Assembly (NCBI RefSeq): GCF_007993755.1
Contig: NZ_CP042467.1
Location: 1,898,001 to 1,962,000 of the forward strand
Length of the DNA: 64,000 nt
Direction of reading: 5' to 3'
Source: Microvenator marinus
GTDB taxonomy: Bacteria > Myxococcota_A > Bradymonadia > Bradymonadales > Bradymonadaceae
Shown: positions 1 through 64,000 of the stretch, in pieces
Position numbering within the stretch: the stretch's first letter is position 1
How the letters are laid out: every line of letters begins with the position of its first letter
Made by a program: the position numbers and the translations under genes
Notes under the pieces: model-generated
Databases searched by the model: none
What the model saw: only the letters and a program-made list of their open reading frames with translations
What the model was told of the DNA's origin: nothing

Positions 1-1878
1 CTGAGCGCGGAAACCGATGTCTTTGAACTAGGCCACGGGCTTTCGCACCTCGTCTTCCTGACGCGTCATGCGGAATTGCTCGGTACCGCGGATCCTTCTC
101 AGACCTTGACGCTCGTCCGTGCGGCCTTTCTTCGCACACTCGCCCTTCTGGACAATCTCGGGTTCGTACAAGACCGAGATAACGACCAGATGCGCCTCTT
201 TGAGACCCTTCACTCGACCGCCGTTCAATGGTTCAAAGAAGAGCGTCCGTGGGATCTTTTCGCCGAGACACTTGGACGCATCGCCTTTGACACCTCAAAG
301 CGTCCGCTCACGAGGGGCCTCGCGCTTGGGTCACTTTTTCGCGAAGACCTCGTGCAGGCGGAAGCCATTCGCCAGGCGCTCGACTCGTTCCTCGACCCTA
401 TGGAGCTCGCCGATTTCTTGGTCGGACTGTTCTTCATGGCGCGAATTGCCGTCCAGAGAGACCCAAACTTCATCCTGACCCTCGACCTGGTGGTCTCCGA
501 AGCCAACGAACTCAGCTTTTTGGAGATGCTTCCCGGTCTGCGTCTCGCGTTCACGTTCTTTTCGCCTAATGAAAAACACCAAATCGTCGACACGCTTTTT
601 CGCGACGAGGCCGAGGAGAGTGGGGAAGACGCATCGGCACTTGAGGCTTGGCTGGTGCGAGTAGCGGCCGATTTTGGCATTCCGCTCGAGCCACCTGGAA
701 TGATCGCGGCCAAGAAGCCGGCACAACCTAAGAGTTTGATTAGGAGACCCGAGGTGGACGAAGACGTCCGAAAATCGAGGTGGAGACTCATACTTGGGGA
801 CGATTCCGGGGCCAGCGGGTTTGGCCTGAGTGCCGAGAACTCAAGGCGCGCGCTGCTGCTCGATTACCTCTATCGACGAGAGCTCGGGCCAAGACGAAAT
901 ATCCGTGCAAAGAACAAGAAGGGTGGCTCGGAGGCTTCCGAACTCACCGTGCCAGAATGGATCAACGGAGTTCACGAACTCTTTCCGAAACGCACGATTG
1001 AGAGGCTCGAGAAAGACGCGATCGACCGCTATCAGATCGAGGAAATCGTGACGCGCCCGGAGATTCTCAACCGTGCGACCCCGAATTTGACGCTCCTAAA
1101 GGCGGTGTTGCGCACCAAACACCTGATGAACCAGGAAGTTCTGCACGCGGCGAAACGCATCGTTGAAGAGGTTGTTCGCGAGCTCATGGAAAAACTCGCC
1201 CGCGAGATTCAAACACCATTTCTGGGAGCGTTGAACAGAAAGCGGCGAAGCGCGCTTAAAATCGCAAAGAACTTCGATGCGGCTCAGACGATTCGACGCA
1301 ATCTAAAGCATTGGGACCCTGAGTCCCAGAAGTTGATCGTGCAAAACCCCATCTTCTTCACCCGGATCCGGCGTCACGCCGAAAAATGGCGGCTTATCAT
1401 CGTGGTCGACCAATCTGGGTCCATGCTCGAAAACGTCATCCATGCTGCGGTGAGCGCCTCAATCTTTCATAAGCTCAATCAGCTCAAATCAAACCTCGTC
1501 GCGTTTGATACGCAGGTTGTTGATCTCAGCGAATCGGTCTCAGATCCGGTAGAAACCTTGCTCAATGTGCAGCTTGGCGGCGGAACGGATATCGCGAACG
1601 CTCTGGAATATGCGTCAAAGCTCGTCGACGACCCCAATCGAACGATCGTAGTTCTAATTACGGACTTCTTTGAGGGTGGTCCCGTGGAACACCTCTTCGC
1701 AATGGCGAAGGGGCTCGTCGAGCAAGGAACACACGTGCTGGGTCTTGCGGCCCTTGATGGTCAGGCAGAGCCTCATTTTGACCGAGAGATCGCCCAAAGA
1801 CTCGCAAATCTCGGAGTTCATATCGGCGCCATGACACCTGGCGAACTCGCCCAATGGGTCGCGGAGAAGATTCGATGA
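1..1878 (+). CDS. DUF5682-like / VWA (CoxE-type) fusion protein, 5' partial
   Basis: The frame is open from the first base, so the start lies upstream; the TTG at 76 is not a convincing start. The C-terminal part is a von Willebrand factor A domain. Its MIDAS motif DQSGSM is at 1408-1425, GGGTDIA near 1576-1596, and TDFF at 1660. Before it lies the helical region (about 780-1350, from SRWRLILGDD) usual in CoxE-like VWA proteins. The first ~220 codons (for example FLEMLPGLRLAFTFFSP) resemble from memory the C-terminal end of DUF5682 proteins, which normally are a separate gene next to MoxR, VWA and SWIM genes. VWA proteins of this type work with MoxR-family AAA+ ATPases; E. coli yehL-M-P-Q is a related arrangement. 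It overlaps the next gene by an ATGA. VWA call sure; DUF5682 part moderate; function unknown. Confidence 0.82.
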   Translation: MSAETDVFELGHGLSHLVFLTRHAELLGTADPSQTLTLVRAAFLRTLALLDNLGFVQDRDNDQMRLFETLHSTAVQWFKEERPWDLFAETLGRIAFDTSKRPLTRGLALGSLFREDLVQAEAIRQALDSFLDPMELADFLVGLFFMARIAVQRDPNFILTLDLVVSEANELSFLEMLPGLRLAFTFFSPNEKHQIVDTLFRDEAEESGEDASALEAWLVRVAADFGIPLEPPGMIAAKKPAQPKSLIRRPEVDEDVRKSRWRLILGDDSGASGFGLSAENSRRALLLDYLYRRELGPRRNIRAKNKKGGSEASELTVPEWINGVHELFPKRTIERLEKDAIDRYQIEEIVTRPEILNRATPNLTLLKAVLRTKHLMNQEVLHAAKRIVEEVVRELMEKLAREIQTPFLGALNRKRRSALKIAKNFDAAQTIRRNLKHWDPESQKLIVQNPIFFTRIRRHAEKWRLIIVVDQSGSMLENVIHAAVSASIFHKLNQLKSNLVAFDTQVVDLSESVSDPVETLLNVQLGGGTDIANALEYASKLVDDPNRTIVVLITDFFEGGPVEHLFAMAKGLVEQGTHVLGLAALDGQAEPHFDREIAQRLANLGVHIGAMTPGELAQWVAEKIR

Positions 1879-3785
1879 TCAAGGACGAACTTCAGCGCCT
1901 CGAAGAAAGCGATCTGGTGAACTACTCCAACAGAGGCACGCTAAAGCGCGCCACCAAAGAACTCGCCGAAGGCCTGAGTGTTGAATGTCATGAGTTCGCC
2001 TCTGGCATTACCTTTGTCTGGTCGGATGGCGTGACCTGTGAGTTCCCGAGCGACCAGCCGCTCATGGCCGCGTCGTGCACCTGCAAAGCAACGAGAGAGT
2101 GCAGACATATCGTGCGGAGCATTCTCCACCTAAAGGCAAGTGCTGAGCCTCTGAGCGAGGCTGAAGGGCCTTGGAACCCCGGTGAGTTGAGTGATGACGT
2201 CCTGATCGCTGCTGTAGGTGGCCAGGTCTTCAACCGAGCCCAGGACGCGTTGGTCAACGGTATGGTCGCGGAGCTCTTTCACGGCCAAAGGCCCGAAGCA
2301 ACTCTGCTCACGCTGGGACGAACCGTACGGTTCTCGCTCCCGGACAAACTCGAATACGCCCAATGCGACTGCTCCACACCACGATGCTTCCACATCCCGC
2401 TCGCGGCGATGATGTTTCGTTTCTCGGAGGCGCTCGACTACGCGTTGGTCACAAACGACCGAGAAACACCACTCAGCGCGGAGGAGGCCTCGCCTCTCTT
2501 CAACGCGTTGGAAGATCTAGGGCTCAAAGCCACACATGGACTCGGGGCACTGGACTCCGTCGCGCTCGACCGTCTGAGCGCGCGTGCGCAGAGTCTTCGT
2601 GGGCTTGGGTTCGTTCGCCACTCCGAGCTTTTGGAGACGTTGCGGGACCTAATCTCAAAGTTTCAGGGCCAAGACGCGCGTTTTGATCCGATGGAGCTCG
2701 CGCTCTGCATGGGCGAATTCCAGCTTCGAGTCGACGCTCTCCTCGCCGACAAAATCCCAATTCCTCGAGCCTTTGTGCGAGGGCTACATATCGAGGAAAC
2801 CTTTGGTCAGCGGAGGCTGATCGGACTTGGATGCCGGGCGCACCTTCGCACCAAAACAATCGTTTTGGAGTCCATCTTGGTGGACCAGGAAAATGGTCAG
2901 CTCCAATCCATCTCGCAAACTTTTGATTGGGTGATCGATCCGGAGACCACGCTCTCATTATTCAATCTCGCGAGGCGCAGCTCTTGGGCTGGTCGCACGA
3001 TCGCGAGCATCAGTTCCGGGCAAATCGTCACTACCCATAGAGGTAGGGTCCATGAACATGCGCTCGGCGTCGATCAGCACCACTTGAGTGTGTATGGCCA
3101 AAGTCTCTCGTGGGAGGCGCTGCCGGCGAGGGTGCGGACGTCTAGGGTTAGCCAGATTCGGGCGCGATTGTTAAATAAGGCCCCAGGCCCCTTGGGGCTC
3201 AATGCGCTTCAAGAAAACTTTCTCGTGTTGGAGACAGACTCCATCCGCAATCTCGAGTTTGACGCGAGGAATCAGGTCTTGGTCTTCGAGGCGCTAGACA
3301 CAGAAGGCCAGTGCATCCGGGTGGAACATCCTTATACGTCGCTAGGAGCGGAGAGCTTCGAGCAGACGATGAATGTCTTGGGTCGAAACGCCCAGAGAGT
3401 GAGGTTTATTGCGGGACTCATCTCTGCCCGATCTGGTTCACTCTTTCTGCAACCAACCGGCATTGTTTGGGAAACCGAGGAGAACGAGCGTCGACTCTTG
3501 ATGCCTTGGATCGAAATGCCTCAGGCTCAAGACACTCTTGAATCGAAAGCCAAACCGGATTCGAAGACCAATCAAGTTGAGTCATTGTTGCGTTGGTTGG
3601 GGGATGGCATTCTCGCTGGCACCTTGGATCCGAGGACTCAAGCGGAGTTTGCAAAGACGTTGAAAGGCACGGGGCTTGAGACAGCAAGCCGATGGATGGA
3701 GAGCGAATTGAGCCTTGAAGATTGGCGAGTGGTGTTCAGGCTTGCTGCAATTCTAACGCTCTATTCTTCCTCTTCGGAGGCGTAA
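1875..3785 (+). CDS. SWIM zinc-finger protein
   Basis: A 636-residue protein with two SWIM-type zinc ligands sets: C68-x-C70-x5-C76-x-H78 (2076-2108) and C164-x-C166-x4-C171-x-H173 (2364-2393). SWIM fingers are thought to bind DNA or proteins. The rest has no domain I recognise. The start is ATG 1875, whose bases overlap the preceding TGA (ATGA), with GGAG at 1863-1866; an in-frame ATG at 1854 lacks this support. Translational coupling to the VWA gene matches the known SWIM/VWA/MoxR gene cassette (as in E. coli yehP-yehQ), so it probably acts with that AAA+ system. Its 3' end overlaps the convergent gene at 3761-4234 by 25 bases. Confidence 0.85.
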   Translation: MIKDELQRLEESDLVNYSNRGTLKRATKELAEGLSVECHEFASGITFVWSDGVTCEFPSDQPLMAASCTCKATRECRHIVRSILHLKASAEPLSEAEGPWNPGELSDDVLIAAVGGQVFNRAQDALVNGMVAELFHGQRPEATLLTLGRTVRFSLPDKLEYAQCDCSTPRCFHIPLAAMMFRFSEALDYALVTNDRETPLSAEEASPLFNALEDLGLKATHGLGALDSVALDRLSARAQSLRGLGFVRHSELLETLRDLISKFQGQDARFDPMELALCMGEFQLRVDALLADKIPIPRAFVRGLHIEETFGQRRLIGLGCRAHLRTKTIVLESILVDQENGQLQSISQTFDWVIDPETTLSLFNLARRSSWAGRTIASISSGQIVTTHRGRVHEHALGVDQHHLSVYGQSLSWEALPARVRTSRVSQIRARLLNKAPGPLGLNALQENFLVLETDSIRNLEFDARNQVLVFEALDTEGQCIRVEHPYTSLGAESFEQTMNVLGRNAQRVRFIAGLISARSGSLFLQPTGIVWETEENERRLLMPWIEMPQAQDTLESKAKPDSKTNQVESLLRWLGDGILAGTLDPRTQAEFAKTLKGTGLETASRWMESELSLEDWRVVFRLAAILTLYSSSSEA

Positions 3786-4234
3786 GAGTCTGCGTCATCA
3801 TCACCCAACATTTTTGTGACGTCAGCCCAGGGATCCTCGGCACGCGTGAGATCTTCTTCAAGGAGTTTCCAGAGCCGCGCGTTCTCTTCCTGAAGAGCCA
3901 ACACCTTTGCCGCGAGGCCGAGGTAGTCGTCCGCCTCCGCCTGATTCGTTGCGCGATGCCTAAGCTCGCCTTTTTCGTCGTAAATGACGTAAAAGCGCGA
4001 CATCCGATCGACTGTCCAGCCTTTAGGCTTCGCGGGCGTGGGCCTACGAATCTGGCGTAACTTCTCTTCGAACGCCTCTTTACCCTCCCCTTTGGTACGC
4101 AGGCGGTCTCGTGCCTCTTTGCAGAGGCACTTGTACTCCTGTCGGTACTCGATACATCGGGTCCAGGCGATCGTGCTCATCTTGAGCGGACAATCGATCG
4201 GGGCGTTTACTCGGTCCGAAATTGTTGTGGACAT
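3761..4234 (-). CDS. Small hypothetical protein, Cys cluster plus coiled coil
   Basis: A 157-residue protein that I do not recognise. The start ATG (CAT at 4232-4234) has GGAAGG about 8 bases upstream; longer in-frame extensions run into the neighbouring TSP3 gene and were rejected. The N-terminal half has four cysteines (CP, CI, then CLC near residue 35-37) and many Lys/Arg. The centre has SRFYVIYDEKGELRHRA, a short beta-rich stretch. The C-terminal third is a likely coiled coil (AAKVLALQEENARLWKLLEE) ending in an acidic tail. It has no signal peptide, so it is probably cytoplasmic. It lies 67 bases after the TSP3 lipoprotein gene on the same strand and may share its transcript. Confidence 0.7.
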   Translation of the reverse strand: MSTTISDRVNAPIDCPLKMSTIAWTRCIEYRQEYKCLCKEARDRLRTKGEGKEAFEEKLRQIRRPTPAKPKGWTVDRMSRFYVIYDEKGELRHRATNQAEADDYLGLAAKVLALQEENARLWKLLEEDLTRAEDPWADVTKMLGDDDADSYASEEEE

Positions 4235-4301
4235 TGGAGCCTTCCGCAGGGTTTGTGGTGTGAACAAAATAACCCGAGGCTTCAAAACCTTGCAAGGTGG
4301 A

Positions 4302-5672
4302 TCATGGAGAACAGGCATCTCCAAATCCATTACCGTCGGAATCTTCCTGCCCGGGATTGGAAACGTTGATGCAGTTATCACATACGTTACCCACGCCGTC
4401 TCGGTCGTTGTCGCGTTGATTTCCGTTGGGGTCGTTGGGGCAGTTATCGCAAACATCGCCTACTCCGTCGGAATCCGAGTCTTCTTGACCTGGATTCGCT
4501 ACTGTAGGGCAGTTGTCCATGACATTGGGAACGTTGTCGCCATCGGAGTCTGAATCACAGGCGTCACCAATCCCATCTCCATCCGAGTCCAAGTTAAGTC
4601 CAGAGGCAACGGATGGGCAGAGATCGCACGCGTCTCCAAACGCATCACCATCAAAATTGGCCTGATCCTCGTTTGCAAGGCCCGGGCAGTTATCACATGC
4701 ATCTCCTACACCGTCAGAATCGGAGTCCGCCTGATCGGGGTTCTCGATGCTTGGGCAATTGTCGCAGGCGTCCCCGAGTCCATCGCCATCCGTATCAGTC
4801 TGATTCGTGTTGGCCAGGAATGGACAGGTATCCGTGACATTTGGCGTTCCGTCTCCGTCCATATCGTCGTCGCAGAGATCTCCGATTCCGTCTCCATCGA
4901 GGTCAGCCTGGTCTGGATTGGCGACCGAAGGGCAGTTGTCAACGAGGTTTGGCAGGCCGTCACCATCGCGGTCCGAGTCACAGGCGTCACCCTCGCCATT
5001 CTGAGTGGTATCGGTCTGGTCCGGATTGGCGTCGTAAGGACAGTTATCCTCGTCATTCGGAACACCGTCACCGTCGATATCATCGTCACAAGCGTCCCCG
5101 AGACCGTCTCCATCCGTGTCCAACTGGTCTGGGTTTTGAATTAATGGACAATTGTCGACTGGATTCGACACCCCATCGTTGTCAGAATCAAAATCGCAGG
5201 CATCTCCAAATCGATCCCCATCCACATTCTCTTGACCCGGATTCGCCACGAACTTGCAGTTGTCTTGCTCATTGTCGATTCCATCACCATCAACATCTGA
5301 ATCACACGCATCACCCTGGCCATCGCCGTCGGAATCGAGCTGATTGGGATTGAAATCTTGTGGACAGTTATCTTCCGCATTCGCGATCCCGTCCGTATCA
5401 GGATCTTCCGGGTCCACGATACTCATGTCCTCTTCGGTCATGTCGGGAATTTGGATGATGGAACCATCGGGTTCCATGTCCACTTCAGGCATGTCTTCAG
5501 GGGTCTCCATATCGGGCTCACCCATGTCTTGAAGGGTCACGTTGTCTTCAACACAACGTCCCGAAACACAGATAAAATTCTGCTCACATTCCACCGATAA
5601 TCGACACTCGACAGCCGGCTCAGAACACCCTACCGTCACAAAAATGACGGCTAACCATCTGTATTTTCCCAC
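4302..5672 (-). CDS. Thrombospondin type-3 repeat lipoprotein
   Basis: A 456-residue exported lipoprotein. The signal peptide [18 protein letters not shown] ends in a lipobox with Cys16. A short Cys-rich segment follows ([18 protein letters not shown]), then an acidic Met/Asp/Pro linker (residues ~45-90), then about 14 TSP3 repeats of the form DxDGDGxGDACD...DNCP to the C-terminus. TSP3 repeats bind many calcium ions through Asp side chains and form rigid rods, so this is a probable calcium-dependent stalk at the cell surface. There is no recognisable globular domain at the end, so the partner is unknown. The plus-strand protein at 9490-11856 has the same plan. Divergent from the gene at 5861. 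Confidence 0.9.
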
Positions 5673-5860
5673 GTTCGCTCTCTCGCTGAGGCTTTTTTAA
5701 AGTCTACACCGACGGACAGCCCAAGAACCAATTGTCGGGATCTGAATTCGTATTCGACCCGAATACGGTTTCGGTATCCGATCCTTAGCGATGAAGTCCG
5801 TTCGCCTATACAATCAGCGAGGAATCTACTCCCCAAAACACCTACTTTTTGAGACTTTTG

Positions 5861-6955
5861 ATGCGAGTTTTCTTACTTATCGCTGCACTTCTGGTCGCCT
5901 GCGGGGACGAGACCCCCGCGCCTCCTATCGATCTGAACAACATCCCGGATATGAACGAGCCAGATCAAAACACCGAGGACATGGACACTCCGGATACTCC
6001 GCAGCCAGATATGGCGGTGAATCCAGACGAAGGGTGTTCGTCGATTCGTGATATCGGTGTGATCTCAGAAGATGGCTTCTTGGAGCGAAGGCTCGAAGAA
6101 CCAAAGACCGGCCACACTACCTCGTGCCAAACCGAAGACGCATCATCAGGGTCCACGCTCTATAAATTTGAAGTGGAAGTTCCGATGAAGCTCACCATCA
6201 CAGCCGATGCGCTACCCCGGATGGTTGGAGAAATCGTGATCCCTCCGGCGCCAAGCCTTGAGCTTCGCGAAGGTTCGTGCAGCCCAGAGGCAAACGAAGA
6301 CGCACTATGTACTTCCGAGCGAAGAAGCGTCTGGGACCTCGTCCCAGGCACCCCCTACTACCTTGCCATCAACGGCGAAATCGAGTCGAACGGCGTGCGT
6401 CTGGCACTCGAAACCAGCGAATTGATCTGTTCCGAAGCCGATAACGTGTGTGTGGAAGGTGCGCTTCAAAATTGCGTGAGCGGCCAACGGCTCGACACCT
6501 ACGCTTGCGCAGACGGGTGCGCTGGGACTGAATGCGCCGGAAACACGTGCGCAAGCGAATTGAGTGTTGCCGGATCTGGTACCCACCGAATCACAGGAGC
6601 TACCCGCGCCTACGCGGACTCCTGGAATGCGGTCGGCCACCCAACATGCGCATTTGAAGTTGGTGAACCGCCTGAAAACACTCAATACGCTGACTTTGTG
6701 GTCAAGCTCGAAGACGTAGCCGCAGGCACCGAAATCCTGGTTTCCTCAGAGAACGACCAGTCGAGCGGAAACTACGGTTACTTCTTCTCCACCTCGTGCG
6801 AGGCGGACACGTGTGAGTTCGCTGGTTTTGCTGATGAGTTTGGATTTAACGAGGTCCGGTACACGACCGAGGAGGGTGGAGACCTCTTCCTTCGTATCGA
6901 ATCTCTTCAAGCAGCATCCGTGGACTTCGCTATCGACATTACTTTTAATCCATAA
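5861..6955 (+). CDS. Hypothetical Cys-containing lipoprotein
   Basis: A 364-residue lipoprotein. The signal MRVFLLIAALLVACGDE has a lipobox (LLVAC). I chose ATG 5861 over the TTG at 5849 because it gives a normal signal peptide; the Shine-Dalgarno is weak. After an Asp/Met/Pro-rich spacer (residues 20-60) there are two beta-rich domains of about 120 residues. The first, FEVEVPMKLTITADAL, looks like a pre-peptidase or jelly-roll type fold. A Cys-rich knot separates them (CSEADNVCVEGALQNC ... CAGTECAGNTC). The second contains ADFVVKLEDVAAGTEILVS. Probable surface-exposed carbohydrate- or protein-binding lipoprotein; function not known. Confidence 0.8.
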   Translation: MRVFLLIAALLVACGDETPAPPIDLNNIPDMNEPDQNTEDMDTPDTPQPDMAVNPDEGCSSIRDIGVISEDGFLERRLEEPKTGHTTSCQTEDASSGSTLYKFEVEVPMKLTITADALPRMVGEIVIPPAPSLELREGSCSPEANEDALCTSERRSVWDLVPGTPYYLAINGEIESNGVRLALETSELICSEADNVCVEGALQNCVSGQRLDTYACADGCAGTECAGNTCASELSVAGSGTHRITGATRAYADSWNAVGHPTCAFEVGEPPENTQYADFVVKLEDVAAGTEILVSSENDQSSGNYGYFFSTSCEADTCEFAGFADEFGFNEVRYTTEEGGDLFLRIESLQAASVDFAIDITFNP

Positions 6956-7042
6956 ACGCAACTTTTTGCACAATTTGTCAAAGACATGACGCCAAACTTT
7001 GATGCTATCCACACAGAACAAAGTAAACCAGTCTCAAACAAT

Positions 7043-7058
7043 GGGAATGCAACTTGCA
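7043..7058 (+). promoter_or_regulatory. Possible sigma-54 promoter
   Basis: GGGAATGCAACTTGCA contains GG and GC doublets separated by exactly 10 bases, as in the -24/-12 consensus TGGCACG-N4-TTGCW. The -12 half (TTGCA) is perfect and the -24 half is partial. It lies 37 bases upstream of the ATG at 7095, which suits a start of transcription near 7070. A sigma-54 activator is encoded at 55289. Seen by eye only. Confidence 0.35.
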
Positions 7059-7094
7059 TACTAGAGACCGTGTTACATGTTTGAGGAGTCCCCT

Positions 7095-8759
7095 ATGAAG
7101 AAACCACTTATTGCCGCCGCCCTGATGCTTTGCGCATCTAGCGCTGCCGCTCAACAGCTAGCTGCGCCAGAAACCATGTTGATGTTCGGCGGGGACGTCT
7201 TCTCGAACGGCCAATCCGGAAACCTCTCAAGCGCCCTTAACTTCCACATTGATAGCTATTGGGAGACTGGAGCTTGTACGGATGCAAACAACTACGCCAC
7301 CTGCGATATCCTCAAGTTTGGACTATCGGGTTATCCGGCCGCAGATTGTAACGACTCGCTCACGGTCTACACCACACCATCAGAAGACGGTGGTGGTGAT
7401 GTGAAGGATAGAATCTCGACGATTCAAAACGAAGCGGGCAATACATTCTGTGGCAATCCCGACAGAAGGCATACCGACTCGGGCCTCAGAATCCACCGCG
7501 AGAACACCTTCCCCGGTGGTATTTTTGCACCCGATCCTGTGCAAGAACTCTGGTGGCAGACTCCTCACCTCACGATGCTCGTCCTCGGAGACATTCCACA
7601 ATTGGATGATGGTGTGCCTGACGGAAGGATCAAGAAGACCCTGACCCAGGCATGCCTCAATCGCGAAGGCGGCATCAGTGGTCAACTTCCTTCAATCCCG
7701 ACATGGGTAATGATGTTCCGCAAGTCTGGTGAGTCACCCGTGCCATTCGCAAATCTGCTCGCGGCTGCCGGAGGCACCGGTGAGTGTTGCTATGGAAATG
7801 ATTGCGATGAAGATGATGAAGACGATCGGAATATCATTGACGTATGCGAACAAATCCAAGGTCGCACCGACACACAAATCCGAAACGACTTGGCCGATGG
7901 CCGCTATGATTGCGGACCGGGCTCCAGCCCACACATGACCGGTGCACTGGCTTTCCCAGATCAGGGTCCTTTCGGTCAGCTAAAAGACATTCGCTGCCAC
8001 CTTGTTGGCGAAGGAAACACGCCCACTGGTTGCGATGAATCTACCGACACCAACTTGCTCGGCATTTTCTCGTGCATCCGCCAGGTCGCACGTGGAACCA
8101 CGTTTGACGACATGCCGATTTTCTACTGCCCGGAGGACTACGTGAGCTTCAGGGACGAATGCACTGAATTGACCAGAGATGATGTCTCGTTCATCGACGA
8201 CCGCGAAACCATTTTCATCATGAATGACCTAGAGACGTGTGATGGCACGGGCAGCTTTGTCGACAACCCTTGTCCGCTAGAGGGAAGCTACTGCGTGGTG
8301 GATGGCGCTCAAGGGCGCTGCGCACTCGGTCAATACGAGTGTATCAACAACACGGACACCTGCACCTCGATGTACGAGCCGATGCCTGAAATCTGCAACG
8401 GCCTCGACGATGACTGCAACGGTGTCGTGGATAATATGAGCACAAGCTGGGACGAGTTCCCTCAATACACACTTCCGAACGCGTACGAAGGGCTTGATTG
8501 TCAGCAAAATAACGTATGTACCTGCCCTGAAGGACACACAGACTCCTACGGTGGAGCAGATTTCACGTCTTACCTCGACTCGTGGGAAGGTGTGTGTGCG
8601 TGTGGCGAAGGGCTCAGCGAGCCAGCCGCGCCTGCTGAACCTGCGTTCGCAAGCGAACCTCAAGCATCGTGCGCCAATGCTGCAACCACGCCAAGCGCGC
8701 TCGTCTTGATCCTGCTCAGCCTGCTTGGCTTGGGTGTTCGGCGACGAATGGCCCGCTAA
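7095..8759 (+). CDS. Exported MopE-motif protein with C-terminal sorting tail
   Basis: A 554-residue secreted protein. ATG 7095 is preceded by GAGGAG (7083-7088), which decides the start over the upstream ATG at 7077. The signal peptide MKKPLIAAALMLCASSAAAQQ is typical Sec type I. The body (residues 25-400) is unrecognised, with a strongly acidic patch DCDEDDEDDR and several Cys pairs. Near residue 435 is CNGLDDDCNGVVDN, the putative metal-binding MopE-like motif common in myxobacterial surface proteins. The C-terminus has a Cys, then a hydrophobic helix (SALVLILLSLLGLGV), then RRRMAR, a MYXO-CTERM-like sorting signal. Surface location is therefore likely. It may be under sigma-54 control (site at 7043). 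It ends overlapping the purN stop by 4 bases. Confidence 0.85.
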   Translation: MKKPLIAAALMLCASSAAAQQLAAPETMLMFGGDVFSNGQSGNLSSALNFHIDSYWETGACTDANNYATCDILKFGLSGYPAADCNDSLTVYTTPSEDGGGDVKDRISTIQNEAGNTFCGNPDRRHTDSGLRIHRENTFPGGIFAPDPVQELWWQTPHLTMLVLGDIPQLDDGVPDGRIKKTLTQACLNREGGISGQLPSIPTWVMMFRKSGESPVPFANLLAAAGGTGECCYGNDCDEDDEDDRNIIDVCEQIQGRTDTQIRNDLADGRYDCGPGSSPHMTGALAFPDQGPFGQLKDIRCHLVGEGNTPTGCDESTDTNLLGIFSCIRQVARGTTFDDMPIFYCPEDYVSFRDECTELTRDDVSFIDDRETIFIMNDLETCDGTGSFVDNPCPLEGSYCVVDGAQGRCALGQYECINNTDTCTSMYEPMPEICNGLDDDCNGVVDNMSTSWDEFPQYTLPNAYEGLDCQQNNVCTCPEGHTDSYGGADFTSYLDSWEGVCACGEGLSEPAAPAEPAFASEPQASCANAATTPSALVLILLSLLGLGVRRRMAR

Positions 8760-9382
8760 TCGTTGGCTTCTACTTGGGCGATCGCGTGGGCGAGCGCTCG
8801 AGGATAGAGAACTCGTTCAGCTTCCTGAATCCTAGCATGGAGGCTCAATTCATCATCATCGGGGTGCACTCTCACGGCGGCTTGAGCCACCAGAGGGCCC
8901 GCGTCGAGCTCCTCGACCACATGATGAACCGAACATCCGCTCAGCAAAGCTCCTGCAAGCAAGGCGTCCTTGACTGCCGTTGCGCCCTTAAAGCTCGGCA
9001 GAAGACTTGGGTGTAGATTCACGATCCGCTGCTCATACGCTCGTAACAACGGCTTAGAAGCAATGCGCATCCAACCCGCCATCGCTACCCATTCGGCACC
9101 ATGGCTCTGAAGGGCTGAGACGATCGCTTCATCAAAAGTCTCGCGACTCCCAAAATCCCGGTGGGAGACTACACCATGTGGAATCCCCAAACGCCCGGCG
9201 CGCTCGATGGCACCAGCATTTTCCTTGTTCACGACCAGACAACAAACCTGAAAACCTAGACTTGGAGCCGCTTTTACAATCGACTCAAAATTCGAACCAC
9301 TTCCGGAAGCCAAAACCCCGACATTTACGACTCGTGTAGGTCGAGCCAACGATTCCAAGGGTGGTGAAAAAAATACTTCCAC
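8756..9382 (-). CDS. purN: Phosphoribosylglycinamide formyltransferase
   Basis: GAR transformylase transfers a formyl group from 10-formyl-THF to GAR, step 3 of purine synthesis, in the cytoplasm. The hallmark motifs are present: the N-terminal VGVLASGSGSNFES phosphate-binding loop, WVAMAGWMRI, NLHPSLLPSFKG with catalytic Asn/His, and HHVVEELDAGP with the catalytic Asp. Family length is about 190-210 residues. The longest frame (GTG at 9514) adds some 60 residues with no family match and overlaps the divergent gene at 9490. I place the start at GTG 9382 (weak GAGA upstream); TTG 9358 or 9349 is also possible. No other pur gene is nearby. Product certain, start uncertain. Confidence 0.93.
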   Translation of the reverse strand: MEVFFSPPLESLARPTRVVNVGVLASGSGSNFESIVKAAPSLGFQVCCLVVNKENAGAIERAGRLGIPHGVVSHRDFGSRETFDEAIVSALQSHGAEWVAMAGWMRIASKPLLRAYEQRIVNLHPSLLPSFKGATAVKDALLAGALLSGCSVHHVVEELDAGPLVAQAAVRVHPDDDELSLHARIQEAERVLYPRALAHAIAQVEAND

Positions 9383-9489
9383 GTTATTCTCGCGTCTAAG
9401 TCCTTTTGCCTTGAACAGCTCTGAATCTCTACTATCGTAGTGAGTCAAGAGAGTCTTCCAAAATTTCGAAGTCGTTACGGTGTTTTCAA

Positions 9490-11856
9490 ATGAAACTGCA
9501 CATTTTTGCTGCACTTATTGCCCTCACTCTCCTCAGCGCTTGCCAACCTTCATTCGAGGACTCGTATTGTAGCCGCGATGAAGACTGCTTCCCTGGCGAG
9601 CAATGCACGGCGTTCAATCGATGCGTGCCTGCATTTGAAGAGGATATGTCCGAAGATACCGACGTACCCGATGCCACCGAAGACATGACCGAAGTCGATA
9701 TGCCGGTCGATATGCCCGAAGTCGATATGCCAGAGGATATGCCGAACCTCGATCCCGATGGAGACGGCATCGAAAACGAAGACGACAACTGCCCTGACGT
9801 AGCCAACCCCGAGCAAGAAGACCTCGATGGAGACGGCATCGGCGACGCATGTGACGACGATATCGATGGCGATGGTATCGACAACGACGACGATAACTGT
9901 CCGTTGATTGTAAACCCAAATCAGGGCGATCTAGACAGCGATGGGGTCGGGGATTTCTGTGATGACGATATCGACGGGGACGGCGTTCTTAACGACGAAG
10001 ATAACTGCCCACTCATCGTAAACGCCTCCCAAGAAGACGCCGACGGTGACGGCGAAGGCGACGTATGTGATATCGATATCGATGGAGACACGATTGAGAA
10101 CACCGAAGACAACTGCCCGTTTGATGTAAATCCAGGCCAGGAGGATCAAGACTCAGACGGCGAAGGTGACGCATGCGACGACGACATCGACGGGGATGGG
10201 TTTGATAACGATAACGACAACTGCCCACTCGTCTTCAATGACGAGCAGGAAGACCTCGATAACGACGGCGTCGGGGACGCCTGTGAAGATGATCTAGACG
10301 GAGACGGGGTCATCGACGCAGATGACAACTGCCCAGAAACGCCCAACCAAAACCAGACAGACTCAGACGGCGATGGGATCGGGGATGCGTGCGATAATTG
10401 CGACGGCACCGCGAACCCGAATCAAGAAGACATGGACGGAGACGGTGTAGGCGACGCATGTGATAACTGCCCGTCGATCTCGAACTCCTCGCAAGCCGAT
10501 AACGATTCGGACGGGCTCGGCAACGTCTGTGATAACTGCCCAGACGACGACAATCCACTCCAAGAGAACCTCGACGGCGATAATTTTGGTGACGTGTGCG
10601 ACCCGGACATTGACGGGGATGGAGTCATCAATACAGCCGACAATTGCTTGTTGATCCCGAATAACTCTCAGACCGATACGGACGGTGATGATGTTGGGGA
10701 TGTTTGTGATAACTGCCCAAACACTGCCAATACCGATCAGGCCGACACCGATGGTGATGGCTTTGGAGATGTTTGTGATAACTGCTCGCTTATCTCCAAT
10801 CCAAACCAGGCAGACGCTGATAGCGATATGGTCGGAGATGTCTGTGACAACTGCCCAAACACCGCCAACACAGACCAACTAGATTCAGACGGTGACAACG
10901 ATGGAGACGTCTGCGATGCAGACCGTGACGGTGACGGCATTGACAACAACACCGACAATTGCCCGGACGTACCAAACCCCGGACAGGCCGATCTTGATGC
11001 AGACGATGTCGGGGACGCATGTGACCCAGACCGCGACGGAGACGGCGTAGACAATACCACTGACAACTGCCCGGACATCGCGAACGCCGGACAGGAAGAC
11101 CTTGATGGAGACGATGTAGGGGACGCATGTGACCCAGACCGCGACGGAGACGGCGTAGACAATACCACTGACAACTGCCCGGACATCGCGAACGCCGGAC
11201 AGGAAGACCTTGATGGAGACGATGTCGGGGACGCATGCGACCCAGACCGCGACGGAGATGGCGTAGACAATACCACTGACAACTGCCCGGACATCGCGAA
11301 CGCCGGACAGGAAGACCTTGATGGAGACGATGTCGGGGACGCATGCGACCCAGACCGCGACGGAGATGGCGTAGACAATACCACTGACAACTGCCCGGAC
11401 ATCGCGAACGCCGGACAGGAAGACCTTGATGGAGACGATATCGGGGACGCATGCGACCCAGACCGCGACGGAGACGGCGTAGACAATACCACTGACAACT
11501 GCCCGGACATCGCGAACGCCGGACAGGAAGACCTGGATGGAGACGATATCGGTGATACTTGTGATGGAGACCGAGATGACGACACCATCGCGAACGACTT
11601 CGACAATTGCCCCGACGTTGCGAACCCACTGCAGGAAGACCAGGACATGGATGGTGTGGGAGATTCGTGTGACCCCGACATCGACGGTGACCTGATACCC
11701 AACGGAACTGACAACTGTCCAACCACGGCAAACAACGACCAAACAAATTCAGATACCGACGCATTGGGGGATGCATGCGATAACTGTCCAACCGTAGATA
11801 ATCCGGGACAAGAAGATGGGGACAATAATGGAATTGGGGACGCCTGCGAGCCATAA
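9490..11856 (+). CDS. Large thrombospondin type-3 repeat lipoprotein
   Basis: A 788-residue lipoprotein. The signal MKLHIFAALIALTLLSACQ has lipobox LSAC. A short Cys module (CSRDEDCFPGEQC) and an acidic linker with repeated VDMPEDMP follow, then some 20 TSP3 repeats to the C-terminus. Near 11023-11562 five copies of a 36-residue unit (DRDGDGVDNTTDNCPDIANA...) are almost identical at DNA level, evidence of recent expansion. TSP3 repeats bind calcium and form extended rods. The Cys of DNCP and GDACD should form stabilising disulphides. No terminal enzymatic or binding domain is visible. It overlaps the next gene by about 29 bases, so the two are translationally coupled. Long reading frames on the opposite strand are by-products of the repeat composition. 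Confidence 0.92.
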   Translation: MKLHIFAALIALTLLSACQPSFEDSYCSRDEDCFPGEQCTAFNRCVPAFEEDMSEDTDVPDATEDMTEVDMPVDMPEVDMPEDMPNLDPDGDGIENEDDNCPDVANPEQEDLDGDGIGDACDDDIDGDGIDNDDDNCPLIVNPNQGDLDSDGVGDFCDDDIDGDGVLNDEDNCPLIVNASQEDADGDGEGDVCDIDIDGDTIENTEDNCPFDVNPGQEDQDSDGEGDACDDDIDGDGFDNDNDNCPLVFNDEQEDLDNDGVGDACEDDLDGDGVIDADDNCPETPNQNQTDSDGDGIGDACDNCDGTANPNQEDMDGDGVGDACDNCPSISNSSQADNDSDGLGNVCDNCPDDDNPLQENLDGDNFGDVCDPDIDGDGVINTADNCLLIPNNSQTDTDGDDVGDVCDNCPNTANTDQADTDGDGFGDVCDNCSLISNPNQADADSDMVGDVCDNCPNTANTDQLDSDGDNDGDVCDADRDGDGIDNNTDNCPDVPNPGQADLDADDVGDACDPDRDGDGVDNTTDNCPDIANAGQEDLDGDDVGDACDPDRDGDGVDNTTDNCPDIANAGQEDLDGDDVGDACDPDRDGDGVDNTTDNCPDIANAGQEDLDGDDVGDACDPDRDGDGVDNTTDNCPDIANAGQEDLDGDDIGDACDPDRDGDGVDNTTDNCPDIANAGQEDLDGDDIGDTCDGDRDDDTIANDFDNCPDVANPLQEDQDMDGVGDSCDPDIDGDLIPNGTDNCPTTANNDQTNSDTDALGDACDNCPTVDNPGQEDGDNNGIGDACEP
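11023..11562 (+). repeat. Tandem 108-bp repeat, five copies
   Basis: Units begin at 11023, 11131, 11239, 11347 and 11455 with a constant period of 108 bases. They differ at only a few positions, for example gatgta/gatgtc/gatata before ggggac. Each encodes one 36-residue TSP3 repeat. High DNA identity indicates recent duplication or gene conversion; copy number could vary between strains. Confidence 0.95.
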
Positions 11857-14800
11857 AGTAGCTTTGTTGATAGCAGGGGTGTTCGTTTTTAGTTTCGGCT
11901 GCTCAGACGCCGATCCTGCGGAGCCTATTTGCGTCTTCAATGATGAGTGTGAAACCGGCGAGGTCTGCACAGACGGCGCCTGCATCATCGATATCTCTCA
12001 GGTCAATATTCGGTCGTTCGTAGCCGAGACCTCAAGCGTCGATCTAGGGGACTCCGTCCAACTTTCATGGGAGATCGCCTCTGTCAGCTCCGCTCGGATC
12101 TCAGGGTCCGATGGGTTTGAGTTTGAGATTGGGCCCGGCTCACTCGGAGCGGGCACCGTGGAAGTCACGCCTCTCGACGATACCACCTACACCTTGCGCG
12201 CAACCAAGGACGAGAACACCACTCAGGCGGAAGTCACGGTTTCAGTCGTCAGGCCGGCCGGTGCGATTCTCGACTTCCAAATCTCAGAGTCCAGCATTCA
12301 AGAGGGCGAAGAGGTGACTTTCTCATGGTCCACGTCAAACGCAATAAACGGTGAGATTCTGCGCGATGGAGAGCCATTTCTTGCGATAGAAGTTGACTAT
12401 ATCGACTCAGGCTCCATCCGAACCGACTCCGCGACGAGCGGAGCCTACACGCTGGTCATTAACGGCGAGGACGGGGGCATAGTCACGAGCGACCCCATCG
12501 AGCTCGAGGTCTTGCCAATCTCACCAGAAGTCGAGCGCTTCGTGGCGCTCTCCGAGTTCCTACTCGAGGGCCAGGCCACCACGCTGCAGTGGGAAGTTAT
12601 TCACACCGACGAGATTGAGATCGCAGGACCGGCAGGCGTTCTCCATACCTCGGCAAACTCCCAGGGTGCGTTCAATGTCCAGCCCGCCGAGAGCACCACC
12701 TACAGACTAAGGGCCAAGAGAGACCAACTCGTGGTGGAAAGGGAGCTCGACATCACCGTATACGAACCCATCGAAATTCTCTCATTTTCGGGCACGCCGC
12801 CCGTCGCCCTAGGCGAGTCAACCGACCTCACATGGGAGATTTCCGGCGACGTTGAGGCCCTGGTTCTTTCCGATGGTTTTGCGACTTACGAAATGGCCAC
12901 TGAAGATTTCGCTCAAGGCACATTCTCGCTTCAACCGAGCGTGACCACAACGTACTCGATCATCGCTTCCAACGAGGCCCATGCAAAGACCGCTGAGTTC
13001 GAGGTGGTGGTGCTACCAGCGCCTCCAACGATCACCCGTTTTGATGCCGCCCCGACCCTTGTGGCCACGGGAGCCACGACCACCCTCTCCTGGGAGATTG
13101 AAGGTGCCGACTCTTATACCTTAAGCGATGGCACCCAATCCTTAGACACAACTGGTGTTTCCTCCACCAACGGTCTGCTCACCACACCCGTCAGTGGTCC
13201 CACGACCTACACACTCAGCGCCTCAAACGCAGGAGGCACAACCGATGCGACGGTTTTCGTGGATACAGCTGGGGCAGTCTCGATTCAGAGCTTCTCAGTC
13301 GCTCCAAACGCGCTTGCACCGGGCGAAACCGCTACGGTGACTTGGACAACGGCAAACGCGACCAGCATCGAGCTGAGAGACTCTGACGGCACTATCATTG
13401 ACGTCACAACACTCGATCCAGCCGGCGACTCACTAAACCTGATCGTAGACACGTCTAAAACACTCATTTTAACCGCCAACGGACTGGGTGGCCCTGCCTC
13501 AGCGAGCGCCCAGTTTGTGGTCAACGAGCCAGTAGAGATCTTGGATTTCCAAGCCTCAGCGGTAACCGTCTCTCAGGGCGATTCCCTGAGTCTTTCCTGG
13601 CAAACCGAGTTCGCACTTGGCGTGGAGATTGAGTGCACAGATATCGATGGCAACCCGTACTTTGTCACCACGGCAGGCACAAACAAGGACTCCGATTCGG
13701 TGACTTTCTCACCGTCCGTCTCTTCGACCTGCAGACTTTCTGCTTTTGGGTTCCGTGGACCGGACACCCTTGACGTGAGTTTCACGGTGCTTCCTCAGGC
13801 ACCGACCGTCTTGAACTTCACCGTCTCCGAGTCCACGATTTTGGCGGGACAAGACGTTGTTCTCAACTGGGAGTCACAAGGGGCTACTTCATTCACTTTG
13901 ACCGATGACCTCGGAAACAACTTCGACTTAACAGGTCTCGATCCGGCTCTGGATTCGATCACTCTTCAACCCACACAATCGGCGACCTATACGCTAACCG
14001 TCAGCAATGCAGCGGGTTCCGACGCATCCACAGCCAGCGTCGATGTGGTCGATGGAGACGCCTTGATGGTCAACGAAGTCTTCTTCGATCCAGTTGGCGC
14101 TGACGACAACCTGGAGTGGGTGGAGTTCATCAACACCAGTGACTCCCCTATCGACCTCGCCTCGTTTTGGGTGGGCAACGGTGGCGCAGACTATACCTAC
14201 TCAAGACTCCAACTTCAGGGGACCATCGCACCTCAGGGTTGTTTTGTGGTCGGCGGTCCTACCTCGAGCGCATCAAATGGGCTCCCGGCTCTCGACCAAG
14301 CAAGTGCGTTTACACCAGCGCTGCAAAACGGCGGAGCCGAGGCAGACGGCATTGGAGTCTTTTTTGGAGAGCCAACCGCGGCGAGCGTACCTCTCGATGT
14401 GGTCCTCTACGGGGGCGCGAACAACAACAACCTCGTTGGAGAAGATGGCCTTCCAAAACTTGAGGTCAGTACACGGGGCGTTTCGGGAGAATCCCTTGTA
14501 CGGGTCTCAAGCTCCGATCTCTTCGAAATCAGTGCTCCGACCCCGAATCGATGTTTCCAAGTCGCAAGTACCGATATCAACACGGCCTCCAACACTGCAC
14601 CAGGCACAATTCAGGTCCTAGGCTGGGCACTTGATTCGCGCCTTTTCCAAGTGGAGATCGGAAGCGTTCTCCTAAACTGTACTGACATCCAGGGCGGTCT
14701 GGAGTGTTCGTGGGAGGCCCACACCGAGAGTGGCCTCGTGGACATCGTAGTCTCGCGCGTGCGCGACTTTACATTCGACGGCTCAAACTGGACCATCACC

Positions 14801-14863
14801 GACCGCGCCCCGCTGGATATACAGTCTGAAGTCCTAGGCGGTGGGTTTACCTGGCTCGATTGA
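11828..14863 (+). CDS. Multi-Ig-like lipoprotein with lamin-tail domain
   Basis: A 1011-residue lipoprotein starting inside the end of the TSP3 gene. ATG 11828 has GGGG about 7 bases upstream; ATG 11816 is an alternative. The signal segment KVALLIAGVFVFSFGCSD ends in a lipobox Cys. A Cys-rich EGF-like piece (CVFNDECETGEVCTDGAC) is followed by about eight beta-sandwich repeats of about 90 residues, each with a VxLSWE or similar start and TTYTLxA end; these look like bacterial Ig-like domains. At residues ~740-870 is a lamin-tail domain (LMVNEVFFDPVGAD, LEWVEFINTSDSPIDLASF). The last ~110 residues are unassigned. Such proteins are usually surface adhesins or scaffold components. Probably co-expressed with the upstream TSP3 rod. 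Confidence 0.88.
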   Translation: MELGTPASHKVALLIAGVFVFSFGCSDADPAEPICVFNDECETGEVCTDGACIIDISQVNIRSFVAETSSVDLGDSVQLSWEIASVSSARISGSDGFEFEIGPGSLGAGTVEVTPLDDTTYTLRATKDENTTQAEVTVSVVRPAGAILDFQISESSIQEGEEVTFSWSTSNAINGEILRDGEPFLAIEVDYIDSGSIRTDSATSGAYTLVINGEDGGIVTSDPIELEVLPISPEVERFVALSEFLLEGQATTLQWEVIHTDEIEIAGPAGVLHTSANSQGAFNVQPAESTTYRLRAKRDQLVVERELDITVYEPIEILSFSGTPPVALGESTDLTWEISGDVEALVLSDGFATYEMATEDFAQGTFSLQPSVTTTYSIIASNEAHAKTAEFEVVVLPAPPTITRFDAAPTLVATGATTTLSWEIEGADSYTLSDGTQSLDTTGVSSTNGLLTTPVSGPTTYTLSASNAGGTTDATVFVDTAGAVSIQSFSVAPNALAPGETATVTWTTANATSIELRDSDGTIIDVTTLDPAGDSLNLIVDTSKTLILTANGLGGPASASAQFVVNEPVEILDFQASAVTVSQGDSLSLSWQTEFALGVEIECTDIDGNPYFVTTAGTNKDSDSVTFSPSVSSTCRLSAFGFRGPDTLDVSFTVLPQAPTVLNFTVSESTILAGQDVVLNWESQGATSFTLTDDLGNNFDLTGLDPALDSITLQPTQSATYTLTVSNAAGSDASTASVDVVDGDALMVNEVFFDPVGADDNLEWVEFINTSDSPIDLASFWVGNGGADYTYSRLQLQGTIAPQGCFVVGGPTSSASNGLPALDQASAFTPALQNGGAEADGIGVFFGEPTAASVPLDVVLYGGANNNNLVGEDGLPKLEVSTRGVSGESLVRVSSSDLFEISAPTPNRCFQVASTDINTASNTAPGTIQVLGWALDSRLFQVEIGSVLLNCTDIQGGLECSWEAHTESGLVDIVVSRVRDFTFDGSNWTITDRAPLDIQSEVLGGGFTWLD

Positions 14864-15929
14864 ACAACCTGCTCAAGATTCCGCGGCAACCTTGCGGCTC
14901 AGCAGCCTCGAGCTGACCTTGGTCTTTTGATTGCTGCTGGGCTTGACGCTCCACGCTGATCAGCGGTCCGGGACTCAAGGTCGACTTCATAGCACGTGAA
15001 TCAGGCGACTCTGCGCCTGTCCACGGCGCTGGCAATGCCATCAACCCAAAGTCTTTAGATTGCGGCGTCGGAAGAGTCTGCGGCAAAGAGAGCTCCAAAA
15101 ACTTCTCGATCCGAGCCTGCCTGTTTTTGGCCATCGGCTGCATGTTCTTAGCGATCAGAAGCGTGAGTCCTTGCGGATCTAGCGCTGCTAGCTTCTCATA
15201 CGCTGCCCGCGTCAACGGATTCTCAACACTCTCCCGAGGCTCCTCGCCGGTTACCAAAAACGAAAAGAGTGCCGCCAAAGAGTAGAGATCCGCCTGCCGC
15301 TTGATGAATTGCCCAGAAAGCTCTTCACGGATTTCAGGCGCGATATACGCCCACTCGCCCTTGTTTTGCATGTGCAAGGGACGCTCACCGATCTTGGCCG
15401 CGTTCGACGCACCAACCATATGGATAATGTCGTCCACGCTGATGACGATATGCCTCGGATCGAGGTTCCGAAACACCCATCCCTCACCGTGAATCTCAGC
15501 CAAGAACCCGGCGACCTCGCGAATCAAACGAAGTGCCCTGAAGGGCGCCATACCCGTTGGGTGCTTTTCTTTCACGTGCTCAAAGAGCGTTTCGCCAGGC
15601 ATGTACTCGTAAACAAGAACTGGCTCTCTGCTAAGAACAGTCTCGCTTTCTTCGAGCTGAATCCAGTCAAGAGGTTCGGGCAGAAGATGCGAACTGAGCG
15701 TCAGAAAGGTCATCTCCTGATGCAGCGCCTTTCGGCGCTGAACCACATAGGCCTTATCCTGAAGTCGCTTCGAGTCGTACGCGATAGTCTTGACGCACAC
15801 CAACTTATCATCAAGCGCGGTGTCCTCGGCCAAAGCGATCTGGTAGCTCGCGCCCTCAAAGAGCAAAGACTTCACCCTAAAGCGTCTCTCCCCTCGTGAG
15901 GCATCGATCAAAAAGGAGCCTGGTTGCAC
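14847..15929 (-). CDS. Protein kinase-like protein, probable pseudokinase
   Basis: A 360-residue protein with a Ser/Thr kinase fold. The beta-3 lysine (LVCVKTIAYD), hinge (LVYEYMPGETL) and APE-type motif (YIAPEIREE) are visible. The catalytic loop HRDLKPEN is replaced by FRNLDPRHI, so both the Asp and the Lys are lost. The DFG motif is replaced near HMVGASNAAK, and the glycine loop is degenerate (LLFEGASYQIA). It is therefore probably inactive as a kinase and may act as a binding or scaffold protein. The C-terminal ~80 residues are low-complexity Pro/Ser/Gln. It starts with GTG 2 bases after the clpB stop and has no clear ribosome site, which suggests coupling to clpB. It converges with the Ig-like lipoprotein, overlapping 17 bases. 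Confidence 0.83.
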   Translation of the reverse strand: MQPGSFLIDASRGERRFRVKSLLFEGASYQIALAEDTALDDKLVCVKTIAYDSKRLQDKAYVVQRRKALHQEMTFLTLSSHLLPEPLDWIQLEESETVLSREPVLVYEYMPGETLFEHVKEKHPTGMAPFRALRLIREVAGFLAEIHGEGWVFRNLDPRHIVISVDDIIHMVGASNAAKIGERPLHMQNKGEWAYIAPEIREELSGQFIKRQADLYSLAALFSFLVTGEEPRESVENPLTRAAYEKLAALDPQGLTLLIAKNMQPMAKNRQARIEKFLELSLPQTLPTPQSKDFGLMALPAPWTGAESPDSRAMKSTLSPGPLISVERQAQQQSKDQGQLEAAEPQGCRGILSRLFNRAR

Positions 15930-15931
15930 GC

Positions 15932-18541
15932 TTAGTCTGTGGCTTTGGTGAACATGAGTTGATCTTGAGACTCGGCAACTTCGACGAGGATCGTGTCTCC
16001 TTCATCGAACTTTCCTTCGAGAATCTCGACCGCGAGCGGGTCCTGAATGAATTGGCTCATCGCTCGCTTGAGCGGGCGTGCGCCGTATTCAGGCTCGTAA
16101 CCCTCGGTGGCAATGAACTCCTTGGCAGCATCCGTCAGCTTGATATCCATCTTCTGCTCGGCGAGCAGCTTGCGGAGCTTCCGAATCAGGATGTCTACGA
16201 TCAGACCAATGGCGTCGCGATCCAGGGCGTTGAACACAATCGGAGCATCAAGACGGTTGAGGAACTCCGGCCGGAAATGATCTTTGAGGATATTCTTGAC
16301 CTCCTCGGTCATCTCTTCGCCGTCAACCGTTCCCGCGAGGTCCAGAATCTTTCTGGAACCCACGTTGGACGTCAGGATCACGAGGGTGTTCGTAAAGTCT
16401 ACGCGTCGCCCCTGTGAGTCTGTGAGACGGCCTTCGTCCATTAGCTGCAGCAGAATATTGAAGACGTCAGGGTGGGCTTTTTCGGCCTCATCAAAGAGGA
16501 CGACCGAATACGGCTTCAACCGGACCGCCTCGGTGAGGATACCGCCTTGCTCGCTGCCCACATAACCACGGGCCGAGCCGATCAGGGTATTGACCTTAGA
16601 CTGCTCCATGTACTCGGACATGTCGATGCGGACCATAGCATCTTCACTATCGAAGAGAAATTCCGAGAGTGCCTTCGCAAGTTCGGTCTTACCTACACCC
16701 GTTGGCCCAACGAACATGAAGTTACCGATAGGTCGATTACGGTCCTGAAGCCCAGCACGTGAGCGCCAGATCGCACTCGCGATAATGTCGATAGCGTGGT
16801 CTTGCCCGACCACACGCTGACGCACTCGGTCCGGCATATTGAGGAGTTTTTCTCGCTCGGACTCCATCATCTTGCTGGTCGGGATACCGGTCCAGCTCGC
16901 GATCACTTTGGCGATATCGGTATCGTCGCAGAAATCCTTGAGAAGTCTTTGGCCAGGGTTGACCTCCATCAAGCTCTCCTGGGCGGCAGCGATCTCCTTC
17001 TCGATCTTGGGAATCACGCCGTATTTAAGCTCGGCAGCACGCCCCAACTCGCCCTTGCGATTAGCCTCTTCGACTTCCTTCAAGGTCGCCTCAAGCGCTT
17101 CTTTCTGGGCGGTGACCTGATCAAGAGCTTGCTTCTCAAGCTCCCAACGCACACGCAAACCCGCGGCCTCCTCTTGAAGGCTCTCGATCTCGTTCTCCAG
17201 TCGCTTTCGAGCCGAGACGCTATCTTGATCGCTCTCAGCCATAAGCGCGCCGAGCTCGACGCCCAGGTTATGGATTCGGCGCTCCACCTGATCGAGTGCG
17301 GTTGGCTTCGAATCGATCTCGAGCCTCAACCTTGATGCGGCTTCGTCCACGGCATCGATAGCCTTGTCCGGAAGCGCACGGTCCATAATGTAGCGGTCCG
17401 TCATCTGAGCTGCAGCGACAAGCGCGCTGTCTTGAATCTGAACGCCGTGGTGAATCTCAAAGCGCTGTTTGATGCCGCGCAGAATTTGAACACATTCCTC
17501 GACGCTTGCCTCGTCCACAAAGATACGCTGGAAGCGCCGCTCGAATGCAGCATCGGGCTCAATATACTGCCGAAACTCTTCCACCGTGGTCGTGCCGATG
17601 ATGCTCAGCTCGCCGCGCGCAAGTGCGGGCTTGAGGAGGTTGGACGCGTTCATCGGCCCATCACCTCCACCGGCACCCATCAATTGATGAATCTCGTCGA
17701 TAAAGAGGATGATCTTGCCTTCGCTGGCAACGATTTCCGTGACGATCGCCTTGATTCGCTCTTCGAATTGCCCTCGGAGACTCGTACCCGCAACCAGAGA
17801 GCCCAAATCCAGCGAGAAAATGCGCTTGTTCTTCAAGCCAAGCGGCACGTCATCCGCGTGCATACGCTGGGCGAGCGCCTCGACGATGGCAGTTTTGCCA
17901 ACGCCAGGTTCGCCGACGAGCACGGGGTTGTTTTTAGACCGTCTGGAGAGGACCTGCATGATGCGACGAATCTCAGAATCGCGGCCGATAAACTGGTCGA
18001 GTTTGCCCTGCCCCGCGAGTTTCGTCAGGTCGGTCGCGTACTTCTCCAAGATTTCCGACATCGGCCCTTCAGCGCTCGTGATCGGCTTTCCTCCACGGCT
18101 CTGTTTGAGCTCACCACGCAATTTCGTAGCGTCCACTTCGAGCTTCTTAAACTGAGAATGTGCGAAGGTTCCAGGGATTTCCGTCATCGCGATCAGGACG
18201 TGATCGGTATTGGCGAACTGATCTCCCGACTTCTCGGCCTCTTCACCCGCACGGGTCAGAATATCGAGTAGCTTCTTGCCGACAAAGACCTGGGAGGTGC
18301 TTTTGTACGCCTTTGGAACTAACTCAAGTTCTTCGATGACCCCGCGGCCAAGCGCTTTGGTATCCACACCGAGCTTCTGGAGCGTACTCGAACCAAGTCC
18401 GTCTTCGTCTTCGAGAATCGCGAGGAGCACGTGCTCCGTCTCGACATGTTGGTGGTTTAACTTTGAAGCGAGTGTTTGAGCACGCTCGAGGTGCTTTCTT
18501 GCTTGCTTCGTAAACTTCGCGAGATCGAACTTGTTCGTCAT
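15932..18541 (-). CDS. clpB: ClpB-type HSP100 disaggregase
   Basis: An 869-residue protein, normal ClpB length, that reactivates aggregated proteins with DnaK. In order: Clp N domain with two repeats (1-145); AAA+ 1 with Walker A GEPGVGKT and Walker [10 protein letters not shown]; the coiled-coil middle domain (~400-525) that defines ClpB; and AAA+ 2 with Walker A GPTGVGKT, Walker [13 protein letters not shown] and pore loop [10 protein letters not shown]. The first-ring pore loop is unusual: the common GAKYRGEFEER is here [11 protein letters not shown], so the aromatic residue is a Leu. There is no IGF/L ClpP-binding loop that I can see. It sits between a beta-CASP-like hydrolase and a pseudokinase on one strand. 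It could be a second, specialised ClpB rather than the housekeeping copy. Confidence 0.94.
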
Positions 18542-18579
18542 GTCTCCTCACTCTCGTCCGGGGTCGGCGGAGACTAACC

Positions 18580-19749
18580 CTAAGCCGGTAGACGTTCAAG
18601 GTCGATATACGCCTTGGAAGGGACAATAATCTCCGGATTTGCTTTGCCTTCCAGATGCTTTCCGAGCTTGCGCTTGAAGGCATGCAGAACCTTCTCATCC
18701 TGATGGGTAAGCACCACCCTGCTGGGCGCTAGATCTTCCACCGCTCTCATCAGATGCACGGGTGGAGCGTGAAGTGTGAGCTCGAGAATCGAAGCCTGCA
18801 CACGCCGTCTTCCAAGACCTTGGACCTTCGCGCGGTTGCCGGCGTGTAGGAATTGGTCACCAAGGCTCCGGGACTTCACCCCGTTAACGATGCGCACGCT
18901 CTTCGTCGCGTCCCCGATGATAGACTGGACCAGCGCCCTTGAAGGGGTGTTAAAGTCGAGCTCCTTTCCAGCGGCCAGCACCACGCCTCCTTGCTCCAGG
19001 GTGCGAACGCAATCGTGCGTGAGCCCAAAGTCGGCCTCGGGCAAAAAAGAGCGCAGGTTCTCGTGTACGCAAAACCCGTCCCGTCCCTTCAAACTCTCCC
19101 AAACAAGCCTCGCCTCGCCCACCGGACTAGCCAGAATCAGTGCGCCACTGAGCGAGCCGAGAGTCTGGATAGCCTCTTCAAATGAATAGCCGTCCAACTC
19201 GTGATGAGCCGCCAGAGCGGATTCAAGGATCAGAGTGTCCACGTCCCCTGGCCAGAACACGGGTTCGATTCCAGGCATCTGAAAAGGGCTCCAATCACCT
19301 GTGTAGAGAAGCCGGTGGGCCGGGGCCTTACGCTCCACCAAGAGCATGGAGCTACCTGGAACGTGTCCGGCAGGGAGCAACGTCAGCTCAAACTCATCGT
19401 GAACAAAGGGGGCGTGGAACTTTTTGGGCTCGAAGGTGTCAACTATGGCATGAGCACGTCCAATTTTGCCGCCTCTCATTTTGAGTTCATTGACCAAGAC
19501 CGCCTCGAGAGACCGAAGCGTTTGCACACTCGCGACGCGACGCGCACGGGGAAATCTCTCCACGAGGTCGATCAACGCGCCGACGTGATCCACATGGGCG
19601 TGACTGACAAAAATCAGCCCCACGTCCTCTATCTCTTGCGTGGCATTGGCTCCGGCATCCAAAAGCAGCCCACCAGAATTCCCCTGAAGGTACCACGTAG
19701 TCCCGGATTCGTGCCGCCTTCCGATAGACACACCAAGCAACTTCAACAC
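18580..19749 (-). CDS. Metallo-beta-lactamase fold hydrolase, beta-CASP-like
   Basis: A 389-residue cytoplasmic protein. Metal-binding motifs are visible: HAHVDH (motif 2) near residue 50, AGHVPGSSM (motif 3) near 127, TGDW (motif 4) near 150, and a C-terminal LTHQDEK near 350. An inserted domain between motif 4 and the last His matches the beta-CASP layout found in RNA-processing nucleases such as CPSF-73 and RNase J-like exonucleases. Substrate is probably RNA, by analogy. Start GTG 19749 has AAGGG six bases upstream. It precedes clpB by 38 bases on the same strand and may form an operon with clpB and the pseudokinase. The first metal motif and general fold are sure; the nuclease role is inference. 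Confidence 0.83.
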   Translation of the reverse strand: MLKLLGVSIGRRHESGTTWYLQGNSGGLLLDAGANATQEIEDVGLIFVSHAHVDHVGALIDLVERFPRARRVASVQTLRSLEAVLVNELKMRGGKIGRAHAIVDTFEPKKFHAPFVHDEFELTLLPAGHVPGSSMLLVERKAPAHRLLYTGDWSPFQMPGIEPVFWPGDVDTLILESALAAHHELDGYSFEEAIQTLGSLSGALILASPVGEARLVWESLKGRDGFCVHENLRSFLPEADFGLTHDCVRTLEQGGVVLAAGKELDFNTPSRALVQSIIGDATKSVRIVNGVKSRSLGDQFLHAGNRAKVQGLGRRRVQASILELTLHAPPVHLMRAVEDLAPSRVVLTHQDEKVLHAFKRKLGKHLEGKANPEIIVPSKAYIDLERLPA

Positions 19750-19763
19750 AATTGACCCTTGAT

Positions 19764-19792
19764 TTGGCGAACCATTATGTCCACGTTACAAT
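19764..19792 (+). promoter_or_regulatory. Possible sigma-70 promoter
   Basis: TTGGCG (19764-19769), 17-base spacer, TACAAT (19787-19792). Transcription from near 19799 would favour ATG 19837 as the start of the TPR protein. By eye only. Confidence 0.35.
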
Positions 19793-19836
19793 CCACACCT
19801 GTTAAGTCGCCGTCTGTACCTTTGGAGTCGGACTTC

Positions 19837-20469
19837 ATGTCAAAGAGTCGCATAGAAATCGATTGGAGAAGAGCGCTGATTCCAATCTCATTGGCCATCA
19901 TGTTCTTGATGGTCTTTTACTTCAAGACACCGTTATGGGCACTCGCGCTCTTCATGCTCTGGATGCCGATCTACTACCTCGCCTACCCGTGGTACTTGCG
20001 AAAACGATGGCTAAATTTTGAGCGTGAATTCGCGTTTCATTTCCAGCAGCGAAACTTCAAGACCCTGCTGCAATTTTATCGCGACAACTGGTTTTTGCGA
20101 AAATTTGGACCGCGCGCCGAGATGCTCACAAAGCTCTCACTGATCTACTCAGGAATGGAGAAATACAGAGAGGCAGAACAGGTGCTTGAACAAGCCATCG
20201 AGCTGACACCGTCCACGCACCGCGACAGGCTCTACTACAATCTTGCGAACGTGAAATACGAGCTCGGCAAGTACGATGAAGCTGAGCAGATGTACAAAGC
20301 CCTGAATCGCGGGACGCCCTTTGGTCAGACGGTTCGTGTGCAGCTCGCGCTAATCGATCTACAGCGAGGGCGCTCGGTGGCCGCTGCAAAAAAGACCCTG
20401 CAAACCGAACTCGAAAACTCAACGGGAGTACTCAAAACTCGAATCACTGACGCCTTGAGCCGCGCTTAG
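19837..20469 (+). CDS. TPR-containing membrane protein
   Basis: A 210-residue protein. Two membrane segments lie near the N-terminus (ALIPISLAIMFLMVFYF and WALALFMLWMPIYYLAYPWYL), then a charged stretch and about three tetratricopeptide repeats (AEMLTKLSLIYSGMEKYREA, LYYNLANVKYELGKYDEA, and a degenerate third). TPRs mediate protein-protein binding. With two membrane helices the TPR part probably faces the cytoplasm. I chose ATG 19837 for its GGAG upstream and the possible promoter just before; ATG 19777 would add 20 residues of Ser/Pro-rich sequence and cannot be excluded. It is divergent from the beta-CASP-like gene. No specific partner is indicated. Confidence 0.8.
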   Translation: MSKSRIEIDWRRALIPISLAIMFLMVFYFKTPLWALALFMLWMPIYYLAYPWYLRKRWLNFEREFAFHFQQRNFKTLLQFYRDNWFLRKFGPRAEMLTKLSLIYSGMEKYREAEQVLEQAIELTPSTHRDRLYYNLANVKYELGKYDEAEQMYKALNRGTPFGQTVRVQLALIDLQRGRSVAAAKKTLQTELENSTGVLKTRITDALSRA

Positions 20470-20480
20470 TCTAGGCCCGC

Positions 20481-21569
20481 TCAATCAGGAAGCGCACCCA
20501 TTCTCACGGCCACTTCAGCGTCCTGATTTCCACGTCGAATCTTAACCTTGACGTCTTCGCCAACCCCGATATTACCTGCAACCCAGGCTAGCTGGTCGGC
20601 GTCCGTGATCTCGGAGTCTTGGATCGACAAGATGATATCTCCCGGCCTTAGTTGCGCTGCATCTGCAGGTCCGCCGCGAACGATACGAGTCACAAGAGCC
20701 CCCTCTTTCTCAACTCCTAACTCCTTGGCGAGTCTCTCAGGAACCTCTTCTACGTAGATACCGAGCCAGCTTCGCTCAACACGGCCTTTTTCGAGCTTCG
20801 GCAAAAGCTCCTTGACCATGTTGATCGGAATCGCAAAGCCGATGCCCTGAGCACCGGCGTTTACGGCAGTATTGATGCCAACGACCTCACCCTTGAGGTT
20901 GATGAGCGCGCCCCCGCTGTTGCCGGGATTGATAGAGGCATCGGTCTGGATGAAGTCCTGATACCTCATATCACCAAGTGGAATCTGTTTTCGGCCCGTT
21001 GCGCTGACGATTCCGGCTGTCACAGTGCTGGTCAAACCGAGCGGATTTCCAATCGCCACCACCCAATCACCCACGCGCAACTGGTCCGAGTCAGCGAGTT
21101 TAAGCGCCGGAAGATCTTTTGCTTCTTCGAGCTCTAGCAACGCGAGGTCAGTTTTCGGGTCATCTCCAACCACGCGCGCCTTAAAGCGACGCTCGTCGAA
21201 CAAGCGCACTTCAATCTCACTGGCCCCGGCGATGACATGATGATTCGTCAAGACGCGGCCGGACGGGTCGATGAGGAAGCCCGATCCAAGACTCTCGCGT
21301 GAGCGCTCCTCAGGCACCATACCCGGAAAGGCAAAAGGATGAGGGCGAGTTCTGATTTTGGTTCGCGTGAAAATGTTGACGACTGCGGGCCTTGCTCCCT
21401 CGACCACATCAGCGAATGTGGGAGGAGCACCGGCCACGGGAGGGGCCGGTGGGGCCGACGCATTAGGTGCAGGGGCATCCGACGCAAGGGGTGCGGATTG
21501 GGGCTCTTCAGCTGCGCTCTGGCAGGCAGCGAGCCCGAGGCTAAACATCAATAAGACCAAAGATCGCAT
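20481..21569 (-). CDS. HtrA/DegP-like serine protease lipoprotein
   Basis: A 362-residue envelope protease of the HtrA (S1C) family that degrades misfolded proteins. The signal MRSLVLLMFSLGLAACQ has a lipobox Cys16, so it is lipid-anchored, followed by an Ala/Pro linker. The trypsin-like domain has the catalytic triad H111 (TNHHVI), D141 (KTDLALL) and S218 (NPGNSGG). One PDZ domain follows (RSWLGIYVEEVPE to IRRGNQDAEVAVRM), as in DegS rather than two-PDZ DegP. Length fits the one-PDZ class. AGGAGG lies 8 bases before the ATG. It is the third gene of a likely operon with the 55-residue protein and DUF1844 gene (gaps 30 and 28 bases). Confidence 0.93.
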   Translation of the reverse strand: MRSLVLLMFSLGLAACQSAAEEPQSAPLASDAPAPNASAPPAPPVAGAPPTFADVVEGARPAVVNIFTRTKIRTRPHPFAFPGMVPEERSRESLGSGFLIDPSGRVLTNHHVIAGASEIEVRLFDERRFKARVVGDDPKTDLALLELEEAKDLPALKLADSDQLRVGDWVVAIGNPLGLTSTVTAGIVSATGRKQIPLGDMRYQDFIQTDASINPGNSGGALINLKGEVVGINTAVNAGAQGIGFAIPINMVKELLPKLEKGRVERSWLGIYVEEVPERLAKELGVEKEGALVTRIVRGGPADAAQLRPGDIILSIQDSEITDADQLAWVAGNIGVGEDVKVKIRRGNQDAEVAVRMGALPD

Positions 21570-21597
21570 CTCAATCGCCTCCTATTTCAAAATTTCT

Positions 21598-21933
21598 TCA
21601 CCTCGACTCAACGATGGCGATGCGTAATTCATACAATAAACCTCCAAGAAGCTTTTCTTCTTCCTTGTCGAGGTTTCCTTTCGTCTTTTCACCCAACATT
21701 TCCAAGATCTCTACGATTTGGCTCGCCGCATCGATATCCGGCTCCATCTGCCCAAAAGCAGGGTCCTGAATCTTGCCCAGGCTAACGTAAGCGCTGGTTC
21801 CGAGGCTCATGACGAAATCGCCAAAGGCGAGTTTCGGGTTCGATGGCTCCTGGGTCGGAATGTAGACTCCTGCATTATCTCCAAGCGTCTGGGGCTCTGC
21901 AGATACCTTTCGCTTATCGGATTCTTCCGCCAT
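21598..21933 (-). CDS. DUF1844 domain protein
   Basis: A 111-residue cytoplasmic protein. The conserved DUF1844 features are visible: FGDFVMSLGTSAYVSLG, then MEPDIDAASQIVEILEMLGEKTKGNLDKEEEKLL with the KTKGNL hallmark, then LYELRI. The family is common in Deltaproteobacteria and Acidobacteria; its role is not known. It has a near-perfect ribosome site (AAGGAGG, 5-6 bases before ATG). It lies between the 55-residue protein gene and the HtrA gene. Confidence 0.9.
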   Translation of the reverse strand: MAEESDKRKVSAEPQTLGDNAGVYIPTQEPSNPKLAFGDFVMSLGTSAYVSLGKIQDPAFGQMEPDIDAASQIVEILEMLGEKTKGNLDKEEEKLLGGLLYELRIAIVESR

Positions 21934-21963
21934 CTCTCCTCCTTAAGAAGCCATCAACGTGAC

Positions 21964-22131
21964 TTACTTCGCTTTATTGTAGACGCCCTTCTCGAATTTC
22001 GCTTCGATCTTGGTCGACTGGTCTTCCGCATCCTCAAGGCTCTTCAAGTACTTATCGTACTCTTCTTTCGTGATCAGGTTTTGATCGAGTTTTCGCTCGA
22101 GGGTACGAATATCAAATTTGTGCTCTTCCAT
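21964..22131 (-). CDS. Small 55-residue protein, SHOCT-like
   Basis: A short gene starting MEEHKFDIRTLERKL and ending VYNKAK. ATG (22129-22131) has GGAG with a 7-base spacer (CGGAGATAAAG). Its centre, RKLDQNLITKEEYDKYLKSL, resembles the SHOCT short helical motif (a Leu-x-x-G-x-IT-x-EEY pattern), though the Gly is Asn here. It is highly charged and cytoplasmic. It is the first gene of an apparent operon with DUF1844 and HtrA (30-base gap). Its function is not known. Codon structure, ribosome site and operon position support it as a real gene. Confidence 0.78.
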   Translation of the reverse strand: MEEHKFDIRTLERKLDQNLITKEEYDKYLKSLEDAEDQSTKIEAKFEKGVYNKAK

Positions 22132-22160
22132 CTTTATCTCCGTAAGAAAACGACCCCGCT

Positions 22161-22188
22161 AATATAATAACGAAAGGCACAAGAGCAA
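22161..22188 (-). promoter_or_regulatory. Possible sigma-70 promoter for the 55-aa/DUF1844/HtrA operon
   Basis: On the minus strand TTGCTC (22188-22183), 16-base spacer, TATATT (22166-22161), about 30 bases upstream of the ATG at 22131. The -10 is good (5/6), the -35 weak. By eye only. Confidence 0.35.
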
Positions 22189-22274
22189 GTGCGCATATTC
22201 TCGCCGTGGTTCAATTTTTGCACCTCTGAGCGCGCTTTTGAATCCTGTGCAGATACTAACACGGGTGTCTTAGC

Positions 22275-22302
22275 TTGAGAAAAACCCGGAAATCACTATG
22301 TT
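22275..22302 (+). promoter_or_regulatory. Possible sigma-70 promoter for the matrixin gene pair
   Basis: TTGAGA (22275-22280), 16-base spacer, TATGTT (22297-22302), about 50 bases upstream of ATG 22351. -35 matches 5 of 6 consensus bases. By eye only. Confidence 0.4.
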
Positions 22303-22350
22303 GGTCGTCGCATTTGCCTAAAAGAGAAGCTGAGTCGCTTAGGAGTTGAG

Positions 22351-22941
22351 ATGAAAGGAAGTTTGAAGTTCATAAGGCGTAAGACCTTGTTTGTCGCCGC
22401 CCTTCTGAGCCTATTCATGTTGGTCGCCCCCAATCTTTCCGCCACCGTCATGAAGTATCTGGGGGTCGCCGATTTGGTCGAAGCCTCGGACGTGGTGGTG
22501 GTCGCTAAAGTGCAGAAGAAAGAATTCAGCACGGATAAGAACGGGGACCTCGTCACGAATGTAACGGTAGTCCCGTCGAGGACCCTGCTCGGTGAGGAAG
22601 CCAAGACCCTGACGTTCCAGCAATGGGGCGGCGAGACCGAACTCAAACAATCCAAAGTTCCCGGCGATGCTCGATTCGAGGTCGGTGAAGAGGCCGTCCT
22701 CTTTTTACGCAAGGCCGATATGGAGCCTGGACTTTTCCTCACCGCGCTCGGCCAGTCCAAATATCAGATCAGTCGTGGTGATGGTGGCGCAACCGCCACG
22801 AGAGAGCTCGACGACATCTCGTTCCTGAGAGATGGCGGTGGGCCCACCAAGATCGAACACCTTCCTTCTGAGGTCGTGAAATTGGACACGCTCCTTTCGC
22901 AGATTGAGACCGTCGCAAAAGCAAAGAAGGAGGCGAAATGA
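22351..22941 (+). CDS. Exported hypothetical protein upstream of metalloprotease
   Basis: A 196-residue protein with a signal peptide (RRKTLFVAALLSLFMLVAPNLSA). The mature part is beta-rich (ASDVVVVAKVQKKEF, VTNVTVVPSRTLLGEEAKTLTFQQWG, EAVLFLRKADMEPG) and ends in a Lys/Glu-rich helix. The DVVVxAxV...G pattern followed by F.VGEE.vlFL resembles small secreted proteins often found before metalloproteases, but I cannot name a family. Start ATG 22351 has TAGGAG about 6 bases upstream (TTAGGAGTTGAG). Its stop overlaps the next start (ATGA at 22938), so it is translationally coupled to the matrixin. It could be an inhibitor, chaperone or substrate partner of that enzyme; this is inference. Confidence 0.78.
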   Translation: MKGSLKFIRRKTLFVAALLSLFMLVAPNLSATVMKYLGVADLVEASDVVVVAKVQKKEFSTDKNGDLVTNVTVVPSRTLLGEEAKTLTFQQWGGETELKQSKVPGDARFEVGEEAVLFLRKADMEPGLFLTALGQSKYQISRGDGGATATRELDDISFLRDGGGPTKIEHLPSEVVKLDTLLSQIETVAKAKKEAK

Positions 22942-24374
22942 AACGGATTCTCCTGACCCTTTTGTTGGCCCTTTTCATCCCGTCTGGGGCGTCCGCGTAC
23001 ACGTTCCTCTACACTTGCGGCCCCACATGGACCAACCTTCCGATCACCTACTACATCAATCAGGTGGGCTCGGATAACATGCCATTCTCTACGCTAGAGA
23101 ACCTCATTGAGGACTCGTACGTCGCGTGGGAAGCGCCCTGCTGCTCACGGTTCCGAGCTCAGTATGGCGGGCCTACCCAACTCACAGCCGTGAACAACAA
23201 TCAGCGCATTGTGTTGAGCTGGGAAGAAAACCAGTGGGACCCTAGATTCGGAAGCGCCAATGTGACTATTGGCGTGACCCTGACTTCGGTTTGGAATGAT
23301 TGCACCATCGCCGAGGCGCCGATTCTTTTTAACGGCGTGGGCTTCCAATTCACTACCAATGGCGGCGGTACGGACTTGCAAAGCATCGCCACCCACGAAA
23401 TCGGCCACATGCTCGGCCTTGCACACTCCTCGGTTTTTGAGGCCACGATGTACGCCTCGTACATCGGAGGCAGCGGCGCCCGAACATTGCACCAAGACGA
23501 TACCAACGGCGTATGTGCGCTCTACAACAAGCCTTGTACGTGTGTGACGAGCAACGATTGTGCGGAAGGCGATATTTGCCAGAACGGTTTGTGCCGAAAC
23601 GTGCCATGTACATCTGATGCGAATTGCCAAACCGGACTTGAGTGCAACACGTCGAACGGCCGATGCGAAGTTCCTCCGTGCACAAGCGATGCGGCCTGTG
23701 GTGCTGGATTCGTCTGTAAACCTGACGGCGAATGCGAAGCCAATTGCACCGTCTGCAAAGAGTGTGAAAGCAACAACGACTGTGGCGCCAACGCTGTTTG
23801 TACCCAAAGCGGACGCTGCGTGGTCTTCTGCCAACAAGGCGGTCTCTGCCCTGGCGACTCCGAGTGCTACGACGTGCAAGGCAACTACGTCTGCCTCAAC
23901 GCTAACGCCGATACCGCAGGTATTTGCCCGGACGGCTACGTGTGTATCGAAGAATCAGAGTGCACCTCAGATTCTCAGTGTAACGCGGGAGACTCGTGTG
24001 TGCTTGGTAAATGCGAAGGCCCATGTGCCGATATTGAATGCCCAAGCGGACAGGTTTGCCGTGACTCACGCTGCTATCCAGATCTTCCAGAGAACAATAA
24101 CAACAACCCGAACCCTAACAATAGCAACAACACAACGGGCGAGACGAATACGGGCGATACCACGACAGATCCTACGGATCCCACCGATCCCGGAAACAAT
24201 GTAGATGAGCCGAATAATAGTAACGGCAACTCTCAGACGGACGACCCTGTTGTGGTGATTCTGGAGAAGCAATCTAAGAGCGATGGTTGCACCAGCGCAG
24301 CTGGTCAGGCGAATCTGCCCTTGTTCCTCTTGGCTTTGGGCTTCCTCTTGCGACGTCGCCGTTCTCTTATCTGA
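22938..24374 (+). CDS. Matrixin-family metalloprotease with sorting tail
   Basis: A 478-residue secreted zinc protease. The signal peptide MKRILLTLLLALFIPSGASA is followed by a catalytic domain (20-195) with HEIGHMLGLAHS, the metzincin zinc-binding motif HExxHxxGxxH. A Met follows it (TMYAS), the Met-turn. Residues 200-380 are Cys-rich repeats (CTSDANCQTGLECNTSNGRC and similar, EGF/Dickkopf-like). A low-complexity Asn/Pro/Thr linker leads to a C-terminal Cys, hydrophobic helix (PLFLLALGFLL) and RRRR, a MYXO-CTERM-like sorting signal for the surface. Probably acts on extracellular protein, perhaps prey. Coupled to the preceding gene; overlaps the convergent phosphoesterase gene by 8 bases. Confidence 0.93.
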   Translation: MKRILLTLLLALFIPSGASAYTFLYTCGPTWTNLPITYYINQVGSDNMPFSTLENLIEDSYVAWEAPCCSRFRAQYGGPTQLTAVNNNQRIVLSWEENQWDPRFGSANVTIGVTLTSVWNDCTIAEAPILFNGVGFQFTTNGGGTDLQSIATHEIGHMLGLAHSSVFEATMYASYIGGSGARTLHQDDTNGVCALYNKPCTCVTSNDCAEGDICQNGLCRNVPCTSDANCQTGLECNTSNGRCEVPPCTSDAACGAGFVCKPDGECEANCTVCKECESNNDCGANAVCTQSGRCVVFCQQGGLCPGDSECYDVQGNYVCLNANADTAGICPDGYVCIEESECTSDSQCNAGDSCVLGKCEGPCADIECPSGQVCRDSRCYPDLPENNNNNPNPNNSNNTTGETNTGDTTTDPTDPTDPGNNVDEPNNSNGNSQTDDPVVVILEKQSKSDGCTSAAGQANLPLFLLALGFLLRRRRSLI

Positions 24375-25233
24375 CGACCGACTCGTTCGCCGACGAGATC
24401 AATTCAAGTTCGGGGTGTGGTCCATACGAGAGTTCAAAGAACGTGAGCTCGGGCTTCGCTCTGATGCGCCACGGCCAGCTTGCGCTTCCCAACCCTCGGC
24501 TGATGTAAAGTACGGCGTTCTCCAAGATATATGGGCCGGCAAAGAGCTTGGTGCCCATTCTCTCCGCCAGCGCGTTGGTCAGCCGCGGGATATTGAACTG
24601 GAATCCGTGAGTGTGGCCGCTGAGAATCAGATGAGCGCCGTGGTCGGCACAATCCCACGATGCCGCGGGGACATGATTGAGCGTGAGGCAAAATTGTTCA
24701 GGATCCACACCGTCAAAAGCCTTTGGGACGTCCGCGTGTTTGGTAACGAGATCGTCAACGCCAACAAGACTGATATCGACACCTCGCAGGTTCAGAACCA
24801 GGTTCTCGTTGGTCAGGAGCGGTACCTCGTACTTTTGAAACGCCTGCCTCGCGAGCTCGGTGCTCGTCCAATGATCATGATTGCCGAGCACGGCAAATGC
24901 GGGGGAGTCGAACGCCCTAAACTCGGCAACACATGGGTCTAAATCCAGTTTAGAATAGCCAACATAATCGCCCGTCAGCGCCACAACATCAGGCTTCTGA
25001 GCATTCACGTAGGATACGACCTGCCGCATATGTTGAGCTTTGACCCATCGGCCCATATGTACGTCTGTCACTTGCGCAACAAGCGCCCCCTCCAAGTCCG
25101 ATGAAATACGGGGATGGCGCAGTTTGAAGCGATTAATTTCGAGGGTCTTTAGCGGGTTGATCATGAAATCTCGGGAATCAAGTCGACTTAACATACGTTG
25201 CACTCGCCCGGCTGTGAACACCTTGGTATTCAC
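24367..25233 (-). CDS. Metallophosphoesterase (YaeI-like)
   Basis: A 288-residue calcineurin-type phosphoesterase. Metal-binding motifs appear in order: TDVHMGR (motif I), GDYVG (II), GNHDHW (III), NHVP (IV), SGHTHGFQ (V). It resembles the YaeI/YkuE class, which acts on phospholipid or phosphoester substrates at the membrane. I see no clear signal peptide or membrane helix, so it may be cytoplasmic or peripheral. ATG at 25233. It lies divergent from the XPB helicase gene and convergent with the matrixin gene, so it is probably a single-gene transcript. Substrate unknown. Confidence 0.88.
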   Translation of the reverse strand: MNTKVFTAGRVQRMLSRLDSRDFMINPLKTLEINRFKLRHPRISSDLEGALVAQVTDVHMGRWVKAQHMRQVVSYVNAQKPDVVALTGDYVGYSKLDLDPCVAEFRAFDSPAFAVLGNHDHWTSTELARQAFQKYEVPLLTNENLVLNLRGVDISLVGVDDLVTKHADVPKAFDGVDPEQFCLTLNHVPAASWDCADHGAHLILSGHTHGFQFNIPRLTNALAERMGTKLFAGPYILENAVLYISRGLGSASWPWRIRAKPELTFFELSYGPHPELELISSANESVVR

Positions 25234-25293
25234 GGTTGATTGATCGGCGGATTTCTGAAAAAACGTCCGCGCCCCCTATTGGCAAGGCTATTG

Positions 25294-26991
25294 ATGTCAT
25301 TTCACCCTGAAAATCCACTTATTGTCCAATCGGACCGAACAATTCTCTTGGAGACTGCGAGTCCCAGGTTTGAAGAGGCGAGAGATGCTCTCTCGCTCTT
25401 TGCCGAGATTGTGAAGTCCCCGGAACATATCCACACGTACCGTGTGACACCGCTATCCCTTTGGAATGCGGCCGCGCTTGGCGCGACCCCTGAGGAGGTC
25501 AAAGAGACTCTTCTCAATCTGAGCAAGTACGAAGTTCCAGCGAACCTAAATTCGGACGTTGAGGACTTCATGGCCCGCTACGGGCGCCTGAAACTCATCA
25601 AGGAAGGCGACGAGCTCTTCTTGATTTCGGAAGACGAAGCTCTCTTAATCGAGATTTCTCGTCAGAAGTCGGTCATCCCTCACCTCGTGGACCCACCTGC
25701 GGCGGGAAAGCTCGAGGAGCGACGCCTCAAGGTTAAGGGCGAGGAACGTGGGTTAATCAAGAGCGCCCTGATTCGAGTCGGGTTCCCGGTAGAGGATTTG
25801 GCCGGTTATACGCCCGGCACTCCGATGGATGTGGACCTTCGAGAGACTTCACTCGAGGGGGAAGCATTCGGCCTGCGCGACTACCAAAACGAAGCGGTTG
25901 GCGCATTCTGGGCAGGAGGCAGCGAGCGTGGAGGAAGCGGCACCATCGTGCTCCCTTGCGGAGCCGGAAAGACGGTTGTGGGTATCGGAGCAATGGCTTC
26001 GGTTAAAGCCCATACGCTCGTGCTCACCACCAACGTGACGGCGTTGAGGCAATGGCGTGACGAGATTCTGGACAAATCCGACCTCGACCCTGAGGACGTG
26101 GGTGAGTACAGCGGGGACAAGAAAGAGGTTAAGCCGGTCACGATCACCACTTACCAGATGCTGACTTATCGACCGTCAAAGGACGAACCTTTTAAGCACT
26201 TCCATCTCTTCAACGAAGCTGATTGGGGCTTGATTATTTACGACGAGGTTCACCTCCTGCCCGCACCCGTCTTTAGGGCCGTTGCAAATCTTCAGAGCCG
26301 AAGGCGGCTTGGACTAACGGCAACGCTCGTCCGCGAAGACGGCAAAGAAGAGGAGGTCTTCAGCCTTATTGGCCCGAAGAAGTACGACGTTCCGTGGCGT
26401 GTTCTGGAGAAGCGCGGATACATCGCTTCTGCGACGTGTACCGAGATCCGCGTACCGTTTCCAGATGACGACCTTCGCCTCGACTACGCTATCGCCGAGT
26501 CCAGAGATAAGTACCGGATCGCCGCTTGTAATCCCGGAAAGAATCAGGTCGTTAATCGCCTGCTAAAAGAGCATGAAAAAGATCAAGTGCTGATCATCGG
26601 GCAATACCTGGATCAACTCCATGAGATCGCTGAGATGACCGGTGCCCCCGTGATTACGGGTCAAACGCCGCAGGCGCAGCGCGACATTCTCTACGAGAAG
26701 TTCAGAAAGGGCGAGGAACCCGTGCTGGTGGTGAGTAAGGTCGCGAACTTCGCGGTCGATTTGCCGGACGCCAACGTTGCGATTCAGGTCAGCGGTACCT
26801 TTGGCTCTCGCCAAGAGGAAGCGCAGCGTCTCGGGCGTGTGCTTCGACCCAAGAAGAATGCGAATACGGCTTCGTTCTACACGATTGTCACGCGCGACTC
26901 CTCAGAGCAGGATTTCTCGAATAAGCGACAACTCTTTCTGACCGAGCAAGGGTATCGCTACAAGATCGAGACCGTGGAACTTGACTCCTGA
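25294..26991 (+). CDS. XPB-type DNA helicase
   Basis: A 565-residue superfamily 2 helicase resembling bacterial and archaeal XPB. Walker A is LPCGAGKT, motif II YDEVHLLP (DEVH), motif III LTATLVREDG with the RED motif typical of XPB, and motif VI QRLGRVLRPK. The N-terminal ~180 residues (LIVQSDRTILLET, RYGRLKLI) match the damage-recognition-like region of XPB. XPB helicases unwind DNA around damage in nucleotide excision repair; the bacterial role is less clear, probably DNA repair. ATG 25294 with AAGG upstream was chosen; a TTG at 25240 would add a basic N-terminal stretch with no family counterpart. No nuclease gene (such as a Bax1-like partner) is adjacent. Confidence 0.92.
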   Translation: MSFHPENPLIVQSDRTILLETASPRFEEARDALSLFAEIVKSPEHIHTYRVTPLSLWNAAALGATPEEVKETLLNLSKYEVPANLNSDVEDFMARYGRLKLIKEGDELFLISEDEALLIEISRQKSVIPHLVDPPAAGKLEERRLKVKGEERGLIKSALIRVGFPVEDLAGYTPGTPMDVDLRETSLEGEAFGLRDYQNEAVGAFWAGGSERGGSGTIVLPCGAGKTVVGIGAMASVKAHTLVLTTNVTALRQWRDEILDKSDLDPEDVGEYSGDKKEVKPVTITTYQMLTYRPSKDEPFKHFHLFNEADWGLIIYDEVHLLPAPVFRAVANLQSRRRLGLTATLVREDGKEEEVFSLIGPKKYDVPWRVLEKRGYIASATCTEIRVPFPDDDLRLDYAIAESRDKYRIAACNPGKNQVVNRLLKEHEKDQVLIIGQYLDQLHEIAEMTGAPVITGQTPQAQRDILYEKFRKGEEPVLVVSKVANFAVDLPDANVAIQVSGTFGSRQEEAQRLGRVLRPKKNANTASFYTIVTRDSSEQDFSNKRQLFLTEQGYRYKIETVELDS

Positions 26992-27068
26992 GTCAACTTC
27001 CGAGCGGTATTGCTTGAAGTTCCCCTTCCAAAAGGGCACAATTCTAGTGCCTCAACTCTCGGCAACTT

Positions 27069-28217
27069 ATGTCCGTAGACGCTACGCCAACCAATGAAAG
27101 ACTCGATGAGCCGCTTAAAATAGCAGGTGCGGGCGTGGTATTGGAGAACCGATGGAAGCTCGTGCGAAACCTCGCATCGGGTGGATACGGTGACGTTTGG
27201 TACGCCAACGAAGTTGAAGACGAAAAACCGGTTGCCATCAAGATCCTCAGGCATGATGCGGGGAACAACGACCCTGGGGCACTCGCCAGACTACGATTTG
27301 AGGCGGAGATTCTGGAGAGGATCAACCATCCGAATATCGTGCAAGTTTTCGGTTTTTTCGAGAGTCCTTACGGCTATTTTGTGGCGATGGAATACCTCGA
27401 TGGAAAGGCCATCGACCAGATTCTACAGAGTCACGGACCCATCGATCCGATTCGAGCGATCCCATTGATCGAACAAGTCTTGGATGCCCTTCAGGCCGCA
27501 CATGATCAGGGCGTGTTGCACCGAGACATCAAGCCAGAAAATATCATGGTGATGCCAGGCCCGCCCGAGGTAGCCAAGCTGCTTGACTTTGGAATTGCCA
27601 AGGGTCAGGAGAGTTTTAAGCAGGACGATAGTGGCGTCACGATGGTGCAAACGCGAGCCGGTGGATTCATGGGAACCCCGAGATACGCTGCGCCTGAGCA
27701 AGCTGTGGGCGATCCAATGGGGCCCTCATCCGACTTATTTGCTCTCGGACTTGTAACGTCTGAATGGCTCACAGGAGTAGGAAGGCTCGGGGGTAATCAC
27801 TCCGAAGTCATGCAACACCTGCTTGATGGGTCGCCAATTCGCGTGAGCGATTGCCCTGTGCAATGGCAACTTTGGCTCCAGAAGGTTCTGGATAAGAATC
27901 CGCAAAATCGTTTTCAAAGCGCCCGAGAGGCAAAAGAAGGACTCAGACTTGTGCGTGAGTTTGAAACCCTCGCACTCGACCTGCCTCCTCGACAGATCCG
28001 AAAGACCACACCACCGGCCTTTGGATCGCCACAATCGTCGCCTTCAAACCAGCTGCCACCACCCAATATGGTGACCAAGACAGCGCCACCGAATACTCGC
28101 GCGCCTGAAATCAAGGAGTCGAGCTGGGCGCCTACGCCCATCGACATTGCGATTGGCATTCTCTTGTTTTTCCTCGGAATGACGCTTACAACCGCGATTC
28201 TGCTCTTGATCGCTTAG
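27069..28217 (+). CDS. Ser/Thr protein kinase with C-terminal membrane helix
   Basis: A 382-residue Hanks-type kinase. Glycine loop LASGGYGDVW, lysine VAIKIL, catalytic loop HRDIKPENIM, DFG, and GTPRYAAPEQ are all intact, so it should be active. A proline-rich linker (residues ~295-350) leads to one membrane helix at the C-terminus (IDIAIGILLFFLGMTLTTAILLLI), leaving almost no periplasmic sensor domain. Signal input is therefore likely intracellular. ATG 27069. The next gene, rimK-like, starts 32 bases after it and may be co-transcribed. Confidence 0.92.
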   Translation: MSVDATPTNERLDEPLKIAGAGVVLENRWKLVRNLASGGYGDVWYANEVEDEKPVAIKILRHDAGNNDPGALARLRFEAEILERINHPNIVQVFGFFESPYGYFVAMEYLDGKAIDQILQSHGPIDPIRAIPLIEQVLDALQAAHDQGVLHRDIKPENIMVMPGPPEVAKLLDFGIAKGQESFKQDDSGVTMVQTRAGGFMGTPRYAAPEQAVGDPMGPSSDLFALGLVTSEWLTGVGRLGGNHSEVMQHLLDGSPIRVSDCPVQWQLWLQKVLDKNPQNRFQSAREAKEGLRLVREFETLALDLPPRQIRKTTPPAFGSPQSSPSNQLPPPNMVTKTAPPNTRAPEIKESSWAPTPIDIAIGILLFFLGMTLTTAILLLIA

Positions 28218-28249
28218 AATCTTGTTCCCTTTGGATTGTAGGCCCGAAC

Positions 28250-29122
28250 GTGAAAATTGCCGTTTTATCCCGCGGCCGCACGCTTTATAGCACGCGCCGA
28301 ATCGCTGAAACCGGTCGCAAACGAAAACACGACGTGCGTGTCATTGACCCGACGCGAGCGAGCATCAAGATTTTGCCGGAAGGGTTGGAGCTAAGCGTCG
28401 ACGGACTCAAGCTCGAAGGGTTTGATGCCGTGATACCTCGAGTTGGAAGCTCCAGCATGGAGACGTCTCTTCACGTGTTGAGGCAGTTCGAACTCTGTGG
28501 CACAGCACCCCTCAACACTTCGCAGGCTATCTACCTCTCCAAGGATAAACTCGCCGCGCAGCAGGTCTTGGCGGTGCACGGCATCAACACGCCACGGAGC
28601 GCGATTTGTCGCGACCCATCGGCCATCGCCCAACTGATCGAAGATGTGGGTGGCGCGCCAGTGGTTATCAAAGTGACGCGCGGGACTCATGGTAGTGGGG
28701 TCGTCGTGGCTGAGAGCACCAATTCAGCACTTTCCGTCTTGGAAACGATTTGGGGATTTCAGTCAGAAGCATTGATTCAAGAGTTCATCAAAGAATCGTC
28801 AGGAAGTGATATCCGGGTGTTCGTCGTGGGTGATCGTGCGGTTGGCGCCATGCAGAGGCAGGCGGCGGAAGGCGAGTTTCGGGCGAATTTGCACCTTGGC
28901 GGTACTGGAGAGGTTGTGGAATTGAGTGACGAACTTGCTGAGCTCGCCCTCAAGGCCACCCATGCCCTTGGACTCAGTATTGCTGGCGTAGACATTCTTT
29001 TGAGCCACCGAGGTCCGCTGGTTCTCGAGGTCAACGCCTCACCAGGCCTGCAAGGCATCGAGACCGCGACCGGCCTCGATATCGCCAAGGATATCATCAA
29101 GCTCGCCGAGGAGTTGGTCTAG
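28250..29122 (+). CDS. RimK-family ATP-grasp ligase
   Basis: A 290-residue enzyme with the ATP-grasp fold: LSKDKLAAQQVL, PVVIKVTRGTHGSGVVVAES (phosphate-binding loop), LIQEFIKESSGSDIRVFVVG, and LEVNASPGLQGIE with the metal-binding Glu/Asn. RimK adds glutamate residues to the C-terminus of ribosomal protein S6; paralogues make other peptide or cofactor bonds, so the exact substrate is not certain. Length fits RimK (~300). The start is GTG 28250 (GTGAAAATTGCC, translating to MKIAVLSRG). It follows the kinase gene by 32 bases. S6 is not nearby. Confidence 0.86.
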   Translation: MKIAVLSRGRTLYSTRRIAETGRKRKHDVRVIDPTRASIKILPEGLELSVDGLKLEGFDAVIPRVGSSSMETSLHVLRQFELCGTAPLNTSQAIYLSKDKLAAQQVLAVHGINTPRSAICRDPSAIAQLIEDVGGAPVVIKVTRGTHGSGVVVAESTNSALSVLETIWGFQSEALIQEFIKESSGSDIRVFVVGDRAVGAMQRQAAEGEFRANLHLGGTGEVVELSDELAELALKATHALGLSIAGVDILLSHRGPLVLEVNASPGLQGIETATGLDIAKDIIKLAEELV

Positions 29123-29130
29123 GGACCTTC

Positions 29131-29505
29131 CTATCGAATCTCGTCGATATTCTTTTCCCAATTCTTGCCATCGAACTCGACGACCTGAAACTCTCGGCCA
29201 TGACCTTCATCCAAGGCATTGACGTTGACGTCCACACAATCGGGGTGTGAACGCGGCGTGTAAAAGGAATGAATTCCACAGACCCGACAGAACTTATGGA
29301 TTGCAACTCCGGTATTGAAACGATACTCGACTAAATCTAGAGCCCCCTGAAGCAATTTGAAATTTGATTCGGGGACGATGAGGTGAAGAAACCCTTTCTT
29401 AGAGCAAATCGAACAATTGCAATGGATCGGGTCAATATCTTCTGGCCACACAACTTCGAATCGGACGGCGCCACAATGACAGCCACCACGGTAAACTTCA
29501 GACAT
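29131..29505 (-). CDS. GFA / CENP-V family zinc protein
   Basis: A 124-residue protein of the glutathione-dependent formaldehyde-activating (GFA) fold. Zinc ligands: GGCHCGAVRF (C9, C11), CNCSICSKKG (C30, C32, C35) and KFCRVCGIHSF (CxxC). Family members bind zinc, and a few act on S-hydroxymethylglutathione, but most are uncharacterised. Start ATG (29503-29505) has GAGGAG six bases upstream, a strong ribosome site. Its 5' end overlaps the divergent lipoprotein start (29476) by 30 bases. Confidence 0.92.
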   Translation of the reverse strand: MSEVYRGGCHCGAVRFEVVWPEDIDPIHCNCSICSKKGFLHLIVPESNFKLLQGALDLVEYRFNTGVAIHKFCRVCGIHSFYTPRSHPDCVDVNVNALDEGHGREFQVVEFDGKNWEKNIDEIR

Positions 29506-30075
29506 CTCCTGCTCCTCTTTTTAGGTTCTGCCCTCTTTCTTTCGGGTTGTGAGGGACCACAACCAAAGGGCCCTAGTCAAGCTGAGATGGCCGAGTCGCT
29601 GAAGGACTTCCCTGAGGTCTTTACCCTAGACCCGGGGAAACTCGAGGGCCTTGAAGGGTTGTACCTCGGGCAGCCGAAAGAGGAAGCGTTGGAGGTGATG
29701 AAAGGGATGTGTAAACGGCTGATAGAGCTCGATGGCGGCAGGTTCCGTGGTGGGACGTATTTTCGTGGATGCCATACGCCGAATCATCCCCAGAACTTTT
29801 CGTTTCGAGTCGGCTTCAATCCTCGAATTGGCGACGCGGTCTTTACGCTTGAGGTGAAACGAAAAACACTTTCTCAATCGGGTGTACGCGCTCGTGCCTG
29901 GGAGAGAATCGAGGGCATCGACAAAGAGCTTTTCCGCCGAGGAATTGTGCGTATCGAGGCGAAAAAATACAACTTTCTTGCGAACTGGGACGATGGGAAG
30001 ACTGGCCCTACCCACATCATTCTCGGGTACTCAGAGCCTGAACTAGAGCGCCTTTCCGCAGGCTCTAAAGAGTGA
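29476..30075 (+). CDS. Hypothetical lipoprotein
   Basis: A 199-residue lipoprotein. Signal FRHLLLLFLGSALFLSGCEG ends in a lipobox (LSGC). The mature region (EGLYLGQPKEEALEVMKGMC, YFRGCHTPNHPQNFSFRVGF, KTGPTHIILGY) is not a family I recognise; it has two Cys (near residues 78 and 96) that could pair. The start at ATG 29476 has no good ribosome site and overlaps the divergent GFA gene by 30 bases, which is unusual. Reading frame continuity and the clean signal peptide support it. Confidence 0.78.
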   Translation: MTATTVNFRHLLLLFLGSALFLSGCEGPQPKGPSQAEMAESLKDFPEVFTLDPGKLEGLEGLYLGQPKEEALEVMKGMCKRLIELDGGRFRGGTYFRGCHTPNHPQNFSFRVGFNPRIGDAVFTLEVKRKTLSQSGVRARAWERIEGIDKELFRRGIVRIEAKKYNFLANWDDGKTGPTHIILGYSEPELERLSAGSKE

Positions 30076-30174
30076 CGGTAAACTTGACCCTCCAGAAATG
30101 CCGTGTTATCCCGGCTGATGAACGAGTTTACGCATATTCCCTAGCGTTGTGCACTTTAGGTTGAAGGAGTTTGC

Positions 30175-31188
30175 ATGTCTCAGACGGTACTCGTCGCCGA
30201 CGACAGCCAGACAATACGCAAGATTGTTGAGATGGCCCTTAAGGGTTCGGACTATCAGGTCATCGGCGTCGCCAGCGCCCAAGACGCAATGGATGCCGCG
30301 AGACAATCACCATCGGTGATTCTCCTCGACTATTATATGCCTGATGGTAGCGGCTACGATGTGTGTCGAGCGCTAAAGGCTAACCCAAGTACGAGCGGGA
30401 TTCCCGTGGTTATGTTGGGCGGGTCGTACAAGCAGTTCGACGAGTCGATGGCTCGGCAGAGTGGTGCTGACGGAGTGGTGATGAAGCCATTCAAGACCGA
30501 CACACTCATTAGCGCCATTGAAGCTGTGCGCTCGGGTGCCGGTGCGCCTCCGCCTCCGATTCAGGCGGCTCAAAACGCTCCGACACAACCCACGCACTCC
30601 ACGCCACCCGCGTATGGTGCCGCACAGCCTGAGCCTCCGCGCTACGCGCCTACCCCTATGGGTGGAACGCCTACACCGCCACCAGCTCAGCCAACAAGCC
30701 ACACGCCGCTGCCTTCGAGCTTCGAAGAACCAGAGCCCGTAGCCGCGCCGTCATACACGCCGCCGCCGCAACCCGCTCCGGCCTTCCCTTCAAGCCCGAC
30801 GCCGCCGCCGGTCGCACCTACACCAGCTGCACCCACACCGGCCCCAGCCAGCGCTGGCTCTCAACCACGTATTTCAACGCCAGATGTGAATGCATCCACG
30901 CGTCAGCCCACGGCCGCACCTACGACCCAGGGCTCGGGCAATATCAATGTCGGCCTCTCGAAGGCTGAGATTGAAAAAATGATCCGTGAAGAGGTCAAGA
31001 ACGCAGTGAAGTCAGAGCTGCCTGCGCTGCTTCGCAACGTCATGGGCGAGACCTTCCAACAGAAAGTTCTTCCGAAATTGGTTGAGCACACCGAACAACG
31101 TGTGGAACAACTCATCTCGTCGCGAATGGAAAGCCAGATTCGTGAACAAGTCCGCGTAGAACTCGAGCGTTTGTTGGCCGAAGAGTAA
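30175..31188 (+). CDS. Response regulator with Pro-rich linker and helical tail
   Basis: A 337-residue protein. Receiver domain (1-122): acidic pocket ADD, phospho-Asp in ILLDYYMP, and Lys in VMKPF. The conserved Thr/Ser switch residue after VVML is Gly (VVMLGGSYKQ), so activation may differ. Residues ~122-250 are a proline-rich low-complexity linker. The last ~80 residues (GLSKAEIEKMIREE ... VRVELERLLAEE) are an alpha-helical, probably coiled-coil, domain. This receiver/Pro-rich/C-terminal helical layout is shared with RomR, a Myxococcus polarity protein, but I see no sequence-level proof. There is no DNA-binding domain. Start ATG 30175 with GAAGGAG upstream. Followed by an intrinsic terminator. 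Confidence 0.85.
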   Translation: MSQTVLVADDSQTIRKIVEMALKGSDYQVIGVASAQDAMDAARQSPSVILLDYYMPDGSGYDVCRALKANPSTSGIPVVMLGGSYKQFDESMARQSGADGVVMKPFKTDTLISAIEAVRSGAGAPPPPIQAAQNAPTQPTHSTPPAYGAAQPEPPRYAPTPMGGTPTPPPAQPTSHTPLPSSFEEPEPVAAPSYTPPPQPAPAFPSSPTPPPVAPTPAAPTPAPASAGSQPRISTPDVNASTRQPTAAPTTQGSGNINVGLSKAEIEKMIREEVKNAVKSELPALLRNVMGETFQQKVLPKLVEHTEQRVEQLISSRMESQIREQVRVELERLLAEE

Positions 31189-31215
31189 GAACTCTGTCCA
31201 ATCCCAGCAAACGCG

Positions 31216-31240
31216 AACCCGCCACTGAGCGGGTTTTTTT
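31216..31240 (+). terminator. Rho-independent terminator
   Basis: AACCCGC stem (31216-31222), CACTGA loop, GCGGGTT stem (31229-31235), then a run of T to 31240. Perfect 7-base stem, 28 bases after the response regulator stop, so transcription of that gene ends here before valS. Confidence 0.9.
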
Positions 31241-31316
31241 GTTGCATTGAATTGGTAAAAACAAGAATGCTACATCGCCCTCGGGCCGAGAAAGTATCGA
31301 TGGATAAAGGATAGAA

Positions 31317-34052
31317 ATGAAGATCGACGAAACATACGAACCCCTCGAAGTTGAATCACGCTGGTACGACTTCTGGCAGGAAAAGGGCTTTTTTAAGGCG
31401 AGCGCAGATAGCTCGAAGCCCCCGTATACCATCATGATTCCGCCGCCCAACGTCACGGGCTCTTTGCATATGGGGCACGCCCTCTTCGTCACGCTTCAAG
31501 ACATCTTGATTCGTTGGAAACGCATGGACGGCTTTGAGGCACTTTGGCTCCCGGGCGTCGACCACGCCGGCATCGCTACCCAGGTCATGGTGGAACGTCA
31601 GATTGCTCAAGAGGGCACCGATCGCCACGAGCTTGGACGCGAGGAGTTCATCAAGCGCGTGTGGCAATGGAAGGAAGAGAAAGGCGGGACAATCATCGGC
31701 CAAATGAAGCGAATGGGCGCGTCATGCGATTGGGAGCGCGAGCGCTTCACCATGGACGAAGGCCTTTCGCGCGCTGTTAGAGAAGCGTTCGTAAAGCTCT
31801 ACGAACAAGGTTTGATCTACCGCGAAGTTCGCATGGTGGATTGGGACCCTGAGACTCAAACGGTGCTCTCTGACCTTGAGGTCGACCGCGAAGAAGAAGA
31901 TGGCCACTTCTGGTACCTGCGCTACCCGCTTGCAGATGGTTCCGGACATATCGTTGTGGGAACAACGCGTCCGGAGACTATGCTCGGCGATACGGCGGTT
32001 GCGGTTCATCCAGATGACGAGCGCTACAAGGATATGATCGGCAAGATGGTCAAGCTTCCAATCGTTGGACGCGAGATCCCGATCGTTGCTGATGAAATCT
32101 TGCCGGATCCGACTAAAGGAACAGGCGCAGTCAAGATCACGCCTGCGCACGATCCTAATGACTTTGATTGCGGCGTCAGGCATGACCTCGAACGTATTCA
32201 GGTCATTGGATTTGACGCGAAGATGACCAAGGATTGTCCTGAGGATTACGTTGGGCTCGACCGATATGCCGCTCGAAAGAAGGTCATCAAGGATTTCGAG
32301 GCTGCGGGTTTGCTAGAAAAGATTGAACCCACTCGATTTGCGCCGGGTCGCTCGCAACGAAGTGGCGTTATCGTAGAGCCTCTTCCAATGCTCCAATGGT
32401 GGGTTAACTCCAAGCCACTCGCCGACAAGGCGATTGAGGCCGTGGAGTCGGGCCGAACCAAGATCATTCCAGAGGTGTGGAAGAAGACTTACGACCACTT
32501 CATGTACAATATCCGCCCCTGGTGTATCAGCCGCCAACTTTGGTGGGGTCACCGAATCCCAGCGTGGTATTGCGCAGATTGTGACGCGACCACGGTGTCT
32601 AGAGAAGATGCGACCGAGTGTTCGTCGTGTGGCTCCAACAAAATCAAGCAAGATGAAGACGTGTTGGACACCTGGTTCTCAAGCGGCCTCTGGCCGTTCT
32701 CCACTCTTGGATGGCCGGACCAAACACCCGATCTGGAAAAGTTCTACCCGACTCAATGCCTAGAGACGGGTTTTGATATCTTGTTCTTCTGGGTCGCTCG
32801 AATGCTCATGATGGGCTGCTGGTTCATGGACGAGACTCCGTTTGAAGAGGTCTTCTTGCACGCCATGGTGCGCGATGCGGAAGGCAATAAGATGTCCAAG
32901 ACCAAGGGGAATATCATCGATCCTCTGCACCTGATTTACGGGGCAAACATCGATGACCTGGACCAAGAGCTGCACCGCGAGTTGATTCGGCAATATCCTG
33001 AAGGCGTAGGCCCGCAAGGTGCAGACGCGTTGCGCTTGACGCTCACCATGTACGCTGCGCAAGGCCGCGACATTAAGCTCGATATCTCACGCGTTGAAGG
33101 ATACCGCGCATTCCTGAACAAGTTGTGGAATGCGTCTCGATTTGCCCTGATGAACCTCGAGGGATTTGAGCCTCACCAAGGTCTGATCACAGATTTGGAG
33201 CTTTCGACGGTGGACCGTTGGGTGCTTCAACGACTCAACGAGACCGTCACGCAATGCACTTCGGCGCTTGAAGGCTATAAGTTCAACGAATACGCACATA
33301 TTTTGTATCATTTCGTTTGGCATACCTTCTGTGATTGGTACATCGAGTTCACCAAACCCGTTCTTTACGGTGAGAACCATCCCAAAGAACGACGTGCTGC
33401 TCAGGCAACCCTGGTCCATGTTTTGGACACGACGTTGCGCCTGCTCCACCCGATCGCACCTTTCATCACCGAAGATATTTGGCAGGCATTACCTCGACAT
33501 ACATCTGACGAGAGCCTGATGGTCGCATCGTGGCCCGAAGCGCAATCATTCGATTTCGCGGAAGATGCCGCTGCAGCTGAATTGATCGCCGCCGTGATCT
33601 CGCAAATCCGTACGATTCGAGGAGAAACTCGGATCAAGCCGTCCACGCCTATCCCAACGCTCTATGTGACCGGGCCAGACAAGGCGAAACAACGGCTTCA
33701 AAAGAGCCTTCCCTACTTGCAACGTCTCGCACGTGTTGAGGACTTGCAGTTCCTGAGTGCAGATGACGCTAAGAAGCTCGAAGGTGTTGCGACTGCAGTC
33801 GTCGAGGGCGTGGAGCTTAGAATTGAGCTCAAGGGCTTGATCGACCTGAGCGAAGAACTCGCTCGATTGAATAAGGAAATCAGCCGCGTTAACGACGATA
33901 TCGCGTTTGTGAATAAGAAGCTCAACAATGAAAAGTTCGTCGCCAAGGCGCCCGAGGCGATTATCACGAAGGAACGTGATAAACTCGCCGGGCTTGAGGC
34001 AGAGCTTGAGACCTTGAGGTCAAGCCTTAGCGAGCTCGAGAAACTCGGATAG
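31317..34052 (+). CDS. valS: Valyl-tRNA synthetase
   Basis: A 911-residue class I aminoacyl-tRNA synthetase that charges tRNA-Val. HIGH-type motif SLHMGHA near residue 48, CP1 editing insert with valyl features (TTRPETMLGDTAVAVHPDDERY), KMSKS-type KMSKTKGN near residue 528, ALRLTL, and a C-terminal coiled-coil arm (LARLNKEISRVNDDIAFVNKKL) typical of ValRS. Length is normal (~880-950). AAGGA lies 6 bases before ATG 31317. Preceded by a terminator, so it has its own promoter, likely within 31241-31316. Confidence 0.97.
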   Translation: MKIDETYEPLEVESRWYDFWQEKGFFKASADSSKPPYTIMIPPPNVTGSLHMGHALFVTLQDILIRWKRMDGFEALWLPGVDHAGIATQVMVERQIAQEGTDRHELGREEFIKRVWQWKEEKGGTIIGQMKRMGASCDWERERFTMDEGLSRAVREAFVKLYEQGLIYREVRMVDWDPETQTVLSDLEVDREEEDGHFWYLRYPLADGSGHIVVGTTRPETMLGDTAVAVHPDDERYKDMIGKMVKLPIVGREIPIVADEILPDPTKGTGAVKITPAHDPNDFDCGVRHDLERIQVIGFDAKMTKDCPEDYVGLDRYAARKKVIKDFEAAGLLEKIEPTRFAPGRSQRSGVIVEPLPMLQWWVNSKPLADKAIEAVESGRTKIIPEVWKKTYDHFMYNIRPWCISRQLWWGHRIPAWYCADCDATTVSREDATECSSCGSNKIKQDEDVLDTWFSSGLWPFSTLGWPDQTPDLEKFYPTQCLETGFDILFFWVARMLMMGCWFMDETPFEEVFLHAMVRDAEGNKMSKTKGNIIDPLHLIYGANIDDLDQELHRELIRQYPEGVGPQGADALRLTLTMYAAQGRDIKLDISRVEGYRAFLNKLWNASRFALMNLEGFEPHQGLITDLELSTVDRWVLQRLNETVTQCTSALEGYKFNEYAHILYHFVWHTFCDWYIEFTKPVLYGENHPKERRAAQATLVHVLDTTLRLLHPIAPFITEDIWQALPRHTSDESLMVASWPEAQSFDFAEDAAAAELIAAVISQIRTIRGETRIKPSTPIPTLYVTGPDKAKQRLQKSLPYLQRLARVEDLQFLSADDAKKLEGVATAVVEGVELRIELKGLIDLSEELARLNKEISRVNDDIAFVNKKLNNEKFVAKAPEAIITKERDKLAGLEAELETLRSSLSELEKLG

Positions 34053-34060
34053 AACGGTTG

Positions 34061-34804
34061 ATGAAGCAGGCACAGAATAACCTATTTGAATGGCTGAACC
34101 GAAAGTCGGCACCTCGGGGCATTCTGGATATATCTGGTGTCAAAGATATCAACCGCGATGCGGCAAAACGCCTTCACGCGGACCTCGAAGAGAAGATCGG
34201 TTGTGTCGATCTCATCCTCACGGACAATCGCCGCCGCATGGTCTCGATCAAGGGGCGCCGAGGGCGCCACGAACTCCGCTTACATCATATGTTTTTGGGC
34301 TCCACGCCTGAGGTGATTCAAGCGCTCGCTGGGCTTTCAAAAGGTCATGCAGCCTCCAAAGACACCATCCGTCTCTACATCCGTGAAAACTCGAACGAGA
34401 TTCGGGAAGTCAAGGAAGAGACCCTTGAGGCTAGTGGTCATGTTTGGGACCTCAGCGAGATCTTGGAGAGAATCAGGCCGCTCGTTGAAGACGCCCCACA
34501 AGACGTCAGGATCACGTGGGGAAAAGACGGACGAGGAAAGCGCAGCATTCGACTCGGAAGCTACGAGTTTGAGAGTCGCACCATCCGCATTCATCCTGCG
34601 CTCGACGCAAAGTGGGTTCCGGACTTTTTCTTGGAATTCGTCGTCTATCACGAGTTGTTACACGCCGTGTTTCCTCCGGTACCCACGTCGGGCCGCAGGG
34701 TCTTACACCCCCCAGAATTTCGCGAACGCGAGGTTCTTTTCCCTCGCTATGAAGAAGCGATGGTCTGGGAGAAAGCAAATATCAATAGGCTATTGAGTCG
34801 ATGA
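34061..34804 (+). CDS. HExxH metallopeptidase-like protein
   Basis: A 247-residue cytoplasmic protein. The C-terminal part has VYHELLHAVFPP (HExxH zinc motif) followed by VLHPPEFREREVLFPRYEEA, where the second His/Glu pair could supply the third ligand, as in SprT-like peptidases. I do not place the N-terminal ~110 residues. Proteolytic activity is inference. Start: ATG 34061, immediately after a TTG at 34058. It begins 8 bases after valS and its end overlaps the next gene (ATGA at 34801), so valS, this gene and the cytochrome may be one operon. Confidence 0.75.
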   Translation: MKQAQNNLFEWLNRKSAPRGILDISGVKDINRDAAKRLHADLEEKIGCVDLILTDNRRRMVSIKGRRGRHELRLHHMFLGSTPEVIQALAGLSKGHAASKDTIRLYIRENSNEIREVKEETLEASGHVWDLSEILERIRPLVEDAPQDVRITWGKDGRGKRSIRLGSYEFESRTIRIHPALDAKWVPDFFLEFVVYHELLHAVFPPVPTSGRRVLHPPEFREREVLFPRYEEAMVWEKANINRLLSR

Positions 34805-36531
34805 CGAAGCTAAATAAATTTTTCTCGTGTGTCCTACTTCTGGGGCTCGCCATTGGTTTTTCGGGCGCTGCGTGTCAGAAAAAGGCCCCCGAAACCTCGA
34901 ATGAAGAGACCAAGGAAGAGTCCGTTGCGAGCCCTAAGGAGAACCCGACAAGCGCCGTGACACAGGAAGTCATAGTACCTGAGGATGTTGGACCTGAGGC
35001 TCCTGCGATCTTCATGATGACGGGCCTAAAGGGCTACACGGAGCCTTGCGGATGCACTTTGGACGTGATGCTGGGTGGCATTGACCGTATCGTCCGCTAC
35101 GTGGAGGAAGCTCAAAAGCTGATGCCAGCGAGCGTCCTGGTGGACGGTGGAGACGTGCTATTTGAGTACAAGAAGTACGACGAAGAGCAGATTCCTCAAG
35201 AGAAAGCGCGTGTGGAGGTTATCGTGAGTGGCCTCAAGCGACTCAAGCCTCTCTTCACGGTCCCTGGGCCTCGGGACATGGCTCTTGGGACAGAGTTTTA
35301 CACCACTAAGATCCAAGAAGCTGGGGTCGCTCCGAGAGCTTTGAATATGAAGATTGACGGCACTCAACTCGAGGGGGCGTTTATCCACGAGCTCGGCGAC
35401 CAAAAGATCGCCTTTGTGCCAGTCGCTCAACCTTCGCTCTACGAAGGAATCGAGGGGATTGAGGTACAAGATCTGGATCTAAGCGGCGTCATCGCCGAAC
35501 TTCGACCTAAAGCCGATGCGCTAATTTTGGCAGCCCACGGGGACTTGGCGTGGGTGAAGAATACGCTCAAGACATATCCCGAATTCGATTTCGGACTTGT
35601 TGGACACGACCCAAGGCAGACTGATTCGGCGGATCAGGTTGGCGACGCATTCACGCTCGAGCCCTATGACCAAGGGCGCTACGTCGGCATCTTGAAGCTC
35701 TATCCCAAAGGTGAAGGGCGCTTTACGAATGCGCGTTCGGGCTCAAAATCTGAACTTGAGGCGATCGACACCCAAATTGCCCATGTGGAGAAGAGTATCG
35801 AGCGACTACCACCCGCAACGCCAGGCGAGGAATCTCCGATGCTCGCCAATTTACGCAATCGTCTGAATGATTTGGAGAAACGAAAGACCGAGATCCGAAA
35901 CGCGAAGATCGATGTCCCAGAAGGCTCACCATCTTTCCTCTGGCAATCGGTGGGGATGCTTCCGGGTTATCGAATCGACAGCGAGATGGAAAAAGTACGC
36001 AAAGCCTACAATCGAAGCCTCAAGGAACTTAACCTTTCGGTAGATCGTGAAATCGTCCCGGTTCCTGAAGGCGAGCCCGAGTATATCGGAAGCGCTCAAT
36101 GCGCCACGTGCCATGCAGATGCGATGACTTTTTGGCAGAAGACCGCGCATGCCAAGGCTATCAAGACGCTTGAGGACCGCGACAAAGACTTCGACCATTC
36201 ATGTGTGGGCTGCCATGTTGTAGGCTACGAGAAGCCAGGAGGCTCAGTTCTTGGCAAGCTCGAATACTCCGCTACAATCACAGGAAAAGACCCGAGCATG
36301 AAAATGGAAATCACAAAAGAACTCGAGAACGTGGGCTGCGAAAACTGCCATGGACCGGGTTCTTTCCACCGTTTTCAGCCGGTTGGAGAAAACGGCCCTC
36401 AGTACATCAAGAAGGGCTCGGGTGTAGAAACCTGCATGGAATGTCATGTTCCGGAACATTCGCCACGATTTAACTACGATGTATACGTCCGAGAAATCAC
36501 CGGAGAAGGTCATCAACTCAGCCCCCAATAA
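34801..36531 (+). CDS. Tetraheme cytochrome lipoprotein with phosphoesterase-like domain
   Basis: A 576-residue lipoprotein (signal TKLNKFFSCVLLLGLAIGFSGAACQKK, lipobox Cys). The first ~350 residues resemble a 5'-nucleotidase/SoxB-like metallophosphoesterase fold (GGIDRIVRYVEEAQ, VDGGDVLFEY, AHGDL, FGLVGHDPRQ), but the Asp-His of DxH is replaced by PCGCTLDVMLGG, so it may be inactive. The C-terminal ~150 residues carry four CxxCH heme motifs: CATCH, CVGCH, CENCH, CMECH, as in cytochrome c554 type domains. It should act in the periplasm as an electron carrier. Coupled to the zinc peptidase-like gene by ATGA. Confidence 0.85.
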   Translation: MTKLNKFFSCVLLLGLAIGFSGAACQKKAPETSNEETKEESVASPKENPTSAVTQEVIVPEDVGPEAPAIFMMTGLKGYTEPCGCTLDVMLGGIDRIVRYVEEAQKLMPASVLVDGGDVLFEYKKYDEEQIPQEKARVEVIVSGLKRLKPLFTVPGPRDMALGTEFYTTKIQEAGVAPRALNMKIDGTQLEGAFIHELGDQKIAFVPVAQPSLYEGIEGIEVQDLDLSGVIAELRPKADALILAAHGDLAWVKNTLKTYPEFDFGLVGHDPRQTDSADQVGDAFTLEPYDQGRYVGILKLYPKGEGRFTNARSGSKSELEAIDTQIAHVEKSIERLPPATPGEESPMLANLRNRLNDLEKRKTEIRNAKIDVPEGSPSFLWQSVGMLPGYRIDSEMEKVRKAYNRSLKELNLSVDREIVPVPEGEPEYIGSAQCATCHADAMTFWQKTAHAKAIKTLEDRDKDFDHSCVGCHVVGYEKPGGSVLGKLEYSATITGKDPSMKMEITKELENVGCENCHGPGSFHRFQPVGENGPQYIKKGSGVETCMECHVPEHSPRFNYDVYVREITGEGHQLSPQ

Positions 36532-36591
36532 TAGGCTTCCTAGTTGGAGCTTCGGCATATATACTCGCGTTTTCCTGATTCCCCTTAATGC

Positions 36592-38145
36592 ATGTTTAAG
36601 CGCTTTCTCAAGTTTCTCAAAGGCGATGAAGACGTGATCGACCAGCACTTCGAAGGAAGTTATTTCGAGCACATTCTCGAACAGGTACGTCCAACAATCG
36701 CGACGAGTCTCGAGGAGTGTCCGGACCACGATCCGACCCTGCTCTTAGTGGTGAACATCCTCAAGGGGTCCATGCCAAACACCTGGAATCAGGATGTTCG
36801 GTCACCCCTTGTTGACAAGAAGACACCAACGAAGCGCCCTCCTCCACCACCGTCGGAAGACGAAGAGGCGGAAGTTTCGGACGAGGAAATCGAGGCGGAA
36901 GGCATTGAGGAAGTGGACACCTTGGACGGTCCGTCTCTCGACCCAGAGGAAGTAGACGAACAGTCGGATCAGGCGTGGAGTCGAATCACCGAAGAAATCG
37001 ATATCGCCGAGTTGAAAGAGCAACTGGCTGAAGATCCTGAGCGAGACAATACGGTCGAAATGGACCGCAACGCTGTAGAGTCTGGACTACTTCCTCGCGT
37101 GGACGCCGAAGATGTGTTGCAAGCCGGAAGAGTCTACCTCGGACTCTTGTTGGAAAACGACCGCCTTCCTTCCGAGCTGCAGCTCACCATAAGTGAGACA
37201 GCGCTCGCCCGCGATCTCCTCCTCGGCTATTTCATCGCATCTACGGATTTTGAGGAGAAAGCTCGCAAGCTCTTGACCTTGGTTGAGAAGAAGTTTGCTG
37301 ACGGGCATTTTTCTCAAGCACGACTCCTCCTCCAGCTCTTCCATACGGATGAGAACACGAGGATCACCAACGATCGCAACCTCTTCTACGAAGACATGAT
37401 CTTGCGCCTCGGGATCAAGCGCCGAAACAAGGTGCCCGAGGAAGATCAGCGAAAGTTCCGTGAGTGTTTGAGCCGGGCGAATTCCGACCGCAACGCACTG
37501 AACGAAGCCTTACACCTGGCCGACCAGAAGTGTCTCGTGAAGTTCCATCTCGCCTACCGCAAAGATGCGGCAATCGACGAGTGGACGAAGGCCTTGAGCT
37601 CGAGCAGTCGTCCAGAAGCCGCAAAAGCGTTTCTGAGCGTGATTCCGCCCAATCGCTGGTACTTGGTTGAAAAGTCTGACCTAAGCCTTAGCAAGCAGGT
37701 TGAGAAGCACGTCACGAAGAATGCGTTGAAGAACTATATCATCAACCATATCCGGACCTGTTATTTCGTGCTCCGAGCGGTGGGAGATACAGGGCTAGAA
37801 GCGTATCTGGATAGTTTCTTCGATTGGACGCAAGAGAAGTTTGGCATCAACGGAACCACCTTGATGCCTATCGTCTACAATCGATCGATGGCGGACACGC
37901 TGACGATGTCGGAAATCCTGACCGAGATTTATCGCGAGTTTTTCGAAGAAAAAGCGAACGAAATTTTGGAAGAGTTGCCCGACTCGGAAAGCTTGACCCA
38001 ACGGCTTGTGACGCGCCTCAAAGATGTGGATCTAGGTGAAGTGGCGCCCGGATACTACGACCTTGGCGGCCTGATCTTTGATGATATTTTGGAGTTCAAA
38101 TATCCTTCAAAAGACTTCGGCCTGAAGCTTCATCGTCTGACCTAA
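36592..38145 (+). CDS. Hypothetical acidic helical protein
   Basis: A 517-residue cytoplasmic protein with no family I recognise. Residues 1-65 are a helical N-terminal part (RFLKFLKGDEDV, HILEQVRPTIA). Residues 75-155 are low-complexity (PPPPPSEDEEAE, SDEEIEAEGIEEVD). The remainder is alpha-helical with repeated long helices (LTLVEKKFADGHFSQARLLLQLF, LREVLHLA-like), suggesting a TPR or other solenoid. Only two or three Cys. ATG 36592 has no clear ribosome site. It ends one base before the convergent gene's stop, with a hairpin spanning both stops. Confidence 0.75.
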   Translation: MFKRFLKFLKGDEDVIDQHFEGSYFEHILEQVRPTIATSLEECPDHDPTLLLVVNILKGSMPNTWNQDVRSPLVDKKTPTKRPPPPPSEDEEAEVSDEEIEAEGIEEVDTLDGPSLDPEEVDEQSDQAWSRITEEIDIAELKEQLAEDPERDNTVEMDRNAVESGLLPRVDAEDVLQAGRVYLGLLLENDRLPSELQLTISETALARDLLLGYFIASTDFEEKARKLLTLVEKKFADGHFSQARLLLQLFHTDENTRITNDRNLFYEDMILRLGIKRRNKVPEEDQRKFRECLSRANSDRNALNEALHLADQKCLVKFHLAYRKDAAIDEWTKALSSSSRPEAAKAFLSVIPPNRWYLVEKSDLSLSKQVEKHVTKNALKNYIINHIRTCYFVLRAVGDTGLEAYLDSFFDWTQEKFGINGTTLMPIVYNRSMADTLTMSEILTEIYREFFEEKANEILEELPDSESLTQRLVTRLKDVDLGEVAPGYYDLGGLIFDDILEFKYPSKDFGLKLHRLT

Positions 38146-38156
38146 TCAGATAGGTC
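38139..38156. terminator. Weak hairpin at abutting convergent stops
   Basis: GACCTA (38139-38144), ATCAGA loop, TAGGTC (38151-38156). The palindrome spans the TAA of the plus gene (38143-38145) and the TGA of the minus gene (38146-38148). No T-run on either side, so termination is doubtful. Confidence 0.3.
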
Positions 38157-40077
38157 TGACGAATTTGGCGGCACTAGGCGCATCCCCTCTGACAAATTGC
38201 CAGCGTAAGACACCACTAAACTTCTCCGTCAAAACGAAGGGTTCTTGGAAGCCGGGGACGCGCAGTGTGAGCGTTGCTGAGTCAGGCCCGACCCTTATAT
38301 CTGGTTCTTGATTACCAAGGCGAGTTTGGAAGTGGAATCCTTCGATTAGACGCAGCAAATTTGGGGCACTCGACTTGATAGAGAGGCCCGTGTTCCCCAA
38401 GAAGCGCGCAAAATGTGGCCTGTACCCAAGCAACAAAAAGTCGCCTGTGGAGCGGACGTAGGCAATCGTGTTGGATTCCTGGCCAAAGTCGATCGAGTGG
38501 CGCCTTGGAATCGTGAAGATGATTTGCCGCTCATCGGAAGCCCTGACGTCAATAGAATCAATGATCTCCACGAGTGGAAAAGCAGCGGCGGGCGGAAAGT
38601 GCATCATCCAAAGCTCTGAGAGCCTATTGCGCAGCGCGAGATCCTTGAGTCCAGCCGTGTAATCCGCCTGTTTGTTGATGGCGAAGCCTCGATGCTGACT
38701 CAAAAAGTCAAACATCGTCGAATAGAGATCAACAGACGACTTATCTTTAGCTTCGACCCACTCCCTCGCCAAAGCAAACGGCAAGAACTTCTTGTCTTCG
38801 GCCTCAACAAAGCTCTGCTCGGTCTCGTGGTCGAGTCGCCAGATCGCACCAATACGCTTTGCACACACCACACCCAAAAATGCACCAAGCGCCAGCACAT
38901 CTGTAGAGATACTAGCGCCACGGAGATTGTATTCTTCGGGGATAGGTGGAAGCTCTTGGAGCACGCCGGCGAGGCATTGCGCTTCGATCTGGGAGATCCC
39001 CATCATATCAAACGAGAGGGATCGGGCGACTCCAAACGTAGCGACCTCGGCCAAAATCTCAACGCCTCGGCTAACCAAGATTTCGCTCTCAACAGAGCCC
39101 GTCGTAACGGCCACACGATTGTTCCGGATTCGCCTCATATCGTTGTTTAGCGGCATCGGACGTAGGTTTGGGATGGTGTCGATCTTTGTTGATTCGGAAG
39201 GCCACAAGGGTAATCCAAGCTGGGTCACACCACCTTGCAATTTCTCATTTTCGCTACGGTCTTCGGCCATCAAACGAGCCAGCGGTGGCACCTTAGTCCC
39301 ACTCATCCGGCCAAAGATTGGAGGGGGCTGTGCGCCGCTAGACGCGTGGGTCTGCATGGCACTACGTCTGACCGAGTTCGAAGCCGCACTGTTTGGCATG
39401 TCAGGCATCGATGCCGGCTGACTAGTGACTACTGCGGCTTCACGCCTGGTTGGGGGAGCTCCTTCCATCGGAAAGACGGGAAGAGGACGCTCATTGGCCG
39501 GTATGCCCTGCTTAGAGGCCAAAGCACGCCTGACAATCGGCAAGAATCGCAATTCTGGATAAGGAGGACACGATTGCTCGATATGATTGACAAGCCAAAG
39601 GGCTCGTTCGGGCTCCACTTTCTTGGCTGCGACCGCCCGACATAGGTCGAAGAACACGCTCACGACGTGGGTGAACGCATGTGGCCGAGTGGCATCGTTG
39701 GAGAGGGCCTTTACGATATCCTCGGCCCCATCTTCCCACTTGGCTCTTCGAATCTTTTGTTCTCCGCGTAGCGCAAGGAGCCAGCCGTTGTTGGGCTCAC
39801 TCTCGAGCCCTTGATTTACAAGGCCCTCGGCCTCTCCGCGACGCCCCATGGTGCCAATAGACTCTCCGAGGAGTCCAAGACTCATGGCCGAACGATCCAA
39901 CTCCAAAAGGTTCTGCGCAAAGAGTACCGCTTCATCAGCACGCTGAGTCATGAGGCGAATTCGAATCAGGCCTGCCAGAGCAACGACGGGTGAGGTTTCG
40001 AGATTCGCTCGAAAATGCTCCTCCGCCTGACCAATTTGTCTGTTTCGCAGAGCGTTCCAACCCTCAGCAATACTCAT
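38146..40077 (-). CDS. TPR-like hypothetical protein
   Basis: A 643-residue cytoplasmic protein. The first ~150 residues look like TPR repeats (EGWNALRNRQIGQAEEHF, AVLFAQNLLELDRSAMSL, GEAEGLVNQGLESEPNN). Residues 190-300 are low-complexity linker. The C-terminal ~300 residues include mixed alpha/beta sequence (VATFGVARSLSFDMMG, LGAFLGVVCAKRIGAIW, FLLLGYRPHFARFLG) that I do not recognise. It lies 33 bases after the histidine kinase gene on the same strand and may be the last gene of that transcript, in which case a role in output or localisation would be plausible. No signal peptide. Confidence 0.75.
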   Translation of the reverse strand: MSIAEGWNALRNRQIGQAEEHFRANLETSPVVALAGLIRIRLMTQRADEAVLFAQNLLELDRSAMSLGLLGESIGTMGRRGEAEGLVNQGLESEPNNGWLLALRGEQKIRRAKWEDGAEDIVKALSNDATRPHAFTHVVSVFFDLCRAVAAKKVEPERALWLVNHIEQSCPPYPELRFLPIVRRALASKQGIPANERPLPVFPMEGAPPTRREAAVVTSQPASMPDMPNSAASNSVRRSAMQTHASSGAQPPPIFGRMSGTKVPPLARLMAEDRSENEKLQGGVTQLGLPLWPSESTKIDTIPNLRPMPLNNDMRRIRNNRVAVTTGSVESEILVSRGVEILAEVATFGVARSLSFDMMGISQIEAQCLAGVLQELPPIPEEYNLRGASISTDVLALGAFLGVVCAKRIGAIWRLDHETEQSFVEAEDKKFLPFALAREWVEAKDKSSVDLYSTMFDFLSQHRGFAINKQADYTAGLKDLALRNRLSELWMMHFPPAAAFPLVEIIDSIDVRASDERQIIFTIPRRHSIDFGQESNTIAYVRSTGDFLLLGYRPHFARFLGNTGLSIKSSAPNLLRLIEGFHFQTRLGNQEPDIRVGPDSATLTLRVPGFQEPFVLTEKFSGVLRWQFVRGDAPSAAKFVRPI

Positions 40078-40110
40078 ATCGTCCCTCGTGTCATTAGTTC
40101 TGGGAGGATA

Positions 40111-41658
40111 CTAATGGGAAACCATAGGAAGACGCACCTCAAAACATGACGTTTTCTCGTCAAGTACGCGAATTGTGCCCCCATGGCCTTCTACAATTTG
40201 TTTGGAAATGTAGAGACCCAGACCGAGAGAATTGGAGTTCTGTAAACCTTTTTCGGAGCGATACATGCGCTCGAAGACCTTTTCGCGCTCTTCCCTCGCG
40301 ATACCCGGCCCCTGGTCGCGTACCGTCAAGACCAGCACTTTAGTGTCGGTCTCAATGGCGACATCAATCTGGCCCTCACCGTATTTGATGGAGTTTTCGA
40401 CCAGGTTTGTCATGACCTGATCCAGCCTTCCCGCATCAATATTGGCGATGATCGAAGGTGCTTCATACTTAAGTAGCACGGGCCTCTCTTCGGCTCGGAT
40501 CCTCCAAAAATCGAGCAGAGTTCGTAGCAATGCGACCACGTCTGTGGGCCGTTCACGAATGTCGATCTGTCCCCGCTCAAGCCTTGAAAGATCAAGGATC
40601 GTATCCACAAGCCTGCCGAGGCGGCGCACCTGCTCTTCCGATTTGGTGAGCAATTTCAGGTTAGCCTTCTCCCCGTTTTCGGCCTGCTGCCGAAGCATTT
40701 GGATAAAGCCTCGCAGCGGTGTCAAAGGCCCCCTGAGCTCGTGGGTCGCAATCGAAAGAAACTCGTCCTTTACGTTTTCGGCCTTAGCCCTTTCGGTCTG
40801 GTCCTTCACGGTGGCCAAAAACGAGGTGAACCCTTCGACCCCTGGAATAGGGAAGACACTGATCTCAACATATTTAAACCTGCCCTCAAAATCCAACCTT
40901 AGCCGCTCTGCGTAGACCGAAACCCCGCGTCTAACAGCTCTGAAAAACGGCCACTCAGATCGCGGAAGCCTTTGGCCCGTGTGAGAGAACATACGAAACG
41001 CAAATGGTTCGGTATTGAGGTTCTTGGCAGGTATCTCCAGAATGTCTCTGAGCGCTTCATTTGCAACGATGACCTCGCCTCTTGCCGAGAAGAGCAAGAC
41101 GCCATCAGGAATTCGCTGAATCAACGTTTGAAGCCGGGTCTGTTCTTCTCGAAACTCGTTCAGAACAAAGACGTGCCCGATGACCTCTCCGAGGTTCTTT
41201 CCAATGCGAGCGAGAAAACCATCGTCCATCAGAAAGGTCTTGGTGTCCGCGTCTGCCAACGGATAGACATGAAGCGTACCGAGCACCCTCTCCTCGGTTT
41301 GAAGAGGAATGACGATCTGAGCCTGGCCCGGCAACTCGCTATCCCAAGAGAACGAAAGGGACGTTACCTGAGATGCTTCCAAAATGGGCTTGAGAGCTTC
41401 GTTCATCCCCAAGTCGACCGCCATTCGCGTATCGAGCATCAGGCCCCGCCAGGCCACCGGGCGTAGCTTTCCTGAGTCAACGAGCCCGAGAGCAATGGCG
41501 TCTGTTGGGAAGGTTGCCTGCAAGAGGTCCAAGATTGCCCCGTAGAGTTCTTCGGGGCACCGAAACTTAAGCGCAAGTCGAGTGATGGCAGAGAGAACAC
41601 GTTCTTGTTCGAGCGCCTCTTGGGGCCCCAACTCATGGTAGCCACTATCCTTCCTCAA
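40111..41658 (-). CDS. GAF-PAS sensor histidine kinase
   Basis: A 515-residue soluble histidine kinase. An N-terminal GAF-like domain (~15-170), a PAS domain (~175-290, DGVLLFSARGEVIVANEAL), HisKA with phospho-acceptor HELRGPLTPL (~302), and HATPase_c with NSIKYGEG (N box), DQGPGIA (G1) and LGLGLYISK (G2). No membrane segment is visible, so it senses a cytoplasmic signal. The start is TTG 41658, inside the TGA of the upstream beta-helix gene (TTGA overlap), with AGGAGG six bases upstream; this decides the start and implies translational coupling to that surface lipoprotein. No response regulator is adjacent. Confidence 0.93.
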   Translation of the reverse strand: MRKDSGYHELGPQEALEQERVLSAITRLALKFRCPEELYGAILDLLQATFPTDAIALGLVDSGKLRPVAWRGLMLDTRMAVDLGMNEALKPILEASQVTSLSFSWDSELPGQAQIVIPLQTEERVLGTLHVYPLADADTKTFLMDDGFLARIGKNLGEVIGHVFVLNEFREEQTRLQTLIQRIPDGVLLFSARGEVIVANEALRDILEIPAKNLNTEPFAFRMFSHTGQRLPRSEWPFFRAVRRGVSVYAERLRLDFEGRFKYVEISVFPIPGVEGFTSFLATVKDQTERAKAENVKDEFLSIATHELRGPLTPLRGFIQMLRQQAENGEKANLKLLTKSEEQVRRLGRLVDTILDLSRLERGQIDIRERPTDVVALLRTLLDFWRIRAEERPVLLKYEAPSIIANIDAGRLDQVMTNLVENSIKYGEGQIDVAIETDTKVLVLTVRDQGPGIAREEREKVFERMYRSEKGLQNSNSLGLGLYISKQIVEGHGGTIRVLDEKTSCFEVRLPMVSH

Positions 41659-43718
41659 GGGGTTCCTCCTGGAATCTGCCCCGGTGCGCCCATCTCGCCT
41701 TCGGAAACAACTTCAACTACCGCGATTGGATTGTTGACGGGCCCATCGATGGCTACCACTCCTGCACGACCGACCTCACCGAGCTGGTTCTGACTCCACG
41801 AGCAATCAACGATTCGACCGGTACTCACGTTGTCAAAGAAGGCTCCCAAACGTTGGTTTCCTACGATCGCGAGGGACTCAATTACGCTGACTCTTCCTCC
41901 GTAGAAGTAGAGGCCATCTCCTGCGCCGGCCACGCCATCGACTTGAGTGAGCATCACCTGGGAGTTTAGGACTTGTGCGTTGACGTTATAGGCGAACACT
42001 CCGTTGCCGCCACTTCTCACGATGGCCGCATCTTCGATCACGAGTTCAATATTCTCTCCTGCGTCCAGCTCAGCTGCATAGCTCCAGATTCCGCCGCCGA
42101 GATTTTCGAAATAGAGTCCACCCTGAACTTTCATCTTCGCGGGTGTTTGCGCATGAGAGAGTAAGGCTACGCCTTGATTCTCGGTGATACTGGCCTCTTG
42201 AACGAGCGTGAAGTTTGGAGACTCGACGAACACTCCGTGGCCACCAAAGCCTTCTGCATTAGTGCTCGTGTCGGTGATGGCGCCTCCGCTTACCCAGAGC
42301 CCACCAGCAACGGATTGCACGCCAGCCACACCGTTCGATTCGACGTTCGTGTTCACGAGATTCATGGTCATGAATCTAGCCTCGCCCTGAAGCGTACCGG
42401 CGCCAATATACATATCGCCGGGCAAGTACATATCGCCGGGCAAGTACATATCACCGGGCAAGAATGCGCGTTCTCGGAAGTACATATCGCCGGGCAAATA
42501 CATATCGCCGGGCAGGAAAATATGGCCCGGGAATGTCTCGGCTGAATCGAGGAGATTTTGGAAAACTCGAATACCCGGCAAGAGCTCACCGGGCTCAAAA
42601 GCTGGGGACCCAGGGGTATCCAATGCTGCGGCGAGTCGATTCGAAGCCACACCTTCAAACAAAATTCCTCGGTCGGTGTTGTTGGCGATGACGCTCTCTG
42701 AAATTCGCGTCCGGCTTCCTACCAAATGGAGACCTCGACCGGAGTCTCTGACCTCAAGTGAGCTTGCACCCAAAAGGCCGTTTTGATTCTGGACACCCAC
42801 ACCATCGGCTGCGGCTCCGATTCCCGCGACCAGAACGTTGTCTGCGACGATCATGGCTGAATTCGCGCGCACACCGAATCGCGAATCCGCGGCGCCGCGA
42901 ACTACGACATCCACCATGGAGAGTGCGCTTCCAAACGGCGCGTAGCTCTCGGATTCGGCCTCGTTGACCTGGATACCAATCTGGTTTTCCGAAAACACAC
43001 TAGCGGCGATGCGAACCTCGCCACCCGTCAAGTCGAGGGCGCTGGCGTAGTCCTCGAACGCGCTATGAAAGACCGCAAGCACACCTTCGGAGTTCCAGGT
43101 AATTGCAGAATCTCCACCTCTGAAGACCGAATTCACGGTCGCAAAATAGTCGACGTCCGTGGCTTGAATGGCGGCTCCACGAATCTCTAGGTTCGCGATC
43201 ACCACCGATTCTAGGCCATCAAGTTCGAGTGCTGAGGTGAACTCCAACGACACATCGCGCCAACACGAAGAGGCGAGCACAAGGCGCTTGACGCCCTCAG
43301 TGTTAATAGATGAAATCTGGTGTTCGCCGGGCGCAAACTCAATGAAGAGATCGCCGTCAGCACTTGCCTGGAGGTCGATATCAGTGTTTCCTGGCTCAAC
43401 CCGCTGCAATTGAATGGGTACTGCACCTGCAAGAGAGCGGCTTGGGCACGAGAGTACGCCAGCGTTTCTTCCATTGAGCGATTCTCCTACGTCAACGCGG
43501 CCACCATTGAGCCCGAAGTTGTCGTTGTTCCCACCAACGTCCTCACCTACGCCGAAATCAAGCTCAGGCTCCGGTTCTGGAGACGCTGGCGCATCAGGTC
43601 CTTCATCAACTCCCAAATCGGGCTGGCCCTCGTCCTCAGCACGAAAATCAGCGCCATCGGAATCGCCCGCACACGCACTAAGAAATCCAGCCAATAGCAA
43701 TATCAAAAACTTGGTCAT
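41655..43718 (-). CDS. Beta-helix lipoprotein with LPGDMY repeats (paralogue A)
   Basis: A 687-residue lipoprotein (signal MTKFLILLLAGFLSAC, lipobox Cys16) with an acidic linker. Residues ~90-680 look like a right-handed parallel beta-helix: short turns with repeated V(x)I, e.g. VVIANLEIRGAAI, AILRG-like, VSVIESLAIVGNQRLGAFFDN. In the middle (42408-42533) it has an insert of seven hexapeptides, mostly LPGDMY. The paralogue at 43728 has the same insert at the same place. Beta-helix lipoproteins of this kind are surface proteins, often acting on glycans or as adhesins, but no catalytic motif is seen. It is separated from its paralogue by 9 bases and is coupled to the histidine kinase gene. Confidence 0.85.
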   Translation of the reverse strand: MTKFLILLLAGFLSACAGDSDGADFRAEDEGQPDLGVDEGPDAPASPEPEPELDFGVGEDVGGNNDNFGLNGGRVDVGESLNGRNAGVLSCPSRSLAGAVPIQLQRVEPGNTDIDLQASADGDLFIEFAPGEHQISSINTEGVKRLVLASSCWRDVSLEFTSALELDGLESVVIANLEIRGAAIQATDVDYFATVNSVFRGGDSAITWNSEGVLAVFHSAFEDYASALDLTGGEVRIAASVFSENQIGIQVNEAESESYAPFGSALSMVDVVVRGAADSRFGVRANSAMIVADNVLVAGIGAAADGVGVQNQNGLLGASSLEVRDSGRGLHLVGSRTRISESVIANNTDRGILFEGVASNRLAAALDTPGSPAFEPGELLPGIRVFQNLLDSAETFPGHIFLPGDMYLPGDMYFRERAFLPGDMYLPGDMYLPGDMYIGAGTLQGEARFMTMNLVNTNVESNGVAGVQSVAGGLWVSGGAITDTSTNAEGFGGHGVFVESPNFTLVQEASITENQGVALLSHAQTPAKMKVQGGLYFENLGGGIWSYAAELDAGENIELVIEDAAIVRSGGNGVFAYNVNAQVLNSQVMLTQVDGVAGAGDGLYFYGGRVSVIESLAIVGNQRLGAFFDNVSTGRIVDCSWSQNQLGEVGRAGVVAIDGPVNNPIAVVEVVSEGEMGAPGQIPGGTP
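42408..42533 (-). repeat. 18-bp repeat encoding LPGDMY hexapeptides, copy A
   Basis: Seven 18-base units in phase with the reading frame: in protein order FPGHIF, LPGDMY, LPGDMY, FRERAF, then LPGDMY three times. Bases 42498-42515, 42480-42497, 42444-42461, 42426-42443 and 42408-42425 are near identical. Confidence 0.92.
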
Positions 43719-43727
43719 TTTATCTTC

Positions 43728-45809
43728 CTATAGGTCTGCAGGAGCTGAAGGCAGGTTATCGAGCTGACGAGGCGGGTCAATTGGAGTGAAGCCACTATCA
43801 CCAAGTCCAGCAACCACACCATCAGAGCCGGCGATTGCATTTTGTGGTGTATCAGACGAAACCGCGAGCTTATCAGCCTGCGTGCCATCTCCATTCTGAC
43901 TCCAGGCGCACGAGTCGATGGTGATTCCACTCACGCTGAGGAGTCTAGCCCCAAAGCTCTCGTTTCCAACGATCGCGATATCAGACATCAAGGCATTTGA
44001 AACGCCCCAGAAAACTAGCCCATCGCCAAGCTCAGCCCCTGTAAGCTGGCCCTTTCCAGTGAGCATCGCCTGAGACTCCGAGACTTGTGGGTTCGTGTTG
44101 TAGAACAAGAATGCCGCGTTCTGACTCCGAATCACGCTGGTTTGGTCAACGAAAACGTCGGTTTGATCGCTCGCTCCGCCCTCATTCATCAACCAAAGAC
44201 CACCATCTGTATTTTGGAACATCAAGGCCTCGTCGATGGTTGCCTTCATTGGCTTGGAGGAGTGGGCGAGTAGGCCAATGCCTGGATTCTCGGCAATGTT
44301 GACATCCGCGAGTTGAAGGTAGGTGGCCGAGTTGGCAAAAATGCCGTGGCCATCAGCCGCTCCGATGCGCTGAGTGTCGGTGATCTCCGACCCACTCAAC
44401 GAAAGACCAGCGGCACGAACATCGATGCCCGCTACGCCGTTTTGAGTGAAGTTGGTGTTCGAAACTTGGGCCCCGGCAAAGAATTCTGCAGAGGACGGAT
44501 CCAGGCCCAGGCGAGTATCCGTGGGCAAATACATATCGCCAGGCAAGTACATATCGCCGGGCAGGAAGGAGCGCTCTCTCAGGTACATATCGCCGGGTAG
44601 GTACATATCACCCGGCAAATACATGTCTCCGGGCAGGAAAATATGACCTGGGAAGAGTTCAATCTCAGCCAAGAGGTGGTCCTGCCAATCCTGCCAGCCG
44701 GGAATCAAGCCAGCGGGCGAATAGAGCGATGAGCTCAAGTCTTGCAGGGCCGCTGCTAGTGCGGGTGCGTCGGTGCTCGATACGTAGAGTCCGCGGTTCT
44801 GGTTTCGCCGGATATCTGAATTGGAAAGGATCGCGCGAGTTGTCTGAAGGTTGACGCCGACGTTTGAGCCCACAACTTCGATCCCGTCCAAAGTGGCCAA
44901 GCTCTGCGAGGCGTGGATGCCCGTGCCGTTCACAAATCCGGAGGCGCGTACGTTTCGCAACCAAAGAGCGTTTCGCTCAACATCTACGGCTGATCCCTCG
45001 ACTTCAGTCCCGCTAAGGACCACGTCACTTAGAGATACCGAGCCCGTGAGGGCTTCGTCACCCTGAGTCGGTCGCGCCTTGATTCCTGTGTTGACGCTCG
45101 AGAATACAGACGACGTGACGTAAACATGCCCGCCTTCTACGTCTAAGGCGGTTCCCATATTCTCAAAGAAGGTATGGACAAGGAGTAGATTGCCCTGCGA
45201 TCTCCACTCCACTCCAACGTTTGCGCCACGATGGACGGTGTTGACTAGGCTGAGGACGTCCACATTTTCAGCAAGGATACCACCGCCGTTGAACTCGATG
45301 CCCGCGAAGACCACCCGAGTCTTGTCCTTTAGTTCGAGCATTGAGTCGATATTAACCGATGCCCCTCTCCAACAGGCACTCGCGATGACCACAGTGCGGG
45401 CATCTGCGAAATCAAAGTTCAACGCATCGTGTTCGCCGGGCATCAACTCCGCAAAAATCACCCCGTCTATTGGCGCAGGAAGTGGCGAGCCCGGCGCAAC
45501 ACGTGTCGCACCATCTTGCCCAAGACTCGCACCGACGGAACACGAGATGGTCCCAACCGGACGGTCTCCAAGTACAGTTCCGAGCCCAAGCCCGTCTCCT
45601 TCCACTCGGCAATCCGAGCAAAAGAATGGCGACGAGCCGTTGGTCATATCGTTTTCATTGTTCCCGTTGTTGGAGTTGTTACCTCCAACATCACTGTTGG
45701 ACATATCCCCGGGATTTTCGCCGTTTACCGCTGGTGATTCGGAATCACCACACCCAAGAGAGACGACCAGAGAAAGCAGCAAAATCGTTTTTTGCACGAG
45801 GAACTCCAT
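43728..45809 (-). CDS. Beta-helix lipoprotein with LPGDMY repeats (paralogue B)
   Basis: A 693-residue paralogue of the preceding protein, also a lipoprotein (signal EFLVQKTILLLSLVVSLGC). ATG at 45809 gives a better start than the TTG at 45812. An Asn/Gly/Met-rich linker (residues ~25-60) leads to a predicted beta-helix with the same order of short turns as paralogue A (VVIASACWRGASVNID, LLLVHTFFENMGTALD, SDIAIVGNESFGARL). The hexapeptide block (44511-44654) sits at the same location. The pair arose by tandem duplication; sequence has diverged except in the block and the helix framework. It lies 66 bases after the kinase-FGE gene and 9 bases before paralogue A. Confidence 0.85.
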   Translation of the reverse strand: MEFLVQKTILLLSLVVSLGCGDSESPAVNGENPGDMSNSDVGGNNSNNGNNENDMTNGSSPFFCSDCRVEGDGLGLGTVLGDRPVGTISCSVGASLGQDGATRVAPGSPLPAPIDGVIFAELMPGEHDALNFDFADARTVVIASACWRGASVNIDSMLELKDKTRVVFAGIEFNGGGILAENVDVLSLVNTVHRGANVGVEWRSQGNLLLVHTFFENMGTALDVEGGHVYVTSSVFSSVNTGIKARPTQGDEALTGSVSLSDVVLSGTEVEGSAVDVERNALWLRNVRASGFVNGTGIHASQSLATLDGIEVVGSNVGVNLQTTRAILSNSDIRRNQNRGLYVSSTDAPALAAALQDLSSSLYSPAGLIPGWQDWQDHLLAEIELFPGHIFLPGDMYLPGDMYLPGDMYLRERSFLPGDMYLPGDMYLPTDTRLGLDPSSAEFFAGAQVSNTNFTQNGVAGIDVRAAGLSLSGSEITDTQRIGAADGHGIFANSATYLQLADVNIAENPGIGLLAHSSKPMKATIDEALMFQNTDGGLWLMNEGGASDQTDVFVDQTSVIRSQNAAFLFYNTNPQVSESQAMLTGKGQLTGAELGDGLVFWGVSNALMSDIAIVGNESFGARLLSVSGITIDSCAWSQNGDGTQADKLAVSSDTPQNAIAGSDGVVAGLGDSGFTPIDPPRQLDNLPSAPADL
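44511..44654 (-). repeat. 18-bp repeat encoding LPGDMY hexapeptides, copy B
   Basis: Eight 18-base units in frame, in protein order FPGHIF, LPGDMY three times, LRERSF, LPGDMY twice, LPTDTR. The same anchor units (FPGHIF and xRERxF) as in copy A, but with a different number of LPGDMY units on each side, showing unit gain or loss. Confidence 0.92.
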
Positions 45810-45875
45810 CAATCAAAACCAACAATTCGAGAAGTCTAGTTCACTTCTGCATGCGATTCAAAAAGCCGAGTGATT

Positions 45876-48407
45876 TTAAAGGGTGAGCGCTAGTCTAAAG
45901 CCGTAATGCGCATACCGATATTGTGGAAGGCTGGCCAGATCCACATCAAGTCGGCAGATGATAGAGGCAGAGTTGTATGCAGCCCCTTTGAGCGTCATGC
46001 GGTCACTGCCTGAGGACTCCGGTGTAGAGGTCCACTCGACGATATTGCCTGCCAAATCCAAGACGCCGTAGGGCGACACATCCGTTGTCGTTGTGCCAAC
46101 CGGCTTTGGTACTGGCCGCTGGTTGCTTGAGTCCTTCATATTGCAGAAGGTGGCGTCAAAATGGTCGCCCCAGGGATAGATTCTGCCATCGACGCCGCGC
46201 GCAGCCTTTTCCCACTCCATAGCGGTAGGAAGTCGATACTCAAAACCATCCATTTGGCCGCGCCATTTGGCAAAGGCGAGTGCGTCGAAGTAGTTCACGA
46301 TCAGAATTGGCCATCGCGGATCCCACGCATCACCCTCAGCGTCTTGCGCAGGCAAATGGTAGCGTCCGTGTTCGTCGCGCGGGAAGTAGCTCTCGCCTTC
46401 TTCAATTCTGGGCGTGTGCTTCTCGGCCGCCTCTGGCTCGATATCGTTGAGGAACTCAAGGTATTGCCCCACGGTCACTGGCGTTTTCATGATCGCAAAT
46501 TCTTCGACCATGATCTCGTCGTTGCCGCGAGAAAAATAGCCGGCGGGGATTTGAACAAAATCTTGAGGGAAATGGTCTTCCGCAAAGAGGCGCACATCCA
46601 CTTTGATCCTGTCGACTCGGCCCATTGCGATTGGAACTCTGACTGAACGAAAGCCCGCCTTTTTTACGAGTGCGACGTAACTTCCGTGCTCGAGCACCGC
46701 GCGCTCAAACGGGGCATGGAGGGTGGCATGCAGCCACTCAACGAGGCGCCGATTTTCTTTGTGGTATCGATACAACTCCACAGTGGCTTCGCCCGCGGAC
46801 GTATCAAAAGTGAGCGTTCCGCTACCTTCGAGTAAAGGGTCGAGTTCACCGTCGTTGAACTGCCGGACCAAGCCTTCCAGATAGGCAGCCTCGGCGTATT
46901 TCCCGGCGCTCTCAGCAGCCTCAAAGCGCTGCCAGTAGAGATTCGCAAGTCCCAGTCGCGCCTCGGGCATCTCGGGTAAGAAGGCGAGCACGTCAGAGTA
47001 AATCCGAACGGTATCGGCAAACCGCCTTTCCATCTCGATGGCGAGGTCATCTGCTTGCTGCTCGAGGTTCCAAAGCTCTTGTTTGTCATGGCCAGTCGAC
47101 CACGAAGGAACGGTTTTTCGTTTGGTCTCAAGTTCGGTCAAAATCTGGCGATGTTGCACGCGCACATCGTCGTAGACCGCTCGGGTTTGCTCGGCCAAGG
47201 ATAGCGTCTCAAGCGCGGCCTCGCGTCTTTTTTCGCGGTCTTTTACACCTTCGAGGAAAAGCTCGAGTTCGTCAGCGAGCTCCTGTGCTGACTGGTAGCG
47301 ATTGGCGGGATCCTTCGCGAGGGCCTTTAGGCAGATCTCCTCGAGCGCTTCAGGGATGCCACGTTCAGGAGCCTTCATGCGTGGTGGCTCGGGCGTATCA
47401 TGCACGATCATGAAGAGCAGGCCGAGCATATGGTCTGCGGTGAAAAGAGCTTCCAGCGTCAGGATCTCGTAAAGAATCGCGCCAAGCGAATACACATCTG
47501 TACGCTCATCAACCTTATCATTCTCGCCGCGCGCTTGTTCGGGCGCCATATACTTGGGCGTTCCAATCAGCGAACCGACCACGATTTGTTCGGTATCCTC
47601 AAAGCCGTGTCCAGCGTGCATCAATTTGGCGATGCCCCAGTCGATGACATAGACCTCACCGTAAGCACCCACGAGGATATTATCGGGTTTTAGGTCGCGA
47701 TGGACCACGCCTTGTCGGTGGGCGTATTCGATGGTGAGTGAGACCTGGCGCAGAACCTGGACGAGGAAAGAGAGGCTCAAAGACTCTTCTTTGGCCTTCA
47801 TCCCTTTGATGATGGTGCCGAGATCCCGCTCCCGGACAACTCGCATCGTGTAAAAGGGGCGGCCTTCGTCGTCAGCACGGAGATCGTAGACCGGGGTCAC
47901 GTTCGGATGCTCCAGAATCCCGGTGACCTGAGCTTCCAAGAGGAGGCGATTCTTGAATTTGTCTGAGTTGGCCTTGTCCAGCAGGGACTTTAGCGCAACG
48001 TCTCGACGCAGGACCTTATCGTGCGCGCGAACCACCAGGCCCATGCCACCGCGCCCAAGCTCTTCTTTGAAGTCGTAGCGGGCCTCGCCGTCCAAAAGCA
48101 GCGTGATATCGTCTGCAAGGATGACTTCTCGTGTAGGTACCACGGTAGGGTCGTGCCTTGCGGCCTCAACTTGATCTACCACGATCGTATTTCCGAACTG
48201 TAGCTCTTCCTCAACGCTAATGCCGGCATCGAGGTCGTGTTCGAGCGTCGCAAGGACCTCTGAGCTCAACTTCTTTTTTGCAATCAGTACTTCTTGGAGC
48301 GGAAGTCCTGCAGCAGCACTCTGCGCCACGCAAAACATCAGGTCACCAAGCGAGATCAATCCCCTCGCGAGTGCAAGTTGCCCTACTTGTTGTTCTTTCA
48401 GAAGCAT
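45876..48407 (-). CDS. Ser/Thr kinase fused to degenerate FGE-sulfatase domain
   Basis: An 843-residue protein. Residues 1-105: helical region like the MshEN/GspE-N type (VGQLALARGLISLGDLMFCV). Kinase domain ~110-390 with GRGGMG, VALKSL, HRDLKPDNIL, DWG (in place of DFG), and GTPKYMAPEQ, so probably active. Residues ~390-600: helical linker. C-terminal ~230 residues: formylglycine-generating enzyme/sulfatase-modifying fold (VTVGQYLEFLND, YRLPTAMEWEKAARG, YPWGD, GVLDLAGNIVEWTST, YRYAHYGFRLAL). The GGSW and Cys pair of true FGE are absent, so the domain probably binds rather than catalyses. Similar kinase-FGE fusions occur in chlamydial Pkn1. First gene of a possible minus-strand signalling cassette. 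Confidence 0.92.
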   Translation of the reverse strand: MLLKEQQVGQLALARGLISLGDLMFCVAQSAAAGLPLQEVLIAKKKLSSEVLATLEHDLDAGISVEEELQFGNTIVVDQVEAARHDPTVVPTREVILADDITLLLDGEARYDFKEELGRGGMGLVVRAHDKVLRRDVALKSLLDKANSDKFKNRLLLEAQVTGILEHPNVTPVYDLRADDEGRPFYTMRVVRERDLGTIIKGMKAKEESLSLSFLVQVLRQVSLTIEYAHRQGVVHRDLKPDNILVGAYGEVYVIDWGIAKLMHAGHGFEDTEQIVVGSLIGTPKYMAPEQARGENDKVDERTDVYSLGAILYEILTLEALFTADHMLGLLFMIVHDTPEPPRMKAPERGIPEALEEICLKALAKDPANRYQSAQELADELELFLEGVKDREKRREAALETLSLAEQTRAVYDDVRVQHRQILTELETKRKTVPSWSTGHDKQELWNLEQQADDLAIEMERRFADTVRIYSDVLAFLPEMPEARLGLANLYWQRFEAAESAGKYAEAAYLEGLVRQFNDGELDPLLEGSGTLTFDTSAGEATVELYRYHKENRRLVEWLHATLHAPFERAVLEHGSYVALVKKAGFRSVRVPIAMGRVDRIKVDVRLFAEDHFPQDFVQIPAGYFSRGNDEIMVEEFAIMKTPVTVGQYLEFLNDIEPEAAEKHTPRIEEGESYFPRDEHGRYHLPAQDAEGDAWDPRWPILIVNYFDALAFAKWRGQMDGFEYRLPTAMEWEKAARGVDGRIYPWGDHFDATFCNMKDSSNQRPVPKPVGTTTTDVSPYGVLDLAGNIVEWTSTPESSGSDRMTLKGAAYNSASIICRLDVDLASLPQYRYAHYGFRLALTL

Positions 48408-48502
48408 GGTTTGAGCAAGGAGCGGAAAAAGGACTTCATCCTACATTGGACTACTCGTAGCACCAGATGTACACTTTAGCTTCAACGGGCAACGGGCGCG
48501 AC

Positions 48503-49321
48503 ATGAAATCTTGGATATTTATCGCACTCTTCTGTGGTTTCGGCCAGTTTTTGATTACGGCCGATGCCGAAGGACGTTCATTTCGGAGCGTGCAATTACC
48601 GAACGGAGAAAGGTTCGATTGCGCAACCTGCCATGTGAACAACACCGGTGGGGGCAGGAATGCTTTCGGTCAGGATGTAGAAGAAATGGGGCTTTCGGGC
48701 GTAGGTGGTGAGAGCACACAAGACACCGTTTGGGTGGCCGTTTGTAACATCGACTCCGACGGTGATGGCTACACGAACGGTGATGAATTGGGTGACCCCG
48801 CCTGCACGTGGGAGATCGACGATCCGAATCCGAACTTCAATCCAAGTCGACCGGGAGACTCGAACTCGACTCCCTGCGGAAATGGCACGATTGAAGGCGA
48901 AGAGATGTGTGATGGCGCAAATCTCAACGAGACTACGTGTGTAGACCTCGGCCTTCCCGACGGAGGACTGGGGTGCAATGTGGACTGTACCTTCAATACG
49001 GTCAATTGTCTTGAGGCGCCGCCCAACAATCCAAACCCCAACAACCAGCCAGGAACCAACAATACGAACACGAATAACGAGACCGGCGGCAATTCGAACA
49101 ACGGCACGACTCAACCCACCAATAACTCAAGCACTCCAACCAATCCCGAAAACCCTGGAAACCCGGGTGCCCCAGACCCTGAAGACGAAGAAGGCTCTGG
49201 TGAGCTGGAGCCGTTTTTCTGTGACGGCGAGATGAGCGTGAAGGATGAGCCGAAGAGCGCAGGTATGCTCGTCTTCCTTTTCGCCCTTTTCAGTCTGCGT
49301 CTATTCTCGAGGCGAGATTGA
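48503..49321 (+). CDS. Temptin-like exported protein with sorting tail
   Basis: A 272-residue secreted protein. ATG 48503 gives a signal peptide (KSWIFIALFCGFGQFLITADA). Residues ~25-100 match the temptin Cys/Cys domain: FDCATCHVNNTGGGRNAFGQ and later IDSDGDGYTNGDELGDP ... CTW. The CxxCH is part of this conserved fold, not necessarily a heme site. A second Cys module (CGNGTIEGEEMCDGANLNETTC) resembles a DUF4215-type repeat. An Asn/Pro/Thr-rich linker precedes a C-terminal Cys, hydrophobic stretch (MLVFLFALFSLRLF) and SRRD, a MYXO-CTERM-like tail. Probably a surface protein. Divergent from the kinase-FGE gene, 95 bases apart. Confidence 0.85.
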   Translation: MKSWIFIALFCGFGQFLITADAEGRSFRSVQLPNGERFDCATCHVNNTGGGRNAFGQDVEEMGLSGVGGESTQDTVWVAVCNIDSDGDGYTNGDELGDPACTWEIDDPNPNFNPSRPGDSNSTPCGNGTIEGEEMCDGANLNETTCVDLGLPDGGLGCNVDCTFNTVNCLEAPPNNPNPNNQPGTNNTNTNNETGGNSNNGTTQPTNNSSTPTNPENPGNPGAPDPEDEEGSGELEPFFCDGEMSVKDEPKSAGMLVFLFALFSLRLFSRRD

Positions 49322-49357
49322 TCGCCTAGAGTGGCAAAACGTCAGCTCATGCATTGA

Positions 49358-50878
49358 TCAACCGCAGGTAGATCCCGTCGCGACACATTGCTTAGGGATG
49401 TAAAAGAGATCCGGGTCGTCGAAGACCTGGATACACTCGAAGCCAGAACCGCAAGCCTCTGAAGTGGTACAACCGACGCTACATGCCCCGCCGCCCGCGT
49501 AGTTCATGCAGTAGTTCCCGCCAGCGCCGCAGTCTTCATTGGATTGGCATGGAAGGCATTGTGGGCCTGCATCCGTGTGAGGATTGAGCTTCGGACCGTT
49601 ATCCACGCCGTGAACACCATAGTGCACATCTGGGAACTCATCATTGATGCCCTGAAGCATGGTGTTCCACGAGATTGGGAAGTGCCGGCCGGTCGCATCG
49701 GTAAAGGTAAACCAGTGTACAAATCGGTTGATAACTTCGTAGCCTGCAGAGAACGGCGTGGTGTTCACCGTGGTGACTGCATCGGTATTATCAAAAGTTC
49801 TCGCCGGATTTTCCATCAGCTTGTCCACATAGGTTCGATAGCTATTGCAGCCGTCAAACACGTAGACCTGATAGTCTTGGCGCATCTCAACATCCTTGAA
49901 CTCGTCGTCATCGAACTCGTATCGAGGATGATAGTCGAGGATGAATCCAGCGTTGGATCCCGCATGTCCGCTGTAGATCACGATATCACGACTCTTGAAG
50001 CTTTCTTCCACAAGGTCGCGAAGCAGTGATTGTTCAGCCTCAGCATCGTTGTCCATTTGCGCGTGGTAGACGTAGACACGTCCCTCAACTTCGCGGCCTT
50101 CCACCGTTAGAGGGAAGACGAATGGACCCGAGTCGTGCTTGAGGTCTTCAAAGCTTGTGACGGTCTCGTGTTGCCAGTTGTTCTCGAGGAGGAACTCTAC
50201 GGTCCACTTCGCGGTCTCGAGGTCGTATCGGCCTTCGTTGTAGTCGCCACCAAAGTGGATGGCGATATCGTAGACACCGTCTTTGAAAAGTTCGCTGTAC
50301 GAGGGGAAGGAGTCGGTTGAGGGGCTCTCCTCGATCACGACTTCAACATCCTTATACGCTTCTCCGAGTTGGGACACTTCGAGCTTGAGTGCAAGTCCGC
50401 CCTCCGCCTCATTGATTGCGGCGAGCAGGTCGAGCGAACCCACAAACTCGAGGTGGAGATCCCAGGAGACCGTCTCACCTTCGATGGTGTTCTCGCCGAC
50501 TTCTCCACCCTGATACGCAGGTTTGACGTAGATGAAGAATTTCTTGTCCTCTTCGGTGATGTTCTGATTCGAGTTGCGGATGATCTCTTCGATCTTTCGT
50601 TGTGCGCTTCGCGTCACATCACCGGTACGTGCACCGAGCAGTTCAGAGAGTTGCGCCTCTTGCTCCTCTGAGGTCAGATCCGCATAGCCTTGTGGAAGCG
50701 AGGTAGTGACACGGCCCTTGATGATGAACTCTTTGGCGTTGGTGGCCACATAGTTGTCGCCTTTGCCAAATCCACCGGGAATTTCAACTAGACCTTCGGG
50801 CGCGGACGGTGCGGATTCTTCGGCACATCCAAACACACCAAGACAAGATAAGGCACTCAGAGCAACAAATTTCTTCAT
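49358..50878 (-). CDS. Caspase-fold-like lipoprotein
   Basis: A 506-residue lipoprotein (signal MKKFVALSALSCLGVFGC, lipobox Cys). ATG 50878 has GGA 9 bases upstream; an ATG at 50887 is in frame. Around residue 310 the sequence VIYSGHAGSNAGF, then VYVFDGCNSYRTY about 40 residues later, matches the His-Gly ... Cys layout of clan CD (caspase/gingipain-like) peptidases after beta-strands 3 and 4. The N-terminal half (residues 35-260) is beta-rich, unassigned. The C-terminal ~70 residues are a Cys-rich module (CQSNEDCGAGGNYC...CTTSEACGSGFEC). It is probably periplasmic or surface located. Protease activity is inference. Confidence 0.8.
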   Translation of the reverse strand: MKKFVALSALSCLGVFGCAEESAPSAPEGLVEIPGGFGKGDNYVATNAKEFIIKGRVTTSLPQGYADLTSEEQEAQLSELLGARTGDVTRSAQRKIEEIIRNSNQNITEEDKKFFIYVKPAYQGGEVGENTIEGETVSWDLHLEFVGSLDLLAAINEAEGGLALKLEVSQLGEAYKDVEVVIEESPSTDSFPSYSELFKDGVYDIAIHFGGDYNEGRYDLETAKWTVEFLLENNWQHETVTSFEDLKHDSGPFVFPLTVEGREVEGRVYVYHAQMDNDAEAEQSLLRDLVEESFKSRDIVIYSGHAGSNAGFILDYHPRYEFDDDEFKDVEMRQDYQVYVFDGCNSYRTYVDKLMENPARTFDNTDAVTTVNTTPFSAGYEVINRFVHWFTFTDATGRHFPISWNTMLQGINDEFPDVHYGVHGVDNGPKLNPHTDAGPQCLPCQSNEDCGAGGNYCMNYAGGGACSVGCTTSEACGSGFECIQVFDDPDLFYIPKQCVATGSTCG

Positions 50879-50954
50879 TCGGAACATCCTTCATTTCAAT
50901 TGCCCGGCGTTTGTACTCTATTTCCCACCAAAACGCCACAGTTTAGGAAGTTTC

Positions 50955-52178
50955 CTAGAGGTGTTCGATGATCGTTGCGCCGCTTTTTTCGAGGGCCTCT
51001 TGAATCCGAACGATATGGTCTGCGCCTCGGGTCTCGAGCTTGAGCTCCACGTGGGTGGTTCCAAACTGCTCACCTGAAGTGAACGTGCGGTTATGAAAGA
51101 TCTCTAGGACATTGGCCTTCATATGCCCAACGACTGTGAGAATCTGTGCCAGCGCACCTGGACTGTCAGTGATCCGGACGATGAGGCGGCAGAGACGACC
51201 GGTGGCGACCAAACCTCGGTCGATGATTCGAGCGATGAGATTCACGTCTATATTTCCGCCGCAGACGCAGAGACAGACGGTCTTGCCTTTTGCATCGAGT
51301 TTCCCTGCCATCAAGGCAGCCAATGGCGCGGCTCCTGCGCCTTCGGCGAGCGTCTTTTCTTGCTCGAGGAGCAAGAGAATCGCGCTTGCGAACTCTTCTT
51401 CCGATACCGACACGATATCGTCGACGAGCGCCGAAGTTTGCCTAAAAGTGAGCTCACCCACCTTCCTAACCGCGATGCCGTCGGCGAGCGTTTGGCCTTC
51501 CGGCACTTGAATGACCTGCCCGTGTTTAAGCGAAGTGGCCATTGAAGGCAGCACTTCGGGCTCGACCCCCACGACTTTGACCTCAGGCTTGATACCTCGC
51601 ACTGCGGCGAGAATCCCGGAGATGAGCCCGCCACCACCAATGGCCGAAACGATGAGGTCCACATCGGGAATTTGCTCGAGAATCTCGAGTGCGACCGTGC
51701 CCTGCCCTGCCATCACCGCAGGATCATCAAAGGGGTGAACAAAGACTCGCCCTTCTTCTGCCTGAAGCTCTTTTGCGTGGGCGTACGCCGCGTCAAAATT
51801 TGGGCCGAAGAGCACGACTTCGGCCCCGAAACTACGTGTGCGGTTGACCTTAACGAGCGGAGTGCCCTCGGGCATCACAATCTTCGTGCTGATCCCGAGG
51901 CGCGCCCCGTGAAGGGCCACGGCCTGCGCGTGGTTTCCGGCAGACGCGGCAATGACCCCCTTGCTCTTTTCTTCTTCGGTGAGAAGGGAGAGTTTGTTTG
52001 CAGCGCCGCGCTCCTTGAAGGAGCCCGTGGACTGCATGTTGTCGAGCTTGAGGTAGACTTCGCAGCCAAATTTCTCACTCAGGAGGGCACTGTGGGCGGC
52101 TGGCGAGTAAAAGATATGCTCTTTGATACGCTCACGAGCAGCTTGAACATCTTCGAGCGAAATCGGCAGGTCCGCCAT
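50955..52178 (-). CDS. ilvA: Threonine ammonia-lyase with C-terminal ACT domain
   Basis: A 407-residue PLP enzyme (threonine dehydratase, medium form) that converts threonine to 2-oxobutanoate, first step to isoleucine or in threonine breakdown. PLP lysine in STGSFKERG (K55), ASAGNHAQAV, phosphate-binding SAIGGGGLISG, and the CGGN motif near residue 315. The C-terminal ~75 residues (RLIVRITDSPGALAQIL) are an ACT domain for allosteric control. ATG 52178 with AAGGTGA upstream was chosen over the longer frame to 52187. ilvE is encoded 2 kb away on the same strand. Whether biosynthetic or catabolic is not settled. Confidence 0.93.
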   Translation of the reverse strand: MADLPISLEDVQAARERIKEHIFYSPAAHSALLSEKFGCEVYLKLDNMQSTGSFKERGAANKLSLLTEEEKSKGVIAASAGNHAQAVALHGARLGISTKIVMPEGTPLVKVNRTRSFGAEVVLFGPNFDAAYAHAKELQAEEGRVFVHPFDDPAVMAGQGTVALEILEQIPDVDLIVSAIGGGGLISGILAAVRGIKPEVKVVGVEPEVLPSMATSLKHGQVIQVPEGQTLADGIAVRKVGELTFRQTSALVDDIVSVSEEEFASAILLLLEQEKTLAEGAGAAPLAALMAGKLDAKGKTVCLCVCGGNIDVNLIARIIDRGLVATGRLCRLIVRITDSPGALAQILTVVGHMKANVLEIFHNRTFTSGEQFGTTHVELKLETRGADHIVRIQEALEKSGATIIEHL

Positions 52179-52203
52179 AAGTCTCACCTTTGAATCGAGG
52201 AGC

Positions 52204-53001
52204 TCAGAACGAGTTCAGGACCGAGGTGGTCGCGTCGTTTCCGAACGCGATGAGCTCCCATTGGTACGTTGTCTCGCCATTATCCTGCGTAGCGTTGTAT
52301 CGGACAAGGCCCCCCGGAACACTTTCGGTATTCCACCATCTTACGGTGGTGTTGCCGCTCTTGGTTTCAAGGAGGGTAGCCTGAAACTCGCCGGCCTCAG
52401 TAGTGATCTTCTCTTGGCCCTTGGTCATGCCCTCGAGGCTTTCCTCGGTGAGTTTACGGCCGGTGTTGATTTGCCAGTTCTGCGCGTCTTTTTCCTCAAC
52501 CGGAATCTCGCGGGGCTCCTTCTCACCGGGGAGCATGGCGCGCATTCTCAGGACCTTGCGATTGCCTGCTTCGTCAGCGCTGCTCAGCATGGCTTCCATG
52601 ATGACCACGTCTTCGCCTTCTTCGGTCTTGGTTCGAGTCTCTACGCGCCACCACTCGCTGCCGTCTTGGTTGGCACGGATAAGGCTTCTTTCATAAAGAC
52701 TTCCCTCGGCTGTGCCATCCACTCTCCAGCGTGTGTAATCACCCTCTTTGTAGGTATCAAAGCCTTGATAGTAGTAGCCGCCATGATGGAACATCATGGA
52801 GAAAACGCTCATCGAATATGCGTACATAAGCGACGGGTTGTTTGCCAACATTCGCGCAGCAACGGCTTCTCCGATGCGGTCTCCGACCCTATCAGCGGCG
52901 CGATCGACCGTTCTGTTGACGGCCTTATCCACCAGATAATCGGTGTTGGGAAAACATCCACTGAGTGCCAATCCAGCAACCAAAACCAAAGCTCGTTTCA
53001 T
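52204..53001 (-). CDS. Hypothetical lipoprotein
   Basis: A 265-residue lipoprotein (signal MKRALVLVAGLALSGC, lipobox Cys16). Residues 20-50 form an amphipathic helix with regular DxAVNRTVDRAADRVGDRIGEAV spacing. The rest is beta-rich (YTRWRVDGTAEGS, EWWRVETRTKTEEGEDVV, TTVRWWNTESVPGGLVRY), resembling lipoproteins that bind hydrophobic ligands, but no family is named. GGAGG lies 6 bases before ATG 53001. It lies just downstream of the fbaB terminator and 25 bases before ilvA, so these two may be co-transcribed. Confidence 0.82.
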   Translation of the reverse strand: MKRALVLVAGLALSGCFPNTDYLVDKAVNRTVDRAADRVGDRIGEAVAARMLANNPSLMYAYSMSVFSMMFHHGGYYYQGFDTYKEGDYTRWRVDGTAEGSLYERSLIRANQDGSEWWRVETRTKTEEGEDVVIMEAMLSSADEAGNRKVLRMRAMLPGEKEPREIPVEEKDAQNWQINTGRKLTEESLEGMTKGQEKITTEAGEFQATLLETKSGNTTVRWWNTESVPGGLVRYNATQDNGETTYQWELIAFGNDATTSVLNSF

Positions 53002-53009
53002 AGGTCCTC

Positions 53010-53039
53010 CAAAAAAAAGTGCCCGGCATCCAGCCGGGC
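53010..53039 (-). terminator. Rho-independent terminator of fbaB
   Basis: On the minus strand GCCCGGC (53039-53033), 5-base loop, GCCGGGC (53027-53021), AC, then eight T (53018-53011). A perfect 7-base GC-rich stem plus T-run; it ends the transcript of the aldolase gene. Confidence 0.92.
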
Positions 53040-53062
53040 GTCACAATACCATCCGTGGTCCT

Positions 53063-53084
53063 GTCACCCGAGGGTCTGGGTGAC
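53063..53084 (-). other. Second hairpin before the fbaB terminator
   Basis: GTCACCC (53063-53069), 8-base loop, GGGTGAC (53078-53084). A perfect 7-base inverted repeat between the fbaB stop and the terminator, with no T-run. It could stabilise the 3' end of the mRNA. Confidence 0.6.
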
Positions 53085-53098
53085 ATGCGATTGTAAAA

Positions 53099-54172
53099 TT
53101 AGGCCACGGTGACGCCATCACAAAGATATACATCTTGCACGGCATTTAGAAGTTCAACACCATCAGCAAAAGGCCGTTGGAAAGCTTTTCTGCCGAGGAT
53201 GAGTCCCATACCACCAGCACGCTTGTTGATCACGGCGGTCGCTACGGCATCTTGCAAATCGTTGTCTCCGGCGGCGCCGCCACTGGAGATCAGACCGAAG
53301 CGCCCCATATAGCAATTTGCCACTTGGTAGCGCGTCAGGTCGATCGGGTGGTCGGAGCTGAGCTCAGAGTAGACTTTCTTATGGGTCTTTCCAAACGTGC
53401 TTCCGTCCGGGTTCTTAATGGCGTTGTAGCCACCATTATTGGTCGGAAGTTTTTGCTTGATGATATCTGCGTGAATGGTCACGCCAAGGTGGTTTGCTTG
53501 GGCCGAAAGGTCTGCAGCCGTATGATAATCCACGCCACCCGTCTTGAAGCCCGGATTACGTGTGTAGCACCAAAGAATGGTGGCCATGCCGAGTTCATGC
53601 GCGTAAGCAAAGGCGTTTGCCACTTCTGTAATCTGGCGATTCGACTCTTCAGATCCGAAGTAGATCGTAGCTCCCACTGCTACCGCGCCCATCTCCCAAG
53701 CCTGGTCGATGGTGCCGAACATAATTTGGTCATAATTATTCGGATAAGATAAAAACTCGTTGTGATTGATCTTCACAACAAATGGAATCTTATGTGCATA
53801 TTTTCGAGCCACAGACCCAAGCACCCCAAACGTCGATGCAACAGCATTGCAGCCGCCTTCGATGGCAAGCTTCACGATATTTTCGGGGTCAAAGTACATG
53901 GGGTTTGGTGCGAATGAGGCACCTGCCGAGTGTTCAATCCCTTGGTCTACTGGAAGGATCGAAAGGTAGCCCGTATCGGCGAGTCGGCCGGAGCCGAGAA
54001 GGGTTTGAATGCTTCGAAGGACTTTTGGGCTGCGGTCGGTTGGAGCGTAAAGCCGGTCCACGGAATCTGGCCCAGGAATGTGCAAATTCTCTTTCGGAAT
54101 AGTGTTCGAGGCGTATTCAAGCAGGTCTGCCTGAGGTCCAAGAATCTCAACGATCTTTGAGAGGTCGCTCAT
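53099..54172 (-). CDS. fbaB: Class I fructose-bisphosphate aldolase
   Basis: A 357-residue class I (Schiff-base) aldolase of the FbaB/DhnA type. It cleaves fructose-1,6-bisphosphate into two trioses. Family features are [26 protein letters not shown] with the Schiff-base-type Lys region, [34 protein letters not shown], and [14 protein letters not shown]. Length is close to E. coli FbaB (350). ATG 54172 was chosen because GAGGA lies 6-8 bases upstream; the longer frame to 54193 has no such site. Transcription ends at the terminator at 53010-53039. It follows ilvE by 40 bases. Confidence 0.95.
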
Positions 54173-54212
54173 AAAAATCCTCATGGAAAGCACAAGCCTG
54201 TGCCGTCATCAA

Positions 54213-55136
54213 TCAATCTACAAAAGTGAGCCACTCAGCATGAGTGGTCGCTGATCCACGAACGTGGTCGAAATACGCTTTTTGGAGGTCTTTGGTCAAG
54301 GGCCCCGGAGTGCCATCACCAATGGTTCGGTTGTCGATCTCGCGTATTGGCGTGACTTCCGCGGCTGTACCGACCACAAAAACTTCGTCAGCGACGTAGA
54401 GCATGTCGCGGGTAAAACGCATCTCTTTGACGTTCAGATCGCGGTCTTTCGCAAGCTGCACAATGGTGTCGCGGGTGATGCCGCCCAAAATCGAGCCACC
54501 GATCGGTGTGGTGATAATCTCGCCGTCACGGATCAGGAAGATATTCTCGCCGGATGCCTCGGAGACATAGCCCTCGGTGTCGAGCATAATCGCTTCCTGG
54601 TAGCCCTGGAGCATGACCTCACGCTTGGCGAGAATAGAGTTGACGTAATGACCGTTGATTTTGCCTTTAGCCATCATCGTGTTGACGTGATTCCTGGCGA
54701 AGCTTGAGACCTTGGCACGGATGCCATTTTGGAGTCCTTCTTCGCCAAGATACGTGCCCCATTCCCACGCGATCACGCTGACGCGGACTTTGTTAGTACG
54801 AGCTCCGAGTCCCATTTCGCCGTCACCTAGGAAGACCACGGGTCTCAAATAACAATCGCCGAACCCATTGGCTTTGACGGTTTCGATACATGCGCGCTCG
54901 ATTTCTTCCTGCGAGAATGGAATTTCCATCAAGCAGATGTGGCACGAATCAAAAAGCCTTCGGATATGCTCTTTGAGTCTAAAAATCGCGGGGCGCCCAT
55001 CTGCCCGTTTATAACACCGAATACCTTCGAACGCGCCCAGCCCGTAGTGCAACGTATGCGTCAACACATGAACCTTGGCGTCCGCAAACGGGATTAGCTC
55101 CCCATCGAACCAGATCTTGTCTGCTGAAATCGCCAT
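54213..55136 (-). CDS. ilvE: Branched-chain amino acid aminotransferase
   Basis: A 307-residue PLP fold-type IV transaminase that makes Leu, Ile and Val from their oxo-acids using glutamate. Family motifs: VLTHTLHYGLGAFEGIRCY, KVSSFARNHVNTMMAKGKINGHYVNS region with the PLP Lys in AKGKINGHYVNS, EASGENIFLI, and GTAAEVTPI. Normal length. It probably shares a transcript with fbaB. Confidence 0.95.
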   Translation of the reverse strand: MAISADKIWFDGELIPFADAKVHVLTHTLHYGLGAFEGIRCYKRADGRPAIFRLKEHIRRLFDSCHICLMEIPFSQEEIERACIETVKANGFGDCYLRPVVFLGDGEMGLGARTNKVRVSVIAWEWGTYLGEEGLQNGIRAKVSSFARNHVNTMMAKGKINGHYVNSILAKREVMLQGYQEAIMLDTEGYVSEASGENIFLIRDGEIITTPIGGSILGGITRDTIVQLAKDRDLNVKEMRFTRDMLYVADEVFVVGTAAEVTPIREIDNRTIGDGTPGPLTKDLQKAYFDHVRGSATTHAEWLTFVD

Positions 55137-55288
55137 TTGTGTACTCCTCAGAACTACATCTCAACGGGCACCATAGCCACGCTCAGACTCGCTACCACAC
55201 CTGAGAGAATTATGAAAAGAGCCATATGTCTTAGCCCGTCCACCAAACCGTGCTAGCATCCACCAGAACCCAAGAAGAGGTACGTTCA

Positions 55289-56674
55289 ATGGCGGCGAGC
55301 AAGGATGACGGACGTTTGAAGATCCTGGTGATCGATGATGAAGAGAGCATTCGCCATATGCTCTCCATGCTTCTCAAAAAAGAGGGATACGCAGTTCGTG
55401 TTGTGGAGGATGGTCAGGAAGGTCTCAAAGAGTTGATCGCCAACGCGTACGACCTTGTGATCTGTGACGTTAGAATGCCAAAAATGGGTGGACTTGAACT
55501 CTTGGCCGAGCTCCGCACGAGAGGCATCAAAACCACCATGATCGTGATGAGCGCGTTTGGTAATCGCGAGGTCGCCATCAAAGCCATTAAGGCCGGCGCC
55601 TATGATTATATCGACAAGCCTTTTCAGAAAGACGAGATCCTCCTGACGCTGGCAAAGGCTGAGGAGCGGCTTCACCTTCGCCGCGAGAACGCGATCCTCA
55701 AGAATCTTCAGCCCGACGAGTCTTTCGAGGGGATCGTTGGGAAAAGTGACGCGATGGATCGGGTGTTCGACGTGGTCCGCAAGGTGGCCCCCTTCGATTC
55801 CACTGTGCTCATCCAGGGTGAGTCTGGAAGCGGCAAAGAGCTTGTCGCGCGGGCCATACACATGCTTTCAAACCGAAGCGACAAGGCGTGGATTCCGGTG
55901 AACTGCGGTGCGATTCCAGAGAACCTGCTAGAGTCCGAGCTCTTTGGTCACGTCAAGGGAGCGTTCACAGACGCTCATGCTGATAAGAACGGTCTCTTCA
56001 TCCAGGCCCACAAGGGCACCATCTTTTTGGACGAGATCGGTGAGCTCCCATTGAATCTTCAGGTTAAATTGCTGCGGGTCCTCCAAGAGGGTCAAGTCCG
56101 GCGCGTGGGCGATTCTCAACCCACGAACATCAATGTCCGAGTCATCGCCGCGAGCCTTAGGGACCTCAAATCTGACGTGGAAACGGGACGGTTTAGGGAG
56201 GACCTTTATTACCGACTCAACGTCATTCAGGTCAAAGTACCGAGCCTTCGAGAACGCAAGGAAGATGTCCCACTTCTGGTGGAACACTTCCTCAAGGTTC
56301 AGAACCAACGCCTTGGAACACACGTGAAAGGGCTAAGTCCCGAGGCCATGAAGATGATGATGAATTATGGCTGGCCCGGGAACGTCCGAGAATTACAGAA
56401 CTGCATTGAGCGAGGCGTCGTTTTGGCCACCGGAGATCAAATCGATGTGTCGCTTCTTCCGGAACGGATTCGCGAGTCTCAAGATGCCGTACAAACCCTC
56501 TTCAAATCAGATGATTTTTCGATCAAAAGGCTTAGTGCTGCTCTCGAGCGCGTGCTTATCCAACGGGCCCTCGAAGAGACAGGCGGCAATCGTACCAACG
56601 CGGCTAAACTCCTCGAAATCTCTCACAGGGCACTACTCTACAAAATCAAAGATTACGGGCTAGAGGACCTATGA
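55289..56674 (+). CDS. NtrC-family sigma-54 response regulator
   Basis: A 461-residue activator. Receiver domain (1-120; VIDDEES, VICDVRMPKMGG, IDKPF), AAA+ domain (~135-370; GESGSGKELVARAIH Walker A, FLDEIGELP Walker B, R-finger region), and a C-terminal Fis-type helix-turn-helix (GGNRTNAAKLLEISHRALLYKIK). The sigma-54-contact loop is GAFTDA instead of GAFTGA, a variant common in some activators. ATG 55289 has AAGAGG 8 bases upstream; the ORF start at 55250 lacks this. Its end overlaps the next gene by an ATGA, so it may govern this operon including the Clp-like pair. No partner kinase is adjacent. Confidence 0.94.
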   Translation: MAASKDDGRLKILVIDDEESIRHMLSMLLKKEGYAVRVVEDGQEGLKELIANAYDLVICDVRMPKMGGLELLAELRTRGIKTTMIVMSAFGNREVAIKAIKAGAYDYIDKPFQKDEILLTLAKAEERLHLRRENAILKNLQPDESFEGIVGKSDAMDRVFDVVRKVAPFDSTVLIQGESGSGKELVARAIHMLSNRSDKAWIPVNCGAIPENLLESELFGHVKGAFTDAHADKNGLFIQAHKGTIFLDEIGELPLNLQVKLLRVLQEGQVRRVGDSQPTNINVRVIAASLRDLKSDVETGRFREDLYYRLNVIQVKVPSLRERKEDVPLLVEHFLKVQNQRLGTHVKGLSPEAMKMMMNYGWPGNVRELQNCIERGVVLATGDQIDVSLLPERIRESQDAVQTLFKSDDFSIKRLSAALERVLIQRALEETGGNRTNAAKLLEISHRALLYKIKDYGLEDL

Positions 56675-57447
56675 CTAGAACAGCTCTTATTTTGGCGCTC
56701 AGCGCATTTTTCTTGGCGGACACCCAGGATGCCTTTGCTCAAAAGCATATGCGCTCCATGCCCAGAGATCGCTACGATAAGGCTCGCGGGAAGACTTCGG
56801 GAAAGACGTCAACCAAGAGCGGCTCTAAGCGCTCGTCCGATGAGATTACGGTCCCTGTCAACGTGGGTGTGGGCCCTGCCCTCTTTACTCTGACAGGCCC
56901 CGTAGCTGACGACCAGTTCTGGCATTATGGGCTTCGGCTCGACGTTTTTGCGGCGCTGAGTCCCGAGTTGATTCGCGAGAATTTGCACCGGGTTCCCCGT
57001 CAATACCGAAGCATGGCCAAGGGCATCAAAACGGAGGTTCGCTATTCTCCTCTTTGGTTCTTGCCGGAGTCGCTGATCATCTCGCCGTCTGACACCACGG
57101 ATATTTACGGCGTGAATTTTAAGCCCATCGACCTAGGTATTACCCTCAATGAGTCGCCACGTCTGAGCGTCAGCGCCGGGCTCTTGTTGAGTTATGCCTA
57201 CATCTCTTCTGAGACTCTGGAATCGCCGACCCATTTCTTAAGGCCGGGTCTTGGGCTGAGCGCGGAGTTGGAATTTCCAATTGCGGACGCGTTTAGGGTT
57301 TCTGTAGGTTGGCAAAGCTCGCTCTACCCCCCGCAAACTGTAGGCGGGCCGGTATTTGAGTGGGGTGATCTCGACGAGTCGATTTGGCATATCGGTCAAG
57401 CCTTCTTGCTCTTGCACTTCAGGTTCCCGTATACGACTAGTCTCTGA
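56671..57447 (+). CDS. Exported beta-rich hypothetical protein
   Basis: A 258-residue protein with a signal peptide (TRTALILALSAFFLADTQDAFA). After a basic Ser/Lys/Gly linker (residues 25-65) come alternating hydrophobic strands (VPVNVGVGPALFTLTG, GLRLDVFAAL, LRPGLGLSAELEFPIADAFRVSVGWQ) ending in HFRFPYTTSL, with the pattern of a small outer-membrane beta-barrel. The final residue is not Phe, so this is tentative. It begins with the ATGA of the regulator stop. The next gene starts 42 bases later. Function unknown; its place between a sigma-54 regulator and the Clp-like pair is the only clue. Confidence 0.75.
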   Translation: MTRTALILALSAFFLADTQDAFAQKHMRSMPRDRYDKARGKTSGKTSTKSGSKRSSDEITVPVNVGVGPALFTLTGPVADDQFWHYGLRLDVFAALSPELIRENLHRVPRQYRSMAKGIKTEVRYSPLWFLPESLIISPSDTTDIYGVNFKPIDLGITLNESPRLSVSAGLLLSYAYISSETLESPTHFLRPGLGLSAELEFPIADAFRVSVGWQSSLYPPQTVGGPVFEWGDLDESIWHIGQAFLLLHFRFPYTTSL

Positions 57448-57489
57448 TTGTTTTTGGGCGTAGAGAGCCCGAGTAGACGCACGAGACAC

Positions 57490-60400
57490 ATGAAACTTGT
57501 AGTTCCCATCGCCCTGCGCGAATACCCACACGCCGACGAAGCCCTCGAAGGCGACGATCTCTACATTGCGCAAACGGTATCCGACCCCATCATTTCTTCT
57601 TGCGGGCCGGGCCCGAAAGAGGCAATCGAGGAGATGCGGCGCGTTCTCTCGGACTTCTTGAGCCGGGTTCACCCGCGTTATTTCTGGGCTACACACGACC
57701 TCGAGCGCCCCTGGATCATCCGCGCACAATACCCGCTTTTTCGGGCTTCGATGTTCGATTGGCAGACAGGCTATAACCCACAGCTCAAAGAGTACGAGGT
57801 CGAGTCGGCGCTTGATGTGATGGTCACACCGCGTCCAGGTGGATTTCTGCAGATCAGTCTCCCGTCGATCGGCCTCGCCACTCTGGTACAACCTGAGCCG
57901 GAGGAAATGGCGGATTTTGAGGAGTTTGAGGGCGAGGTGTCGCTGGATTCGCGCCCGGCACTCAAAGAAGTCCTGGACGAGTTCGCGACCGACCTCAAAG
58001 AAAACCATCAGCTCACGCAACTGCATAGGCCTCGGCCTCTCGACATCTCGATTGTAGACGTCGAGGTGGAGTTCGAGCCGCTGGACCTAACGCGAATTGA
58101 CCCCGACGAACTGTGGTCTGACGCATTCGCCAAAGAGTCCATTGCGTCAGATGACCCGGATGAAATCACCACCCCGACGCTTGATAGTGTGGCCCAAAAC
58201 TACAGCCAGCTTGGGCTCTTTGAGTGTTTTGAGCGCGACGACGTGCGGCGCGAAGTTAAGGCACTACTGCTCGCCAAAGAGTCACAGCCGGTCGTGATCA
58301 TCGGCGCGCCCCGCGTAGGGAAAACCGCGTTGATCCGCCACCTCGCCTGGGACCTCTTCTCCGATGAGAAAGGCGGAGCGATGTGGTTCTGTGACCCTCC
58401 GCGATTGGTGGCCAATGACCCTATGTCAGCGGGCTGGCAACAGCAGGTCAGGGATATCGTGGCCGAACTCGAGGCCACCAAAGACGTCCTATACCTCGGC
58501 CGACTGATCGAGGCGCTCGATGCCGGAAAGTACATGGGTAGCGACTACAACCTGGCGCAGTTCTTAAAGCCCACGTTGGTCGACCGCCGAATACGGGTCA
58601 TCGCCGAGGCGAGCATTGAGGAGTGGACCGAGATCGAGCGGCGTGATGTGGGTTTTGCGCGATGTTTCACGACCCTTCGCCTCGAAGAGCTCCCGGCGAT
58701 GGCGAATCATAGCGTGATCGCCAAAGCATCGGCGCGCGAAGCCAAGGCTTTGGGCATCACTCTTGAAGCTTCAGCCATTGAACGAGCCCGTCACCTCCAG
58801 TTTCGTTTTTCGACCGAAGGCAGCCCTGCCGGGCGCACCATCGACTTTCTCAAACGCACCTTGAAGCACGCAGCAAACCGCTACAAAACTACGGTTGGCG
58901 TGGACGATATCATCGCGTCTTTCTGCGCCGACACAGGGCTTCCAAGCCTTCTCGTCGACGACCGACGTGAGCTCGATATTGACCAAGTCGTGGCGCGTTT
59001 GATGACGCGCGTGAAGGGTCAAGATGAGGCCGTCAAACGAGTCGCCGATGTCATTGGCATCACCAAAACCGGGCTCGCCAGCGAAGACCGCCCTTTGAGC
59101 TCGTTCTTGTTCGTCGGCCCAACCGGAGTCGGCAAGACCGAGCTCGCGCGGGCCCTCGCGGAGTTCCTATTCGGAAATCACGAACGCATGATCCGCCTCG
59201 ACATGAGTGAGTACAGTCATGCCGATGCGTACACCCGACTTATCGGCGAGGGCCGCGAAGATGGTGATCTCACGGGTCCTGTGCGGCGCCAACCGTTCTG
59301 CGTCGTGCTCCTCGATGAGATTGAAAAGGCTCACCCAGGTGTCTTTGACGTGCTGCTCCAGGTCCTCGGAGAGGCGCGCCTGACCGACGTCAAGGGCCGC
59401 GTGACGCGTTTTCAGAACGTGATTTTCATCATGACTTCGAACCTTGGGGTGGACTCATTGAGGCCAGCGATTGGCTTTGAACAAAATGAGAGTCAGGACA
59501 ATTATGCTCGGCACTTTCGGCGCGAAGCTGAGCGGTTTTTCCGGCCTGAGTTCCTGGCGAGGATCGACCAATTCATCGCGTTTAGGGCGCTGACTCAGCC
59601 GGTCGTTGAGGCGATCGCGAGCCGAGAGCTCGAGTCCATTCACCAACGCGACGGACTTCGCGCCCAGGACGTAGATCTGACATTCTCAGACGAGCTACCG
59701 GGATGGCTGGCCGAACGGGGTTTCGATTCGAAATACGGTGCACGCCCTTTGAAACGTGTGATCGAGAGTGAAGTGGTCTGGTCAGTTGCCGAGGCGCTGG
59801 CGGCCAACCCCGCTGAGACCGGCATGTCACGTGCCGTAGATGTTTCCGTGAAAGCCAATCGCGTCAAGGCTCTTGTACGCATGGTTTCGGGGGATGCCAC
59901 GGTTGCGAGTGCACGGCAGCAGCTCCTCTCACAGATCGATGAAATCTCGGATCTGAGACGTAAAGTGCAACGGCATATGCTTTCGCATATTTTCCTCGAC
60001 CGCGAATGGGAGGTCGAACATTTTGACCTCTCGTCACAGTCGAGAACGTTCTGGAGTGATCCGCACGCACCGAGCCTGAGCCAGCGCGCCGAGACAGCAC
60101 GAAAGGTCGTAATCCCTGTGCAGAACGTTGCCGCCGAGCTAGCCGCGCTCGAGGACCTTGCGACCGAGGCCTTCCACGCTCGTACCTTCGTGATTTCTAA
60201 GGACCTGACGGAGCGCCTGGACGAACTGAGGGACCGGGTCTCAAGGATTGGGCTTTCGCTTTTGCGTGCCGCCGAGGATGACCCCGACCGCGCCCTACTC
60301 TTCCTGATTTCGAAGCAGCATGATGACCCATGGAGAGCACGGCTCATCGAATGGTACAACAAGCGCGCGAAGACGAAGGGCTGGGAGGTTTCGCTCTGGC

Positions 60401-60824
60401 AACCGCTAGCGGATTGGCACGAAATGCCGAGACCCAAGGACCAAGAATGGGATATCGAAAGAGAATTCTGGGAAGAAGTACCGAAGAATCCTAGAGGCCT
60501 TGTGATCGGGCTTGAGATCACGGGTTATGCAGCGCGTCCGCTCCATATGGCCGAGAACGGATTACACCGGCAAATTGCCGTCGAGGGCAATCACGTTTGC
60601 GACGTGGTGGCGCTCGGGCCTTATGATGGTTGGCCTTTCCCGGACACGTTTACTCAGGCCCGTGCAAACGCTCAGGTCGTACGCTCGTTTAACTTCCGTA
60701 CGTCCGAGATCACGATGCCGAATTCAGAGCCTATCAAGCTGGTTGCGGACAACCCGTGGCCTTTGATGGAAGAGACAGTCGAGAGCTTAGTCTGGCCGAT
60801 GGTTGAAGACGATTGGGGTGAAGC

Positions 60825-60828
<4 letters not shown>
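57490..60828 (+). CDS. Clp-like AAA+ protein with RF2/PCRF-like C-terminal domain
   Basis: A 1112-residue protein. Start ATG 57490 (a TTG at 57448 lacks a ribosome site). N-terminal ~215 residues: unrecognised, not the Clp N domain. AAA+ 1 (~250-450): Walker A GAPRVGKT at 272-279, but Walker B is VLYLGRL (333-339), without Asp-Glu. AAA+ 2 (~515-760): Walker A GPTGVGKT at 543, Walker B VVLLDEIEKAHP intact, C-terminal YGARPLKR motif intact. The GYVG pore loop is deleted: RLIG (583-586) runs straight via EGREDGD into LTGPV. Residues ~820-1060 align with the PCRF domain of release factor 2: TFWSDP (854) with DVWNEP, DPWRARLIEWYNKRAKTKGW with DWASMLERMYLRWAESRGF, ENGLHRQI (1024) with ETGVHRLV. No GGQ motif. 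Its stop overlaps the next start (GTGA). Confidence 0.9.

Positions 60829-64000
<3,172 letters not shown>

Follow-up and report, generated by a model that had tools for sequence, protein, structure and literature searches.

A tandem LPGDMY block in two paralogous beta-helix lipoproteins of Microvenator marinus, most likely a local form of a widespread hexapeptide module

The window, that is, the whole stretch of 64,000 nucleotides of Microvenator marinus DNA analysed here, carries two neighbouring paralogous genes, A and B, each coding for a beta-helix lipoprotein with a short array of the hexapeptide LPGDMY. Together with two kinase genes and a gene for a TPR-like protein they form an operon on the minus strand, with the following features from the first gene to the last:

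45876..48407, minus strand, Ser/Thr protein kinase with a C-terminal FGE-sulfatase-type domain, at the head of the conserved operon
43728..45812, minus strand, gene B, array-carrying beta-helix lipoprotein of 693/694 amino acids (lipobox SLGC; PF13229, E 5.3e-14)
44529..44654, minus strand, array of gene B: FPGHIF, three LPGDMY, LRERSF, two LPGDMY
41655..43718, minus strand, gene A, array-carrying beta-helix lipoprotein of 687 amino acids (lipobox LSAC; PF13229, E 4.7e-9)
42408..42533, minus strand, array of gene A: FPGHIF, two LPGDMY, FRERAF, three LPGDMY
40111..41658, minus strand, GAF/PAS histidine kinase, conserved downstream gene
38146..40077, minus strand, protein of 643 amino acids with weak N-terminal TPR similarity, at the end of the conserved operon

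The A and B proteins are 38% identical and both scored above the curated PF13229 cut-off of 25.9 bits (36.5 bits for A and 52.6 bits for B). The original prediction, that a LPGDMY block occupies the same site in two paralogous beta-helix lipoproteins, was confirmed at 42408-42533 and 44529-44654, and Tandem Repeats Finder called both 18-bp arrays. The block had also been described as bracketed by FPGHIF and as differing in unit number between the genes. In both genes FPGHIF is found ahead of the block but not behind it, and the totals are equal, as each block is made of seven hexads (FPGHIF, five LPGDMY, and one xRERxF) and only the position of the interrupter differs. The proposed gain or loss of units is therefore not shown by the comparison of A with B, although the number of units does vary among orthologues. 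Nothing comparable was found elsewhere in the complete 5.85 Mb genome, where the two loci matched with E-values of 1e-31 and 4e-19 and the next matches were at about 0.9.

To call the DNA units nearly identical was an overstatement. The units of the two arrays differ by synonymous codons, with a same-codon fraction of 0.77 within A, 0.47 within B, and 0.64 between the genes. When Met was left out, the fraction between the units of A and B was 0.57, compared to 0.41 for identical flanking residues, a difference that weakly suggests gene conversion between the two genes.

The block had been taken as part of the predicted beta-helix. AlphaFold (gene B and 11 relatives) gave pLDDT values above 90 for the coils on either side and of about 30 for residues 370-436; in this model the block is an insert between coils that leaves the right-handed helix and not one of its turns. 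The insert of gene B, approximately 67 residues that lie outside the helix, is unstructured in the model. No strands were present in the array region of two AlphaFold models, both of which are of low confidence there, and the alignments behind the models were shallow (12-16 sequences), so the low pLDDT may mask an ordered repeat structure. Foldseek searches with the helix returned PL6 lyases and tailspikes, with low TM-scores to PDB entries (no more than about 0.3 among the top rows). The proteins thus resemble right-handed parallel beta-helix proteins both by these fold matches and by PF13229, but differ from them in that the array sits outside the helix, and no entry with a repeat of this kind came up in a sequence search of the PDB.

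A left-handed hexapeptide helix, which had been suggested for the block, shares with it the six-residue period of the PF00132 transferases. However, no Hexapep (PF00132) match was obtained at E 1 in A, B, or ten other carriers, the array unit contains PG, no strands were predicted, and pLDDT was about 30, leaving this fold unsupported. A strict hexad register of the interrupters was also ruled out, by their lengths of 5, 6, 12, or 22 residues in orthologues.

In the class Bradymonadia, a group of predators (PMC7460792), the block sequence was matched in 27 of 57 genomes, some of the matches being low-complexity look-alikes. The orthologues of the window family, found in bradymonad relatives that include Lujinxingia, carry the insert at the same site, but the unit changes from lineage to lineage: LPGDMF, FPGDMF, FPGETF, IPGDEF, FPGEML, FPGDTL, FPGDHF, IPGDAF, FPTDTF, or FPDDFF. 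Copy number and the place of the interrupter vary among them as well, while neighbouring paralogues within one genome have a common unit (loci L038 and L050). The units VPGDMF, VPGNMY, and FPGQDW were seen outside the window family. Gene B alone, used as the query against genome contigs, retrieved no close relative. In another bradymonad, two convergent genes for lipoprotein-like proteins other than beta-helix ones (L040:8524-9342, plus strand, and 9360-10199, minus strand) carry LPGDMF three times; the unit is identical to that of the beta-helix protein of the same genome, and a Ser/Thr kinase gene adjoins.

The gene order of kinase, array lipoprotein in one or two copies, histidine kinase, and TPR-like protein is kept in most bradymonad relatives. 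No membrane segment was predicted in either kinase of the window operon (the Ser/Thr kinase with the FGE-type domain and the histidine kinase), and both look cytoplasmic. The window operon (kinase-FGE, B, A, histidine kinase, TPR-like) contains no ECF sigma gene and, despite the Met units, no gene for a FAD enzyme.

A pattern scan for three tandem units, covering genomes of 84,980 species, gave 111 stretches, about 25 of which are spurious readings; viral contigs gave none. The true arrays have the unit [FIL]-P-G-[DE]-x-[FYL] and lie in several unrelated protein families. Alphaproteobacteria and a few Gammaproteobacteria have them in twin-arginine proteins of about 190 amino acids, and Flavobacteriaceae in small exported proteins; further carriers come from assemblies of Balneolaceae, Gemmatimonadota, Chloroflexi, Cloacimonadota, and Spirochaetaceae. 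A hydrophobic N-terminal segment was found in 61 of 76 array proteins compared to 169 of 513 control ORFs, and several of the misses are start-codon artefacts. As judged from sequence, many phyla have the module, in proteins that are unrelated and for the most part exported. Its occurrence can nevertheless be sporadic: the alphaproteobacterial family was present in 2 of 61 genomes around one host, and no array beyond the two matched by the family profile was found in these relatives. Several very large Flavobacteriales proteins (L079, L122, L147, L150, and L171) have three to five IPGDTY or IPGDMY units in a common context.

No meaningful match to the array was found in Pfam or NCBIfam with ten carriers, no convincing one in the PDB, and no significant match in a fold search with the domain of an alphaproteobacterial array protein. 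The literature search found no paper that prints the array units searched. Plasmid and phage matches to the repeat query were set aside as probable low-complexity or chance matches. The objection that a described beta-helix family might commonly have the motif thus holds in one part, since the block is frequent among the orthologous beta-helix proteins of the class, but both family and unit are absent from Pfam, NCBIfam, the PDB, and the literature searched. Neither is the unit specific to beta-helix proteins, as it occurs in others too. Most likely, the LPGDMY block is a local form of a widespread tandem hexapeptide module that is undescribed in the databases and literature searched.

Pairwise codon comparison within 110 arrays, a few spurious readings included, gave 2549 synonymous and 273 non-synonymous differences. 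Position 5 of the unit was identical in 0.92-0.96 of the pairs within arrays, while between arrays the identity was 0.56 in the alphaproteobacterial, 0.23 in the bradymonad, and 0.18 in the flavobacterial family. PG was invariant in 82 of 82 consensus units of the pattern scan, in which the pattern itself demands it, and nearly all orthologues from the protein search keep it. The units of an array thus change as a set, selection holding them identical in amino acids while lineages differ. Uniformity as such appears to be under selection, because turnover alone would homogenise the silent sites too. The clearest uniformity at the protein level was seen in a protein of a Chloroflexi assembly (L142:3901-5457), in which 14 LPGDQF units are all identical although 10 different DNA units encode them. 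A unit code common to a whole genome was rejected, as single genomes mix units. In Rhodohalobacter (L158:3797-5247), two neighbouring related exported proteins have different units, FPGDHF/FPGDNF in one and IPGDAF in the other, and one Salinibacteraceae assembly has FPGDAY, FPGDEL, and FPGDSF (L113, L119, and L129).

In the proteobacterial family, a FAD monooxygenase-like gene lies downstream on the same strand, abutting or overlapping the array gene, in all 15 members with Met at position 5, and in none of the nine with T, S, D, N, or H there. The rule emerged from 14 cases; for the 15th (L127) it was predicted and then confirmed in further downstream sequence. The association has a p of about 8e-7 if the members are taken as independent, while a weak tree gives about four trait changes. 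Two of the alphaproteobacterial arrays without Met adjoin other genes in place of the FAD enzyme, namely a DUF3137 gene (L165:5903-6841) and, by eye, an apparent LemA gene (L219:9447-10055). Among the NCBIfam models nearest to the FAD proteins are those of QhpG and GoxB, two flavoproteins whose modifying action is on residues of a partner protein (PMC7876137), but the scores of about 32 bits are far below the cut-offs of 240 and 400, and generic flavin monooxygenase models score similarly. The arrays thus resemble the QhpG, LodB, and GoxB maturase systems (PMC7876137) in having a FAD monooxygenase-like gene beside the gene of an exported protein, and differ from them in that the known targets of these maturases are Trp residues, which are absent from the arrays.

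Signalling genes are linked to the arrays as well. Eight proteobacterial array genomes have exactly one Ser/Thr kinase gene, and in seven of them it is no more than about 3 kb away from the array gene; a PF07638 ECF gene is also close by. These linked kinases are kinase-TM-TPR proteins similar to PknS, whose periplasmic TPR region is needed for signalling (PMC13147305). As seen in Alphaproteobacteria, the arrangement is reminiscent of the PknS-EcfK modules of a Hanks kinase and ECF43, although the passages on that system mention no array protein (PMC13147305) and the window operon has a histidine kinase and not a sigma gene. None of the approximately 25 spurious pattern loci had a kinase or ECF neighbour. 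On the other hand, the linkage is not universal: of the 65 aromatic-type loci outside the class, only 10 had a kinase or ECF gene within the stretch examined; flavobacterial carriers often adjoin Reg_prop hybrid sensors. Several of these associations were examined after the fact. As far as gene neighbourhoods tell, array genes share conserved operons with genes for signalling kinases in the class, and with FAD monooxygenase and Ser/Thr kinase-ECF genes in Proteobacteria.

Our leading reading, which we hold tentatively, is that the array, a local form of the widespread module, serves for recognition in the cell envelope as a flexible and multivalent segment. All its units would have to show an identical motif to a single partner or modifying enzyme, and would therefore change as a set. 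As surface lipoproteins, A and B would belong to the envelope and be coupled to the co-encoded Ser/Thr kinase and histidine kinase, as their output or as the element sensed. Direct contact between these kinases and the lipoproteins is unlikely, as neither kinase has a predicted membrane segment. Uniformity within arrays combined with free change between lineages is an unusual constraint, which points to a partner or an enzyme that reads each unit. If the reading is right, a short repeat outside the family databases searched marks an envelope function common to distant bacteria, the predatory Bradymonadia included.

A rather less probable explanation is post-translational modification, in which the proteobacterial FAD monooxygenase would oxidise the units, at the Met of position 5 or at the aromatic residue, before the protein leaves the cytoplasm by the Tat route, with other chemistry or none in other lineages. 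The strict co-occurrence of the FAD gene with Met-type arrays (15 of 15 as opposed to 0 of 9), the twin-arginine signals of the array proteins, and the presence of QhpG and GoxB among the nearest models are in favour. Yet those scores are poor and unspecific, the related maturases act on Trp, the few trait changes on the tree amount to few independent events, and the window operon combines Met units with the lack of such an enzyme. It is unlikely that the two ideas join in one scheme for exported proteins across bacteria, in which the uniform array would be a multi-site substrate of a dedicated modification, with the proteobacterial flavoprotein oxidising the Met units ahead of export by Tat, after which the array would serve as ligand of the Ser/Thr kinase with the periplasmic TPR.

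Equally doubtful is a structural role, in which PG turns would stack the units into a short beta-spiral or cross-beta ladder, with identical residues for stacking in register. The near-universal PG and the uniform residues would suit such a ladder, and there is a precedent in elastin VPGxG and similar PG repeats, which are turn-rich. By the elastin-like criterion of a PG turn in tandem units, nearly all orthologue units from the protein search qualify, and the arrays share with elastin, glutenin, and silk a short tandem unit with PG and hydrophobic residues. They differ in the acidic residue after PG, the six-residue unit, the number of units (3-14), and the location inside folded exported bacterial proteins. 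Moreover, the two AlphaFold models have neither strands nor confident structure in the array, and the interrupters break the strict period of six. Neutral slippage of a recently expanded, functionless 18-bp repeat would account for the variable copy number and interrupter place, as tandem arrays slip easily, but it is very improbable: it was refuted by the ratio of synonymous to non-synonymous differences, and the module recurs at the same site across the class and in unrelated proteins across phyla. An element acting at the DNA level (a binding site, a recombination site, or a mobile repeat) that lies in coding DNA by chance could explain the 18-bp direct repeats common to both paralogues. 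This is even harder to credit and was rejected on the synonymous bias, as the DNA of the units changes at silent sites but the protein does not, and no viral contig matched.

Elsewhere in the window, at 10912-11552, Tandem Repeats Finder called a 108-bp tandem repeat of 5.9 copies with 94% match. Its consensus resembles an acidic, Asp-rich calcium-binding repeat of the thrombospondin type 3-like kind.
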